Part shown: positions 1-56,331 of the stretch, one piece after another | How the letters are laid out: each line of letters begins with the position of its first letter | Numbering within the stretch: the first letter of the stretch is position 1 | Assembly (NCBI GenBank): GCA_018005585.1 | Contig: JAGMZX010000005.1 | Span: 1 to 56,331 of the forward strand | DNA: 56,331 nucleotides | Direction of reading: 5' to 3' | Source of the DNA: Candidatus Hydrogenedentota bacterium | GTDB taxonomy: Bacteria; Hydrogenedentota; Hydrogenedentia; Hydrogenedentales; JAGMZX01 | Notes under the pieces: generated by a model | What the model was told of the DNA's origin: nothing | Database searches by the model: none | Seen by the model: only the letters and a program-made list of their open reading frames with translations | Position numbers and translations under genes: made by a program

Positions 1-2
1 TG

Positions 3-407
3 GTCTATGCCCATCGGGAAGACGTGGACTGGCATGGCGCCGCCTACGCATGCATCAAGCAACTGGCGGAAGGCACGACGCCGTGGGCCATCCCGTGGCC
101 ATGCATCCACGAGTTTCTCGCCATTGCCACGCATCCGCGAATTTACGCGCCGCCCACGCCAACGGACAAGGCGCTCGAACAGGTCGACGCTTGGATGGAG
201 TCGCCGAGTCTGGTCCTGCTGGGCGAAACAGACGGATATTGGCCCTACCTGCGCAAACTCGTTCAGAGCGGGCGTATTGCGGGTCCCATGGTGCATGACG
301 CCCGCGTGGCGTCTCTCTGTATGCAACATGGGGTGCGCGAAATCTGGACTGCGGACCGGGACTTCGGCCGTTTCCCAGGGGTACGCGTGCGCAATCCATT
401 GCTTTGA
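3..407 (+). CDS. PIN-domain ribonuclease toxin, VapC family (5' end outside window)
   Basis: Partial gene: the frame is open to the left edge and reads VYAHREDVDWH, the usual continuation of the N-terminal strand of VapC-type toxins, so the true start and the first catalytic Asp lie upstream of the window. Inside the window the family landmarks are visible: the acidic helix PWPCIHEFLAIATHP, then HDARVASLCMQHG and the C-terminal TADRDFGRFPGV, which carry the remaining acidic metal-binding residues of the PIN active site. Known members cleave tRNA or rRNA and are neutralised by a small VapB-type antitoxin encoded just upstream, which cannot be seen here. An internal GTG at position 24 could be miscalled as the start; the homology before it argues against that. 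The family call is firm; toxin activity is inferred. Confidence 0.8.
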   Translation, partial: VYAHREDVDWHGAAYACIKQLAEGTTPWAIPWPCIHEFLAIATHPRIYAPPTPTDKALEQVDAWMESPSLVLLGETDGYWPYLRKLVQSGRIAGPMVHDARVASLCMQHGVREIWTADRDFGRFPGVRVRNPLL

Positions 408-680
408 ATCATGATGTTCGCCCACGCTCGAATCACGACGGAGCGCCCGCTGTATTCGCGGTTCCAAGTGCTACCTCGGCGCTGACAACCGTGATTTCCT
501 GCTGGCGCCGGTGAGGGGGCTGACGAACTGAATCGACAAAGTGCGCATGGCCGCGCGAGTATAAGGAAGGGGTGTCGTTGCGGCTTTAACTTCCCTATTA
601 TCGGGTTGGCCCGATGCCCCGTGCGCCAACGGGGCCGCCGTCAGAAGGAAGAGCATGGAAACTTGTCTGGGAGAGAGACA

Positions 681-1451
681 ATGAGCGAAAAGCAGTGGTA
701 TGAGCTCTTATTTGAAGACTACGGGCGAACGTACGACAAGGAACCCTATACGCAAGGCACGCAGGGAGAGTGCGATTTCATCGAGAAGGAACTTCGGTTT
801 GACAAGTCGCTGAAGCTTCTCGATGTCGGCTGCGGGACCGGAAGGCACGCGATTGAACTCGCTAAACGCGGCTATCAGGTGACGGGAATCGATCTGTCCG
901 AATCGCAGCTTGCGAGAGCGCGTGAAAAGGCCACCGAACAACAGGTGAGCGTCGAGTTCTTGCGGCACGATGCACGGGACTTGCCCTTTCACGCTGAATT
1001 TGATGCGGCCATCATGCTTTGCGAAGGTGGATTCTCGTTGATGGAAACGGACGAGATGAACTTCGAGATACTGAAGAGCGTGACACGCGCCCTGAAAGAC
1101 AGGGCGACGTTCCTGTTCACCGCGCTCAACGGCCTGTTCCCGTTGTGCCACAGTATGGAGGCATTTTATGCCGAAGCGAAACTGGAGGGCACTAGCGCCT
1201 GCAGGAAGAACCGCTTTGACCTGATGACATTTCGCGATTTCAATATCGCGGAATTCGTGGACGATTCCGGCAACAAGAAAACCCTCTCCTGCAACCAGCG
1301 CTACTACGTGCCGAGTGAGATCACCTGGCTGCTGAAGACGCTCGGCTACGCCCGCATCGAAATCTTCGGCGCCAAACTGGGCGCCTTCTCCAGAGACCAT
1401 TCTCTGACCCCGGAGAATTTCGAGATGCTCGTCGTCGGACACAGGCAGTGA
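681..1451 (+). CDS. Class I SAM-dependent methyltransferase
   Basis: A 256-residue protein. The SAM-binding motif I is clear (LLDVGCGTGRHAIELAKRG, about residues 45-65), followed by the acidic end of strand 2 (VTGIDLSESQLARAREKA) and motif IV region (FDAAIMLCEGGFSLME). This is the Methyltransf_25/11 fold, acting on an unidentified small molecule or metabolite. ATG at 681 is preceded by GGGAGAGAG at good spacing; an upstream in-frame start at 606 would add a basic, non-homologous stretch and was rejected. No genes are coupled to it, so the substrate cannot be inferred from context. Confidence 0.85.
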   Translation: MSEKQWYELLFEDYGRTYDKEPYTQGTQGECDFIEKELRFDKSLKLLDVGCGTGRHAIELAKRGYQVTGIDLSESQLARAREKATEQQVSVEFLRHDARDLPFHAEFDAAIMLCEGGFSLMETDEMNFEILKSVTRALKDRATFLFTALNGLFPLCHSMEAFYAEAKLEGTSACRKNRFDLMTFRDFNIAEFVDDSGNKKTLSCNQRYYVPSEITWLLKTLGYARIEIFGAKLGAFSRDHSLTPENFEMLVVGHRQ

Positions 1452-1942
1452 TTCGGGATACAAACCAGGCGGTAAGGAATGCACGGCGGCAGAGCGCGCG
1501 CTGGCGCCTGATTGGCAGAGGCGAAGGGATTCAAGGGAGACTCCTGGACGAGGACATTCGTGCCGAAGGATTGCTCGCGGGCAGGCCGTCCGGCGAAAGC
1601 CGGGCTTCGTTCCAGAAATGGCTCGAAAAGCGCGGAACGGATTGACCTTCTCGCTTCGCGGTGCGATGCGCCACATCAGCCCCGACATGGGGGTTTCCTC
1701 CCGGCTTTGGCGTGGGGGCTGGAGAGGTGGTTCATTGCGCTCATGGCCGCGTGAGTTGATTGTGGACACGGCATCGCCCGTGCCGGCATTCCTGCGGTAG
1801 GCGCGCGGTCTTCAGCGTGCAGCAGCATCGGGTCAACACATCACGAAAAGCGGTTGAATCTTGTCGAAAGGAATGTGTACAAGGGAGCTTCCAAAGGGAC
1901 TGTTGCACGATGAGTTGAGGTTGTGTTTCCGGGAGACGGACC
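1452..1942. other. Intergenic region, no gene recognised
   Basis: About 490 bases between the methyltransferase and the beta-helix protein. A GTG-initiated 65-codon frame overlaps the methyltransferase stop codon (1448-1645) but has no recognisable product and non-typical codon use. A short hairpin with a GNRA-type loop (CCGGC-GAAA-GCCGG, 1590-1603) is visible. The last 90 bases are less GC-rich and probably hold the promoter of the next gene, but I cannot pick a convincing -35/-10 pair. Confidence 0.4.
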
Positions 1943-3628
1943 ATGAGTCTGTTCTGGGTGCCTTTATGTCTTGCGTTTTCCGCAACTCCGTCCGTGCCGT
2001 TCTCCGGCGCCGTGGATGCCCGGACTTTCGGGGCAAAGGGCGATGGCGTTACCGATGACACGGCGGCCCTCCAGGCGGCGCTGGATGCCTGTGCCGCACA
2101 GGGCGGCGGGGTCGCGTTCCTGCCCGGCGGCGTGTATGTCGTTCGGGGCAATCTGACCGTCCCGGAGTATGTGACATTACAGGGTGCGCTGGGCGGTCCG
2201 AGCGCGATGCGCGATCCGAAAGGGACCGTGCTGCACGCGTATGCGGGGCGAGGCGATGAGCAGGGCGCGCCGTTTCTCGCCATGAAGACCGGGTCCGGCA
2301 TAAGAAGCCTGGCGATTCAGTATCCGGAGCAGACCGGGTCAGAGGTCGTTCCCTATCCGTGGTGTATCGCGGGAAGCGGCGAGGATATTTCCGTCGTCGA
2401 TTGCATGCTGGTAAACCCGTATCAGGGCGTGGACTTCGGAACTCAGGCTTGTCCGCGGCATTTCATCAGCCGTCTGTATGGTTACCCGTTGCGGCGCGGG
2501 ATTTTCGTGGACCAGTGTTTTGACATCGGGCGTATTGAAAATGTGCATCTGTGGCCGTTCTGGCGCACGAGCGAGAATCCGAAACAGGTCATGCAGTTTG
2601 TGCAGGAACACGGGGAAGCTTTCATCTTCGCCATGACCGACTGGCAGTATGTGGCCAATACCTTCTGCTGGGGCTACCGATACGGCTATCGTTTTACGGA
2701 GAACGGGCGCGGCGTCTGCAACGGCAACTTCGTGGGTATTGGCGCCGATGCATGCCACGTGTCCGTGCTTATCGACAACAGCGCCGCCTACGGGCTGCTG
2801 ATCACCAACGGGGAATTTGTTGCCCTGTACGGAGAACATCCCACGCAGATTGTGGTAGGCCCGGACAATTCCGGGAGTATCCAGTTCAACAATTGCGCCT
2901 TTTGGGGCCCTTCGTATCAATGCGCGAAAGTGTCCGGGAAAGGATACATAAGTTTCCAGCAGTGCCACTTCCTGGAATGGGATTTTCAGGAAGGCGCGGC
3001 ACCCGGCGTGGACGTGGTTTCGGGCATGGTCAACATTCAGGGGTGCCGGTTTGGAAAGGGCGCGAAATCCGTGCGACTGGGTAAGGCCGTGCGCGGCGCA
3101 GTCGTGACAGGGAATCTTCTTGCCGCAGCGGATATGGTGGAAATCGAGCCGGGCGCCACGGCGACCGTGGAAGCGAACGGCGTGGAGCGCCCGCCTCAAG
3201 AGCCCATTGCGGGCTCACGCGTAATCAGCGTGCTGGGCCCGAACGTCCGTCTGACGGAAGAATGGTGGGATTATGCGGGCCGCGGCACCTACATCGGGGT
3301 CGCTTATTTCAGCGTGCACAAGGACATCACGAATTCGTTTACCTGGCTGTTGGACGTGCAAGCGCCGGGAACCCACACCCTGTCCGCGTGGGTGCCCAAA
3401 TGGGTGGCGCCCGTCAGCGGGCTAGGCCGCGCCATATACCGTGTGCGGCATGCGGGCGGCGATGCGACGGTGGAAGTGAATCAATCGGAACATGCCGAGT
3501 CCTGGGTGAACCTGGGCCAATATACGTTCGATGCGGAAAGCAGGGTGACCCTGGAAAACGCGGCGGGCGAAACCGTGCTCGCCGACTGCCTGCTGCTTAC
3601 CCCTGCGGTAAAATCCACAACGCTTTGA
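1943..3628 (+). CDS. Secreted pectate-lyase-like beta-helix protein with C-terminal Golvesin/Xly-type domain
   Basis: A 561-residue exported protein. After a short hydrophobic N-terminus (MSLFWVPLCLAFSATPS) comes the signature of the Pectate_lyase_3/GH28-like parallel beta-helix family: VDARTFGAKGDGVTDDTAALQAALDAC, split here as ARTFGAKGDGVTDDT and AALQAALDACAAQGGG, then strand-turn repeats up to about residue 410. The last 130 residues resemble the Golvesin/Xly carbohydrate-binding-like domain: YRVRHAGGDATVEVNQ, WVNLGQYTFDAES and a final TVLADCLLLTP. The protein probably binds and perhaps cleaves an extracellular acidic polysaccharide; catalytic residues cannot be assigned by eye. The ATG is preceded by GGGAGACGGACC. 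It opens a run of exported hydrolytic proteins on the same strand. Confidence 0.85.
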   Translation: MSLFWVPLCLAFSATPSVPFSGAVDARTFGAKGDGVTDDTAALQAALDACAAQGGGVAFLPGGVYVVRGNLTVPEYVTLQGALGGPSAMRDPKGTVLHAYAGRGDEQGAPFLAMKTGSGIRSLAIQYPEQTGSEVVPYPWCIAGSGEDISVVDCMLVNPYQGVDFGTQACPRHFISRLYGYPLRRGIFVDQCFDIGRIENVHLWPFWRTSENPKQVMQFVQEHGEAFIFAMTDWQYVANTFCWGYRYGYRFTENGRGVCNGNFVGIGADACHVSVLIDNSAAYGLLITNGEFVALYGEHPTQIVVGPDNSGSIQFNNCAFWGPSYQCAKVSGKGYISFQQCHFLEWDFQEGAAPGVDVVSGMVNIQGCRFGKGAKSVRLGKAVRGAVVTGNLLAAADMVEIEPGATATVEANGVERPPQEPIAGSRVISVLGPNVRLTEEWWDYAGRGTYIGVAYFSVHKDITNSFTWLLDVQAPGTHTLSAWVPKWVAPVSGLGRAIYRVRHAGGDATVEVNQSEHAESWVNLGQYTFDAESRVTLENAAGETVLADCLLLTPAVKSTTL

Positions 3629-3869
3629 GGGGTCGGTCGACGCAGACTATCTCCTGCTAAGTCCTCCTGCCACAACATCGGGGCTACGGGTTCCTGCCAT
3701 GCAAAGACACTGTCGTGAATGCTTGCCGAAACCACACAAGAGGCATAGAATGGCGCTGTGCAGCATTGTGTTCGGGGTTGCCGCAGTGGCGGGAAGCGTG
3801 CGGCGGTCCGTGCGGGACGATTCAGAGCCGGACAATACGGCCGTTGAGGCTGTCAGAGGAGGCTGGTCT

Positions 3870-4484
3870 ATGTGGACCCACGCGCGGCGGCTTTTGTGCG
3901 GCTTTCTTGGTCTGATCGTGCTGGCCTTGACGCCGGGGTGCATCATTAAAGTGCCCATCACGGACACGCAGTCGGTGCTCCTGCCGCAAGGCACATTCGA
4001 CGCGTCCATCGGCGGACCGGGTCAGCAGGTGTTTCATCTCACGGTCCCGATTACGTCGTTGTGCAGCCTGCCGACGGCAAACGACGTTATCACCGAATTC
4101 CTTGAAAGCGGGCAGGGGCTGCCTGTGGCGCGGTTCCTGCTCGAAGCGGACCACGCCTGGGCAAAATCGTTCACATTCAAGTTTGACGGCGCCAATTTCG
4201 AACACAACGCGGAATTGACCGTGCGCGTCGTTGGGCCGGACGGCGAATGGGCGCGGCGCACCGTCACGGAAATCCTCCCGATTGCCGGACTGACGCTGAG
4301 CGCCACGCCCACCTCGCAGATCGACATATTACAGGCACAATTGCCGCCCGGCGAATGTCTGGACTTCGAGTTCATACTCACCGGCAGAAACCCGAGCGCG
4401 GACGTTTCGGTCGAGGTGCGCATGGAACTGGACGTGGAACTGCACACGCGCGGCTTCATTGATGCGGGGCTGTTCCTGCAATAA
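3870..4484 (+). CDS. Putative lipoprotein of unknown function
   Basis: A 204-residue protein with a type II signal peptide: MWTHARRLLCGFLGLIVLAL followed by lipobox TPGC, so it should be anchored to a membrane by a lipidated Cys near residue 26. ATG 3870 follows AGAGGAGGCTGGTCT, a strong ribosome site; an upstream in-frame start at 3699 gives a basic extension with no signal and was rejected. The mature part is beta-rich with alternating hydrophobic residues (for example AELTVRVVGPDGEW and VSVEVRMELDVELHT), which suggests an Ig-like or beta-sandwich domain. I do not recognise a family. It lies between two secreted carbohydrate-active proteins. Confidence 0.6.
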   Translation: MWTHARRLLCGFLGLIVLALTPGCIIKVPITDTQSVLLPQGTFDASIGGPGQQVFHLTVPITSLCSLPTANDVITEFLESGQGLPVARFLLEADHAWAKSFTFKFDGANFEHNAELTVRVVGPDGEWARRTVTEILPIAGLTLSATPTSQIDILQAQLPPGECLDFEFILTGRNPSADVSVEVRMELDVELHTRGFIDAGLFLQ

Positions 4485-4912
4485 GACGTTTGCGCCGGTG
4501 ACGAAAAGTAAGAGGTGTTCCGAATGAACGCTTCAACCACATGAGCGTCACGATACGCAGCCTCAGTGTGGATAACAACGAGTGTCGCGTTTTGCCTGCG
4601 GGGAGGACGCAATGTCACGATGGGGAACTCCGAGCTGCAGCTGTCTTCGCGGACCCAGAGAAGCGGCGAGCGTTAATCATCGGAATTTCAAACGGTGTGG
4701 ATTGGCGAACAACCGTGTTCCATGTTCCCGACAGTTTGCGACCGGAATCCTCGTTCCCGCCAATGTATCTGTCTCGACCTCTCAATTCCGTTTTCTGCTA
4801 ATCTGACGCGGGCCAGGCTGACGAGAATCACCTTGAGGTGTATGGTTAAGGCGGCCAAGGCTTCGGAATCCGGTTTCTGTTGTGGGCCGGTTCACCGTGG
4901 AGAGAAGGACGC
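4485..4912. other. Intergenic region, no gene recognised
   Basis: About 430 bases with short overlapping frames but none with a good ribosome site and a recognisable product. An 86-codon frame at 4541-4801 (starting MSVTIRSLSVDNNE) was considered; it has no family signal. The stretch from 4660 to 4800 is lower in GC than the surrounding genes and may contain the promoter for the beta-propeller gene that starts at 4913. Confidence 0.35.
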
Positions 4913-6469
4913 ATGATTGTTGTCAACTCGAGTGTAGGACCGCGACGCGCGGTGGGCCGCATCGCGTGGGCGTTGGTTGCCATCGCCGCTCTGGGCTTGC
5001 CCCTTACCCCGCCCGCCGCCGCGCTCCTTTACCGGGCGCCGGAGGGCACCATCAAGGACAACTGCGTCGTATGGAATAATGGGACCTACTACCTGTTTGC
5101 CATGTACCGGTATGAGCAGAAAGCCCGGGACCAAGATCAATGGCGCAGCGTGTGGTTGGCAACCTCGACGGATGGCGTCCACTGGAAAGATGTCGGCCCG
5201 GTTATCAAGGATGCGCCGTTCGGCATCTATGCCATGCGGGTGTGGCGCGTTGGCGACCGCTTTGTGATGAATCACGGGAGCTTCACGGGCGAGGCGCAGG
5301 ACGTCCTGCGTCTTTGGGAATCGCCGGACCTCGTCCGATGGGAGTACCTTGGGCCGGACTACGACGTGCGGCGGCCTGACGGCGGACGCATTGACCACAT
5401 GGACGTGATTACGGCAGAAGAAGACGGAAAGACGGTCTACTACGGCTACGCGGTGGGCGGCGTGCTTCGTTCCGAGGATGGCTTAAAGTGGCATTGGCTT
5501 GGTGAACTGCCGCTGTCGGGAGATATTTCCTTCCGTGTGGTGCAGGAACCTGGCGGCTGCCAGCGGTTTGGCGACACGTACTATCTCCTGGTCGGCGGAT
5601 TCTTGCCCGGCGGTTTCGAATATGCCGTGGCAACATACATCGCAAACCACCCCACCGGTCCTTTCTACCCCGACTACCCAGCGTTTCGGCTAAACGGCTA
5701 TTCCGGACGCGAGCTCGTAGCTCTGTGGGCCGGTTATTGCCGGTTACCCGACGAGACACTCTTCACCAATTACGTGCTGGATCCGGGCGGACAATTCTGG
5801 TGGCACGCGCCGCTCAAGTCGACCGTGGTAGATGATGCGGGTCACTTGCACATGGGTTATTGGCATGGCAATGAAGCGCTGAAAGGAACCTGCCTCTCAG
5901 AGACATCGGCCAATCCTCACCGCGTCTTTCCGGACTCGCCCGGAATCACGACGTTCTCCGAGAAAGAGGTGGCCATTGCGGCCCCGGCCTTTCCCCACGT
6001 GCGCTGGATCACGCCCGACAAGCCGAACATCGTGTGTGCTTTCGCCGGTCCCGTCTTGGATTTCGACGCGGGCTGCATCGTCGAGGGGACGATGCGGGTA
6101 TCCGGAACAGACGGCATAGCTTTCCCCGCAGCCGGAATCGCGTTGGAACAGACGAACCAGGAAGCCGTTGCCATCCTGTTTGGTACATGGGGACAAACGC
6201 TGATTGGCAGGCTGAGCTACCACGACGCGCCACATTTCGATCCCGCGGACATCACGGGCTTTGGCTGCGCAACAGTCGCTGGAATGCCCGCCGGCAAAAC
6301 ATGTTCATACCGGCTGCTCATTCGAAAAGGCATCTTCGAAGTCTATCTCGACGACCTCCTGGTTCAGACCTGCTCCGGTGACAATCTGACGGGCCGGATA
6401 GGCTTTATTGTCCAGGATGGGAAAGGAACTTTCGCCTGGCCACGGATATGGACAATGAGCCTGCCGTAG
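4913..6469 (+). CDS. Secreted GH43/GH32-like five-bladed beta-propeller protein
   Basis: A 518-residue protein with an N-terminal signal peptide (hydrophobic core IAWALVAIAALGLPLTPPAAA). The main domain begins with IKDNCVVWNNGTYYLFAMYR, the typical first blade of GH43/GH32/GH68-clan propellers, where the Asp is the usual catalytic-base position, and continues with blade repeats such as WLATSTDGVHWKDVG and LWESPDLVRWEYLG. The last 130 residues (from about FAGPVLDFDAGCIVEG) look like the concanavalin-like sandwich found at the C-terminus of GH32 enzymes. ATG 4913 follows GAGAAGGACGC. A glycosidase acting on arabinan, xylan or fructan is likely, but the substrate is not readable and the catalytic Glu is not certain. 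Confidence 0.75.
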   Translation: MIVVNSSVGPRRAVGRIAWALVAIAALGLPLTPPAAALLYRAPEGTIKDNCVVWNNGTYYLFAMYRYEQKARDQDQWRSVWLATSTDGVHWKDVGPVIKDAPFGIYAMRVWRVGDRFVMNHGSFTGEAQDVLRLWESPDLVRWEYLGPDYDVRRPDGGRIDHMDVITAEEDGKTVYYGYAVGGVLRSEDGLKWHWLGELPLSGDISFRVVQEPGGCQRFGDTYYLLVGGFLPGGFEYAVATYIANHPTGPFYPDYPAFRLNGYSGRELVALWAGYCRLPDETLFTNYVLDPGGQFWWHAPLKSTVVDDAGHLHMGYWHGNEALKGTCLSETSANPHRVFPDSPGITTFSEKEVAIAAPAFPHVRWITPDKPNIVCAFAGPVLDFDAGCIVEGTMRVSGTDGIAFPAAGIALEQTNQEAVAILFGTWGQTLIGRLSYHDAPHFDPADITGFGCATVAGMPAGKTCSYRLLIRKGIFEVYLDDLLVQTCSGDNLTGRIGFIVQDGKGTFAWPRIWTMSLP

Positions 6470-6512
6470 CCCAACGCTTCCAGACGTGGCGCCTATTAGA
6501 AGGATGGGAGTT

Positions 6513-7994
6513 CTACAGGCTCCAGCCTTCGCGGAAACTTGGGCCTATGAATCGGTTCGCTTCGGGGGCATTCGTAAACTCCATGTTGCTGAAGTTCCAG
6601 GTCAGTTTCATGTCCGCGCGAATTGCCGCAACGCCCAGCAATACGATTTCCGCGAGCGGTCCGCCATAGTCGAAGTTCGCACCCGCCGCTTCGCCGCCCT
6701 TGCAGGCGTTCACCCACTCTTTGTAATGGCCTATCGACCGCGGGAGGGTCTTGGGCGGCCGCTTGTAGTCCTTCATCCTCGATTCGGGAAGCAACTGTGG
6801 ATCGCTTCCGTAACAGCCGCACATCAGTTTCCCCTTTTCACCAATAAACAACACGCCGCCATCGGCGTCGCCCATCTTCCGGCCCTGTTCCAGTTCATCG
6901 GGCCTCGGCGGCATCAGGCCGCCGTCATACCAACGCAAATCGACCGGCGGCATGTCGCCGCGCGCGGGAAAGGTCCACCGCACCAGCGCCGCGGCGGTTG
7001 CCGTTTCCGGATGCACCTTTCCTCCGGGAATCTCCGTGCTCAGCGGAGTCGCGCCAGAGTTCAATCGGACCGAACTCGCTTCGACGGTTTCGGGGGCGCC
7101 GATCTGAAGCGCCCACACGACGGGATCGAGCATGTGACACCCCATGTCTCCGAGTGCGCCGCACCCGAAATCCCACCATCCGCGCCAAATGAACGGCAGA
7201 TACGCAGGATGGTAGGGCCGACTCGGCGCCGGACCCAGCCACAGGTCCCAATCCAGCCCCGGCGGAACCGGCGGCATCTCTTTCGGACGATCGATCCCGT
7301 AGGGCCACCATCCTCCCGGCCGGTTTGTCCACGCGCACACCTCGTGAACCCGGCCGATGGCGCCATCCCAAATCCATTCACAAAGCTGGCGGATATCTTC
7401 CTTGGCGTGGCCCCAGTTCCCCATTTGCGTCGCCACGTTCGCGGCCCGCGCGGCCTCCGTCATGGTGCGCGCTTCGACCAGCGAATGCGCCAGCGGTTTC
7501 TCGCAGAAGACATGTTTGCCCTTCTTGATCGCGGCCATCGCCGCCACGGCATGGATATGATCGGGCGTCGTGATCACGACCGCGTCGATGTCATCTCGCT
7601 CGTCCAGCATCTGCCGAAAATCCACGTAGGCCGCGCAGCCGCCGCTTGCGTTGCCCTTGTAGTCGTAGTAGTCGTTCACCAGTTTACGCCCCGCTTCACG
7701 TCCAGCCACACCGCGCCCGAGGTAGGGACCCTCTTCAAAGACATCGCACACCGCCACGACCCGCACGTCACGGTCCTGTAGAAACGTCTGGAGGTTGTAC
7801 ATGCCCTGCCAGCCCACGCCGACGAACGCCATGTTGATCTTCTCGCTGGGCGGAGTCTGGCCGAGGCCCAGAACATGCGGGGGCAATACTGTGAACGATG
7901 TCGCGGCCGCTGTGCGGTGCAAGAAACTGCGCCGCGAAATCCGTCCGTCTTTCGATAGCGCGCGATCTGCGCTTTTTGCGTCGTGAATGTACAT
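6513..7994 (-). CDS. Tat-exported Gfo/Idh/MocA family oxidoreductase
   Basis: A 493-residue protein. The N-terminus carries a twin-arginine signal (ISRRSFLHRTAAATSF, about residues 19-34), so it is exported folded, probably with its cofactor. The Rossmann domain follows at once (INMAFVGVGWQGMYN and VVAVCDVFEEG), and the family landmark EKP is present (HVFCEKPLAHSLVEA). Members use NAD(P) to oxidise or reduce sugars and inositols; secreted Tat members are very common in Planctomycetes and related phyla and take part in extracellular sugar modification. The chosen ATG is preceded by AAAGGAGACGGGGT. The gene faces the propeller gene tail to tail with only about 40 bases between them. Confidence 0.9.
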   Translation of the reverse strand: MYIHDAKSADRALSKDGRISRRSFLHRTAAATSFTVLPPHVLGLGQTPPSEKINMAFVGVGWQGMYNLQTFLQDRDVRVVAVCDVFEEGPYLGRGVAGREAGRKLVNDYYDYKGNASGGCAAYVDFRQMLDERDDIDAVVITTPDHIHAVAAMAAIKKGKHVFCEKPLAHSLVEARTMTEAARAANVATQMGNWGHAKEDIRQLCEWIWDGAIGRVHEVCAWTNRPGGWWPYGIDRPKEMPPVPPGLDWDLWLGPAPSRPYHPAYLPFIWRGWWDFGCGALGDMGCHMLDPVVWALQIGAPETVEASSVRLNSGATPLSTEIPGGKVHPETATAAALVRWTFPARGDMPPVDLRWYDGGLMPPRPDELEQGRKMGDADGGVLFIGEKGKLMCGCYGSDPQLLPESRMKDYKRPPKTLPRSIGHYKEWVNACKGGEAAGANFDYGGPLAEIVLLGVAAIRADMKLTWNFSNMEFTNAPEANRFIGPSFREGWSL

Positions 7995-8121
7995 ACCCCG
8001 TCTCCTTTTTTGATGCCGCCCACGCGATTTCACAATTGCTTGTGTTCAGAGTGCATACGCCCAGTCACCAAAATCAAAAATGCGCATTCTCCCGTCAATG
8101 CTGACGGAGCCCAAGACCCAA

Positions 8122-9093
8122 TCAGACATCGAACGGCTCGCATCTCTCAAAATCGGGCAAATAATAATCGCTGCTGTCGAGGCCTTGCACGAGCAGGTGC
8201 TCGAAGCCCAGGCCGGCGGCGTACATCACAATATCCCGGTATTCTTTGCGCGAAACCCTTGAGCGTAATTCGGGAAACTCGTCGGCCCGGTGCCGCGGTG
8301 CGTATTGGCTCATCAAACTGAGCGTCACGTTCTCCATGTGCTCGTCCTTGAGCCAGAGCAGAAATTCGTAGCTGCCTGAGATGTTCTCAGGAAGAATCAA
8401 ATGACGAATGATGACGCCACGCCACGCCATGCCGCCTTCGGTCTGCAATGGCCCCGCCTGCCGGTACATCTCTTTAATGGCCTCTTTGGCCACGTCCGGA
8501 TAGGCCTTCGCTTTCGAGTATTTCCGGGCGCACGCCGCGTCCATATACTTGAGATCGGGTAAATAGATATCGATGATCCCGTCGAGCAGCTGGAGCAGTT
8601 CGACGCTGTCATAGCCGTTCGTGTTGTAGACAAGGGGCAGCCGCAACCCGTCCCGGAACGCGGTGCCCAACCCCAGCAATATCGGATAGATGTAATGCGT
8701 GGGCGTCACGAGATTGATGTTCCCCGCGCCCCGCTCCTGCAATTCGAGGAACACGCCCGCCAGCGCCGTGTACGATACGTCTTCGCCCAGTCCCATCTGG
8801 CTTATCTGGTAGTTCTGGCAGAACACGCAGCGCAGGTTGCAGTGCGTGAAGAAGACCGTCCCCGACCCGCCCGAACCCACCAGCGGCGGCTCTTCGCCAA
8901 AATGCAGCGTCGCGGATGCGTACCGGACGTGGAATCGGTCGCGCGACGTCGTGCGGCACACGCCCGGCGCATTCTCCAGCCGGGCCGCTTGGCAACGATG
9001 CCCGCACAGGCAACACTCGCGCAGCAGCCCCTCGACCGCCGGAAGCACCGAGTCGATGCGCTCCGCCTTCTGGGCGCCGTCCATCGAAAACAC
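8122..9093 (-). CDS. Radical SAM protein, PflX/PflA-like (COG1313)
   Basis: A 323-residue protein with the radical SAM CX3CX2C cluster CNLRCVFC (Cys 85, 89 and 92) embedded in VFFTHCNLRCVFCQNYQIS. This context is typical of the PflX group, homologues of pyruvate formate-lyase activating enzyme whose true substrate is not known. Five extra Cys residues near the N-terminus (RECCLCGHRC ... GVC, residues 27-46) are also characteristic of this group and may bind a second metal centre. No glycyl radical enzyme lies nearby, so the substrate is open. It is divergent from the thioesterase gene at 9233, with about 140 bases between them. Confidence 0.85.
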   Translation of the reverse strand: MFSMDGAQKAERIDSVLPAVEGLLRECCLCGHRCQAARLENAPGVCRTTSRDRFHVRYASATLHFGEEPPLVGSGGSGTVFFTHCNLRCVFCQNYQISQMGLGEDVSYTALAGVFLELQERGAGNINLVTPTHYIYPILLGLGTAFRDGLRLPLVYNTNGYDSVELLQLLDGIIDIYLPDLKYMDAACARKYSKAKAYPDVAKEAIKEMYRQAGPLQTEGGMAWRGVIIRHLILPENISGSYEFLLWLKDEHMENVTLSLMSQYAPRHRADEFPELRSRVSRKEYRDIVMYAAGLGFEHLLVQGLDSSDYYLPDFERCEPFDV

Positions 9094-9232
9094 TCCATGA
9101 CCCTGACATGCCGCTGTTCAGAATAACCGAAGCGCGTGAGGGATGCATAGCCTGCCGCGTTGACGCCCGTGCCCCGCGCTGGTAGCATCGCGGCGCGGGT
9201 TCAGCCGCTGTTTCGAAACCGGACGGGGTCAC

Positions 9233-9673
9233 ATGATGAGCAGCACCTTCGAGCACGAATTCACGGCAGGCTGGGGCGACATGGACTTCAACGGGCACAT
9301 GCGCAACACGGCATACCTGGACCTGAGCGGCACCGTTCGCATGATGTACTTTGAAGCTTGCGGATTCCCGATGCAGGCGTTCGAGGAACTCCAGTTCGGC
9401 CCGGTGATTTTCAAGGACGAAATTGAGTACCTCAAGGAACTCCGGCTGCTCGAGCGTGTGCGTGTCACACTCGAACTCGCGGCACTGAGCAAGAACGCGG
9501 GCCGGTTCCGCATCCGCAACCGCTTCTTCCACACAGACGGCCGCCCGGTGGCGGTCGTCACAAGCGCGGGTGGTTGGCTCAGCTTCCGCGAACGCAAACT
9601 CGTCCCGCCGCCGGACGCCCTGGCCGAGGTTCTGCGCGGCCTGCCCCGGGCCGGGGACTTCGAGGAGATATGA
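9233..9673 (+). CDS. Acyl-CoA thioesterase, 4HBT hot-dog fold
   Basis: A 146-residue protein of normal length for the 4-hydroxybenzoyl-CoA thioesterase family. The active-site loop is visible at the N-terminus: AGWGDMDFNGHMRNTAYLDL, where Asp in GDMDFNGH is the catalytic residue and the following helix is the hot-dog helix. The rest forms the expected beta strands (RVRVTLELAAL, RFRIRNRFFHTDGRPVAVV). Family members hydrolyse acyl-CoA or acyl-carrier thioesters as tetramers in the cytoplasm. The substrate cannot be told. A 66-codon frame starting in the overlapping ATGA at 9670 was judged spurious. Confidence 0.85.
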   Translation: MMSSTFEHEFTAGWGDMDFNGHMRNTAYLDLSGTVRMMYFEACGFPMQAFEELQFGPVIFKDEIEYLKELRLLERVRVTLELAALSKNAGRFRIRNRFFHTDGRPVAVVTSAGGWLSFRERKLVPPPDALAEVLRGLPRAGDFEEI

Positions 9674-10009
9674 GGAAGTCGTTGCGCAACCGCATGCGAG
9701 GATACCTCTCCCGGGAAGCGCGACCAGGCGCGGCACTTGCCTGTGTCATATTTCGAAATACGCAAGAACGATTGCCGGTCCGCGGAAAAATGGCCCGCTT
9801 GCCATATTCCTCGTGGAAACGAAAGGCGTGCCCAGCGGATTTGCGGCCTGCCCGAGGCGTGTATGGCTGAGGTGACGGCCAAACCGCAGACCCGTATCGC
9901 GTGAGGGAAGACCGCGCAACCACCCCGATTTTCCCCACGCGTGCCGGACGGTGTAGGCTACATCTCCGGTAATGTGATTGCTGTGGCTAATTCCACGAGG
10001 CCAGAGACC
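9674..10009. other. Intergenic region, no gene recognised
   Basis: About 340 bases between the thioesterase and the metallophosphoesterase. A frame of 66 codons (9670-9870) overlaps the thioesterase stop in an ATGA arrangement, but its Arg-rich product has no family signal and is full of codons rare in the neighbouring genes, so I do not call it. No convincing promoter or hairpin was found. Confidence 0.35.
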
Positions 10010-11830
10010 ATGCGTGCATCTCCTTGTCTGTACCCTGTGTTGATTCTGATCTTCGCCGCCATGTGTGCCGGCACAGCCGGTCACGCCGCGTTGATCGAGC
10101 AGTCGCTCGAGAGGTTGCGCCAATCGCCGCCCGTCTGCCCGGATGCTTTTGATTTCGTGGTCGTGGCGGACTCGAACACGCTCGAACCGCTCGAACAGGC
10201 GGAGGTGTTCAAGCAGATCCTCCGCGAGGTCAATGTCTTGAAACCCGGCTTCGTGTTCGAAGCCGGCGACATCATCCTGGGCGGCGCGGCGGAAGGCGTG
10301 CCCCCGCAGTGGGACGTTTTCGAGCAGACCATCGCGGCGTGCGAACCGCCATACCTGGCCATACCGGGCAACCACGACATCAGCGACGCGGCCACGGAGC
10401 GCATCTGGCTCGAACGCATGGGGCCGGCGCACTACACGTTCGCGTACGGCAACTCGTTGTTTATCGGATTGAACAGTGAAGAGGTGGGCGCGCTGGACCG
10501 TATTTCGGATGAGCAAGTGGCATGGCTCAAAGAGCAGCTTGCGGCGGCAACAGCCACAAACATCTTCGTGTTCCTGCACAGACCCTTGTTCGCGAACGAG
10601 GGCGACCCCGAAACGGCCGGCTCCGTGTGGGAAGCGCAGTGGGCGAATGTGGCGGAAACGTTCCGCGGCTATCCAGTCCGCGCGGTCTTTGCCGGCCACG
10701 AGCATATCTACCGCGACTGCGGCGTACGCGACGGCGTGCATTATGTAATCTGCGGCGGCGCGTCCGTGTACGGCATGAGAGGAAACGCGGACGAGGGGAA
10801 GTTCAACCATTATCTTCGCGTCCAGGTGCGCGGCGGCCAGTTCAGCTGGGCCGTCATCCAGCCGGGTTCGATCCTTCCCCAGGATGCGGTCACGAGCGAG
10901 CGCATCGACGAATTGTTCCGCATCCGCAACAAATGGCTCGTCTCGGAAGAGATCTACGCCCCGCTCGGCGAACCGGTCGACCGCGACCTGCGCGTCACAA
11001 TCAGCAACCCGCACGAGCGCGTTCTGACCTCTTTCTTGCGGTGGACCGTTCCCGAAGGGTGGTCGGTCATGCCCGAGCAGAGGGACTACGAAATCCCCGC
11101 TCATAGCGCGGCGCAACTCGTATTCCATGTGCAAAGCGAAGCAGCGGGCGCCGCGCGGTTCCCCGTGCCCGTGCTGCGCACCTTATACACTCAAACGCAA
11201 CACGGCCCCGCGGTCGAGGTCGCGCACGACCTGCGCTTCGTCCCCGTCTTGTCCGCGCGGCGTGCAAGCAGCCCTGTCGCCCCCGACGGCGTGCTGAGCG
11301 AATGGGAAGGCGCGCAATTCGCGCCGTCCGCGTATCCCGCCGGTTTCACCGGCGCGGCTCTCGACGACCTGGCCTGCGAAACGGCGTTCCTCTGGGACGA
11401 AGATTGGCTCTATATGGCGGTGCGCGTGCGCGACAACGAGTTTCATCAGCCCTACGCGGGCGACATCGTCTGGAAGGCGGACAATGTCGAGATGTTTCTC
11501 GACGGCTGGAGTTGGGGGCTCAGCCTGACCGCGCACGGGCCGGAAGTCTTCCTGTATCACGGCATCAACGTCTCCGCCGAGACGGTGAATACCGACGTGA
11601 AGCTAAGCGTGAAACGCGATGGAACCGGAACCTTCTACGAGGCGGCATTCCCTGAGTCGCATCTTGCGCCGTTGAAACTCGCGCCGGGCGCCAGCTTCCG
11701 GTTCAATTCGCTCATGAACGACCTCGACCCCTCGGGCCCGGAAACGGACCGGCACTGGCTGCAACTCGCGCCTGAGACAGGCTCCCCGGGCAACCCGCCG
11801 CCTCGCGTCAAGGTCGTGCTCGAACCCTGA
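10010..11830 (+). CDS. Exported metallophosphoesterase with C-terminal CBM9/DOMON-like domain
   Basis: A 606-residue protein with a signal peptide (SPCLYPVLILIFAAMCAGTAGHA). The calcineurin-like phosphoesterase core is clear: VVVADSNT (motif I), EAGDIILGG (motif II), AIPGNHD (motif III), FLHRPLF (motif IV) and FAGHEHIY (motif V). Motif I has DSN instead of the usual DXH, as is seen in related DSR-type subfamilies. After a linker and a beta domain, residues from about 430 onward (DGVLSEWEGAQF, ETAFLWDEDWLYMAVRVRDN, DNVEMFLDG) match CBM9-like carbohydrate-binding modules. ATG 10010 has GAGG upstream. It may dephosphorylate an extracellular, sugar-bound substrate; that is inference. Confidence 0.85.
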   Translation: MRASPCLYPVLILIFAAMCAGTAGHAALIEQSLERLRQSPPVCPDAFDFVVVADSNTLEPLEQAEVFKQILREVNVLKPGFVFEAGDIILGGAAEGVPPQWDVFEQTIAACEPPYLAIPGNHDISDAATERIWLERMGPAHYTFAYGNSLFIGLNSEEVGALDRISDEQVAWLKEQLAAATATNIFVFLHRPLFANEGDPETAGSVWEAQWANVAETFRGYPVRAVFAGHEHIYRDCGVRDGVHYVICGGASVYGMRGNADEGKFNHYLRVQVRGGQFSWAVIQPGSILPQDAVTSERIDELFRIRNKWLVSEEIYAPLGEPVDRDLRVTISNPHERVLTSFLRWTVPEGWSVMPEQRDYEIPAHSAAQLVFHVQSEAAGAARFPVPVLRTLYTQTQHGPAVEVAHDLRFVPVLSARRASSPVAPDGVLSEWEGAQFAPSAYPAGFTGAALDDLACETAFLWDEDWLYMAVRVRDNEFHQPYAGDIVWKADNVEMFLDGWSWGLSLTAHGPEVFLYHGINVSAETVNTDVKLSVKRDGTGTFYEAAFPESHLAPLKLAPGASFRFNSLMNDLDPSGPETDRHWLQLAPETGSPGNPPPRVKVVLEP

Positions 11831-11859
11831 AAACGATGAGAGGGAGAACACCGGGCCAA

Positions 11860-12477
11860 TCAGCGCAGCTGACGCTGCAGCCCGACCGCCACGCCCTGAA
11901 TCTGTACGTCGTGAGCGGGATAGCGCAAGGGCTGCATCGTCGGGTGCGCGGGGCGCAACTCCACCTGGTCGCCCGCGGGATGAAAATACTTCACCGTCGC
12001 CTCATCGCCAATCAGCGCCACGACAATGTCCCCCGTTCGCGGCCGACGCTGCTGGTCGACCACCAGAATGTCGCCGTCCAGGATACCCGCTTCGGTCATG
12101 CTGTCGCCGTTTACGCGCAGGCAGAACGCCTTGCGCCGCGCAAGCGATGACGCGACCGGCACGTAGTCTTCGATGTTCTCCGCCGCGTACAACGGCGGAC
12201 CCGCCGCGACGCGCCCCACGAGCGGCAACGCCCCGATGTTGTGCTGATACAAGCCCGCCGCCGCCTGCTCGGTGACGCGAATGCCGCGCGCTTTCGAACT
12301 GCGTTCCAGGTACCCTTTTTTTTCCAGCGCCACAAGGTGGTCCCGGGCCGCATTCGTGGATGTCAGGCCGAATTCGTCGCAGATTTCCGACATCGTCGGC
12401 GGGAGCCCATGGTCGCGGACGCATTCGATCACGAACTCGAGTACGTTGCGCTGCCGTTTCGTGAGCCCTTTCGCCAT
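11860..12477 (-). CDS. lexA: LexA repressor, SOS response regulator
   Basis: A 205-residue protein of normal LexA length. The N-terminal winged helix reads LTKRQRNVLEFVIECVRDHG and PPTMSEICDEFGLTSTNAAR. The C-terminal S24 peptidase domain has the cleavage site Ala-Gly in VGRVAAGPPLY, the nucleophilic Ser in NGDSMTEAGILDGD and the general-base Lys in EATVKYF. Under DNA damage RecA-ssDNA triggers self-cleavage and derepression. The gene has its own promoter and a CTGT-N8-TCAG box over the start of transcription (12498-12513), so it is very likely autoregulated. All key residues are intact. Confidence 0.95.
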   Translation of the reverse strand: MAKGLTKRQRNVLEFVIECVRDHGLPPTMSEICDEFGLTSTNAARDHLVALEKKGYLERSSKARGIRVTEQAAAGLYQHNIGALPLVGRVAAGPPLYAAENIEDYVPVASSLARRKAFCLRVNGDSMTEAGILDGDILVVDQQRRPRTGDIVVALIGDEATVKYFHPAGDQVELRPAHPTMQPLRYPAHDVQIQGVAVGLQRQLR

Positions 12478-12497
12478 GACAGGTTCCTCGATAAAGA

Positions 12498-12513
12498 CTG
12501 AATTTCTTTACAG
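12498..12513 (-). promoter_or_regulatory. Candidate LexA operator (SOS box)
   Basis: On the minus strand the sequence is CTGTAAAGAAATTCAG, close to the classical CTGT-N8-ACAG box with one changed half-site base. It lies 4 bases past the -10 element, over the expected transcription start of lexA, which is where autoregulatory LexA boxes sit. Assignment rests on position and similarity to the proteobacterial consensus; the box used by this lineage is not known to me. Confidence 0.6.
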
Positions 12514-12517
12514 GGAT

Positions 12518-12546
12518 ATTCTTTCAGATTTATTCAGCGGTGTCAA
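12518..12546 (-). promoter_or_regulatory. lexA promoter
   Basis: A perfect -35 TTGACA (12546-12541 on the minus strand) is followed after exactly 17 bases by AAGAAT (12523-12518), a 4 of 6 match to TATAAT. Transcription would start near 12511, inside the LexA-like box, and leave a leader of about 35 bases before the lexA ATG. Confidence 0.65.
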
Positions 12547-12550
12547 GAGG

Positions 12551-12568
12551 CGGTCAGCAAGCTGACCG
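12551..12568. repeat. Perfect 18-bp palindrome upstream of the lexA -35
   Basis: CGGTCAGCAAGCTGACCG is a perfect inverted repeat with 8-base arms and a 2-base centre, 4 bases upstream of the lexA -35. It could end transcription from the ABC operon, whose last gene stops at 12645, but it has no T-run on the exit side (the T-run lies before it). It could equally be a protein-binding site next to the lexA promoter. Confidence 0.5.
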
Positions 12569-12644
12569 AAAAAGAGCGGCAGCAAACTGCAGTATCTCCA
12601 CACGAAACGCGGCAATACGTTGGCGAAAGCAGAAAACAGCCTGC

Positions 12645-13673
12645 TTAACGCAGGGCCCCCGAGGCGGGCTCATATTCCCAGGTCCGGCCAGGGTAAGGGT
12701 GTTCGGGCAGGAGCGCCAGATAACCCGGCTGGACCAGTTCTTCGAGAGACGAGGCCCAGCGGCCCGTGTCGCGCCGGAATTTCTCGATGGCGTTGCGGAT
12801 GGCCGTCTCGCGGCGGCGCGTGTCTTCATCAAGCAGCGTCGTATTGCGCACAACGCCGTCCGCGTCGATGAAAAAACGACCGCCCAGCGGGTCCACCGGC
12901 AATTGGGTGATCACCCCCGCGCGCAACAGCTCCTCGAGGTCCTTCACGGGCTGGCGAGTCCGGCGCGCGTAGGCCGCGGCCTGTTCCGTCAGGGCGCGGC
13001 AGTACTCGCGGATGGCGAGTTCCTCGAGTTTGCGCGCGGCCATGTCGCGGAGCAGCCGGTCTTCGCTCTGCGCCAGCTTCTCCCACATCTCGCGTTCGAG
13101 GGCCGTGTCGCTGATATCGCCCGCCGCGCGCAGCTTGTCCACCAGGTCCGCGACATATGCCGGCGCGCGGCCCGTATCGGCGCTCATGGCGAGATAGCGC
13201 CGGGCCCGTTCACGCGAACCCGGTTCGTCCTTGCGGTTGAGCAGATAGATCATCGCCATCTCGTAGGGCAATTCCCAGGCATCCGGGACCTGCACCGACC
13301 CCTTCTCCAGCAGATGCAGCCCGGCATCGTCGTCTGCGCGCAACGACGCCAGAAAGATGCCACCGTAGCGATACACGTCCTTGAAGTAGGGGTCGAGACG
13401 GACACACGTGTTCAGCATATGGTCCAACCACGTGAACGCCCGGTCCCCCTTCAACTGCGTCGCGGTGTATTGGATGCAGCGCAGCCACAGAAAATCGGCG
13501 ATTATGCTGTCCATGCCGCACGTGAAATGGTTGAGCAGCTTCTCGTTCGGCAGGTAGAGCAGTTCGTCCTCGACGGACGCGCGCGCCGCGTCGATTCGCA
13601 CTTGCGCCCCGACGGCCAGCGCGGCCAACAAAGCCGCGCACGCCAGCGCGGCCCATCGCGCGCCCCGCTTCAT
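12645..13673 (-). CDS. Exported TPR-like protein with two pseudopilin-like C-terminal repeats; third gene of ABC operon
   Basis: A 342-residue protein starting MKRGARWAALACAALLAALA, an N-terminal signal or anchor. Residues 80-210 are helical with TPR-like spacing (for example DAWELPYEMAMIYLLNRKDE). The C-terminus holds two tandem repeats, about 221-272 and 291-342, that resemble the GspG pseudopilin tail: KDLEELLRAGVITQLPVDPL and SSLEELVQPGYLALLPEHPY, each followed by a G..F/W strand pair. The start overlaps the permease stop by four bases (ATGA), so it is translationally coupled to the ABC-2 exporter and likely works with it outside the cytoplasm. Function unknown; ends 168 bases before lexA. 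Confidence 0.75.
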   Translation of the reverse strand: MKRGARWAALACAALLAALAVGAQVRIDAARASVEDELLYLPNEKLLNHFTCGMDSIIADFLWLRCIQYTATQLKGDRAFTWLDHMLNTCVRLDPYFKDVYRYGGIFLASLRADDDAGLHLLEKGSVQVPDAWELPYEMAMIYLLNRKDEPGSRERARRYLAMSADTGRAPAYVADLVDKLRAAGDISDTALEREMWEKLAQSEDRLLRDMAARKLEELAIREYCRALTEQAAAYARRTRQPVKDLEELLRAGVITQLPVDPLGGRFFIDADGVVRNTTLLDEDTRRRETAIRNAIEKFRRDTGRWASSLEELVQPGYLALLPEHPYPGRTWEYEPASGALR

Positions 13674-14434
13674 ACATCCTTTTCCTTGAAGGCCAGCGCG
13701 GCCAGGATCAGCAGCACGACGGTATACGCGAGGCCATAGGCCAGCGTCCACGCCACGTACGCCAGCGAAACGGGCACGCCATTCGCCGCCTCCGCGCGGA
13801 TATCGAAATTGCTCAGGTTCGGGATTACGTAATAGGCGATTTCGAGGGCCTCTTTCGCGGCGGTGCCGTCGAACTGCGGCGGCAGGTCGTGAAACACGCC
13901 CGTGGCGTGGCCGAACGCATACACCGAGAACACGATAACCGCGCCGAGTATGGGCGACGTGAGCGTCGACAACAACACGGCGAACGCCGTGACCAGCAGC
14001 AATTTCCAGTAGATAAGCAGGACGGCGAGGAAGAACATCGCGTCGAGACTGCCGCCCAGCAACAGCACATAGACCGCGGACACGCCCGTCATGATGGCTG
14101 TCACGGCCAGCAGAAGTCCCATCAATCCGAAATACTTGCCCAGGATGAACTCGTACCGGTGTATCGGCTGCGAGATGATCGTGTACAGCGTGCGCTTGTC
14201 GATTTCCTTGTAGACGAGACTGGTGCCGACGAAAATGGCGATCAGCACGCCGAACAACGAAATCGCCGCCAGCGTGATGTCCTTCACGATCTTGATGTCC
14301 TGGCCGATGCTGATCCACCCGAGCGCCTTCGACCCCAGAATCGTGACGCCCGCGAAGAACAGCAGCACGTACAGTACCTTGTCGCGCACCGATTCGCGGA
14401 ACGTGTTCTGGGCAACGGCAAGGATGCGGTTCAC
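13670..14434 (-). CDS. ABC-2 type transporter permease
   Basis: A 254-residue membrane protein with about six hydrophobic segments (VLYVLLFFAGVTILG, AISLFGVLIAIFVGTSLVY, LMGLLLAVTAIMTGVSAVYV, LLVTAFAVLLSTLTSPILG and others). The motif VYKEIDKRTLYTIISQPIHR after the second segment is characteristic of ABC-2 permeases of the NosY/YhaP-like group. It pairs with the ATPase gene immediately upstream (ATGA overlap at 14431-14434) and with the exported protein downstream (ATGA overlap at 13670-13673), so the three products are made together and probably form one export or envelope-remodelling complex. The cargo is not identifiable. Confidence 0.9.
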   Translation of the reverse strand: MNRILAVAQNTFRESVRDKVLYVLLFFAGVTILGSKALGWISIGQDIKIVKDITLAAISLFGVLIAIFVGTSLVYKEIDKRTLYTIISQPIHRYEFILGKYFGLMGLLLAVTAIMTGVSAVYVLLLGGSLDAMFFLAVLLIYWKLLLVTAFAVLLSTLTSPILGAVIVFSVYAFGHATGVFHDLPPQFDGTAAKEALEIAYYVIPNLSNFDIRAEAANGVPVSLAYVAWTLAYGLAYTVVLLILAALAFKEKDV

Positions 14435-15363
14435 GGCGCGTCATCCTTCTCCTGCGCTTCGATGAAGTAATCTTCCAGCGACTTGCGCACCGGGCTGTAC
14501 TCGACGAGCCGCCCGCCCGCCCCGTGCACGGCCCTGACGAGGTCATTCGCGGCGTCCTGCCCGTCCACAACGAAGATGTGCAGGTCGTCAATGGTCCGGT
14601 GCGACACGGCGCGCCCGGCCTGCGCTTGGGCCGCATCGGCGCTCAGTCCTGAGACAACCACCTCGACCTGGTTCAACCGTTCGCCAAGCAGTTCATCGAG
14701 CCGGCCCTCGCGCGTGAGCCGTCCGCGCACGAGGATGCCGGCCCGGTCGCAAATCTGTTCAACGTCGCCCAGCACGTGCGAGCTGAAAAAAAGCGTCTTC
14801 TTCGCGTCGCGCATCCGCAGGATCAACTCGCGGATCGAGCGCCGGCCCAGCGGGTCCAGCCCGCTCATCGGCTCGTCCAGGATCAGGATCGGCGGGTCGC
14901 CCACCAGCGCCACGGCGAAGCCCAGCCGTTGCCGCATGCCTTTCGAGAACCCCTTGACACGCCGGTCGGCGATGCCGCGCAACTCGAGCAGGTCCGCGAG
15001 CTTGTCCCATTCGCGCGCGCGGGCCGGCGCATCCAGCCCTTGCAGCCGGGCGTAGAAATCGATGGTCTCGCGCGGCGTCAGGTACTCGTAAAAATAGGGC
15101 TGTTCCGGCAGATACCCGATGAGGCCCCGCGCCTTGCGCGTCCGCGCGTCCTCGCCCAGCACGTGCGCCGTGCCCGACGTAGGCCGCAGCAGGCTGCACA
15201 GGATCTTGATGGTCGTGGTCTTGCCCGCGCCGTTGCGCCCCAGAAAACCGTACACCTCCCCCTCGCGCACGTTCAGGTCCACGGCGTCCAGCGCACACAC
15301 CCGCGATTTCCCCACTGCACGGTAGACCTTGCCCAATCCTCGCGTCAGAATCGCCGGCATCAT
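14431..15363 (-). CDS. ABC transporter ATP-binding protein
   Basis: A 310-residue ATPase. Walker A GRNGAGKTT, Q-loop IGYLPEQPYFYEYL, signature FSKGMRQRLGFAVAL, Walker B PPILILDEPMSGLD and the H-loop FFSSHVLGD are all intact. The C-terminal 90 residues (RLTREGRLDELLGERLNQVE onward) form the extra domain common in CcmA/NatA-type subunits that partner ABC-2 permeases. It is the first gene of a three-gene operon and has a good sigma70-like promoter at 15411-15439. Confidence 0.92.
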   Translation of the reverse strand: MMPAILTRGLGKVYRAVGKSRVCALDAVDLNVREGEVYGFLGRNGAGKTTTIKILCSLLRPTSGTAHVLGEDARTRKARGLIGYLPEQPYFYEYLTPRETIDFYARLQGLDAPARAREWDKLADLLELRGIADRRVKGFSKGMRQRLGFAVALVGDPPILILDEPMSGLDPLGRRSIRELILRMRDAKKTLFFSSHVLGDVEQICDRAGILVRGRLTREGRLDELLGERLNQVEVVVSGLSADAAQAQAGRAVSHRTIDDLHIFVVDGQDAANDLVRAVHGAGGRLVEYSPVRKSLEDYFIEAQEKDDAP

Positions 15364-15410
15364 CCTTTGACTCCACTACGTGCCTCCGCAGGCCCGCTGG
15401 TCCCGTTCAG

Positions 15411-15439
15411 ATTTTATCCAGACCCGCCGCGCTTGTCCA
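15411..15439 (-). promoter_or_regulatory. Promoter of the ABC transporter operon
   Basis: Minus-strand -35 TGGACA (15439-15434), a 17-base spacer and -10 TAAAAT (15416-15411), each matching the sigma70 consensus in five of six positions. The leader to the ATPase start at 15363 is about 40 bases. It stands back to back with the rpsD promoter, the two -35 boxes being about 15 bases apart. Confidence 0.6.
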
Positions 15440-15453
15440 GAGAGACGAAATGT

Positions 15454-15483
15454 TTGACACGGGCCGCGGCCATATACTAGGAT
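15454..15483 (+). promoter_or_regulatory. Promoter of rpsD
   Basis: A perfect -35 TTGACA (15454-15459) and an 18-base spacer lead to TAGGAT (15478-15483), a 4 of 6 match to the -10 consensus. It leaves a leader of about 125 bases before rpsD, long enough for the autogenous control that S4 exerts in other bacteria, although I see no known S4-binding fold by eye. Confidence 0.5.
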
Positions 15484-15617
15484 ATAGCGCCACGTGTCCG
15501 TGGGGCATGTGTGTCTGTTTTTCGCCAACCCGGATAGGTGCAGGCCGTTCCCGTGACGTGCGCGGCGCGTGCGGTGCGTCCTGATGTCAACGACAAGAGA
15601 GAAAGAGAAGCGGATTT

Positions 15618-16226
15618 ATGGCCAGGTACCTTGGACCAAAACACAAACTGTGCCGCAGGCTTGGTTCCTGCATCTGGGGCAGCCCGAAATGCCCTTCGGC
15701 CAAGCGGGCATACGGGCCCGGCGTGCACGGGCCGAACAAACGGGGCAAACTCTCCGTATACGGCCAGCAATTGCAGGACAAGCAGAAGATCCGGCTGCAT
15801 TATGGCCTGCTGGAACGCCAGATGCGCAAGACTTTCGCGGAAGCCCAGCGCATGGGCGGCGTCACCGGCACGAATTTGCTGATGCTGCTCGAATCGCGGG
15901 CGGACAGCGTGGTCTACCGGATCGGTTTCGCGCCGACCATGTCGGCGGCGCGCCAATTGGTGACGCACGGACACATCCTCGTGAACGGCAAGAAGATCAG
16001 CAAACCGGCTTTCCAGGTGAAACCGGGGATGACCATCTCGGTCCGCGAGCGCAGCCGGAAGATGCCGATGATTGCCGAGGGCGTCGAGAACCCGCCCGTG
16101 CAGATGCCGGAATACCTCGAACGGGCCGCCAAGTCCTTCGACGGGCGCATGATTGCCGTGCCGAACCTCGAGACCATTCCGTTCAAGGCGGACACGGCGG
16201 GCGTAATCGGGTTCTACTCGCGGTAG
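15618..16226 (+). CDS. rpsD: 30S ribosomal protein S4
   Basis: A 202-residue protein of normal S4 length. It begins MARYLGPKHKLCRRLGSC, has the conserved YGPGVHGPNKRGKLSVYG segment, and the S4 RNA-binding domain from about residue 95 (ESRADSVVYRIGFAPTMSAA and VTHGHILVNGKKI). It nucleates 30S assembly on the 5' domain of 16S rRNA. Three Cys (12, 18, 25) remain near the N-terminus, a partly degraded version of the four-Cys zinc site found in C+ type S4 proteins. The gene stands alone between its own promoter and a strong terminator, not in the usual rpsM-rpsK-rpsD-rpoA cluster. Confidence 0.95.
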   Translation: MARYLGPKHKLCRRLGSCIWGSPKCPSAKRAYGPGVHGPNKRGKLSVYGQQLQDKQKIRLHYGLLERQMRKTFAEAQRMGGVTGTNLLMLLESRADSVVYRIGFAPTMSAARQLVTHGHILVNGKKISKPAFQVKPGMTISVRERSRKMPMIAEGVENPPVQMPEYLERAAKSFDGRMIAVPNLETIPFKADTAGVIGFYSR

Positions 16227-16254
16227 AACGCCCCGTATAGCGCGCAGCTTTTCG

Positions 16255-16289
16255 GCGGGCCGTTTTCACTTTCGGCCCGCTTGTTTTTT
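16255..16289 (+). terminator. Rho-independent terminator after rpsD
   Basis: Stem GCGGGCC (16255-16261) pairs with GGCCCGC (16274-16280) across a 12-base loop, followed by TTGTTTTTT. It lies 29 bases after the rpsD stop and 38 bases before purA, so purA should have separate expression or rely on read-through. Confidence 0.85.
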
Positions 16290-16326
16290 GCGGACGCGGC
16301 CCGGCCGCGCAATGAGGGTGCAACAT

Positions 16327-17604
16327 ATGAGCATCGAGGTCGTAGTGGGTGCAAACTGGGGCGACGAGGGCAAGGGCCGCATGGTGGACTACCTCGCCCA
16401 GAGCGCCGACATTGTCGTGCGGTACCAAGGCGGCAACAACGCGGGGCACACGGTCGTCAACGAATTCGGCGAGTTCAAACTGCACCTGCTGCCGTCCGGC
16501 GTATTCAACCCGAAAGCACTGAACATCCTCGGGCCGGGAATGGTAATCGACATCGAGGCGTTCGCCGACGAGATCGACGTCATCCGCAAACGCGGTATCG
16601 AGCCGAACCTGCGCGTGTCCGAGCGCGCCACCATCTGCTTCCCCTTCCACCGGCTCCAGGACGGCTGGGAAGAAGAACGCCTCGGCAAGAAGGCCTACGG
16701 CTCAACCCGGCGCGGCATCGCCCCCGCCTACGGCGACCGCACCATGAAAAAAGCGATCCAGATAGGCGAGCTGCTGTACCCCGACTGGCTCGAACAGCAC
16801 CTGCGCGAAATCGTCGATTGGAAGAAGCTCACCGCGACCGGCGTGTACGGCAAAGACGACTCCTTCACCTTCGAAGAAACCATCGCGTGGGCGCGTGCGC
16901 ACGGCGAACGCATCCGTCCGCTCATCTGCGACACTTCGGCCATCCTGGACGACGCGGCGCACGCAGGCAAGCATATTGTCTTCGAGGCCCAGCTCGGCAC
17001 GCTGCGCGACCTGAACTTCGGCATCTTCCCGTTCACCACGTCCTCCTGCACGCTCGCGGCCTATGCGCCCATCGGCGGCGGACTGTTCGGCTTCGCGCCC
17101 GACCGCGTCATCGCCGTGATCAAAGCCTTCTCGACCTGCGTCGGCGAGGGCCCCTTCGTCACGCTCATGGACGAACACGATGCCAACGACCTGCGCGAAG
17201 TCGCCCACGAATACGGCGCCGCCACCGGCCGGCCCCGGACCATCGGCCATTTCGACGCCGTCGCCTCGCGCTACGGCGCGTGGGCCCAGGGCGCGACCGA
17301 AATCGCGTTGACCAAGCTCGACAGCCTCAGCGGGCGCAAAACCCTCAAGATTTGCGTCGATTACGCCTGGCGCGGCCAGCCCGTGGGCCGGTTCCCGCTC
17401 AACGCCGTGCTCGAAGAGGCGACTCCCATCTACCAGGAAATGCCCGGCTGGATCGAAGACATCAGCGGCGTCCGCCGGTTCGGCGACCTGCCCCCGGCGG
17501 CGCAGGAATACGTGCTCGAGATCGAGCGCCGCGTCCAATGCCGCGTCCGCTACGTCTCCGTCGGCCCCGAACGCGACGCGCTCATCGACCGCGGCCCGGC
17601 CTGA
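16327..17604 (+). CDS. purA: Adenylosuccinate synthetase
   Basis: A 425-residue enzyme, normal length. It makes adenylosuccinate from IMP, aspartate and GTP, the first committed step to AMP. The GTP/IMP loop reads VVVGANWGDEGKGRMVDYLA with the catalytic Asp in GDEGKG, and the second catalytic residue His in GGNNAGHTVVNEFG. The family segment usually written STRRGIGPAY is STRRGIAPAYGDRTMKK here, and the GTP/Mg region GDLPPAAQEYVLEIE near the C-terminus is recognisable. ATG 16327 follows GAGGGTGCAACAT; an upstream in-frame ATG (16312) is possible. The large overlapping frame on the same strand is a shadow. Confidence 0.95.
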   Translation: MSIEVVVGANWGDEGKGRMVDYLAQSADIVVRYQGGNNAGHTVVNEFGEFKLHLLPSGVFNPKALNILGPGMVIDIEAFADEIDVIRKRGIEPNLRVSERATICFPFHRLQDGWEEERLGKKAYGSTRRGIAPAYGDRTMKKAIQIGELLYPDWLEQHLREIVDWKKLTATGVYGKDDSFTFEETIAWARAHGERIRPLICDTSAILDDAAHAGKHIVFEAQLGTLRDLNFGIFPFTTSSCTLAAYAPIGGGLFGFAPDRVIAVIKAFSTCVGEGPFVTLMDEHDANDLREVAHEYGAATGRPRTIGHFDAVASRYGAWAQGATEIALTKLDSLSGRKTLKICVDYAWRGQPVGRFPLNAVLEEATPIYQEMPGWIEDISGVRRFGDLPPAAQEYVLEIERRVQCRVRYVSVGPERDALIDRGPA

Positions 17605-17612
17605 ACCCCGCC

Positions 17613-17683
17613 GTGGCATGGGCATCCTGCCCATGCTCTTGGTCCCCTGCGTTCGCCCCGCACGGGCGGGACGCCCGTGCCAC
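17613..17683. repeat. Long imperfect inverted repeat (REP-like) between convergent genes
   Basis: Two 23-base arms, 17613-17635 and 17661-17683, are inverted copies of each other with four or five mismatches, and each arm is itself a hairpin (GGGCATCCTGCCC and CACGGGCGGGACGCCCGTG). The element fills the gap between the purA stop and the rhaA stop, two genes that converge, so it may act as a two-way terminator. Its nested design is like REP/BIME elements. Confidence 0.65.
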
Positions 17684-17685
17684 AT

Positions 17686-18960
17686 TCACCGCTTCCCCAG
17701 CACGTCCTTTTCGTAGACCTTGACGGCGTTGATCCAGTCCGTTCCGACGGGAACGCCTTCTTTCATGCAGTAGTAGTCCCAGACGGCGTTCGAGGGCAGG
17801 GTCTTGAACTCTTCAAGCAACGCCAGACGCGACGTGTGGTCGCCGGAATCTTCCGCGGCGCGCAACAGGTACGTGGGTTCGAGCAGGGCAATGAGCAGCG
17901 CCTTGACCATCGCGCGCGTGCCGGTGACCCAGGCCGCGATGCGGTTGATGCTCGCGTCGAAGAAATCGAGGCCGATGTGAATGCGTTTCTCGAAGCCGTG
18001 GCGGATGACCTCCTCGGCGGTGGCGCGCAGGTCGTCGTTTAGGATAACGACGTGGTCGCTGTCCCAGCGCACGCCCCGGCTCACATGCAACAACAGTTCC
18101 GGCACGTAGGCTAGCACGCTGCAAATCTTGTCCGAGATCGTTTCCGTCGGATGAAAATGCCCGGCATCGAGCGTGAGCAGTTTTTTGCGCGTGATCGCGT
18201 AGCCGAGATAGAACTCGTGCGAGCCAACGACGTAACATTCGGAACCGATGCCGAATAATTTCGATTCGACCGCGTCGAGGTTCAGTTTCGGATCGATCTC
18301 TTCCTTAAACACCGCGTCGAGCGCTTCGGCCAGCCGCTGCCGCGGCGCGTTCCGGTCGACCGGAATGTCCTTCATGCCGTCCGGAATCCACACATTGGTG
18401 ACCGCCGCCGAGCCGAGCGCCTTGCCGATGGCCGCGCCGATTTTGCGGCATGCGATGCAATGGTCGACCCAGAATTGGCGTATGCCCGCGTCGGCGCTTG
18501 AAAGCGTGAACCCGCTGTCGGCCTTCGGGTGCGCAAAGCACGTCGGATTGAAGTCCATGCCCAGTCCGAGCGCCTTCGCCCAATCAATCCAGCGCGTAAA
18601 ATGCTCCGGCGCCAGTTCATTGCGGTCCACCTTCTTGCCGCCGGTCTCCGCGTACATCGCGTGGATGTTGAACCGGTGCTTGCCGGGGATGAGGCTGAGG
18701 GCTTTTTCCGCGTCCTGACGCAGTTCGTCCGCCGTGCGCGCCTTGCCCGGATAGTTGCCTGTCGCCTGGATCCCGCCGCCCGACTGCGCCGCGACGTTTT
18801 CAAAGCCGCCCACGTCGTCGCCCTGCCAGCAATGCAGCGAAATCGGAATGCCCGCGAGCCGGCACATCGCCGCCGGCACATCCACGCCGTACGCCGCGTA
18901 GACATCCTTCGCAATGGCGAAACTCTGCTCAATCTGCGACTCCGAAGGCTTGGGGAACAT
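17686..18960 (-). CDS. rhaA: L-rhamnose isomerase
   Basis: A 424-residue enzyme that interconverts L-rhamnose and L-rhamnulose, first step of rhamnose catabolism. It matches Escherichia coli RhaA along its whole length in motifs I know: [71 protein letters not shown] and [16 protein letters not shown]. These segments contain the Glu, Asp and His residues that bind the two metal ions. The start at 18960 follows AGAGGAGTATCACCC. No rhaB or rhaD is in the window, but pectate-lyase-like and glycosidase-like genes nearby fit use of rhamnose-containing polysaccharides. Confidence 0.96.
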
Positions 18961-18989
18961 GGGTGATACTCCTCTCTTCGTTCGTAGTT

Positions 18990-19003
18990 CAGGCTTCAGC
19001 CTG
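18990..19003. repeat. Small palindrome in the rhaA leader
   Basis: CAGGCTTCAGCCTG is a perfect inverted repeat (6-base arms, 2-base centre) about 30 bases upstream of the rhaA start. It may be a dispersed repeat unit or a binding site; only one copy was noticed in the window. Confidence 0.35.
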
Positions 19004-19198
19004 TCTTCCGGGTCTCGCGGGCATCGTAGCGAGTTGGGCACTTTGGCCGCAAACATCCGAACGTGAATGATCGCTTTCCGCAAGCGCGGTCATTATGCTA
19101 GGGGGTATTCAGTTCTTCGGTATGCAGATGCGGCGTTCCAGGATCATCTTTTTGCGGAGCGATACCGGAAAACGCCGTCGGGGAAAGGAGAACGCGCC

Positions 19199-22100
19199 AT
19201 GCGTTTGCCTGTGACCGTTGCCGGGAAGTCCGCCGCCCTTTGGAGCCGTCTTGTATGCACCGTGGCATTGTTGGGTACGATTGCGGCATTGGCCGCAGCA
19301 CTCGCAGTCGCGGACGCGATTACGGGCAACGTTACGACGTCGTCTGGCGTGCCCGCGGAAGGTGTCTATTTCGGCACGCGCCTCGACCCTAAGATTCTCT
19401 ATAAGGGGCCCAAATCCGCGGCGGATGGCGGATTCTCTCTCGAAATCGCCTCCCCGGAACAGAGGCACTGGCTTGCCATCTCCCCGCAACTGGGCCGCAT
19501 GGCCGTATTCGCCATTCCGGAAGCGCTCTCCGGTCCGATCTCTGTTTCGCTCGATTTCGCGGCGGGGGAAGTTTATGGCCGGGTCGTAGATGCCGCGGGG
19601 CGGCCCATGCCGCGCGGGAAGGTCGTCCTGCGGGTTAGGGGACCCGGCGGCGACGAGTTCATCTCAAATCCGGTCTCGACGGACGCGCAAGGCTGCTACC
19701 AGACCGAATACTACATCCCTCTCGGCGACGGCATCCGCGTCGAAGCAGGCCTCGCCGGTTCGCCGGAACAATGGGGTCCGGCCGTGGCCGCGGGTCCGTA
19801 TACACTTCCCCTGGAGATGCCGGACCTGACCGCGTCCGGCGCCGCGCCGGCCGGAACGCGCGAAGACACGGCGGAAGACAGCCCGAGAAGGCTTGTTCGT
19901 TACGCGGGGACCGTCCGCGATACCGGCGGCGCGCCTGTCGCCGGGGCCAGACTTCGCTTCCTCTACGACCACGAAGGGGCTGGCATGAACGTGAAGTGGG
20001 CCGTCAGCAACGCGGAGGGACGCTGGGCGCGCCTGCTGCCGGCGCAAATGACCGGTTTCCAGATGAACGTGGAGCACCCGGAGTACATGGGCAACTGGCA
20101 GGACCGCTCCATCCTCATGCCGTCCATGGATGACATGCGGGCCGGAACCGGCGTCATCACGCTGGCAAGGGGCCGGGTGCTCGAGGGCCGCGTCGTTGCG
20201 CCGGACGGCGCGCCCGTTCCCCATGCCTTGGTCAGCGCCGAGGTGACCATGGAAGAGGGGCCGGCCTGCGTGGCCTCGGGGCCGGACGGCGCGTACCGGC
20301 TCGCGTGCCTGGCGCGGGGCTTTGTCGAGGTGGTGGCAATGGCGCCCGGGTATGCCGCCACGCCGATCCAGGCCGACCTCCGGGAAGCGGTCACCACGCG
20401 TGATATCGTCCTCGATGCCGGCGGAACCATTCGCGGGCGGATACGGAATGACCAGGGCGAACCCGTCGCGGGCGCGAAGGTCGAACTGCACGAGTGGCTG
20501 CTGAACCGGCAGCATTGGCTGCGTACCGAGGTGCAGTCGGACGGGGACGGCGCTTTCGCGTTCGAGCACGTGCCGCTGCAAGGGTCGTTGCGCTTCTATA
20601 TCGGCGCAGGGCCCTATCAGGGCGTTTCGACCGAGGCGCTCTATTGCCGCGAAGAACCCTACGAGATTGTCCTGCACAAACCGGCGACTGTCGAGGGAAG
20701 GGTCACCGACGCGGAGACCGGCCAGCCCGTCCACTATTTCAAGATGCGCCAGGGCTTCCTCCAATCGGACGGTACCGTGAGCTGGAACGAATGCGCGGGC
20801 GACAAGCACGTGCCCTCGCTGACCGGCGCGTTCCAGTGGGAAGCCAAGAACGTGATCCTGAGCTGGCCGGACGAATCCGCTATTGTCTTCGGCATATTCG
20901 CGCGCGGTTACGTCCCGGCCGTAACGCCCAAAGTAAGCTACGGCAACGACGCCGGTCCCGTACAGATTGCCCTTGTCCGGGGCAAGCGCCTTGCGGGCAC
21001 GGTCGCGGACAGCACGGATGCTCCGGTCAAGGGAGCGGACGTCATCTGGGTCGGCGAGAAGACACGGGTATGGATTCAGGACGGGCTGCTGCAACCGAAC
21101 AGCGCGACCGTCGAAGGGATTCGCGACAAGACCAACACGCGGGGCCTCTTCGAACTGCTGCCCTGCAACACCCCGGGCACGCTGCTCGTGCTGCACGAAA
21201 CGGGCTGGGCGCAAGTGCCCGTCGACGCCTTCGAGCCGGACTCGACGATTACCCTGCGTCCCTGGGCATGCGTCCAGGGCGATTGCTACGCCTCGGGCAA
21301 GCCCACCCCCGGGGTCACCGTCCGCATGGAACCGCTGCGTGAGGACCCGGATCGCGCGCAACCAATCGTCTGGAATCTGCACACCACTTCCTCTGAGACG
21401 GGCCATTACGTCTTCAACAAGGTGCCCGACCTGCCCCTGGTTCTGGGGTATTCAGGGCCGGACTTCGAAGTTTCCCACACTCAACGGGTCGCGCCGGAAC
21501 CCGGCGAAACCGTGACGGCGGACGTCGGACACGCGCCTGGGCGCGTCGAAGGCCAAGCCGTTTGGGACGCGGCGCTGCTCGAAGGCCTTCCCCCGTCGAG
21601 TGAACCGGTGCTGCTCATGGCGGTCCTGGACGGGAAGGCGGAAGAAGGAGGCTACACGCCGCACTATTGCGTGTCCGCGGACCTGACCGGCGCGTTCTCT
21701 ATCGAGAACGTATCGCCTGCCCCCTACGACTTGACCGTCGAACTGCACGCGCCGCGCCCGCCCATGGCCTGCGGCAACGGCATGCTGCTCGCGCAGGCCA
21801 CGGCGCAGGTGACCGTACTCGACGGCACGCTCACGCTCCCGCCGTTGCGTCTCGACCGGCCCGACGCGCCCCTGCCCGGCGCGGCCGCGCCGCCGCTCGA
21901 AGCGAAAACGCTGGCGGGAGATGCCTTTTCCCTCGCCGCGCTGCGCGGCAGATGGGTCGTGCTCGATTTCTGGGCCAGTTGGTGCGTGCCGTGCCGCGAG
22001 GAAAGCCGAAAGTTGAAGGGCCTCTGGCAGCAATATGCCGGCGACGCCCGCGTCGCGTTCGTGGGCGTTGCATTCGATTATGATGCCGGCCGCGCTGCCA

Positions 22101-22300
22101 GCAGCGTGAAGGCTGGCGGCTACGGCTGGACACAGGTCTGCGGCGAAGGCTGGGGCGAGGATAATCCAGTCATCACCGCTTTCCGGATCGCAGCGATCCC
22201 GTCGATCTGGGTAATCGACCCGCAGGGTGCCGTGCTCGCTCGCGACGTGCGCGCGGAACGCGCCGAAGAAATCCTGCGAGAAGCCCTCGCCGCGCCGTGA
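19199..22300 (+). CDS. Giant exported protein: carboxypeptidase-regulatory-like repeats plus C-terminal TlpA-type thioredoxin
   Basis: A 1033-residue protein with an N-terminal signal anchor (VCTVALLGTIAALAAALAVADA). Many transthyretin-like/carboxypeptidase regulatory-like units follow, recognisable by repeated starts such as YGRVVDAAGRPMPRGKVVL, YAGTVRDTGGAPVAGARLRF, LEGRVVAPDGAPVPHALVSA and IRGRIRNDQGEPVAGAKVEL. The last 140 residues are a TlpA/ResA-like thioredoxin domain with active site WASWCVPC near residue 925 and the cis-Pro segment IAAIPSIWVIDPQG. It probably acts outside the cytoplasm as a surface thiol oxidoreductase. ATG 19199 follows AAGGAGAACGCGCC; a start 132 bases upstream is in frame but has no signal or ribosome site. 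Partner unknown. Confidence 0.88.
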   Translation: MRLPVTVAGKSAALWSRLVCTVALLGTIAALAAALAVADAITGNVTTSSGVPAEGVYFGTRLDPKILYKGPKSAADGGFSLEIASPEQRHWLAISPQLGRMAVFAIPEALSGPISVSLDFAAGEVYGRVVDAAGRPMPRGKVVLRVRGPGGDEFISNPVSTDAQGCYQTEYYIPLGDGIRVEAGLAGSPEQWGPAVAAGPYTLPLEMPDLTASGAAPAGTREDTAEDSPRRLVRYAGTVRDTGGAPVAGARLRFLYDHEGAGMNVKWAVSNAEGRWARLLPAQMTGFQMNVEHPEYMGNWQDRSILMPSMDDMRAGTGVITLARGRVLEGRVVAPDGAPVPHALVSAEVTMEEGPACVASGPDGAYRLACLARGFVEVVAMAPGYAATPIQADLREAVTTRDIVLDAGGTIRGRIRNDQGEPVAGAKVELHEWLLNRQHWLRTEVQSDGDGAFAFEHVPLQGSLRFYIGAGPYQGVSTEALYCREEPYEIVLHKPATVEGRVTDAETGQPVHYFKMRQGFLQSDGTVSWNECAGDKHVPSLTGAFQWEAKNVILSWPDESAIVFGIFARGYVPAVTPKVSYGNDAGPVQIALVRGKRLAGTVADSTDAPVKGADVIWVGEKTRVWIQDGLLQPNSATVEGIRDKTNTRGLFELLPCNTPGTLLVLHETGWAQVPVDAFEPDSTITLRPWACVQGDCYASGKPTPGVTVRMEPLREDPDRAQPIVWNLHTTSSETGHYVFNKVPDLPLVLGYSGPDFEVSHTQRVAPEPGETVTADVGHAPGRVEGQAVWDAALLEGLPPSSEPVLLMAVLDGKAEEGGYTPHYCVSADLTGAFSIENVSPAPYDLTVELHAPRPPMACGNGMLLAQATAQVTVLDGTLTLPPLRLDRPDAPLPGAAAPPLEAKTLAGDAFSLAALRGRWVVLDFWASWCVPCREESRKLKGLWQQYAGDARVAFVGVAFDYDAGRAASSVKAGGYGWTQVCGEGWGEDNPVITAFRIAAIPSIWVIDPQGAVLARDVRAERAEEILREALAAP

Positions 22301-22403
22301 AAACACTCCGCGCGGCTCCGTGGCTGTCCGTGCATACCGCCGCGAGGACAGGCACGCCTCCCCCGCGAGGCGCGGGGTCGCTTGTGCCAGTCTCCGGAGT
22401 CAT

Positions 22404-23522
22404 TCAATGATGCGAAAAGCAGCGCTCCATGCTGAACACCATAGCCGCGCCCGCCTCGTTGCACGCCTCGATCGCCTCGTAATCGTTCACGCTGCCGCCC
22501 GGCTGCACAATCGCGCTCACGCCCTCGCGCGTCGCCGCGTCCACCGCGTCGCGGAACGGGAAGAAGCCGTCCGACGCCATCACCGCGCCATCGAGCGATT
22601 CCCCGCCCTTGTATTTCGTTTTCGCCTTGTGGATCGCCTGCTGCACCGCGCCGACGCGGTCCTGTTCGCCCGTGCCGACGGCGAGCGTCTGCCCGTTGCG
22701 CACAATAACGACCCCGTTCGAGCGCACGTGGATGTTGATGTGCCACGCGAAGAGCAGGTCGTCCAATTCGCGCTCGGTGGCCGCGCGCGCAATGTCGATC
22801 CGCCCCTTCTTCGCATGCTCATTGTACGCGGGCACGAAATCCGCCGCCGTCCTGATGCGTGACAGGTAGGGCTTTGCCAACACGACGCTGCCGTCGTCGA
22901 ACACCTTCATTTCGAGCACGTCCGTGCCGTCTTCGAGGTACTTCGGCAGCTTCGAGAAATCCGGCAGCCGCACGACGCGGATATCCTTGTTGCGCTTGAA
23001 GCGGTCGAAATCGTTGAAAGCAGCCAAGGCCTCGGCGCTGAACGCCGGCGCGGCCACGCCCTCGATGATCGTCTGCATGATCGCTTCGGCTGTCGCCAGG
23101 TCGACCTCGACATTGAACACAACCACGCCGCCGAACGCCGCCTGCGCGTCCGCGTCGCGCGCGCGCAGATAGACATCCGCCAGCGCCTGATCGCCCACGC
23201 GAATCGCAACGCCCGAGGGGTTGCAGTGCTTCATCACGGCGCACGCGGCGCGCGGCATGTATTTCAGGATGCCCACCGCGTGGTGGATGTCTTCGAGGTT
23301 TGTCTGCGACAGGCCGCTCTTGCCGGTCTTCAGCATCTCATAGCGGCCCAGTACAAGGCCCTGTTTCTCCACGGGCCGGTAGAACGCGGCGGGCTGATGC
23401 GGGTTCGTGCCGTAGCGCAGGTCCTCGGCCTTCTCGTAGGCGCGCCCGAGCACCTCGATGCGCTCCGGGAAATCGCCCGTCGTCTTCGTTCGGTACATCT
23501 TCTTGAGATCGGGTTCGGCCAT
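22404..23522 (-). CDS. Stand-alone AICAR formyltransferase (PurH transformylase half)
   Basis: A 372-residue protein covering only the AICAR transformylase part of PurH. It carries out formyl transfer from 10-formyl-THF to AICAR in IMP synthesis. Family landmarks: LRYGTNPHQPAAFYR, LGRYEMLKTGKSGLSQTNLED, the catalytic Lys-His in AVMKHCNPSGVAI, AFGGVVVFNVEVD, FVPAYNEHAKKGR and ASDGFFPFRDAVDAA. The N-terminal MGS-like IMP cyclohydrolase domain of the usual 520-residue fusion is absent, and no cyclohydrolase gene is beside it. The start at 23522 follows GGGGAGAACTACCC. The cell must have a separate cyclohydrolase elsewhere. Confidence 0.9.
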   Translation of the reverse strand: MAEPDLKKMYRTKTTGDFPERIEVLGRAYEKAEDLRYGTNPHQPAAFYRPVEKQGLVLGRYEMLKTGKSGLSQTNLEDIHHAVGILKYMPRAACAVMKHCNPSGVAIRVGDQALADVYLRARDADAQAAFGGVVVFNVEVDLATAEAIMQTIIEGVAAPAFSAEALAAFNDFDRFKRNKDIRVVRLPDFSKLPKYLEDGTDVLEMKVFDDGSVVLAKPYLSRIRTAADFVPAYNEHAKKGRIDIARAATERELDDLLFAWHINIHVRSNGVVIVRNGQTLAVGTGEQDRVGAVQQAIHKAKTKYKGGESLDGAVMASDGFFPFRDAVDAATREGVSAIVQPGGSVNDYEAIEACNEAGAAMVFSMERCFSHH

Positions 23523-23722
23523 GGGTAGTTCTCCCCAGCGTTGATATTGCGGCAGCGGGACGCACCCGCTCATCCGTGCCCAGGCGAACGGCAGACCGCG
23601 GCGCCGCCGCTTCCCCGTGGTCGATTCCACGCTGCGTCGCCAGTCGCGACTGCCCCGTCTTCACGCCGCTGATTCTGCCACAGAAGGAACCGCGAAGGCG
23701 AATGCCTCAACGGCGAAATACA

Positions 23723-23759
23723 AGGCCCGGAGCGCCGCGCAAGAATGCGCCCCGGGCCT
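23723..23759 (-). terminator. Terminator-like hairpin after the prepilin gene
   Basis: Outer arms AGGCCCGG and CCGGGCCT (23723-23730 and 23752-23759) enclose an inner stem around GCGCATTCTTGCGC on the minus strand, and TTGTATTTC follows. It lies about 60 bases after the prepilin stop and should end that transcript. Confidence 0.55.
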
Positions 23760-23762
23760 GCT

Positions 23763-23779
23763 ATCGGCTGTAAGCCGAT
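23763..23779. repeat. Perfect small hairpin
   Basis: ATCGGCT-GTA-AGCCGAT, a 7-base stem with a 3-base loop, next to the terminator-like hairpin. No T-run on either side; it may strengthen termination or stabilise the 3' end of the prepilin mRNA. Confidence 0.45.
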
Positions 23780-23817
23780 ACTGCAAGAGCGTATGTATAT
23801 GCCGTAAACGCTTCGTT

Positions 23818-24798
23818 CTAGAAGCTGGTCAGCAAGCCGGCCAGCACAGCCATCGGTTCATTCGACGGGCCCTGACCTTGACGAATGTAACGCAGGAAGT
23901 CCACGTGACCGTCCATGTACAGCACATTCGCGCCGCCAGGGACGTGGTTGTATGCCGAGGCGTTCGTCGCCAGCTGGTCGAACATGATGTAGACGGTGCT
24001 CTGCGCCTGGGCCGTCGCCGCGGGGTTGTTGATGTCCGTGATCAAGAACCGCTCGATGCCTTCACGCAGGCGGTATATCGTCTCGCCGCCGCCGTTGCCG
24101 TTCGGCGCGCCAACGGTTACGTCGCCATCGGCGGCTTCCATCGCGCCGGACGGCGGATTCGTCCCCAGAAATGGCGCCAGGTTCGCCAGAGTGAGCACGT
24201 TCGACAGCAGCAACCCAAACTGGGTGGACACGAGCACGCTCAGGTCGACGCCGGAAATGTCCACACCCGCCATCGTCAGGACGGATATGATGGGCAGACT
24301 CGAGAACGTGACCTTCGGGTCATCATAGTCGGTCTGGTCCAGCGCCCAACCGAGGTAGCCATAGCTCATGTCCACCGCGCGTGCGCACTCGCCGCCGTCG
24401 CTGCGCATGTAGCCGAAACACCAATCGCCGTCGTCGTACTGCGCGTCTTCGATGTTCTGGCCGAGTTCCGCGTCGGACGGACAGAAGGCGATCATCGGAT
24501 CATTCAGATATTCCGGATAGATGGCCACAACGCTCGGTCCGACATCTATCGCGCCTTCCAGGTTCCCGTTCTCATCCGGCCATGCGCCGATTTGAATCGG
24601 GGGAAACCGTTCGCCGGGGTCTTCGTTCGAGTACATCTTGAAGACGAGGCCCCATTCCTTCAGGTTGTTCTGGCAGCTTGCGCGCCGCGCCGATTCGCGC
24701 GCGCGCGCCAGCGCCGGGAGCAGGATGGCCGCCAAGATGCCGATGATGGCAATGACGACCAGCAGTTCGATGAGTGTGAATCCTTTTCGCTTCGTCAT
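23818..24798 (-). CDS. Prepilin-type N-terminal cleavage/methylation domain protein (DUF1559-like pseudopilin)
   Basis: A 326-residue protein with the classic type IV prepilin/type II pseudopilin start: [20 protein letters not shown], cleaved after Gly by prepilin peptidase and methylated on Phe, then [20 protein letters not shown], the long assembly helix. The C-terminal [15 protein letters not shown] is the H-X9-DG-like box of the DUF1559/SBP-type family that is massively expanded in Planctomycetes, Lentisphaerota and Hydrogenedentota. Its role is thought to be at the cell surface. The promoter at 24865-24893 overlaps palindromes that recur next to the divergent LacI-type gene, so sugar-responsive control is likely. 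Confidence 0.9.
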
Positions 24799-24854
24799 GA
24801 GTTCGTCTCCTTATGACTTCTACTACCTGACCTGAATCCAAGGGAAGTAAACAA

Positions 24855-24880
24855 TTACCTTCGTATGGTAACGCGTTTCT
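24855..24880. promoter_or_regulatory. Candidate LacI-family operator at the prepilin promoter
   Basis: Two overlapping dyads: TTACCTTCGTATGGTAA (24855-24871, 5-base arms, 7-base centre) and GGTAACGCGTTTCT (24867-24880), which fits the R-GTAA-N4-TTAC-Y pattern in its left arm and partly in its right. They cover the -10 of the prepilin gene, the right place for a repressor. The 11-base string TTAC(C/T)TTCGTA occurs again at 25034. Confidence 0.55.
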
Positions 24881-24893
24881 GCAAGGAAGTCAA
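24865..24893 (-). promoter_or_regulatory. Promoter of the prepilin gene
   Basis: Minus-strand -35 TTGACT (24893-24888), 17-base spacer, -10 TACCAT (24870-24865). Five and four of six matches to consensus. The -10 lies within the palindromic operator candidate. The leader to the ATG at 24798 is about 60 bases and ends with a TAAGGAGACGAACTC ribosome site. Confidence 0.55.
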
Positions 24894-25024
24894 GCCTTTA
24901 GTTTTTTCTGGATTCGCCTACGGTATGTGCGCGGATAATGCCCCGCCAGATGAATCCATTAGAATTGCGAACAATGCGCAGATTCCTTGAAATCTTCCCT
25001 TTTCCCTTGAGGAACAGGCCGGTA

Positions 25025-25060
25025 AGTAACGCTTTACTTTCGTACAGGTAATATGTTACC
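25025..25060. promoter_or_regulatory. Tandem palindromic operators upstream of the LacI-type regulator
   Basis: AGTAACGCTTTACT (25025-25038) and GGTAATATGTTACC (25047-25060) are both perfect 14-base inverted repeats with 5-base arms and 4-base centres, consensus R-GTAA-N4-TTAC-Y. Their starts are 22 bases apart, close to two helical turns, so two dimers could bind on the same face of DNA. They lie 200 bases before the regulator gene and about 160-200 bases from the prepilin promoter sites. The remaining 200 bases up to the regulator start show no other clear element apart from a small GCGGG-TTT-CCCGC dyad near 25141. Confidence 0.6.
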
Positions 25061-25260
25061 ATATGGGCATGTTCCAAAGCATCCCGAGAGGATGTCGAAT
25101 TCTCGTGGACATGTTGTTATAGTAGTTCCTGGCCGGGACAGCGGGTTTCCCGCAAGTCGGAGACGCGCCATGCGGCCACAAGTCCGCAGCGAGGGGGCGT
25201 CCTGTTGGTGCCGCGCTGCGGTTCCCTGGAAGCTGATATGAGGTCTTGAGGAGGAACGGC

Positions 25261-26331
25261 GTGTCTGTTTCGCCGGTAAAGTGGACCTTGCGCGAGCTCG
25301 CGGAAGCTTGCGGCGTTTCGGCCAAGACGGTCAGTCTCGTGCTGAACGGGCGGCCGGGTGTCAGCGCGGAAACCCGGGCGCGCGTGCTGAAACTGGTCAA
25401 CGAGGTGGGCTACCACCCGCAGACCGGGCCGCATCTGATGCCCGGCGCGGACCTGCGCTCGGTCGGGGTGACGCTGCCCGCGCCGCTGGATACGGTGCCC
25501 CTGAGTCAAGGGTTCTTCCTGTGGCTGTATGAGGAGCTCTACCGCGTTTTTGGCTCTCACGGCTACTACGTGACCTTCGACATCAACCCGTATGCGGCGA
25601 GTCTTTCCGGCGACTACGCGCGGGGCGTGTGGGAGCAGGTCTTCCGGGCATGCATCCTGGCGGGGCCGCTCGCCGTAAACGATACGACCGTGCAGCGAAT
25701 TCACGAGACGGGCATTCCCTATCTCGCGATGGGCCGCCTCGACGGGCTGCCCGACCTCAGTTTTGCCACGGTGGACTACGACGAGGGGACATACCTGAGC
25801 GTGCGGCTTCTCATCGAGCGCGGCCACAAACGGATCGGCATGTTAAAGGCGTTCTCGGGGTACACGCCGGGCGCCGAGCGCGTGCGGGGCTACCGTCGCG
25901 CCCTCGAGGAAGCCGGCCTGCCCTTCGAGGAAACCCTCATCCGCGCGGTGGATTTCCAGGCGCGCAATATCGCGAACATGGTCCATCGGATTCTCGATGA
26001 CGACGAGGTGACCGCGCTGATCGATTGCAGCGGCACGGAAGACGCGCAGGCCTTGCGCGAGGGTGCCCGGCGCGCCGGCCGCACGCCCGGAAAGGACTTC
26101 GAGGTCATTGTCTGGACCTACGTCAACGACGCGGCGGTGTTGTCCGAGGCGTGCGCGCATCTGTGGCTGCCCGTGCGCGAGGCCGCCGCGGACGGGCTGG
26201 AACAACTCGCCGCGTGGATCGAGGGCGAGCAGGAAGGGCCCATCCAGGTGCTCTACTCTCCCACGCTGTATGCCACCGCCGCCAAGGGCGAGATCTCGAA
26301 GCCGCGCCGTCTGTTCGAAACGCTTGATTGA
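25261..26331 (+). CDS. LacI-family transcriptional regulator
   Basis: A 356-residue regulator. The N-terminal helix-turn-helix reads WTLRELAEACGVSAKTVSLV, followed by LNGRPGVSAETRARVLKLVNE, the hinge-helix region of LacI proteins. The rest is the periplasmic-binding-like effector domain (SFATVDYDEGTYLSVRLLIE, RGHKRIGMLKAFSG, ALIDCSGTEDAQALREG). Such proteins bind palindromic sites and release them when a sugar binds. I chose GTG 25261 because AGGAGG lies 7 bases upstream; an in-frame TTG at 25246 sits inside that site. Divergent from the prepilin gene, and palindromes lie next to both, so it probably controls the prepilin gene and itself. The ligand is unknown. Confidence 0.9.
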   Translation: MSVSPVKWTLRELAEACGVSAKTVSLVLNGRPGVSAETRARVLKLVNEVGYHPQTGPHLMPGADLRSVGVTLPAPLDTVPLSQGFFLWLYEELYRVFGSHGYYVTFDINPYAASLSGDYARGVWEQVFRACILAGPLAVNDTTVQRIHETGIPYLAMGRLDGLPDLSFATVDYDEGTYLSVRLLIERGHKRIGMLKAFSGYTPGAERVRGYRRALEEAGLPFEETLIRAVDFQARNIANMVHRILDDDEVTALIDCSGTEDAQALREGARRAGRTPGKDFEVIVWTYVNDAAVLSEACAHLWLPVREAAADGLEQLAAWIEGEQEGPIQVLYSPTLYATAAKGEISKPRRLFETLD

Positions 26332-26343
26332 CCCGGCGCGCAC

Positions 26344-27159
26344 TCAAGGCGCGGACGGAGGCGGAATGCTGGGAGCCCCCCTTACCGTGGCCATGGGGCC
26401 TTGCCACATGGGCATTGTGCGAAACATGGGGTTTTCCATCAAGCTTTGCAGGCTCTGGATGAACGCATCCTGCTGCGAAGCGCTGATGCCATAGGTCTGC
26501 GCGAGTTGCGCCATCATGCCGTGCTTCTGGTCTTCCATCAGCTGCCGCGCTTCGCCCATGGCCGTGATGAACTGGTCGCGCAGGGCATCGCGCGCAGCGT
26601 CGTCCTCGGCGTTGCGCCACTGCTCGCGCAAGTCGAACAGATAGTCCGCATATTCCGAGATCGCGCCAAGGCGGTCCTGCTCCGCCGGGTCCGTGCTTTG
26701 CGCGGATTGCGCGCTCAGAAAGTCGCGAAAGTCCTCGCGCATCCGCGAGGGCGAGAACCCGCCGCGCCAGAAACGCGGCCGCCGCTCCTCTTCGCGGCTT
26801 TCTGCCTCGGGCGGCGGTTCCGGCAGCGGCAGTTCCGGGAACGCGAACGCGTCCGGCCCGGCCTCGGGCTCGGGCGATGGCGGCGCCGCCTCCGCCCGGA
26901 CGGCCGCCTCGCGCAACCCTGATACCTCGCGCTCCAGCGTTTCCACCCGCTCGGCATGGGCCGCGTTGTCCCGTTCGAGGGCTTGACCGCGCTCCCGCGC
27001 GGCATCCGCCTGGCGCTTGAGAATGGCCGCCTCTTCGAGCGCCGTGTTGCGCGTCTGCCGCAGTTCTTCAAGTTCGGCGGCGGCACGTTGATGCATCACC
27101 GCCATACCCAAGGCAACGCCGCAGACGGCGGCGACTACTGCAATGATGACCGTGCGCAT
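26344..27159 (-). CDS. Membrane-anchored coiled-coil protein of unknown function
   Basis: A 271-residue protein. One N-terminal membrane segment (MRTVIIAVVAAVCGVALGMA) is followed by a coiled coil of about 75 residues (AAAELEELRQTRNTALEEAA and similar heptads), a Pro/Glu-rich linker (residues 100-130) and a helical C-terminal domain (YADYLFDLREQWRNAEDDAA, then QLMEDQKHGMMAQLAQTYGI) ending in a Pro-rich tail. ATG 27159 has AGGAGG 7 bases upstream; the ATG two codons earlier sits too close to that site. It converges on the LacI-type gene with only 12 bases between stops. I do not recognise a family; the tail domain loosely recalls CpxP/Spy-type helical stress proteins. Confidence 0.7.
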   Translation of the reverse strand: MRTVIIAVVAAVCGVALGMAVMHQRAAAELEELRQTRNTALEEAAILKRQADAARERGQALERDNAAHAERVETLEREVSGLREAAVRAEAAPPSPEPEAGPDAFAFPELPLPEPPPEAESREEERRPRFWRGGFSPSRMREDFRDFLSAQSAQSTDPAEQDRLGAISEYADYLFDLREQWRNAEDDAARDALRDQFITAMGEARQLMEDQKHGMMAQLAQTYGISASQQDAFIQSLQSLMENPMFRTMPMWQGPMATVRGAPSIPPPSAP

Positions 27160-27222
27160 GGGCATCCCTCCTGACCGCCGGAACCCGTCACCGGCGCGTT
27201 GTGCGGCCCTGATTATGCCACG

Positions 27223-27573
27223 TTCCGCGCGCGGAAGAACATGGGCGCGGGGACGTGATGGCGCAACGCCTGGCTTGAACGCCAGGCTTGGGGGGTGGAG
27301 CACTCCCGGCCGGTCTTTCTCGACGAGACGGGTGCCAAGTCGAACATGACGCGGTTTTGTGCGCGCGCGAAAGGGAAGCCGTGCGCTCGACCAAACCCCG
27401 CGCGGGTACTGGGAGTGCGGCGACCCTGATTGCGGCGCTGACGGGTGAGGGGACATGGCCCCATGGCGCTTGACGGCCCCATGGGTGGGCTTGCTTTCGA
27501 GGCGCATGTGGGGCAGGCGCTGGTTGCGGTCTTGGCGCCGGGCGCCATTGTCGTCATGGACGACCCGGCCGCG
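27223..27573 (+). pseudogene. Decayed IS630-family transposase (DDE domain remnant)
   Basis: Translated pieces in shifting frames follow the IS630 transposase order: AEEHGRGDVMAQRLA, then AWLERQAWGVEHSRPVFLDE plus TGAKSNMTRFCARAKG, a TGA stop, then ATLIAALTGEGT in another frame, then ALDGPMGGLAFEAHVGQALV and VLAPGAIVVMDD. FLDE holds the first catalytic Asp and VVMDD the second; the third acidic residue and the C-terminus are missing. At least two frameshifts and one stop are needed to read through. No terminal inverted repeats or target duplication were found by eye. This explains the otherwise gene-free stretch of 27160-27695. Confidence 0.78.
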
Positions 27574-27695
27574 CCTCCCCGTCCCATGCGCCCCCCGTTG
27601 CGGGGCCTGCGTAACACTTTCCCCGGCGCGGGGTAGTATCGACGGCGCACATCTGGGAACGTTTTCGGGCGCGCGTGCGCCGCTGGGAGTTTGCC

Positions 27696-28298
27696 GTGCC
27701 GTTTGCATATCTGACAAAGGGTTTCCGAGGCGTTATCTTCTGCCTTTCCGTGACGGCCCTCTTGCCCGGGTGTTTCGGCTGGGTGGAATTGCCTCCGGTG
27801 ACGGCGCGCGCCGCCGTCGCCTCCGGCGCGGCCTTCGGCCCGACGCCGGAACGGCCCGCGGGAACAGCCTTCAGCAAGGCCGCCATGGTCGAGGGGCTGA
27901 CCTGCAACCTGCCCGGCCGCGGCGAAATGGAGGAGATGGTGCGCGCAAACGCGCCCGGTTTTGCCGGCGGGCTCATTCACCTGCGCCATGCCTACCTCGA
28001 GGAAGTGGTCGTGACCGCAACGCAAGGCGATTTCGCCTTTCTCACCGCATTGAACCTTTTCTACGTCACGGTGGGCGGCAACGGGCTTGAAATGGCTTAT
28101 CTCGGCGGCGCCGGCGCAGCGGAGGGGTTTGGCGGCGCGGTCACGATTACGCCTTTGGACCGCGTGGACCTGCTGGACCTCATGGAAGGCCAGCTGTGCG
28201 GCGCCGTGGTCGTTGTGGCAGACGGCGTTTCCCCGGAGACGGAAGTCATCTTCGACGCCGAGGCCGTGCTTACGGTACATGCGGAGGTTGGTTTCTGA
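27696..28298 (+). CDS. Putative lipoprotein of unknown function
   Basis: A 200-residue protein with a lipoprotein signal: hydrophobic core GVIFCLSVTALL and lipobox LPGC (Cys about residue 26). I chose GTG 27696, which has GGGAG at good spacing; an in-frame GTG 21 bases upstream is the alternative. The mature protein is beta-rich with hydrophobic strands (YLEEVVVTATQGDFAFL, GAVVVVADGVSPETEVIF), suggesting a compact sandwich domain. No family recognised. It is the only gene between the IS630 remnant and a strong terminator-like hairpin, so it is probably transcribed alone. Confidence 0.6.
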   Translation: MPFAYLTKGFRGVIFCLSVTALLPGCFGWVELPPVTARAAVASGAAFGPTPERPAGTAFSKAAMVEGLTCNLPGRGEMEEMVRANAPGFAGGLIHLRHAYLEEVVVTATQGDFAFLTALNLFYVTVGGNGLEMAYLGGAGAAEGFGGAVTITPLDRVDLLDLMEGQLCGAVVVVADGVSPETEVIFDAEAVLTVHAEVGF

Positions 28299-28352
28299 CA
28301 CCGCCGGCCTTCGGGTCCCCGCCCAAGGCCGCATCTACATACAGCCGCGCTT

Positions 28353-28382
28353 GAGGCGCCCGGACCCGCGTCCGGACGCCTC
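28353..28382. terminator. Strong hairpin between convergent genes
   Basis: Arms 28353-28364 and 28371-28382 pair over 12 positions with one mismatch (GAGGCGCCCGGA against TCCGGACGCCTC) around a 6-base loop. The hairpin lies 55 bases after the lipoprotein stop and 8 bases after the stop of the opposite-strand gene, so it can serve both. There is no long T-run. Confidence 0.6.
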
Positions 28383-28390
28383 AGTGCTAT

Positions 28391-29146
28391 TTACGGCCAA
28401 GGCTCCATCGCGCGGGGAGGTCCGAGCACCTCGCGCAACATGATGGCGCGGCGGACGTCGTCCAGGTTCGTGAAGAGCGCCGTGCCGCGCGGGCGCGGCG
28501 CGGGCGCGCGGCGCTGCGGAGCGGCCGCCGGCGAGGCCGGGGCGGTACGCGGTCGCTGTTGCGCCGCGGGCGCCGCGGGCCGGACGTGTTTCTGCTTATG
28601 CCGCTGTTGCCGCGGCCGTTGTTGCGCCTGTCTTGGTGCGGCCGGGGCCGCCGGAACTTGCTGATGCACCGGCGCCGGAGGCGCGGCCGCGGGCGCGGGC
28701 TGCATGCGCCGCTGCACTTCCCGCTGCATCTGCTGCCAAAGGTCATCCAACGATACCGGTCGCGACGCGGGCCGCGGGGCCGCGGGCGGCACGCCGGCCA
28801 CGCGCTGCGGCGGCGTCTTTCCTCCGGTGGACTGTGCCGGAACGTTGCGAACCTGTTCCGTGGCGACCCGCCGCTGACCGGTGGAATCCAGCTTATCGAG
28901 CGGCCCTGCCTCCGCAGCGGGCCGCGGCTGCGTGACAGGAGGCGCCTGCCGCGGCTGCGCGACGGGCGGCCCGCTCTCGCCGTACAGCGTCCGGCGCGTG
29001 GCCTCGGGCAAGTCAATCTGTTCCTGGGACTTTTCCCGCGCGCGCTGGGCGCGGCGTTCCTCCTCGGCGCGCTGTTCGCGCACCTTGCTGACCATGCTGA
29101 ACGCGGCCAGGACGAGGAAGATTACAAAGCCGATGAGTTCTTCCAT
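28391..29146 (-). CDS. Membrane-anchored Pro/Gln/Ala-rich protein, last gene of the NfeD-FloA operon
   Basis: A 251-residue protein: one N-terminal membrane helix (MEELIGFVIFLVLAAFSMVS), then a basic charged stretch (KVREQRAEEERRAQRAREKS) and about 170 residues of low-complexity sequence rich in Pro, Ala, Gln and Arg, with a short ordered-looking piece SLDDLWQQMQREVQRRMQP. The tail RGTALFTNLDDVRRAIMLRE, then VLGPP, looks ordered and may be a binding motif. It follows floA by 10 bases and is probably co-transcribed, which suggests a scaffold or adaptor in the flotillin membrane domain. No family recognised. Confidence 0.65.
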   Translation of the reverse strand: MEELIGFVIFLVLAAFSMVSKVREQRAEEERRAQRAREKSQEQIDLPEATRRTLYGESGPPVAQPRQAPPVTQPRPAAEAGPLDKLDSTGQRRVATEQVRNVPAQSTGGKTPPQRVAGVPPAAPRPASRPVSLDDLWQQMQREVQRRMQPAPAAAPPAPVHQQVPAAPAAPRQAQQRPRQQRHKQKHVRPAAPAAQQRPRTAPASPAAAPQRRAPAPRPRGTALFTNLDDVRRAIMLREVLGPPRAMEPWP

Positions 29147-29156
29147 GTCCGGCTCT

Positions 29157-30176
29157 CTATTCCGGGCGCCGCTCTTCATGCTGCCCGGGCGTGCCCATCT
29201 TCGCGATCGAGTCGCGCATGTCGGTATCGGCCATCACGTTCTTCAGCCGGTAGTAGTCCATGATGCCGAGATTCCCGCTGCGGAACGCCTCGGAAATGGC
29301 CCGCGGGATTTCCGCTTCAGCCTCGACCACGCGCGCGCGCATTTCGACGACCTGCGCCTTCATTTCCGCTTCGCGCGCGAGGGCCATGGCACGGCGTTCC
29401 TCCGCGCGCGCCTGGGCGATCTGCTTGTCCGCTTCCGCCTGCTTGATCTGCAGTTGCGCGCCGATATTCTCGCCCACGTCCACGTCCGCGATGTCGATGG
29501 ACAGAATCTCGAAGGCCGTTCCGGCGTCCAGGCCGCGATCGAGCACCACCCGCGAAATCGAGTCCGGGTTCTCGAGCACTTTCTTGTGCGATTCGGCGGA
29601 ACCGATGGTCGTCACAATGCCCTCGCCCACGCGCGCGATGATGGTTTCTTCCGTGGCGCCGCCGACGAGCCGCTGGATGTTCGTGCGCACCGTCACGCGC
29701 GCCCGCGCAAGCAACTGGATGCCGTCCATGGCCACCGCGGCCACCATGGCCGCCCCCTTGGTCGGGTCGGGGCAATCGATCACCTTGGGCCGCACCGAGG
29801 TCTGCACGGCGTCGAGCACGTCGCGCCCGGCGAGGTCAATGGCCGTAGCGCGCTGGAAATTCAGCTCGATATTCGCCTTGCTCGCGGCGATCAGCGCTTG
29901 CACCACGCGCACCACGTTGCCGCCCGCGAGGTAGTGCGCCTCGAGTTCGTCCGTCATCAGATTGATGCCCGCCTTCACCGCCATGATCCGGCTGTCCACG
30001 ATGACGGCGGCGTTCACGCGCCGCAGCGACATGCCCACCAGCCGCCAGAGCCCCACGTGCGCGCCCGACAGCCACGCCCGCAGCCACAGGCGGAAAAAGC
30101 TGAAGAGCACGACCAGGAAAATGAGGCCGAATACTCCCAGCACGACAAGCACGATGAGCAGGATTGGGTTTTCCAT
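29157..30176 (-). CDS. floA: Flotillin-like protein FloA
   Basis: A 339-residue protein. The N-terminus is a membrane hairpin ([20 protein letters not shown]) as in FloA/UPF0365. Then come conserved segments [60 protein letters not shown] and [20 protein letters not shown], followed by a long charged coiled coil ([20 protein letters not shown]) and the tail [19 protein letters not shown]. FloA oligomerises in membrane microdomains and affects signalling and secretion. The link to NfeD proteins is classical (Bacillus yqeZ-yqfA-yqfB). It sits third after two nfeD-type genes and a small unknown gene in one operon. Confidence 0.95.
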
Positions 30177-30284
30177 GAATGTTCCCCTTCTTTTTCTCTC
30201 TGGTCCTTCCGGTTATTGCGATTCTCAAGGGCGTGCTCGCGGTATGCCCGCGAAACGCCGCTGTTCCCGTCGCGAAAACCGCGT

Positions 30285-30776
30285 CTACGCGCGCGGCTCG
30301 TCCCAACGCTCGACCACGATGCGGTTGCCGTGCACCTCGACGACACGCACCGTGCCGCCTTTCTCGATAAACGCGCCCTGAGCGACCGCGTCGAGGCGGC
30401 GCCCATCCACTTCGATCGTGCCCGCCGGGCGCAGCGCCGTAAGCACCGTCCCGGACGCGCCCAGAAGCGTCAGGTCGTCAGGCATGTTCGTATAGCCGTC
30501 CTCGATTCGCTGCTGCGTTTCAAGCGTCAGAAACCGCGCGGCGCGGGTCTTCGTCAAGAGCAGCATCGAAAGCGCCACCGTCGCGAACGCGCCGATCGCC
30601 TCGAGCACCACGATAATTGCGATATATTGGCCGTCGTAATGGTATATCCCGACGCCCGCGCTCAGACATACGAACACGAACCCGGCCGCACCGCAGATGC
30701 CGCCGGGCAGAATCGCCTCCGCGAGAATCAGAACGAGCCCCGAGAAATACAACAGCGCCATCCACAGGGCGGTCAT
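30285..30776 (-). CDS. Short NfeD-like membrane protein
   Basis: A 163-residue protein with three or four membrane segments (LYFSGLVLILAEAILPGGIC, GAAGFVFVCLSAGVGIY, IAIIVVLEAIGAFATVALSM) and a C-terminal soluble OB-fold domain (GTVLTALRPAGTIEVDGRRL, DAVAQGAFIEKGGTVRVVEV, GNRIVVE) that is diagnostic of NfeD. It lacks a protease domain. Its start overlaps the stop of the 100-residue gene upstream (ATGA), and floA follows after about 110 bases. NfeD OB domains are believed to help flotillins assemble or be processed. Confidence 0.88.
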   Translation of the reverse strand: MTALWMALLYFSGLVLILAEAILPGGICGAAGFVFVCLSAGVGIYHYDGQYIAIIVVLEAIGAFATVALSMLLLTKTRAARFLTLETQQRIEDGYTNMPDDLTLLGASGTVLTALRPAGTIEVDGRRLDAVAQGAFIEKGGTVRVVEVHGNRIVVERWDEPRA

Positions 30777-31075
30777 GACGCGCCCCCCTCGCGAAGAGAT
30801 TCGAGCAACGAGATCAACTGCCCGATCTCGATGCGCAGGCCGAGCAGGAACTTGCTCTTCATGCTCGGGTCCTTCGGGTCGTTCTCATCCTGCTGAGCAA
30901 AGGTGCCGATAATGCCGTCGCCCGCCGGGAACAGGCTGCGCGCCTGGCCCAAGAGCTTGTTGTACCGGCTCGCGAAAGGCGAACAGGTGTAATAACCCGC
31001 TCCTTGCGACGTGACGATTTCCATCTCTTTCAACAACTGCCGCAGCATGTTCAGCAACGTCTGTCTCGTGTCCAT
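30773..31075 (-). CDS. Small 100-residue protein of unknown function in the NfeD-FloA operon
   Basis: A 100-residue, probably cytoplasmic protein, MDTRQTLLNMLRQLLKEMEI at the start and SKFLLGLRIEIGQLISLLES at the end, with two predicted amphipathic helices around a middle segment (GAGYYTCSPFASRYNKLLGQ). No membrane segment. Its ATG shares one base with the stop of the long NfeD gene (TGATG at 31073-31077) and its stop overlaps the start of the short NfeD gene (ATGA), so it is translated with both. Such tight coupling makes it a real gene and a likely partner of the NfeD proteins. I do not recognise a family. Confidence 0.75.
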   Translation of the reverse strand: MDTRQTLLNMLRQLLKEMEIVTSQGAGYYTCSPFASRYNKLLGQARSLFPAGDGIIGTFAQQDENDPKDPSMKSKFLLGLRIEIGQLISLLESLREGGAS

Positions 31076-32574
31076 CAGCCTGTGTTCTCCTGCTCCTCCG
31101 TAACCACAATCCGGTTTCCTTCCGCCATGATGATCGCGACGGGCCTGCCCTTGTCTATGAATTCGCCCCGGGTCATCACGTCCAGCGTCTTGTCGCCGAA
31201 CCGGGCGCGCCCGGCCGGGCGCAGCATCGAGACGGCAACGCCGCGCATTCCCGTGAGTCCGACCGTCTCCTGCGGCGCCTGCACCGTATACCCGGAATGC
31301 GCCGCTTCCACCTGCTCCAGGACAAGCCAATTCAACACCCGCGTGCGGGGCAGATAGTACCAGGAGAGCAGAATGATCACGGTCAACGCAATGGCCGTAG
31401 TCGCCAGCGTCGTCACGGCATCGCTCAACCGGATAAAATCCCAACTGTACTCGGGCACAGGCACGCGCGTCAGCGACAGATACAGCCCGGCAAACAGGCA
31501 CGCAATGCCTGCGACGCCCGCCGCGCCAAACCCGGGCAGCACGAATATCTCGATGCCAATCAGGATGACGCCGGCAAGCACCAGCAGCACGTCGAGCCAG
31601 TCCGCCAGTCCAATCACGAATTGCGACCCGAAGAACAGAGCCAGGCAGCTGAGCCCGATAATGCCCGGCAGGCCGAACCCGGGCGTTTTCACCTCGAAGT
31701 AGAGTCCGCCTATCCCGCACATGAGCAGCAAGCCCGAAATCATGGGGCTCGTGAGGAACCCGAACAACGCCTCCGCCCACGTCGGCGAAATCGGCACGCG
31801 CCGCAGTTCGGCCCATCCGAAATGCCGGAGCACGTCCTCCTCATCGCGCGCTTTGGCCTCGATCAGCCCGTATTCGAGCGCCTCTTCCGCCGTTAGCGTC
31901 AGCAGTTTGCCCTGTGGCGAGATGAGTCTTGCCTCCGGCGGCAGGCCCGGCGGCGGGCCTGCGTCCGCCCCGTCCTCGCCGGCGTCCGGCCGCGTGTCCT
32001 TTTCCACCACATAGCGCCCGTCCGCGCCGCGGTAGCCATAAAGCACCACGTCCGGGTCCACCATGGCCTCGCCCAGCAGCGGGTTATGCCCCTTGGCCTC
32101 GGCCAGCGCCCGGAATTTCGCGCGCACAAACGAGCGCGACTTCTCGTCGAGGTCCTCATTCGGCTCCATGCCCGGCGCAAACGGCAGCGCCGCCCCGATA
32201 TTCGTCGCGGGAGCCATGACAATCTCGTCGCACGCGAAACTGATCAGCGCGCCCGCGGAAATCGCGCCCATGCTGCGCACAAACACCACCGTCTTGCAGC
32301 GCGCTTTCATGATGTGTTCCGTAATATCGATGGCCGAGTCGACGCGTCCGCCCGGCGTATTCATCAAGAAGATGATCGCGTTCGCGTCCGACGCCTCGCG
32401 CACCGCGCGCTCGACCACCACGGCCACGCCATCGTCAATCTCGTCTTCGATAGGGCAGAGAACGACGAATTCCCCGGCCTCGGGCGGCGCCTCGGGCGGC
32501 AGAGCGCCCGTGTTGTCAAGACCCGCCTGCCCCAGGAGCGAAAGGGCGCCCAGTATCAGAAAAACACGCTGCAT
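31075..32574 (-). CDS. Long NfeD-family membrane serine protease (ClpP-class)
   Basis: A 499-residue protein: signal sequence, ClpP-class protease domain (residues about 35-220), four or five membrane helices (about 270-400) and a C-terminal OB domain (GLTGMRGVAVSMLRPAGRAR, GEFIDKGRPVAIIMAEGNRI). The catalytic Ser is in SMGAISAGALIS (Ser 106) and the likely general-base Lys in FVRAKFRALAE (Lys 153), as in the Pyrococcus PH1510 Ser-Lys dyad. Known relatives cleave a hydrophobic peptide of the stomatin/flotillin partner. It is the first gene of a five-gene operon with a good promoter at 32648-32676. Confidence 0.93.
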   Translation of the reverse strand: MQRVFLILGALSLLGQAGLDNTGALPPEAPPEAGEFVVLCPIEDEIDDGVAVVVERAVREASDANAIIFLMNTPGGRVDSAIDITEHIMKARCKTVVFVRSMGAISAGALISFACDEIVMAPATNIGAALPFAPGMEPNEDLDEKSRSFVRAKFRALAEAKGHNPLLGEAMVDPDVVLYGYRGADGRYVVEKDTRPDAGEDGADAGPPPGLPPEARLISPQGKLLTLTAEEALEYGLIEAKARDEEDVLRHFGWAELRRVPISPTWAEALFGFLTSPMISGLLLMCGIGGLYFEVKTPGFGLPGIIGLSCLALFFGSQFVIGLADWLDVLLVLAGVILIGIEIFVLPGFGAAGVAGIACLFAGLYLSLTRVPVPEYSWDFIRLSDAVTTLATTAIALTVIILLSWYYLPRTRVLNWLVLEQVEAAHSGYTVQAPQETVGLTGMRGVAVSMLRPAGRARFGDKTLDVMTRGEFIDKGRPVAIIMAEGNRIVVTEEQENTG

Positions 32575-32647
32575 GGTCTCACTCAGTAGGACAGGGCTGA
32601 CTGGTATGCCCCGCCATTGCGAATACTACAATCGTGACCAGCGTTGT

Positions 32648-32676
32648 ATTCTACACGGCGTGCGAGGGGTGGTCAA
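32648..32676 (-). promoter_or_regulatory. Promoter of the NfeD-FloA operon
   Basis: Minus-strand -35 TTGACC (32676-32671), a 17-base spacer, and -10 TAGAAT (32653-32648), five of six matches in each box. Transcription would start near 32641, leaving a leader of about 67 bases. Confidence 0.65.
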
Positions 32677-32848
32677 TTGTCCGCTCCCGCGTCTTGTACC
32701 GTTTCGCCCTGCAGCAGCGGCTGGGGATGCCGCGGCGCGGGGCCGTGGTGGCACCCTGTCCTCTTTCCCCACGCGCGAGTGAAAACGGCGGGCTGTGGTA
32801 CACTTGGGCCCCGTCCCTCACGGTGAGGCAGGTATAAGGAGCAAGACA

Positions 32849-34408
32849 ATGAGAACATGCCTGATGCTGCTGGCGGTCCTGGCCGGCGCGAGCGCCGCGG
32901 CTGAATTCGCGGACTACGTGTACGTGCCGCCCGTCAAGGCGGAAATTGACGCCGTTTCGAGCGCCGTGGTGCAGACCTGGCTCGCGCAGCCCGGCCCGCG
33001 CTACGTGTTCGACACTTTCGCGGGCCAGAACGATGCCCTGAAAGCCAGCAACGCGGACGGACCGCCGCTTTGCGTGGCGGATGGTTTCGCGCTGGACCTC
33101 GACGAAGCGGCGCTTTTTGACGAAGCCATCGACGACAACGGCGCGCGCGTCTTCACCGTGACCATTACCTCGCTGGACGCCGTGGCGGTGCGTTTGCTCG
33201 CCGATATCAGCCAACTGCAGGACGGCGACGAACTCTGGGTCGTGGCGCCGGGCGCCGCGCGCGCCTTCGGTCCGTTCACGGCGGCGGACGCCGCCGGGGG
33301 CGGCCGCTGGCTGAACACCATCTTCGGGGACACGGCGGTATTGGCCGTCCGCACGCCGTACGACACGCCGCCGCCCCTGACCGTGCTGGGGCTCTCCCAC
33401 TTCTTCGTGGACGCGGCCAAGGGCGTGCTCTACCCGTGCCCTGTCGAGGCGGACTGCGTCAGCGACACCGTTTTCCAGGAAATCTCGACGGGGATCGGCA
33501 TGCTGTACATCCCGTACAAGGGGTACAAGCAGGCGCAATGCAGCGGCGCGCTGCTGCACAACCCCGACACGGCGGAGAACGAAGGCTTGGTCCTGACCGC
33601 GAACCACTGTTTCCCATCGGGCAGCGTGAATGCAGCCGGTATCGAAGTGGTCTGGGACTACCGGGCCGCGGCCTGCGACGGCAGCGGCGTGCAGGATCCG
33701 GACACCGCGCCGCGCAGCACCGGTCAGGAGGTGCTGGCGCGTGACGACGTTTACGACGGTGCCTTTTTCTCCGTTCAGTCCGTGCCGGTCGGGGCCCGCG
33801 GCCGCGCGTGGCTCGGCTGGGACACACGGGAGCCTGCGTTCAACGACCCGGTCGCGGGATGTCATCATCCGATGGGCGCGCCAATGAAGTCCTGTTTCGG
33901 CACCGTAACGGAAGTGAATGTCTCGACATTCCTTGGCGAGAGCCAGACGGAAGTGCACTGGGATGAGGGGATAACCGAGCAAGGCTCGTCCGGGTCGCCG
34001 CTGATGTTCTCGACGCTGAATTATCGCGTCTTTGGCATGCTCAGCAACGGCCCCGCGCATGACTGTTACAACCCGCCCCAGAACAGGGACAATTTCTCGT
34101 CTTTCCGCCACTTCTTCCCGGAGATTCAGTGTTATCTGCTCGCCGGACGCGAGTGCGCCGAAGGCCCGGACCGTCATGGCTGGTGCCCCGCCAAGGCTGC
34201 ATTCCGCGGGAATCCCGAGGCGCTCGCGGCCCTGCGCGCGTTCCGGGACAAGGCCCTTGCCCCGACCGGGATAGGCCGCAGCCTTGTCGCCGCCTATTAC
34301 CGGAATGCGCCCCGGCTTGCCGCGCTCGTAACCGCTTCGCCTCGCGCGCGCGGTTTGTTCATGGCTTCGGCGCGGCCTTTTGTCGCGTTGGGCCGCATGA
34401 TGGAATAG
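32849..34408 (+). CDS. Secreted trypsin-like serine protease (lysyl endopeptidase-like)
   Basis: A 519-residue secreted protein with signal peptide MRTCLMLLAVLAGASAAAEF. Residues 20-190 form an N-terminal domain (TVTITSLDAVAVRLLADISQ, LQDGDELWVVAPGAARAFGP) as in Achromobacter protease I-like precursors. The S1 domain follows: CSGALLHNPDTAENEGLVLT, then TANHC with catalytic His near 253, a likely Asp in RDDVYDGAFFSV (near 303), and Ser in EQGSSGSPLM (near 381). Paired Cys residues suggest disulfides. ATG 32849 follows AAGGAGCAAGACA. It is divergent from the NfeD operon. Cleavage preference cannot be read with confidence. Confidence 0.85.
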   Translation: MRTCLMLLAVLAGASAAAEFADYVYVPPVKAEIDAVSSAVVQTWLAQPGPRYVFDTFAGQNDALKASNADGPPLCVADGFALDLDEAALFDEAIDDNGARVFTVTITSLDAVAVRLLADISQLQDGDELWVVAPGAARAFGPFTAADAAGGGRWLNTIFGDTAVLAVRTPYDTPPPLTVLGLSHFFVDAAKGVLYPCPVEADCVSDTVFQEISTGIGMLYIPYKGYKQAQCSGALLHNPDTAENEGLVLTANHCFPSGSVNAAGIEVVWDYRAAACDGSGVQDPDTAPRSTGQEVLARDDVYDGAFFSVQSVPVGARGRAWLGWDTREPAFNDPVAGCHHPMGAPMKSCFGTVTEVNVSTFLGESQTEVHWDEGITEQGSSGSPLMFSTLNYRVFGMLSNGPAHDCYNPPQNRDNFSSFRHFFPEIQCYLLAGRECAEGPDRHGWCPAKAAFRGNPEALAALRAFRDKALAPTGIGRSLVAAYYRNAPRLAALVTASPRARGLFMASARPFVALGRMME

Positions 34409-34548
34409 GCCGCGGTGCCGGCGTAAGCGGCCTGAGGAGCCACGAGAAAAAGCGCGCCGGGCCCGGCAGGTGAAACTAAGGCGGCGGGGAGCGTAGTCTG
34501 TAGTCATACGACCGCCCAATTCCGACCGGGCCCGAGGAGAACCATGCC

Positions 34549-36153
34549 GTGTTTGCGTTCCTGCGCCGTCATAAGATCCTGACTGCTTTGCTCCTGATTG
34601 TGTTGCTGTGCGGTGGTTGTCTCTTCGCCCGTACCCGGGGACCGCACCACGGCTATACGCTGGATTTCCTCGAACCGGCGCCGGGAACCGGGCCGCAGCC
34701 GGGCCGTCTCGACGTGGGGGTCGCGAAACGGGAAATCACCGTAAACATGGATAATTACGACCCGTGGGTCGACGTAAACGAGAACGGCAAGTACGACCCG
34801 GATGCCGACACGTACACGGACCGCAACGGCAACGGCAGGTTCGACGGCATCTGGATCGCCGGATTCGGCACGAACCGACCGGCCAAGGCGGTCAACGACC
34901 CGCAGTGGGCGCGCGCACTCGCTCTCCGCAACAACGGCGTCACTGTCGTGCTCGTATCGGTGGACGCGATCGGCCTCTTCCACAACGACGTGATCGACAT
35001 ACGCGAACTCGTGGACCCGGGCCTCAACATCGACCATATCGTCGTTTCCTCGACGCATTGCCATGAAGTGCCGGACACGATGAAAATCTGGAGCTTCTGG
35101 AAGCGCGTCAAGGGGCTGGACATCCCCCTCTTCGGCTTTGACCACCGCTACATCGACAACCTGAAGCGGCAGGCCGCCGCAGCCGTCGAAGAGGCGGTCC
35201 GCGGCCTGCAGCCGTGCGACATGTATTGCGCCACGCTGGCCCTGCCCGAGCAAGGGTTCATCGAGGACACGCGCAAGCCGCATGTCATCGACACGAACGC
35301 CTATCTCTGGCGTTTTACCAAGCCCGGAACGGAAGAGACCATCGCCACGTTCGTCAACTGGGGCAACCACCCGGAAACGCTCGGCGGGCGGAACTGCATC
35401 GTGTCCTCCGATTTCTGTCACTATCTGCGCGAGGGCGTCGAAAACGGCGTCCCCGAGCCGAACGGCGTCGAGGGGCTCGGCGGCACCTGCGTTTATATGC
35501 AAGGCATGATTGGCGGGCTGATGACCCAGCTGCACATCGAGGTGCCGCACCGCGACGGCGTCCGCAAGTTCAAGGAAGACGGCTTCGAGAAGACCGAGGC
35601 GCTCGGGCAAAATGTCGCCATCGAAATCTGCAAAGCCCTGCGCGACCCCGCGCAGGTCTGGAAGAACGAGAGCCCGCTGGTCGCGGTCGCGGCAAAGACG
35701 TTCCTCGCGCCCATGAGCGGCCACTTCAAGTGGGGAATCATGCTCGGCCTCATCCATCGCGGCTACTACGCGGGCGGCCGCGCCAAGACCGAGGCCAATC
35801 TGGTCCGCATCGGCGACGTGCTCGTGCTCACCGTGCCCGGCGAACTCTACTCCGAGATTGTCCAGGGCGGCGTCGAGGCGCTGCCCGGACGCGACTTCGA
35901 GGTCAAGCCGCTCGAGAGCCCGTCGCTGCGTTCGCTCATGGCTGCACGCCAGAACCTGGTCGTCGGCCTCGCGAACGATGAGATCGGGTACATCATCCCG
36001 AAGAGCCAGTGGGACGCCGAAGCGCCGTTCGTCTACAACGGCAAGGACCAGTACGGCGAAGAGAATTCGCCGGGGCCGGACGTCGCGTTTGCCTGGTACA
36101 GTGTCGCAAAGGAACTCTTGAACCGCATGTATCAGGCGCACCCGTTCTCGTGA
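34549..36153 (+). CDS. Neutral/alkaline non-lysosomal ceramidase-like protein, membrane-anchored, with EF-hand-like loops
   Basis: A 534-residue protein with an N-terminal membrane or lipoprotein-type signal (RRHKILTALLLIVLLCGGCL). The body matches the ceramidase N-terminal-like domain: LDVGVAKREITVN, HIVVSSTHCHEVPD with the zinc-binding His pair, and TFVNWGNHPETLGGRN. A novel-looking insert at residues 73-100 contains two calcium-loop motifs, DVNENGKYDPD and DRNGNGRFDG. GTG 34549 is the chosen start because GAGGAGA lies 9 bases upstream, while the ATG at 34544 opens a 12-codon frame that stops. Homologues in these phyla are annotated ceramidases but likely hydrolyse other amides or esters. 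Confidence 0.85.
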   Translation: MFAFLRRHKILTALLLIVLLCGGCLFARTRGPHHGYTLDFLEPAPGTGPQPGRLDVGVAKREITVNMDNYDPWVDVNENGKYDPDADTYTDRNGNGRFDGIWIAGFGTNRPAKAVNDPQWARALALRNNGVTVVLVSVDAIGLFHNDVIDIRELVDPGLNIDHIVVSSTHCHEVPDTMKIWSFWKRVKGLDIPLFGFDHRYIDNLKRQAAAAVEEAVRGLQPCDMYCATLALPEQGFIEDTRKPHVIDTNAYLWRFTKPGTEETIATFVNWGNHPETLGGRNCIVSSDFCHYLREGVENGVPEPNGVEGLGGTCVYMQGMIGGLMTQLHIEVPHRDGVRKFKEDGFEKTEALGQNVAIEICKALRDPAQVWKNESPLVAVAAKTFLAPMSGHFKWGIMLGLIHRGYYAGGRAKTEANLVRIGDVLVLTVPGELYSEIVQGGVEALPGRDFEVKPLESPSLRSLMAARQNLVVGLANDEIGYIIPKSQWDAEAPFVYNGKDQYGEENSPGPDVAFAWYSVAKELLNRMYQAHPFS

Positions 36154-36205
36154 TTGGCCGGAATGCGCGCGGCATATCCCGGGGCGGCAGCAAGGAGAAA
36201 CGAGC

Positions 36206-36964
36206 ATGGCGATGTTTGGTCTTACAGGCAAGACGGCGCTGGTGACGGGCGCAAGCCGCGGCATCGGCGAGGCAATCGCGAAGGCGCTGGCCCGGCAGGG
36301 CGCCTTCCTCGTGCTCTGTTCGCGCAAGCAGGAAGGCGTCGACGCCGTGGCGGAAGCGATCCGGGCCGAAGGCGGCCGGGCGCTCGCCATCGCCTGCCAC
36401 GTGGGCAAGCAGGACCAGGTCGACGCGCTCTTCGCGCGGGTCAAGGCCGAGTGCGGCCGGCTCGACGTGCTCGTCAACAATGCGGCCACGAACCCCTACT
36501 TCGGCCCCCTTATCACGGCCACGGAAGCCGCCTACGACAAGACCTTCGAGGTCAACTGCAAAGGCTACTTTCTCGTGGCGCAGCGCGCCGCGCGGATGAT
36601 GGTCGAGCAGGGCGGCGGCTCGATCATCAACATTGCGTCGATCGAGGGGCTCAGCCCGTCGCCGATGATGGGTGTCTATTCCATGACAAAGGCGGCCGTG
36701 ATCATGCTGACCAAGGCGCTCGCGCGGGAATTGGGCGGCTCGAACGTCCGCTGCAACTGCGTCTGCCCCGGCCTGACCGAGACGTACTTCTCGAAGGTGC
36801 TCATCGACACGCCGGAAATCCACGATCATTACCTGCAGCGCGCGCCGATGGGCCGTCACGCGCAGCCCGAGGAAATCGCCGGCGCGGTTGTCTACCTGGC
36901 CTCCGGCGCCGCCAGCTACACCACCGGCGCCGTCATTACCTGCGACGGCGGCACGGCGGCCTGA
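36206..36964 (+). CDS. Short-chain dehydrogenase/reductase (FabG-like)
   Basis: A 252-residue classical SDR. NAD(P)-binding motif VTGASRGIGEAIAKAL, structural motif VLVNNAATNPYFG, active-site Ser in IINIASIEGLS, and catalytic YXXXK in VYSMTKAAVIMLTKAL are all present; the C-terminus (GAVVYLASGAASYTTGAVIT, then CDGG) is typical. Reduces or oxidises a hydroxyl or keto group, substrate unknown. It follows the ceramidase-like gene by about 50 bases on the same strand with CAAGGAGAAACGAGC upstream of the ATG, so the two may be one transcription unit. The tail is 9 bases from a converging DUF1080 gene. Confidence 0.93.
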   Translation: MAMFGLTGKTALVTGASRGIGEAIAKALARQGAFLVLCSRKQEGVDAVAEAIRAEGGRALAIACHVGKQDQVDALFARVKAECGRLDVLVNNAATNPYFGPLITATEAAYDKTFEVNCKGYFLVAQRAARMMVEQGGGSIINIASIEGLSPSPMMGVYSMTKAAVIMLTKALARELGGSNVRCNCVCPGLTETYFSKVLIDTPEIHDHYLQRAPMGRHAQPEEIAGAVVYLASGAASYTTGAVITCDGGTAA

Positions 36965-36973
36965 CGGCCCCGG

Positions 36974-37678
36974 CTACAGTCTGCGCACGAGGATGTTGCG
37001 GTACCAGACCTCGCCGCCGTGGTCCTGCAGCGCTATCAGCCCCTCGAGCGGCAACTCCGCGAAGGGCGTGTCGAATTTCCCGATCGGCATGGTCATCTGC
37101 GCGAAATCCGTGTCAACGACTCTCCAGCCGTTCATGGTGACGGTCACCTGGCGTCCCTTGACGGTGATGTCGTAGGAATTCCATTCGCCGCGCGGCCGCG
37201 CCATGTTGAACATCGGCGTTACTACATCGTAGACCGAGCCGCTGCCGTTCTTGTTCGGCGCCTGCGTGTGGTCGTCGAGCACCTGCACCTCGAAACCGCG
37301 GTGCACCGGGTCCTCCGGATGCACGCGCAGGAACACGCCGCTGTTCGCGCGCCACGAGACCTTGAACTCGATGTGCAGTTCGAAATCGGAAAAGCGTTCG
37401 CCCGTGTATCCGGCGTAGCGCAGCGTCGTGCCCCAGATGCCCGGAATGTGCAGGACGCCGTCGCGGATCTCGAAGATATCGCGGCCGTCCGTGAGGTTCT
37501 TCCACTGCGGCGCATGGGCCGCGTCCAGCAGGTCGATCCAGCCCTCGCCAAAAGGACGGGGCGTGGGCTCTCCCTGCGGCGCGGGCCCCGCCTTCCAGGA
37601 CAGCGTCAGGAACACCAGCACCGCGGCCGCGGCGACAGCCAGCAAGACACCCACAACCGTGCGCATAGGCCTCCCCAT
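36974..37678 (-). CDS. 3-keto-disaccharide hydrolase-like protein (DUF1080), membrane-anchored
   Basis: A 234-residue protein with a signal anchor (RTVVGVLLAVAAAAVLVFLT) and a concanavalin-like beta-sandwich of the DUF1080 family: FGEGWIDLLDAAHAPQWKN, FSDFELHIEFKVSWRANSGV, FLRVHPEDPVHRGFEVQVLD and the final VWYRNILVRRL. Such proteins bind or cleave oxidised glycans and are very common in Planctomycetes and their relatives, often alongside Gfo/Idh/MocA oxidoreductases. The start may be the ATG at 37666, which has GGGGAGG just upstream, instead of 37678; both keep the signal intact. Confidence 0.88.
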   Translation of the reverse strand: MGRPMRTVVGVLLAVAAAAVLVFLTLSWKAGPAPQGEPTPRPFGEGWIDLLDAAHAPQWKNLTDGRDIFEIRDGVLHIPGIWGTTLRYAGYTGERFSDFELHIEFKVSWRANSGVFLRVHPEDPVHRGFEVQVLDDHTQAPNKNGSGSVYDVVTPMFNMARPRGEWNSYDITVKGRQVTVTMNGWRVVDTDFAQMTMPIGKFDTPFAELPLEGLIALQDHGGEVWYRNILVRRL

Positions 37679-37727
37679 TCTGTGTTCCGTCCGGCCGCTC
37701 CACTTACCGCCGCGGCAAGACGCCGGT

Positions 37728-38837
37728 TCACTCGTTGACTCCGCTCACCTCCGGCAGCTTGTCTTCGTAGACCCGGACGCCGTGCTCTTCCCGGAGTCTC
37801 TCCATCATCGCGGCGGTATACAGCGGCACCAGCAGCGCCGGCTTCGCTTCCTCGAGCGTCATGGGCCGCGCCGGTCGGGAATCGAGCACTTCCAGCACGA
37901 GATACGCGTCCGGCATTTCGGCGCTTGCCACCTGGTCGCCCACGATCCGCTGCTGCGTATACGAAGGCAGATAGACCGGCCCCACCACGGCGCCCGGCGC
38001 CGCGCCGGACGCGTTCTCCCAGAACCCGCGGAATTTTTCGAGCGCGGGGTTGTTCTCGATTTCGCTCTCGACCACGTATTGCTGTCCCCGCGCCGCGAAT
38101 TCCTGGAAAAGCGTTTCAAAAGGCGTCCCCTGGTCGATGCGGCGCCGCACTTCCGCGCTGGCGCTGATCCCCTGAGGCGTGGCCGGGAAACGCATGGCCC
38201 GGAAACGCATCCACTCGAACGTGAGATACTCGGTCTTGTGCAGTTCATACTCGCGGTCGATGGCTTCCTGCCCGACTACGATTTCGCCCGCCTCGTAGGC
38301 CGCACGGCCGCGCATGCCGAGCGCGAGGTTGCCCAGCAGCTTCCGGTACACTTCTTCCGTGTTGTTGTCAATGAGGTCTTTCATATTCTGCAGCCCGCGC
38401 GACGTGATGTTATACGTCTGCATCGCGGGCGTGGCCTGGTCGTCCGGCGGCACTTCCATCGCGTAGATTTCGCGATAGTTGTAGTCCTCGTAACGGCGGA
38501 ACACCTCCTCGCGCGCCTGCGAGCGCAGCAGTTCGCGCGCGGCCTCATCGAGCTGCTTGTCCAATCCCGCCGCGAGCGGACCCTTGATCTCCTCGTCGAT
38601 GTAATTGTTGAGCACGCGCAGCAAGTCGCCCCGGTTCCGGATCTGCGGCCGCTCGTCGTCCGGCATCTCGCGAATGATGCGGAAGAGGTCTCCCCGCGTG
38701 ACCGGCTGGCCATCCAATTCCGCCACGACGATCCGGTCCTTGTCCGCGATCCAGCCGCATCCCGGCGAAAACATCAGCGCGGCGCCGCATCCCGCAAGAG
38801 CCACACACCGCGCAAAACGCCGCGCAAACACCCGCAT
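37728..38837 (-). CDS. SurA/parvulin-like lipoprotein (peptidyl-prolyl isomerase-like chaperone)
   Basis: A 369-residue lipoprotein: signal RRFARCVALAGCGAALMF and lipobox SPGC. The N-terminal domain has the SurA-type pattern of a small strand-turn-helix (IVVAELDGQPVTRGDLFRII), then long helices up to about residue 190, then a parvulin-like region (EVRRRIDQGTPFETLFQEFA, VVGPVYLPS and DAYLVLEVLDSRPARPMTLE). The parvulin part departs from the consensus, so chaperone binding may have outlived the isomerase activity. The start at 38837 follows GAGGAGG at 10 bases. It would work on outer-membrane or surface proteins. Call based on arrangement; no active-site residue is certain. Confidence 0.65.
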   Translation of the reverse strand: MRVFARRFARCVALAGCGAALMFSPGCGWIADKDRIVVAELDGQPVTRGDLFRIIREMPDDERPQIRNRGDLLRVLNNYIDEEIKGPLAAGLDKQLDEAARELLRSQAREEVFRRYEDYNYREIYAMEVPPDDQATPAMQTYNITSRGLQNMKDLIDNNTEEVYRKLLGNLALGMRGRAAYEAGEIVVGQEAIDREYELHKTEYLTFEWMRFRAMRFPATPQGISASAEVRRRIDQGTPFETLFQEFAARGQQYVVESEIENNPALEKFRGFWENASGAAPGAVVGPVYLPSYTQQRIVGDQVASAEMPDAYLVLEVLDSRPARPMTLEEAKPALLVPLYTAAMMERLREEHGVRVYEDKLPEVSGVNE

Positions 38838-38949
38838 CTCTTCCGAACCTCCTCTGCACCGCCCATCGGGCCTTCTTGCGAAGCCATGGTACCACGCCCT
38901 CCGCCCCGAGGCGAACTGGCTCCGCGCGGCCCACATGCGACCCATAAGC

Positions 38950-39570
38950 CTATTTCCGGGCTGCGTCGTCCTTGCGGGCCTCCAGGTATTCCTTCATCGA
39001 CTTGACGATATCGGGCAAGTCCCGGTTGAAAAGGATGTTCTCAATGAATTTGGGGAAGGCCATGCCGCTATCCACGGAGATGGTGTACATCACAATGCAG
39101 CGCCCCTCGCCATGCGGGCGGACTACCCAGCTCCCCACGGTGTCGGCGATACTGTTCTCTTTGGATTTGTCGAGCCGCCACGCAATGACGCCCGCCGCCT
39201 CGTCGTGGTCCTCAATGATGTGGTACACGAAGGTCTTGAAGGCGACGCGAACGGTCTGTTTGAGGCCTACATCGCCTTCGCCGGGCGTGTAACGCTCGAC
39301 GGAAACCAAGTGCGGCTGAAAATTGACGTGCTCTTCGTCATGAACGAGCAGTTGCCAGATATCCTCTTTCGACCGGTTAATGATCGCGACCACGCGCCCG
39401 AATGCGCGTGAAACCCCGTCGTCGTCCTTACCGCCTTTCTTATAGACGACCAGTTCGCCCCGCTCGAGCCGCTCCAGGTTTTCCGGCGTGAGACAACCGT
39501 CCAAGTCTTCCGCCGGTCCCGCAAATACGGCGGACGATACAAGAAGCACCATGGGCAAGAGTCGAATCAT
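38950..39570 (-). CDS. Exported SRPBCC/START-like domain protein
   Basis: A 206-residue protein with signal peptide MIRLLPMVLLVSSAVFAGPA. The remainder fits the START/polyketide-cyclase fold: RAFGRVVAIINRSKEDIWQL, an Asn-containing EHVNFQPHLVSVERY segment, strands KQTVRVAFKTFVYHIIEDHD and VIAWRLDKSKENSIADTVGS, and a long C-terminal helix NRDLPDIVKSMKEYLEARKD. The fold has a hydrophobic cavity for a lipid or small hydrophobic ligand. It precedes the parvulin-like lipoprotein gene on the same strand by 112 bases. The START-like call rests on strand order and the C-terminal helix. Confidence 0.7.
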   Translation of the reverse strand: MIRLLPMVLLVSSAVFAGPAEDLDGCLTPENLERLERGELVVYKKGGKDDDGVSRAFGRVVAIINRSKEDIWQLLVHDEEHVNFQPHLVSVERYTPGEGDVGLKQTVRVAFKTFVYHIIEDHDEAAGVIAWRLDKSKENSIADTVGSWVVRPHGEGRCIVMYTISVDSGMAFPKFIENILFNRDLPDIVKSMKEYLEARKDDAARK

Positions 39571-39848
39571 GCGTTGTGTTTCCAGGGACTTACATTGCAT
39601 CAATTGCCGGACGGTGTTCAACCCGCGCAATTGCGGCCATACGCCGTATTGGCCTCACGAGCGCGCGGCGCGCGCATGTTCGGGCCGAAAGCGCGGATGG
39701 GCTTCAAGCAGGCCGGCCCCGGCGTATCGCGACAGCGATGGAAACAGGTATATTGTGAAACGGAGGGAGTCACGCGCGTTCCCTGTGACCAGTCTGTCCC
39801 GGGGGCGCCCCGCGCTGACGCATCCCAGCCCCGGAGAAGCCGTCACGA

Positions 39849-41384
39849 ATGCCGAACCCCCTTGACAGCCCGGAAATGAAGCGCGGCGCGCAGGAAGACG
39901 CTTGCGCGGAGACCCGCGCGCGAGAGCCGCGCGCCGCGCGCCGGTTCGAGGCCGGCGCGGGACTGCTGCTGCTCGCCGGAATCGCTTTCTTCTGGGCGTT
40001 CGCCGGCCTCGAGGCCTACCGGCCCCTCTTCCAGACCGTCCACGGCAACGACCCGGTCGGCTACTATTCGTGGGTGCACTCGCTGTGCTTCGATGGCGAC
40101 CTCGATTTCGAAAACGAGTACCGGGCCTTGAACAGGGGCCGGCCTCTGGCCGCCATCACATGGGCAAACCCGGACGCCCCGCGCACGCGCACCGGGCGGC
40201 TGCCCAACTACTTCGCCATGGGCCCCGGGCTTCTCTGGGCGCCGTTTCTGGGGGCGGCTCATGTGCTGGCGCGCGACCTGGGCGGCGCGCGGGACGGTTT
40301 CTCGCAGCCGTATCACATGGCCGTCTTCCTTGCGCTCACCTGCTACGGGCTCGCGGGGTTATTGCTCATGTACGCGGCGCTCCGCACGTGGTTCGGGCAA
40401 ATCGTGAGCGCTGTCGCGGCGCTGGGCGCATGGGGCGCTTCGCCCGCGCTCTACTACACGTTCCCGCTCACCGCCAGCGGGCATGCCTGCTCCCTGTTTG
40501 CCGTGTCGCTCTTCCTGCTTGCCTGGGCGCGCCTGCGCGAGCGCGACGGCGCCTGGGCATGGGCCTGCATCGGCCTGACGCTCGGAATCGCCGCGCTCGT
40601 GCGCTGGCAGGATGGCGCTTTCGCCGTGCTGCCCGCGCTGGACCTCTGGGCGCGGCGCGGCACGAAAGGCGCGCGGCAGACCCTCTGGCTGGCGGCGGGC
40701 GCGGCCGCGGGTTTCGCACCGCAGATGATCGGGTGGTTACTCGTCTTCGGAACGCCGCTCATATTGCCGCAGGGCCGCGGCTTCATGCACTGGACCAGCC
40801 CGGATGTGCCTGCTTTCTTCTTCTCCCGGGCGTACGGGCTCCTGACGTGGACGCCGTTCTGCGGCGTCGCGATGGCCGGCCTCTTGTTCGCGCCCAAAGG
40901 ACGCCGCGCCGCATTCGCGGCGATGGGCGCGGCGCTGCTGGTTCAGGTTTACGTGAACGCGTGCCTGTATGAGACCGGCTGGAGCTTCGGCATGCGGCGC
41001 ATGGTCAATTGCACGCCGGTTTTCGCCGCGGGTTTCGCCGCATTGTTGAACCGGTTTCCGGGGCGGCGGCTCAGCCTGTCGCTGGCCATTGTGTTCGCCG
41101 TGGCCTGGAACGCCCTCACCATTCTTCAGTACGCGGGATTCGTAGACGGCGTCTACGTGAACCGCGCGTTCCGCGAAGTGGCCCGACAGCAGGGAGTCGC
41201 GGTGGAAACCTTGAAGGACGGCGCCGTACTGCCGGACGGCACGCGCTTCGATGCGTTCGCCGTGGCTCTGCGGCACTGTTTCCCGCGCGGCGGCGGTCCC
41301 TCGTTGCGCCAGCTGTACTGCGACAAGGGCCTTGTCCTTCACGCGCTCGCCAGCCGCATGCTGTCTCTCCCGCCGCCTGAATGA
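39849..41384 (+). CDS. Multi-pass membrane protein, GT-C/mannosyltransferase-like
   Basis: A 511-residue protein with ten or more membrane segments (AGLLLLAGIAFFWAFAG is the first). The early luminal loop HGNDPVGYYSWVHSLCFDGD has the acidic pair position typical of GT-C glycosyltransferases, where an Asp near the first loop binds metal or substrate. Late luminal part EVARQQGVAVETLKDGAVLP is soluble. It probably uses a lipid-linked sugar to modify an envelope polymer or protein. The family assignment rests on topology and the first loop only; a simple permease is not excluded. Divergent from the START-like gene. Confidence 0.6.
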   Translation: MPNPLDSPEMKRGAQEDACAETRAREPRAARRFEAGAGLLLLAGIAFFWAFAGLEAYRPLFQTVHGNDPVGYYSWVHSLCFDGDLDFENEYRALNRGRPLAAITWANPDAPRTRTGRLPNYFAMGPGLLWAPFLGAAHVLARDLGGARDGFSQPYHMAVFLALTCYGLAGLLLMYAALRTWFGQIVSAVAALGAWGASPALYYTFPLTASGHACSLFAVSLFLLAWARLRERDGAWAWACIGLTLGIAALVRWQDGAFAVLPALDLWARRGTKGARQTLWLAAGAAAGFAPQMIGWLLVFGTPLILPQGRGFMHWTSPDVPAFFFSRAYGLLTWTPFCGVAMAGLLFAPKGRRAAFAAMGAALLVQVYVNACLYETGWSFGMRRMVNCTPVFAAGFAALLNRFPGRRLSLSLAIVFAVAWNALTILQYAGFVDGVYVNRAFREVARQQGVAVETLKDGAVLPDGTRFDAFAVALRHCFPRGGGPSLRQLYCDKGLVLHALASRMLSLPPPE

Positions 41385-41400
41385 ACCCGTCGCGCGGCCT

Positions 41401-41994
41401 TTACGTGCGCGCCGGCGCATCCGGCTTCCGCATGCTCAGGAAATTCCGGATCATCTGCTTGCCGTTTTCGGTCAGAATGCTTTCCGGGTGAAACTGAACG
41501 CCCCAGACGGGATGCTCCCTGTGCGCCACGGCCATGATCTCGCCTTGGTCCTCGGTCTCGGCGGTAATTTCGAGGCAGGCCGGACAGGTCTCGCGCTTGA
41601 TGATGAGCGAATGGTAGCGCGTGGCAATGAACGGCGAGGGCACGCCCTTGAAGAACACGTTGCCGTTATGCCGTATGGAGCTGACCTTGCCGTGCATGAT
41701 GCGGCCCGCGCGCACGACGTCGCCGCCGTACGCCGCGCCGATGCTCTGGTGGCCGAGGCACACGCCGAGCACCGGGAATTCCGCGCCCAATTCCCTGATG
41801 ACCGGGACGGACACCCCGGCCTCGTTCGGCGTGCAGGGGCCGGGCGAAATGACAATGTGGTCCGGATTCAGCGCGCGCACGCCCGCCACGTCGATCTTGT
41901 CGTTGCGAAATACGCGGATGTCTTTTTCTATTTCGCCGAAGTACTGAACGAGGTTGTAGGTAAACGAATCGTAGTTGTCGATGAGCACGATCAT
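41401..41994 (-). CDS. trpG: Anthranilate synthase glutamine amidotransferase subunit
   Basis: A 197-residue class I amidotransferase. It starts [20 protein letters not shown]; the nucleophilic Cys is in [10 protein letters not shown], and the His-Glu pair in [10 protein letters not shown]; the substrate region [20 protein letters not shown] is typical. It supplies ammonia from glutamine to the TrpE subunit and may also serve para-aminobenzoate synthesis, as the TrpG/PabA split cannot be read from sequence. ATG 41994 overlaps the trpE stop in ATGA, so the two subunits are translated together. Confidence 0.95.
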
Positions 41995-43475
41995 GATTCG
42001 AGCCCTTTCTCTGCGAATTCGACGGCCCGAAACAGCGCTTTCGCCTTGTTGACCGTCTCCTCGTATTCGCGGTCCGGGTCGCTGTCGTAGACGATGCCCG
42101 CGCCGGCCTGCAAATGCGCCACGCCGTCCTTGACGACCATCGTCCGGATGAGGATGCACGTATCCATGTCCCCGCCGAAACTGATATAGCCCGCGCCGCC
42201 CGAATAGGGGCCGCGGCGCACGTTCTCGAGTTCGTCAATAATCTCCATGGCCCGGATTTTCGGCGCGCCGCTCACGGTGCCCATCGGGAACGTGGCTTCG
42301 AGCGCGTCGAAGGCCGTGCAGCCGCCTTTCATGCGGCCCGCCACCTCGCTGACGATGTGCATCACGTGCGAATACCGCTCGACGGCCATGAACCGGCTCG
42401 CGACCGGCGCCACGGTGCCCGGTTCGCTTACGCGGCCCACGTCGTTCCGCCCGAGGTCGACCAGCATGATGTGCTCGGCGCGCTCCTTTTCGTCAGCCAT
42501 GAGGTCTTTTTCGAGCACGGCGTCTTCAACGGGCGTGGCGCCGCGCGGGCGCGTCCCCGCGATGGGCCGCACCATGCAGGTCTCGCCTTTCACCTGGGTC
42601 ATGACCTCGGGGCTGGACCCAACCAGAGCCGCCTCGGGAAATTGCAGGAGCAGCATGTACGGCGACGGGTTGATGCACCGCAGCGCGCGATAGAGATTGG
42701 CGGGGCTCGCGCTCACCGGGCGCGCGAACCGCTGCGAAAGCACGACCTGGAAAATATCGCCCGCGCAGATGTATTCCTTTGCCGCACGCACCGCGTCGCA
42801 GAAAGCCTCGCGCGAAAAGTTGGACGCAATCGCCGCGCCTTCACCGGAATGCACGCGCTCGGTGGTCACGGTGAGCGGTCCGCGCAGCCGCGCCTCGAGT
42901 TCGTGAATCTTGCGCACGCCCTCGTTGTAGGCCGCCTCCGCGTCGCCGTCCACATGTACGTTCGACACGATCTGAATCTTGTTCTTCACGTGGTTGAACA
43001 CGAGGAGCGTGTCCGTAATCATGAAATAAAGGTCCGGCAGGCCCAGCGCATCCGGGTTCTTGTCCGGCAGCTTCTCGAAAAACCGCACCTGGTCGTAGCT
43101 CATGTAGCCCACCGCCCCGCCGTGAAACGGCGGCAGGCCGTCCATGGCCACCGGACTGTAACCCGACATGAGCTTCTCAAGTTCGCGCAGCGGATTATCC
43201 GATGCGAACCGCTCCTCGACGCCGCGCCGGATAATCGACACGTCGCGGCCGCGGCTCCGGAAAAGGACCGTCGGGTTCGCACCCAGAAACGAATACTGGC
43301 CGATCTGGTCCGCCTTCTCGACGCTTTCAAGCAGGAAGGAATACTGCTGTCCCCGCGACGCTTTGAGATACGCCGTGACCGGCGTCTCGAGGTCGCCGAG
43401 AATCTCCTGATAAATGGGCACAAGCGCGCCCGGGCGCGCCAATTGTTTGAACGTCTCCAGGTCCGGACGAATCAT
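41991..43475 (-). CDS. trpE: Anthranilate synthase component I
   Basis: A 494-residue enzyme that makes anthranilate from chorismate, first step of Trp biosynthesis. The N-terminal feedback site LLES is intact in [20 protein letters not shown], so inhibition by Trp is expected. The chorismate-binding core is clear: [69 protein letters not shown] and [16 protein letters not shown]. It begins 6 bases after hisI with GGGGAG upstream. Joined to hisI and trpG in one operon, a mix of His and Trp steps that share the PRPP and chorismate economy. Confidence 0.96.
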
Positions 43476-43481
43476 GACGTA

Positions 43482-43847
43482 TTACTCCCCGGCGACGCCG
43501 TCCCCGTCGAGGGTGAGCGTCCCGTCGTTTTCCACGCGCCGGTAGAAACAGCTCGTTTCGTTCGTGTGGCACGTCGGACCGATGGGGTCGCACTTCACGA
43601 GGAGCGCGTCGCCGTCGCAATCGATCCGGATTTCCTTTACCTGCAACACGTGGCCGGAAGTCTCGCCCTTGAGCCACAATTTCTGCCGCGAACGCGACCA
43701 GAAACAGGCCTTGCGCTCGCGCAGCGTGATGCCGAGCGATTCCCGGTTCATATAGCCGACCATGAGCACTTGGCCGGATTCAAAATGCTGGATCACGGCG
43801 CAGATAAGGCCTTTGTCATCGAATTTAAGCAGATCATCCAATTTCAC
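43482..43847 (-). CDS. hisI: Phosphoribosyl-AMP cyclohydrolase
   Basis: A 121-residue enzyme for the third step of His synthesis. Motifs: QVLMVGYMNRESLGITLRER, ACFWSRSRQKLWLKGETSGH, and the metal-binding IDCDGDALLVKCDP with PTCHTNETSCFYR, which holds the conserved Cys and Asp ligands. It is the monofunctional form, without the HisE pyrophosphohydrolase domain. I chose GTG 43847 with AAGGAG 8 bases upstream; the GTG at 43856 sits directly on that ribosome site. First gene of hisI-trpE-trpG, preceded by an elaborate leader (43857-44086). Confidence 0.95.
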   Translation of the reverse strand: MKLDDLLKFDDKGLICAVIQHFESGQVLMVGYMNRESLGITLRERKACFWSRSRQKLWLKGETSGHVLQVKEIRIDCDGDALLVKCDPIGPTCHTNETSCFYRRVENDGTLTLDGDGVAGE

Positions 43848-43930
43848 GCAATACACTCCTTTTTCCGATTGCGCCCCACAACACAGACTTCACGGGGGGA
43901 TGGTACCTGGATTCAAAGAAAGGAATCATT

Positions 43931-43947
43931 CGGCGCGGTGCGCGCCG
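43931..43947 (-). promoter_or_regulatory. Hairpin 3:4 of the hisI-trpEG leader, possible attenuator
   Basis: On the minus strand CGGCGCG (43947-43941) pairs with CGCGCCG (43937-43931) across a 3-base loop. A pyrimidine-rich run, TTCCTTTCTTT, follows a few bases later, so this is at best a weak terminator. The 5' arm can instead pair with the 3' arm GCGCCGC of the upstream hairpin (44026-44020). Confidence 0.5.
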
Positions 43948-43951
43948 TCGA

Positions 43952-44005
43952 TCAGGCAGAATGGGGGTGACGCCATCGACAAGCCTGCAAACTGGCTATC
44001 GGCAT
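43952..44005 (-). CDS. Putative 17-residue leader peptide before hisI-trpE-trpG
   Basis: The frame reads MPIASLQACRWRHPHSA and ends at TGA. A full GGAGG ribosome site (44017-44013) lies exactly 7 bases before its ATG, better than many real genes in this window. It contains one Trp and two His codons close together near its end, and the stop codon is 4 bases before a GC-rich hairpin. Both Trp and His pathways are represented in the operon that follows (hisI, trpE, trpG), so a stalling leader peptide for attenuation is a fair reading. A chance short frame is the alternative. Confidence 0.45.
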   Translation of the reverse strand: MPIASLQACRWRHPHSA

Positions 44006-44019
44006 CACCGTTCCTCCAT

Positions 44020-44041
44020 GCGGCGCAACCATCCGCGCCGC
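44020..44041 (-). promoter_or_regulatory. Hairpin 1:2 of the hisI-trpEG leader
   Basis: GCGGCGC (44041-44035) pairs perfectly with GCGCCGC (44026-44020) across an 8-base loop on the minus strand, directly upstream of the ribosome site of the leader peptide. Its 3' arm can also pair with the 5' arm of the downstream hairpin, so the two structures are mutually exclusive in principle. Confidence 0.5.
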
Positions 44042-44056
44042 ATATCACTTGCCCCT

Positions 44057-44086
44057 AGTATACGGGGTCCGAACCCCGATAGTCCA
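44057..44086 (-). promoter_or_regulatory. Promoter of hisI-trpE-trpG with a palindrome in its spacer
   Basis: Minus-strand -35 TGGACT (44086-44081), an 18-base spacer and -10 TATACT (44062-44057). The spacer holds the perfect palindrome CGGGGTTCGGACCCCG (44078-44063), abutting the -10. That placement suits a repressor or a MerR-type activator. Alternatively the palindrome is a simple hairpin terminating the upstream methyltransferase gene, which stops at 44137. Confidence 0.5.
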
Positions 44087-44136
44087 CACCAATATGCACA
44101 CCAAGATCCCTGCGCCGCTGATGAGCCGTGGTCCGG

Positions 44137-44877
44137 TCAGCGCCCCTTTACGTGCAACAGGCGCGTCCATTTCTTGAGCACGCGCACCACCAGATAAACA
44201 ATCGCGCTGGCGGCCAGAATCACGCCCCAGATGGGGTCCACTTGAAACCGGCCTGAGACGAGAAAGTCGCCCGAGATTTCGAGCGCGCCGAAAACAACAA
44301 TGATGGCCAGGAATGTGGACTGCTCCCGGCGCAGCAGCGTCCGGAAGGAAAAGGGCAAGTCGGGGGCCCGCCACAGGCGGAAAGAAGGAATCACGGCGGG
44401 CGTGCGGCGCGCCCACTCCTCAAACTGAACGCCAAATCGCGCGCGCAGATGCGCCTCTTCGGCCAGCATGATCCGCTCGTAATAGAGTGAGAAGGCCAAG
44501 GTAATCAACAGGCTGAACCACCAGACCCGGGGGAACAGGGCCACGCCCAGCCACATGAGGAAATTGCCGAGGTAGAGCGGATGGCGCACGACGGAGTACA
44601 GGCCTGTGGTATTCAGAGCCGCGGCGACCTGGTCTTTCGTGTTGCGGCCCGACGTGCCAGCGGGCTTATGCCCCACCACATGCGCGCGGATGCCAAGGCC
44701 GAGAAACGATACGGTAAGGCACGTGAAATCCCAGAACTCGTCCAGCATGTGGCTGCCGAAAGGATAGTGGAAACCCTGCATGGCCGGCAGAAACAGGGCA
44801 ACGACCGCCAACGGCAGATAACTCCGATACCGGAAAAGCCATCCGCCAAGATACTCCATTTCATCGCGAAGGGTCAT
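44137..44877 (-). CDS. Isoprenylcysteine carboxyl methyltransferase/phospholipid methyltransferase-like membrane protein
   Basis: A 246-residue membrane protein with about six hydrophobic segments. The catalytic signature of the ICMT/PEMT superfamily is present: NTTGLYSVVRHPLYLGNFLM, then SLYYERIMLAEEAHLRARFG and FEEWARRTPAVIP, with RHPLYLGN and the paired acidic residues forming the SAM site. It probably methylates a lipid or isoprenoid substrate in the membrane. It lies 36 bases downstream of hisF on the same strand and upstream of the hisI promoter region. Substrate not determinable. Confidence 0.85.
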   Translation of the reverse strand: MTLRDEMEYLGGWLFRYRSYLPLAVVALFLPAMQGFHYPFGSHMLDEFWDFTCLTVSFLGLGIRAHVVGHKPAGTSGRNTKDQVAAALNTTGLYSVVRHPLYLGNFLMWLGVALFPRVWWFSLLITLAFSLYYERIMLAEEAHLRARFGVQFEEWARRTPAVIPSFRLWRAPDLPFSFRTLLRREQSTFLAIIVVFGALEISGDFLVSGRFQVDPIWGVILAASAIVYLVVRVLKKWTRLLHVKGR

Positions 44878-44913
44878 GGCCTGAACTCTCTGTCCGGCGG
44901 GCTTTCGCCGCTC

Positions 44914-45681
44914 TTACAGCCGCACGGGCACCCCGTGTATTGCGAGATATTCCTTCGCTTGGCGCACGCTGTATTCACCGTAGTGGAAGATCGAGGCGGC
45001 GAGCGCGGCATCGGCCTTGCCCTCGACGAGCGCCTCGCGCAGGTGTTCCAGATTGCCCGCGCCGCCGCTGGCGATGACGGGAATGCTGACCGCCTCGGCC
45101 ACCGCGCGCGTCAGGGGAATGTCGTAGCCAGCCTTGGTGCCGTCCGCGTCCATGCAGGTCAGCAGGATTTCGCCTGCGCCGCGTTTTTCGGCCTCGACTG
45201 CCCACGCGACCGGTTCGAGAGGCGTGGGCCGGCCGCCGTCGCGGCCGCCATGGCTTTTCACGATGTAGGCGCCGTTTTCCGTCCTTTTCGCGTCGATGGC
45301 GACCACAATACACTGTGCCCCGAAACGGGACGCGGCCTGGGTGATGAAATCGGGGTTCTCTATGGCGGGCGTGTTAACCGAGACTTTGTCCGCGCCCGCA
45401 TTCAGCAACCGGCGGATGTCTTCGACAGTGCGGATGCCGCCGCCGACGCACAACGGCATGAATGCCTGCTCGGCGGTGCGTCGCACCACATCGAGCATGG
45501 TTTCCCGGTTGTCGGTGGAGGCGCGGATATCGAGAAACACCAGTTCGTCGGCCTGTTCCTCGTCGTAGCGCCGGGCGATTTCGACCGGGTCGCCCGCGTC
45601 GCGCAGCCCGAGAAAGTTCACGCCCTTCACGACGCGGCCATCGGCCACGTCCAGGCACGGGATGATGCGTTTGGTCAGCAT
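44914..45681 (-). CDS. hisF: Imidazole glycerol phosphate synthase cyclase subunit
   Basis: A 255-residue (beta-alpha)8 barrel that works with HisH to close the imidazole ring and release AICAR. Catalytic Asp residues are in [18 protein letters not shown] (Asp 11) and [19 protein letters not shown] (Asp near 130); phosphate-binding loops [20 protein letters not shown] and [18 protein letters not shown] are intact. The hisH partner is not in the window. The AICAR released connects with the stand-alone AICAR formyltransferase encoded at 22404. It is the last or middle gene of a minus-strand run starting at the Xaa-Pro peptidase. Confidence 0.96.
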
Positions 45682-45709
45682 GGGTCTTTCTGTCAGGCGC
45701 GGCCGGGCC

Positions 45710-46612
45710 TCAACACGGCCAAGGCCCCTTGCCGCTGTCTTTCTCTTCTTTTTCAGGTTCGGCGGCGCTGTCGCGCAACGGCGGCAACTCGCCCGCGTCA
45801 AAAGTCATTTCCGCGAATTCCTCGGGGGCGCTGGCGCATTCCGGCTCGAACGGGCGCAGTGGCGGCAATGTCTCCACCCCCGCCGGCGGTTCCGCTTCGG
45901 CTGCCTCTTCCGCAATCGGCACGGCCTCGGGCAGGTCTGGCTCGAACGCGGGCGCTTCCGCTTCCACCGCCGGTATGCGCACATCGGGCGTCTCGGCAAA
46001 CACGGGCCCCAGCGCCTCGACGCTTTTCTGCGACGCATCCTCCATGAGCGACTTGCAGCCTTCCTCGATGTCAATCGTGAAATCCTGCACGTTCAGGTCC
46101 ACGGACACGACCTCCTCCATCCCCAGAAAGTTCATGGCCGCGTCCGCGATATATTCGCTCACCCGCTGCGCAATGGCGCGCGCGCGCTGACGCGGCAGCT
46201 TGTTCAGCCGCGCATCCGCCTTGATGACCATGTGTTGCCCGTCGGCGGACGGCACGATGTCGATCGTGCATCTATCCACCTCTGGCATGCGGTTCAGCAT
46301 CCTGGTGATCTTGTAGTACGTCGAATCCAGTTGAATCGTGACGTTGCCACGCCCGCTGAAAAACGTGATAGAGCGGCGCGGCCCCACGCGGGGCGCCGGG
46401 GCCAGTCCGATCAGGCCGAGTATCGTAATGGCGCCGCCGATGATCAGGCCGAACAGCCGCTTCTCTTCCGGCGCGTCCGGCACGGCCGCCCAAAGGCTGT
46501 TGAACGTATCGCGCACTTGCTGCACGCCGAAGTTGTAGGCGAGGATAAGCGCCCCGCCCACCACGATGAGCAGCAGCAGCAGCCGGGCCACCGACCATTG
46601 CAGCGTTCTCAT
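45710..46612 (-). CDS. AmaP-like alkaline shock response membrane anchor protein
   Basis: A 300-residue protein with two membrane helices in the first 70 residues ([20 protein letters not shown] and [20 protein letters not shown]), the arrangement of AmaP, which anchors Asp23 to the membrane. The domain after them ([57 protein letters not shown]) is Asp23-like itself. The last 110 residues are a disordered Pro/Glu-rich tail. It follows the small Asp23-like gene, as amaP does next to asp23 in Gram-positive bacteria. Role: probable membrane scaffold in envelope stress. Confidence 0.75.
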
Positions 46613-46641
46613 GGCCGTTCTCCTTCAGGTTCGCCGCGACG

Positions 46642-46929
46642 TCATCCCTTGGGTTGGATGCATACGTCGACGGTCTCCACCACGCTTTCGGGCCGGTCCC
46701 CGACAGTTTCCACCACCACGTCTTGCACGCGCCCCGCCAGCGCCAGCACGTTCGCGCCCGGTTCCGTGATGAGCCGCACGTCAAAATGCAGCCGGCCTTC
46801 CCGGGCCGGCCGGACACGCACGCCGGGAACGCGCCGCCCGAGCAGCCACCAGCGCCGTGCGCCGCCGAGCCGGGCCACGCCGTCCAGCTTCGTCAACCGG
46901 GTCCGAATACGTTTCAACAGTATACGCAT
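46642..46929 (-). CDS. Small Asp23/Gls24-like protein
   Basis: A 95-residue basic protein. The C-terminal half (LHFDVRLITEPGANVLALAG, RVQDVVVETVGDRPESVVET, VDVCIQ) has the strand-helix-strand order of the Asp23 family, in which a ...VxVxI ending is typical. The N-terminal part (RTRLTKLDGVARLGGARRWW) is strongly basic. At 95 residues it is shorter than usual Asp23 (about 120 or more). It lies between accC and amaP, where Bacillus has yqhY (Asp23 family) after accC. The family call is moderate. Confidence 0.65.
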   Translation of the reverse strand: MRILLKRIRTRLTKLDGVARLGGARRWWLLGRRVPGVRVRPAREGRLHFDVRLITEPGANVLALAGRVQDVVVETVGDRPESVVETVDVCIQPKG

Positions 46930-46943
46930 CGCTTGCCGCCGTC

Positions 46944-48287
46944 CTACCGGATTCCGTTCAGGTGTTCGCCCACGAGGTCGGGCCCCAGGTCGCCGCGCCG
47001 GAACCGCTCGCTGCGGATGAGCCGCGCGCAGAACCGGGCCGTAGTGTCGATGCCTTCCGTCTCGAATTCGCCAAGCGCGCCGCTCAGCCGCGCAATGGCC
47101 TCGTTCCGATCGCCCCCGTGGGCTATGACCTTCGCCAGCAGCGCGTCATAGTAGCGCGGAACCTCATACCCCGCGAAGATGTGCGTATCCACCCGGATGC
47201 CCGGGCCGCCGGGCAGCCGGCATTGTCTGATCTTGCCCGGGCTCGGGATGAAGTTCATGTCTGGGTTTTCCGCATACACGCGCGCCTCGATGGCCGCGCC
47301 CCGCGGCCTGACCCCGTCATGACCGAGCGGTTCGCCCCGGGCAATGCGGATCTGTTCGCGCACCAGGTCGATGCCCGTCACTGCTTCCGTAACCGGGTGC
47401 TCCACCTGGATGCGCGCATTCAGCTCGATGAAATAGAACGTGCCGTCCGGGCTGAGCAGGAACTCGACCGTGCCCGCGTTCGTGTAGTCGACCGCCCGCG
47501 CAGCGCGCAGCGCCGCAGCGCCCATCTCCGCCCGCAGTTCAGTCGTAAGCACGCTGCACGGCGTTTCCTCGATAAGCTTCTGATGCCGCCGCTGGATGGT
47601 GCATTCCCGCTCGCCCAGCTGGATAATCTTGCCATACTCGTCGGCCAGCACCTGGAACTCGACGTGGCGCGCCCCCTCGATGTACTTCTCAAGATAGACG
47701 CCGCCATTGCCGAACGCCGCCTGCGCCTCGGTCGCGGCCAGGTCCAGCGCTTTCTTCAGGTCCGTGTCGTTGCGCGCCAGGCGCATCCCCTTGCCCCCGC
47801 CGCCCGCCGCCGCCTTCACCAAGAGCGGATACCCCACCTCCTTCGCAATCTCAAACGCCCGCTTCGGGTCATCCACCGTACCGTCGCTGCCCGGCAGGAT
47901 CGGCGTGCCCGCCGCACATACCACCTGGCGGCAGGCGGACTTGTCGCCGCTGAGCGTGATGGCTTTCGCGCTCGGGCCAATGAACCGGATATTGCACTCA
48001 CGGCAGATGCTCGCGAACTTGGCGCTTTCGGACAGGAACCCGTAACCGGGATGGATGGCGTGCGCGTCCGTCACTTCCGCCGCCGAGATGATACTGGGGA
48101 TGTTGAGATAGCTGTCCGCCGCGGAAGCGGGACCAATGCACACGGACTCGTTCGCCAGATGCGTGTGCAGGCTGTCGCGGTCCGCCTCGCTGTACACCGC
48201 GATCGAGGTAATACCCATCTCGCGGCAGGCGCGGATGATGCGGACGGCGATTTCGCCGCGATTGGCTATGAGTACGCGCGTAAGCAT
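46944..48287 (-). CDS. accC: Acetyl-CoA carboxylase biotin carboxylase subunit
   Basis: A 447-residue ATP-grasp enzyme that carboxylates biotin on AccB with bicarbonate and ATP, first step of fatty-acid synthesis. Motifs: LTRVLIANRGEIAVRIIRAC, IHPGYGFLSES, the glycine-rich ATP loop LVKAAAGGGGKGMRLAR, GERECTIQRRHQKLIEETP and FIELNARIQVEHPVTEAVTG with the catalytic Glu and Arg. It starts 6 bases after the accB stop, and the order accB-accC is the normal one. Confidence 0.97.
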   Translation of the reverse strand: MLTRVLIANRGEIAVRIIRACREMGITSIAVYSEADRDSLHTHLANESVCIGPASAADSYLNIPSIISAAEVTDAHAIHPGYGFLSESAKFASICRECNIRFIGPSAKAITLSGDKSACRQVVCAAGTPILPGSDGTVDDPKRAFEIAKEVGYPLLVKAAAGGGGKGMRLARNDTDLKKALDLAATEAQAAFGNGGVYLEKYIEGARHVEFQVLADEYGKIIQLGERECTIQRRHQKLIEETPCSVLTTELRAEMGAAALRAARAVDYTNAGTVEFLLSPDGTFYFIELNARIQVEHPVTEAVTGIDLVREQIRIARGEPLGHDGVRPRGAAIEARVYAENPDMNFIPSPGKIRQCRLPGGPGIRVDTHIFAGYEVPRYYDALLAKVIAHGGDRNEAIARLSGALGEFETEGIDTTARFCARLIRSERFRRGDLGPDLVGEHLNGIR

Positions 48288-48293
48288 CGGGTG

Positions 48294-48749
48294 TCAGGCT
48301 AACGGCCGCACGGCAAACAAGGGTTGTCCGTATTCGACGGGATCACCGTTTTCGACCAGGATTTTCTCGATAATGGCAGGGAATTTCGCGGTGACTTCAT
48401 TCAGGATTTTCATGGCCTCGACAATACACACGACTTGGTCCGGCTCGACCGTGTCGCCGGGCAGCGCGAAGGGCGGTTCGCCTGGCGCGGGCGCATTATA
48501 GAACGTGCCCACCATCGGCGAATCAATCGTAACGAGGCCCTCTTCGGCCAGCACCTCCTCAGGAAGAACCGGGCCGGGCCGGGCCGCCTTGTCCGCGGGC
48601 GCCACGCCCTCATGGGGCGCGGCATGAACCACCGGCGCAACGCTGCCGCGCGCGAGCCGGATGCGGCGCCCGTCCTCCTCCACCTCAAGCTCCGTCAAGT
48701 TCGCCGCGTCGAATACGCGGATGAGCTTTTCCAGTTCGTCAAAATCCAC
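48294..48749 (-). CDS. accB: Acetyl-CoA carboxylase biotin carboxyl carrier protein
   Basis: A 151-residue protein. The N-terminal helix DFDELEKLIRVFDAANLTEL is typical; a Pro/Ala-rich linker follows; the biotinyl domain is LVTIDSPMVGTFYNAPAPGE and ends with the biotin-accepting Lys in CIVEAMKILNEVTAKF, then the usual thumb and GDPVEYGQPLFAVRP. The gene uses GTG 48749, with AAGGAGG about 9 bases upstream; upstream frames give only Arg-rich shadow sequence. It precedes accC by 6 bases and follows efp by 37 bases, so all are likely co-transcribed. Confidence 0.95.
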   Translation of the reverse strand: MDFDELEKLIRVFDAANLTELEVEEDGRRIRLARGSVAPVVHAAPHEGVAPADKAARPGPVLPEEVLAEEGLVTIDSPMVGTFYNAPAPGEPPFALPGDTVEPDQVVCIVEAMKILNEVTAKFPAIIEKILVENGDPVEYGQPLFAVRPLA

Positions 48750-48786
48750 CCGAGGTCCCTCCTTACGGGGGCTGCGGCGCCGCCGT

Positions 48787-49347
48787 TCAGGCGACGCGCT
48801 CAATATACGCGCCCGTCCGGGTGTCCACACGCACCACTGCGCCTTCATTAAGGAACAGCGGAACCTGAATGACCGCGCCCGTCTCGAGCGTGGCCGGTTT
48901 CGTGCCGCCTGCGGCACGATCGCCCTGGACGCCCGGGTCCGTTCGGACGATGACCAGTTCAATGAATGTGGGCGGCTCCACATGGAGCACGCGCCCATTG
49001 TGAAAACTCAACGTTACGTCGGTGTTTTCCTTCAACCAGCGGCTGACGTCTCCCACCGTCCCCGCGTTCACCTCCATCTGCTCGAAACTCTCGCTGTTCA
49101 TGAAATGGAACAAGTCGCCGTCATTGTACAAGTAATGCCAGGTTTGTTTCTCGATTTCCGCCTCTTCGAATTTCTCGCCCGAGCGGAACGTCTTCTCGAT
49201 GACCCGGCCCGTGCGCACGTTCCGGAACCGCGTCCGCACGAACGCACCCCCCTTGCCCGGCTTGACGTGCTGGAATTCAACTATTTCCAGCAGATCGCCG
49301 TCCAGTTCAATGGTCAACCCGTTCCTGAAATCCGCCGTCGATATCAT
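48787..49347 (-). CDS. efp: Translation elongation factor P
   Basis: A 186-residue protein of normal EF-P length that rescues ribosomes stalled on polyproline. The tip loop with the modifiable Lys is VKPGKGGAFVRTRFRNV, and the family region LNEGAVVRVDTRTGAYIERV closes the third domain. The start codon overlaps the peptidase stop (ATGA at 49344-49347). Several Pro-rich proteins in the window, such as the 251-residue one after floA, would be EF-P dependent. The modifying enzyme is not in view. Confidence 0.97.
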   Translation of the reverse strand: MISTADFRNGLTIELDGDLLEIVEFQHVKPGKGGAFVRTRFRNVRTGRVIEKTFRSGEKFEEAEIEKQTWHYLYNDGDLFHFMNSESFEQMEVNAGTVGDVSRWLKENTDVTLSFHNGRVLHVEPPTFIELVIVRTDPGVQGDRAAGGTKPATLETGAVIQVPLFLNEGAVVRVDTRTGAYIERVA

Positions 49348-50417
49348 CCGTTCAACACCTCTAGCCGCTTCGGCGTTCGGCTTAGAATATCACAGCCCTC
49401 GCCCGTGATGACCACCAGGTCCTCGATGCGAACCCCGCCCCGGCCCGGCAGATAGATGCCCGGCTCCACCGTGATGACCATCCCTTCTTCCAGCGTCACA
49501 TCGGACTCCGCGTTCAGGCGCGGGGACTCGTGCACCTCGATGCCCACGCCATGCCCGAGGCCGTGCCCGAAGTGCGCCCCATACCCCGCCTCACCAATAA
49601 GATTCCGGGCAATGGCATCCGCCTCACGGCAGGGCACGCCCGGACGAAGTGCTGCCAGCGCCGCCTCTTGCGCGGTCAGCGTGACGCTGTATATCTCCTC
49701 AAACCACGCATCCGGCATCGTACCGTATGCATAGGTGCGTGTCAAATCCGAGCAGTAGCCCACGCATCGGCACCCGCAGTCGATCAGCACGATATCCCCC
49801 TTCTCCAGACGCTTTTCGCACGGCATTCCATGCGGCAGCGAACTGCGCGCGCCAAACAGCGCGATCGTGTCGAACGACGGCCCCTGCGCGCCCCGTTCCT
49901 TGAACGCAAACTCGATGCGCGCCGCCAATTCCCGCTCCGTGACCCCTTCCTGAAGAGCATCCGCCACTTCCAGAACCACCTCGTCCGTCAGCTCCGCCGC
50001 CGCGCGGATGAGAGTCACCTCCTCCGGGCTCTTGACCCGCCGCAACCGCGACAACAGACCCGGCTCCGAGCATAACGCGCCGTCAAACGCCTTGCCGACC
50101 ATGTCCGCCTGCCAGACCGAAAGCACCGTGCCGTCAAACGCCGCGCTGGCGACCCCGAGCGCCTTAAGCCGTTCCCCCACGCGGGTTTCCAGCGTGCCCG
50201 CCACCTCATGCACCTCATAATCCCGTACTTGCGCGCCCGCCTGCTCCACGTACCGGAAATCACAAAGGAACAGCGCTTCCCGCGCCGTGATAATCACCGC
50301 CGAGGTCGTGCCCATGAACCCGGTCAGATACTGGTTCGCTGGGGGCGACAGGCTGAAAAACGCCTCGTAATGCTCCTCCGCAAGCCGTTTCCGAACCGCT
50401 TCGCACCGGTCTCTCAT
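49344..50417 (-). CDS. Xaa-Pro aminopeptidase/dipeptidase (M24 family)
   Basis: A 357-residue M24 metallopeptidase with all five metal ligands visible: VLIDCGCRCVGYCSDLTRT (two Asp), HFGHGLGHGVGIEVHES (His), VITVEPGIYLPG (Glu) and GVRIEDLVV (Glu). The N-terminal creatinase-like domain SLSPPANQYLTGFMGTTSAV is complete. It removes an N-terminal residue before Pro in the cytoplasm. It heads the peptidase-efp-accB-accC-asp23 run, the order also known from Bacillus. ATG 50417 has GTGAGG upstream. pepP or pepQ cannot be chosen with certainty. Confidence 0.93.
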   Translation of the reverse strand: MRDRCEAVRKRLAEEHYEAFFSLSPPANQYLTGFMGTTSAVIITAREALFLCDFRYVEQAGAQVRDYEVHEVAGTLETRVGERLKALGVASAAFDGTVLSVWQADMVGKAFDGALCSEPGLLSRLRRVKSPEEVTLIRAAAELTDEVVLEVADALQEGVTERELAARIEFAFKERGAQGPSFDTIALFGARSSLPHGMPCEKRLEKGDIVLIDCGCRCVGYCSDLTRTYAYGTMPDAWFEEIYSVTLTAQEAALAALRPGVPCREADAIARNLIGEAGYGAHFGHGLGHGVGIEVHESPRLNAESDVTLEEGMVITVEPGIYLPGRGGVRIEDLVVITGEGCDILSRTPKRLEVLNG

Positions 50418-50481
50418 CCAACGGACCTCACAAACGCCATGGCCGCTCCTGGCCGCCGTTCACAACCATCCCGAAACCGCG

Positions 50482-50510
50482 ATCATACGTGCCACGACGC
50501 CCCGACACAA
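50482..50510 (-). promoter_or_regulatory. Candidate promoter of the peptidase-efp-acc run
   Basis: Minus-strand -10 TATGAT (50487-50482), 17-base spacer, -35 TTGTGT (50510-50505). The -10 is a 5 of 6 match, the -35 only 3 of 6. The leader to the peptidase start would be about 60 bases. The rest of the 324-base gap 50418-50741 holds the divergent toxin-antitoxin promoter and no other gene. Confidence 0.4.
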
Positions 50511-50640
50511 GCCCCGCGTATCTGACACTCCCCAGAGTCTTGACCGCCCCTTTGGACTGCGTCGGCTTGCTGTCCCTTTCCTTCCCGGGCGGCTTGCTGC
50601 CCTGCTGCCGGCGGGCGGCAGCACGCTGCCCGCCATCAAA

Positions 50641-50658
50641 GCGCAAGCAGGCTTGCGC
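50641..50658. repeat. Perfect hairpin GCGCAAGC-AG-GCTTGCGC
   Basis: An 8-base stem with a 2-base centre, 12 bases before the -35 of the toxin-antitoxin promoter, in the gap between divergent genes. No T-run follows, so a terminator role is unlikely. It may be a dispersed repeat or a second regulator site. Confidence 0.4.
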
Positions 50659-50669
50659 GCTCCAAGGCA

Positions 50670-50698
50670 TTGTCTTTTTCGCCAAATGGCAGTATAAT
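50670..50698 (+). promoter_or_regulatory. Promoter of the Xre-RES toxin-antitoxin operon
   Basis: -35 TTGTCT (50670-50675), a 17-base spacer and a perfect -10 TATAAT (50693-50698), leaving a leader of about 35 bases to the antitoxin ATG at 50742. It is the best -10 in the window. Confidence 0.75.
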
Positions 50699-50713
50699 AG
50701 GTGCAATTTGGCG
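50680..50713. promoter_or_regulatory. Inverted-repeat operator around the -10 of the Xre-RES operon
   Basis: CGCCAAATGGCA (50680-50691) and TGCAATTTGGCG (50702-50713) are inverted repeats matching in 11 of 12 positions, 8 of them consecutive, with a 10-base centre that contains the TATAAT. Binding of the antitoxin here would block RNA polymerase, the usual autorepression of toxin-antitoxin operons. Confidence 0.65.
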
Positions 50714-50741
50714 GTACTTGAGCGAAGAAAGGGCGTGTGTG

Positions 50742-51224
50742 ATGAAGAAGCGGCGGGCGGGCAAGGCAAGACGCGCGCGCATCGTCAGGAATACGGCCGT
50801 GAAGCCCGCGCGGTCCGCGGGCGGCAAGAGTCTTGGGCTGCGGCTGTCGGGCCGGGCGGACGCAGTTGTCGTCGTGAAGCGGGGCATCCCGGTTGCGGCC
50901 GTTGAGCGGCTCGGGCAAAACCTCGGGGTAACGCTCGAGACGCTGGGGCGGCTCACGAACATTGCGGAACGGACGCTGCAGCGCCGCAGACGGGACAACG
51001 CAGGCCGCCTGAAGGCGGACGAGTCGGAGCGGGTGCTGCGCGTGGGGTTGCTGCTGGACCGCGCGGTCGTGGTGCTTGGCGGCATCGAGAACGCCCGCGC
51101 GTGGCTGAACGCGCCGTGCGCCGCGCTGGGCGGCGCCGCGCCGCTGTCCTACGCGGATACGGAGCCGGGCGCCCGCGAGGTCGAGGACTTGCTGGGCCGC
51201 ATCGAGCACGGGGTCTTCTCGTGA
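50742..51224 (+). CDS. Xre/MbcA/ParS-type antitoxin (DUF2384)
   Basis: A 160-residue basic protein. The C-terminal 60 residues fit the DUF2384 toxin-binding domain: ADESERVLRVGLLLDRAVVV, ENARAWLNAPCAALGGAAPL, ending EPGAREVEDLLGRIEHG, where the WLN/P..ALGG..P pattern is diagnostic. The centre (VTLETLGRLTNIAERTLQRR) is the Xre-type helix-turn-helix; the first 30 residues are Lys/Arg-rich. It neutralises the RES-domain toxin encoded next (GTGA overlap at 51221-51224) and should repress the operon at the inverted repeat over the -10. The start has a purine-rich AAGAAAGGG upstream. Confidence 0.88.
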   Translation: MKKRRAGKARRARIVRNTAVKPARSAGGKSLGLRLSGRADAVVVVKRGIPVAAVERLGQNLGVTLETLGRLTNIAERTLQRRRRDNAGRLKADESERVLRVGLLLDRAVVVLGGIENARAWLNAPCAALGGAAPLSYADTEPGAREVEDLLGRIEHGVFS

Positions 51225-51691
51225 CGGTCCGCGCGTGGCGAATCGTACAGGCGCATCTCGCGGATACGGCGTTCTCGGGCGAGGGCGCGCGGCTCTACGG
51301 GGGACGCTGGAACCGGCCCGGCGTCGCAGTCGTGTATACGGCGGGCAGCCGCGCGCTCGCTCTGCTCGAATTGCTGGCGCACGTGGGCGCGCTGCGCGAC
51401 CTGCCCGCGTACGTGTGCATTCCGGCGGATTTCGACGAATCGCTCGTCCGCGCGCTCGACACGGCGCGCCTGCCGAGGCTGTGGCGGGCGAGCCCCGCGC
51501 CGGACGCGACGCGCGCGCTCGGCAGCGTATGGGCGCAGCGCCTGGAGTCCGCCGTGTTGCGCGTGCCGTCGGTGCTCGTGCCGGAGGAGCACAACTACCT
51601 GCTGAATCCGCGTCATCCGGACTTCCGCCGCGTCCGGGCCGGTGCCCCCGTACCCTTCCACGTCGACCCGAGGCTGCGCAGGGCACCCTGA
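51221..51691 (+). CDS. RES-domain toxin (NAD+-degrading family)
   Basis: A 156-residue RES protein. Start is GTG 51221, overlapping the antitoxin stop by four bases. The conserved Arg, Glu and Ser positions of the family are seen in VRAWRIVQAHLADTAFSGEG, ARLYGGRWNRPGVAVVYTAG and SRALALLELLAHVGAL, and the final VLVPEEHNYLLNPRHPDFRR has the usual N-P.HP.F signature. Characterised relatives (MbcT, Res) destroy NAD+ by hydrolysis or phosphorolysis and stop growth. All key residues look intact, so the toxin is probably active. No linked prophage or mobile element is seen. Confidence 0.92.
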   Translation: MTVRAWRIVQAHLADTAFSGEGARLYGGRWNRPGVAVVYTAGSRALALLELLAHVGALRDLPAYVCIPADFDESLVRALDTARLPRLWRASPAPDATRALGSVWAQRLESAVLRVPSVLVPEEHNYLLNPRHPDFRRVRAGAPVPFHVDPRLRRAP

Positions 51692-51816
51692 CCGCCGCGC
51701 GGGCGCTTGTTGAACCCGACATGGCGTTGGTAGGATAGTGGAACCTTGCAAGACACCAAGGAGCGCGCGGGGGAATCCCCTCTTCGTTCTCTGACCACAG
51801 CAAATCGAGGCAGGCC

Positions 51817-52878
51817 ATGAAGATCGGCATTATCGGATACGCGCGGTCGGGCAAGACGACCATCGTAAACGCCCTCACGGGCAGCCACGCCGCCGTCGGC
51901 GCGTTCGGAAACCGCGACGCGAACGTCGCGGTGATCAAGGTGCCCGACCACCGGGTGGAACGGCTCGCGGAGGTATTCAAGCCGCGCAAGACCGTCCACG
52001 CGGAAATCGAATTCGTCGATATCGCGCCGAACGAGGCCGGCGGCGAACAGAAAGCGCTCGATAGCAACGCGCTGACGCTGCTGAAGAACGCCGACGCACT
52101 CGTCCACGTGGTGCGCGCCTTCGAGAATGACGCGGTGATGCACCCGCGCGGGTCCGTCGACCCGGTCCGCGACTGCAAGGGTCTCGAGGAGGAACTCCAG
52201 CTCAGCGACCTGATCATCATCGAGCGCAAGCTCGAACGGCTCGCGAAGGAAGGCCGCCACGACAAGGAATACGAGTTGATGCGGCGGTGCGCGCAGCACA
52301 TCGAGGGCGGCGCGCCGCTGCGCGCGCTCGAATTCGCGCCCGCGGAATTGAAGGCGCTTCAGGGCTACACGTTTCTGTCGATCAAGCCGCTCATGATCGT
52401 CGGCAATTACGGCGAGGCGCGGATCGGCCAGGATGACCCCGCCGCCTTGCGCGCCCATGCCGCCGCGAACAACTTCACGCTCGTCGAACTCTGCGGCGAG
52501 ATGGAAATGGAAATCAGCGAACTGCCCGAGGAGGAGCGCGCTGCCTTCCGCGAAGACCTCGGCCTGGGCGAAGAATCGCGCACGCGCTTCATCCACGCCG
52601 CATACGACATGCTCGGCCTCATCAGTTTCCTCACCGCGGGCGAGCCCGAGGTCCACGCGTGGACGATCCACAAGGGCACAAAAGCCGTCGACGCCGCGGG
52701 CGTCATTCATTCCGACATCCAGCGCGGTTTCATCCGCGCCGAAGTCGTCGCCTACGCCGACCTCATGGATTGCGAAGGATCCCTGCACAAGGCCAAAGAA
52801 CACGGGAAGATGCGCCTCGAAGGCAAGGAATATGTGATGCAGGACGGCGACGTGGTCCTGTTCCGCTTCAATGTGTGA
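51817..52878 (+). CDS. Divergent YchF/OLA1-like GTPase (DUF933/TGS C-terminus)
   Basis: A 353-residue P-loop protein. Walker A is GYARSGKTT (normally GLPNVGKST in YchF); the Walker B/G3 segment is FVDIAPNEAGG, with Pro in place of the conserved Gly of DIAG; the G4-like NXXE is kept in VGNYGEA. The YchF C-terminal domain is clear: FLTAGEPEVHAWTIHKGTKA, AAGVIHSDIQRGFIRAEVVA and the end DGDVVLFRFNV. The altered G1 and G3 loops suggest changed nucleotide chemistry, as YchF itself prefers ATP. It lies alone, 125 bases after the toxin gene. I would call it a YchF paralogue, not the housekeeping ychF. Confidence 0.82.
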   Translation: MKIGIIGYARSGKTTIVNALTGSHAAVGAFGNRDANVAVIKVPDHRVERLAEVFKPRKTVHAEIEFVDIAPNEAGGEQKALDSNALTLLKNADALVHVVRAFENDAVMHPRGSVDPVRDCKGLEEELQLSDLIIIERKLERLAKEGRHDKEYELMRRCAQHIEGGAPLRALEFAPAELKALQGYTFLSIKPLMIVGNYGEARIGQDDPAALRAHAAANNFTLVELCGEMEMEISELPEEERAAFREDLGLGEESRTRFIHAAYDMLGLISFLTAGEPEVHAWTIHKGTKAVDAAGVIHSDIQRGFIRAEVVAYADLMDCEGSLHKAKEHGKMRLEGKEYVMQDGDVVLFRFNV

Positions 52879-52929
52879 GCGCCGTCGGCGCCGGCGCGCA
52901 TCCGCACCGCGCCGTCTCGAACTCCGCGA

Positions 52930-53805
52930 TCAGTACCGGTCCCGCAGCACGCGCGCAACGTCCTGTTCGCCGCCGGCAAAGGGTCCCGGCGTCTCCATCT
53001 TGAGCGAGGTGAGCGCGGCGGCAAAACGGCACGCTTCCGCCGCGCTGTGGCGGATCCGCCAGAAGCAGTACGACGCAAAGCAGGTGTCGCCGCGGCCCGT
53101 CCGGCCCGAGAGGTTGCGCGGGGTGAAGGGCGCGCGATGGAGGTGCCCCTCCGCGCAGACCAGCACTTCGGTGTTATGCGTGAGCACGACTTCCCGCGCG
53201 CCCCACGCGCATAGCGTGCGCGCCGCGCGGTCCCGGTCGGCGAGGCCGGTCAGCGTTTCCGCCTCGACCGCGTCCACCTTGAGATAATGAATGATCGGGA
53301 TCAGCTCCCGCTTCTGACCCCAGTCGCGGAACGTCATTGTGCCGCCCTCGTTCACGCGCAGGAAGCCTTGCATGTCCGCCGCGACCAGTCCGCGTGCGGC
53401 AATGTCACGGACAAACGCCTCGGGAAACTCGCCGCGCATCAATCCGCCCAGATACCAGCAACGCGCGGTCGCGCCCTCCGGCACGTCATCCGCCGCAAAC
53501 GGGTCGGCCTGGCTGATCGCCTCGCAAGTGCGCCGTTCCCGGTCCGCCGCGTGGTAGGTGTTGCGGATGGACGTCGTGCTGACGCTGGGCCGCGCGACCA
53601 CGGGCACGTCATGGCGGGCAAACACGCCGAGCGCGGCTTGGTCCGCCTCGTTCAATTTCGTGACGGCGAGCACGCGCGCGCCGGCACGCCGCGCGGCGAT
53701 GGACCCGTATACGACCGCGCCCCCGGTGGCGTGCTCGGTCTGTTCGGGCGTGATGTTTTCATCCTTGGAGAGATGCCCGAACACAATCAGGTCATACGCA
53801 TCCAT
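52930..53805 (-). CDS. PfkB-family carbohydrate kinase-like protein
   Basis: A 291-residue ribokinase-fold protein: YDLIVFGHLSKDENITPEQT at the start, GGAVVYGSIAARRAGARVLA (first PfkB signature region), YLKVDAVEAETLTGL, and the C-terminal GRTGRGDTCFASYCFWRI, where Asp in GRGDT is the catalytic base (normally GAGDXF). Arg and Cys in place of the usual Ala and Phe, and the unusual second half, suggest a non-standard sugar or nucleoside substrate. The start at 53805 follows AAAGGGATTCCC. It converges on the YchF-like gene with 51 bases between. Confidence 0.85.
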   Translation of the reverse strand: MDAYDLIVFGHLSKDENITPEQTEHATGGAVVYGSIAARRAGARVLAVTKLNEADQAALGVFARHDVPVVARPSVSTTSIRNTYHAADRERRTCEAISQADPFAADDVPEGATARCWYLGGLMRGEFPEAFVRDIAARGLVAADMQGFLRVNEGGTMTFRDWGQKRELIPIIHYLKVDAVEAETLTGLADRDRAARTLCAWGAREVVLTHNTEVLVCAEGHLHRAPFTPRNLSGRTGRGDTCFASYCFWRIRHSAAEACRFAAALTSLKMETPGPFAGGEQDVARVLRDRY

Positions 53806-53898
53806 GGGAATCCCTTTGCTGCGAGCGGGAGAAGAAGGCCGACGGCGCGCCATCCCCTCACGAAGATGCGCGCCGCCGGGAACATGCTCGCCTGACCA

Positions 53899-54552
53899 CT
53901 ACTCGACGAACGTGATTTCCTTGATGACTACGCGAAGCTGCTGCGCACCTTCCTTCGTCGGGACGGTGAACGTCAGGCCGCCGATGGGGCCTTTCCATCG
54001 CGGATGCCCCGCAAGCTGGAATTCCCAAAGATACGGATTCTTCTCGTCGGGACGGCCAGCCCGCACCCGGTTACGGCCCGTCATCCATGCGTCGCCTGCC
54101 TGGACATCCTTCGGGGTCGCCCAATACAGCATCGGCGCCGCGACCAGGTCCACCGGATCGCGCCCCTTGCCGTCCGCCTTGGGGCTGGTGACCATCATCA
54201 GCACGCGCAACTTGCCATATTTCGCGGCGTCCAGCGACCCACCCGCCCAGCGCGGTCCTGCGCCCGCCTGAGCCCCCTCATACCAGGCGCCCTGGAACGT
54301 CTTGTTCTTGGCGCCGCCGGGGAATATCCACTGCCACTGCTCGACGGCCAATTTCGAGAAATTCCAACTATTCATAGCAGCCGGAGCGGCAGCGGTTGCA
54401 CCCTGCGCCGACGGGCCGGGTTGAGTGGGCGTCGCAGGCGCAGGCGCAGGCTTGGCGGGGGCAGGCTGCGCGGGCTCGGGCGAACTGCACGCGCCCAGCG
54501 CGAGGGCGCAAGCGACAACGAAAACCATCAAGAAACCCATTCTGTGGAACAT
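53899..54552 (-). CDS. Putative lipoprotein with Pro/Ala-rich linker
   Basis: A 217-residue lipoprotein: signal RMGFLMVFVVACALALGACS with lipobox LGAC, then a Pro/Ala/Lys linker (PAPAKPAPAPATPTQPGPS) and a C-terminal beta-rich domain (WNFSKLAVEQWQWIFPGGAK, LRVLMMVTSPKADGKGRDPV, GLTFTVPTKEGAQQLRVVIK) that recalls a galactose-binding-like jelly roll. No catalytic motif seen. It lies 93 bases upstream of the kinase-like gene on the same strand. An internal ATG (54540) is a possible alternative start. Confidence 0.6.
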   Translation of the reverse strand: MFHRMGFLMVFVVACALALGACSSPEPAQPAPAKPAPAPATPTQPGPSAQGATAAAPAAMNSWNFSKLAVEQWQWIFPGGAKNKTFQGAWYEGAQAGAGPRWAGGSLDAAKYGKLRVLMMVTSPKADGKGRDPVDLVAAPMLYWATPKDVQAGDAWMTGRNRVRAGRPDEKNPYLWEFQLAGHPRWKGPIGGLTFTVPTKEGAQQLRVVIKEITFVE

Positions 54553-54873
54553 GGTGCTCGACTTTCTCCTTATCCGGTATAACCCATGCTACGGCGGAAG
54601 CCCGTGCGGGTATTGCACCAACGACCGCCATCGCGCGTCCGTTGACGCCGGCGAATCAAGTATAGCAATTGGGCCGGCATACCTTCCAATCTGCCCGGAT
54701 TCCCGGGAAAGGGGAATATTAGGGCGTCGGCAGGTTGTTTTCGGGCTAGATTGAGCGCAATCGGGGGAAAAACCGCCACGATGGCCTTCTTAACCCGCTG
54801 TCCGCGGCGGTGTTTTTTCTGCGAATGCCGCAAGCCGGACTATAGGACAGGCCACTGGAAGGGAGAAGAGACA
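54553..54873. other. Intergenic region upstream of aceB with a terminator-like structure
   Basis: No gene seen in these 321 bases. ACCGCC (54772-54777) pairs with GGCGGT (54806-54811) around a 28-base centre that has inner complementarity (CCGCGG), preceded by an A-run and followed by GTTTTTTC. It ends 55 bases before the aceB start, so it is either an intrinsic terminator or attenuator in the aceB leader, or a leftover end of an older gene. GGAAGGGAGAAGAGACA provides the aceB ribosome site. Confidence 0.45.

Positions 54874-56331
<1,458 letters not shown>

Follow-up and report, generated by a model that had tools for sequence, protein, structure and literature searches.

A leader peptide frame conserved in the his-trp cluster of Candidatus Hydrogenedentota, a putative attenuator for tryptophan and perhaps histidine

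The trp leaders (TrpL) of Escherichia coli and Rhizobium are short translated frames with one or more Trp codons near codon 10-11, located before trpE, and multivalent leaders include thrL (Thr and Ile) and ilvL (Ile, Val and Leu). Actinobacteria also have trp leaders, and the mycobacterial cys leaders – with which Canestrari et al. (2020) also deal – have no terminator hairpin and contain polyY motifs that have been suggested as Rho sites (PMC1262725). TnaC of the E. coli tryptophanase operon senses free Trp (PMC8429421), with a Rho step described in work cited in PMC1262725. We found no description of leader-peptide regulation in Hydrogenedentota in the literature searched. The locus reported here lies in a window of 56,331 bp from a Candidatus Hydrogenedentota bacterium (contig JAGMZX010000005.1, the whole stretch of DNA analyzed), and it resembles the trp leaders of E. 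coli, Rhizobium and Actinobacteria in having a short frame with Trp near codon 10-11 ahead of trpE.

A sequence-only reading of this DNA had proposed an attenuator-like leader ahead of hisI-trpE-trpG, and the identities of all three genes are borne out by NCBIfam matches above cut-off (Table 1). The start of hisI is most likely the GTG at 43847, eight bases past AAGGAG (43861-43856). The leader frame has 17 codons, with one Trp and two His codons; the GGAGG lies exactly seven bases before it and its stop is four bases ahead of hairpin 2 on the minus strand, both as first described. TGGACT-18-TATACT is the sole promoter-like site in 400 bp, where 0.2 are expected, and this part of the reading stands; the 'perfect 16-base palindrome' said to fill its spacer is a repeat with 6 bp arms and a 4-base loop (CGGGGT-TCGG-ACCCCG, 44063-44078). 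L002, a relative from the same genus, retains the -10 hexamer and the spacing of 18 bases, and only about 4 bp of the spacer repeat. The usual upstream neighbor in relatives is hisF, and in many of them its end just precedes the leader. Between hisF and the leader in the window there is a methyltransferase gene (44137-44877, minus strand) resembling the Leptospira lipid A phosphate methyltransferase LmtA, with a match of 225 bits that is below the cut-off of 325. Elsewhere in the window a ZMP/ZTP riboswitch (RF01750, 51.6 bits, 23571-23657, minus strand) overlaps the beginning of a purH transformylase-like frame (22404-23630; matches below the NCBIfam cut-offs), which is an ordinary pairing.

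Table 1. Positions in the window of the leader, its candidate signals and the flanking genes.
Feature	Position	Strand	Remarks
hisF	44914-45684	minus	TIGR00735 above cut-off (NCBIfam)
Promoter-like TGGACT-18-TATACT	TGGACT 44081-44086, TATACT 44057-44062	minus	Putative; sequence match
Hairpin 1, 9 bp arms ATGCGGCGC/GCGCCGCAT	44018-44043	minus	Present here; not a conserved part
Ribosome-binding site GGAGG of leader	44013-44017	minus	Seven bases 5' of ATG 44005
Start-Trp hairpin, 5' arm GGTGATGCCG (leader start region)	44000-44009	minus	Pairs with 43966-43975
Leader peptide frame MPIASLQACRWRHPHSA, stop TGA	43952-44005	minus	Conserved frame in 57 genomes
Core CGA-TGG (Arg10-Trp11)	43973-43978	minus	CGATGG in 51/57; Arg before Trp in 56/57
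Start-Trp hairpin, 3' arm TGGCGTCACC (Trp, Arg, His codons)	43966-43975	minus	Pairs with 44000-44009
Hairpin 2 (CGGCGCG-CAC-CGCGCCG)	43931-43947	minus	Present here
CU-rich, G-poor run, candidate Rho loading region	43909-43925	minus	Composition; weaker than in most relatives
hisI (phosphoribosyl-AMP cyclohydrolase)	43482-43847	minus	NF000768 above cut-off (NCBIfam)
trpE (anthranilate synthase component I)	41991-43475	minus	TIGR00564 above cut-off (NCBIfam)
trpG (glutamine amidotransferase component)	41401-41994	minus	TIGR00566 above cut-off; 4-base overlap with trpE stop

HisI was sought in 60 genomes and the regions upstream were then inspected, nearly all of which contain a short frame with CGA-TGG. 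A search with a model built on sequence alone recovers the leader from most families of the order, generally as one strong site in each genome, and TrpE searches then added family f10; the same model gives noise-level matches only in 32 genomes of other groups outside the phylum. The set finally analyzed comprises 57 leaders, one from each of 57 genomes of this order within Candidatus Hydrogenedentota. Arg-Trp is common to 56 of them and CGATGG to 51, the Trp is codon 11 in 36 of the 57, and the base following TGG is a pyrimidine without exception. A purine-rich site resembling GGAGG precedes most of the 57 leaders. The residues ahead of Arg-Trp vary freely and the lengths range from 11 to 36 codons. 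There is one Trp codon in the leader of the window and in 38 of the first 50 leaders, and tandem Trp codons are confined to some f10 leaders and one f6 leader. A conserved small frame upstream of hisI-trpE in related genomes, which the earlier reading had called for, was thus found far beyond chance, and with start, ribosome site and Trp codon all kept across relatives it behaves as a true leader peptide. The 17-codon frame is, on this comparative evidence, almost certainly real, old and conserved.

At least four genomes whose region can be read have no leader (G005, G026, G039 and G058, with G060 not counted). No convincing second copy is present in the window's own genome, and no similar leader is seen before leuA in the 16 upstream regions inspected. 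An ATG inside CGATGGCG was considered as the start of a second frame and rejected, its lengths and ends being inconsistent. Two kinds of start are unusual. The leaders L152 and L153 (family f10, genus g19) have no ribosome site and their ATG is a few bases after a -10-like stretch, such that they may be translated from a leaderless mRNA; and in L191, L193 and L154 the first in-frame leader ATG overlaps the hisF stop codon (ATGCTGA), which suggests translational coupling to hisF.

The two GC-rich hairpins of the sequence-only reading are present in the window, and they are not conserved: hairpin 1 is absent from L002, the nearest relative, and hairpin 2 does not extend beyond the genus, with L002 losing one inner pair without compensation. 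The pyrimidine run that had been placed after hairpin 2 is there too, separated from it by about five bases, and the arrangement is therefore not that of a standard terminator. With a z of -1.4, the fold of the 218-nt leader is barely more stable than those of shuffles, so that these hairpins are not beyond chance. Across 50 leaders the best hairpin plus T-run averages -4.45 kcal/mol against a shuffled mean of -4.45 kcal/mol, no consensus fold emerges over all codon-11 leaders or over f10, and Rfam returns no leader, T-box or amino-acid riboswitch match for the leader but a single irrelevant sub-threshold one. The three mutually exclusive structures that were envisaged as in a classical attenuator are therefore not upheld, there being no terminator excess and no conserved downstream pairing. 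One could still suppose a classical attenuator whose pause, antiterminator and terminator hairpins evolve too fast to be aligned; in this species hairpin 1 is able to pair with hairpin 2, strong hairpins plus T-runs are present in a few leaders (L066 among them), and Trp at codon 11 with Arg at codon 12 resembles E. coli TrpL. The equality of terminator energies with shuffles, the loss of hairpin 1 in so close a relative, and the lack of a consensus fold or Rfam match nonetheless make this very improbable.

A different hairpin, not noticed in the sequence-only reading, pairs the leader start with the Trp region, and this start-Trp helix is supported in families f1, f2, f4 and f8. Taking all leaders together, the duplex energies have a z of -8.95, and 15 of the 20 f4 members fall below 0.05 on their own; the energies give no start-Trp pairing in f3, f6, f7, f9 and f10. 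In 20 sequences 78.5% of the cells pair, compared with 26.9-61.2% when the arms are slid, a control that leans favorably because the sequences were picked after a first fold and the register was set on them; changes on both sides occur in 11 cells versus 4.6 in shuffles, with 1 in 500 shuffles as high. The hairpin may keep the CGA-TGG core in f1, f2, f4 and f8, and would be an alternative reason for its conservation, but the families without the hairpin also keep the core.

The genes downstream bear on what the leader might sense. In most families these are hisI-trpE, but f7 (L138) and f10 have hisI elsewhere, and there the leader sits directly before trpE, mostly still just after hisF; losing hisI as a neighbor thus does not separate the leader from trpE, which it tracks. 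Some f10 leaders have three or four Trp codons, with readings WWWRW, WWRRW or WWRR. Because of this tracking and the multiple Trp codons in some lineages, Trp sensing is the natural reading, and the leader very probably responds to Trp supply.

The earlier reading had proposed joint sensing of Trp and His, and the His part draws support from in-frame enrichment. His accounts for 11.7% of 898 in-frame codons in the first 50 leaders, compared with 2.7% and 2.6% for the two remaining frames and about 3% for the spacer downstream, and is 3.2 times the composition expectation; at least one His codon is present in 47 of these 50 leaders, at varying positions, and most families have them. Past the Trp codon, His makes up 23% where hisI comes next (40 leaders) and 5.8% where trpE does (17 leaders; Fisher p 0.007), an association that weakens to p 0.07 once close relatives are thinned. 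The alternative is a leader for Trp only, in which the start-Trp hairpin, a basic peptide motif or common descent would account for the His codons as a by-product. The leader does follow trpE and not hisI, in f1, f4 and f8 the CAC that follows CGT pairs with a GTG ahead of the start, and the hisI association hangs on two lineages without hisI. But in a stricter count, which leaves out the two codons next to Trp including one able to pair with the GTG, the hisI-type leaders still have 30 His codons in 130, and each of the other frames has 1 in 130, with no enrichment in trpE-type leaders, and the varying positions and wide occurrence of the His codons also speak against a by-product; we consider the Trp-only explanation possible but somewhat unlikely. 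Dual Trp/His sensing gains support because post-Trp His codons concentrate where hisI follows. As related sequences are not independent, the evidence for it is good but not conclusive, and whether His is a second signal we regard as finely balanced.

The region following the leader stop is pyrimidine-rich. In the first 30 nt past the stop the pyrimidine content is 0.71-0.75 and the C/G ratio 1.6-2.5 (50 leaders), compared with about 0.48 and about 0.9 in genes, and the best 40-nt pyrimidine content is 0.75 versus 0.62 in 57 control intergenic regions (p 5e-14, ignoring relatedness). In the window's own leader the CU enrichment is modest. This composition fits a Rho loading site but is no proof of it, and the genome has a rho gene (TIGR00767 above cut-off). 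Pairing of the leader ribosome site with the CU tract is no better than in shuffles, and the ribosome site of the downstream gene pairs with the spacer less than shuffles do. With no terminator excess and no sequestered gene ribosome site, Rho would be the simplest way to stop transcription, a route for which the mycobacterial cys leaders offer a precedent (PMC1262725), and we hold Rho-dependent termination at the leader with middling confidence.

From these patterns we infer Trp and His sensing, Rho action and a step that couples them. We propose a leader-peptide attenuator, conserved through Hydrogenedentota within the his-trp cluster, that would gate trpE-trpG, together with hisI where present. 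The progress of the ribosome over the critical Trp codon would report charged tRNA-Trp, and in hisI-type leaders the His codons between Trp and stop would probably add a readout of charged tRNA-His. When the amino acids are plentiful the ribosome would finish and leave, the CU-rich RNA after the stop would be bare, and Rho would load and end transcription ahead of the biosynthetic genes; in shortage, the behavior of the ribosome on the leader would prevent Rho termination. In f1, f2, f4 and f8 the start-Trp hairpin could hold back re-initiation, or could make RNA polymerase pause so that it stays in step with the first ribosome. The Trp codon is most often six codons before the leader stop, and a ribosome stalled there leaves the tract bare, so that a plain stall would regulate with the wrong sign, and the scheme requires one more step; a ribosome stalled at His codons near the stop would sit closer to the tract. 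The genomes without a leader, at least four in number, and the p of 0.07 for the His-hisI association after thinning count against this scheme. Overall, an attenuator for Trp, probably also His and perhaps Rho-dependent, is a reading for and against which we find the case about equal.

One variant of the same leader would supply the coupling step by frameshifting. When tRNA-Trp is uncharged, the ribosome halted at the Trp codon behind the rarely used CGA (11 among the 255 Arg codons of nine genes in the window) would slip +1 at CGA-UGG-Y into GGY, continue beyond the normal stop across the CU tract and so shield the tract from Rho, a shielding that would give the right regulatory sign. The one tRNA-Arg found in this incomplete assembly has the anticodon TCT, which says nothing either way about a tRNA for CGA. 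The pyrimidine after TGG in every leader agrees with this, as does a shortage of +1 stops in the first 42 nt past the leader stop (5 versus 15.7 expected, z -3.05; 3 versus 12.4 in a thinned set), with no such shortage before Trp. The first +1 stop falls 20 nt or less from the gene start in 31 of 57 leaders, compared with 15 and 18 for the other frames, and a title cited in PMC5009743 provides a precedent in CGA-AAG, the shift site of Bacillus subtilis cdd, though in the -1 direction. Against it, a deviation of equal size occurs in an unrelated count, the stops in frame -1 before Trp (10 versus 20.6 expected from codon shuffles of the 57 leaders), and with many tests made over several frames and stretches a |z| near 3 is not compelling. 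Moreover, six of the 57 leaders have no CGA before TGG, a tRNA-Arg moved to GAU would not re-pair, and a 2016 review (PMC5009743) knew of no natural use of hungry-codon shifting. We consider such a starvation-triggered switch improbable. If true, it would be a natural case of this kind, in which a shortage of amino acids is reported by frameshifting and not by RNA folding. We also considered internal initiation in the +1 frame and rejected it, there being few candidates with a ribosome site.

Returning to the attenuator that we propose, the element would be a case of amino-acid attenuation that spans a phylum and does without the hairpins of the textbook mechanism, and in it a single leader seems to read two unrelated amino acids on behalf of a cluster that joins his and trp genes. 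It also offers a small, testable sequence in which a ribosome on a leader would control a biosynthetic operon with no terminator. It differs from the known trp leaders in that there is usually a single Trp codon behind CGA and no conserved terminator or antiterminator, and in having a CU-rich tract after the stop and added His codons within a his-trp cluster. With the mycobacterial cys leaders it shares an amino-acid leader peptide without a terminator hairpin and a possible Rho site, but those leaders have runs of Cys codons in place of a single Trp, and their polyY motifs are not conserved, whereas the composition of the tract is conserved here. As in TnaC, a Trp is central to the leader peptide, and a Rho-dependent step, here a proposal, comes after it; other conserved TnaC residues are not seen, and while TnaC turns a catabolic operon on, Trp should here turn a biosynthetic operon off. 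Finally, like thrL and ilvL, one leader is enriched in codons for more than one amino acid, matching its operon, but there is no classical terminator, and the two amino acids, Trp and His, belong to separate pathways.
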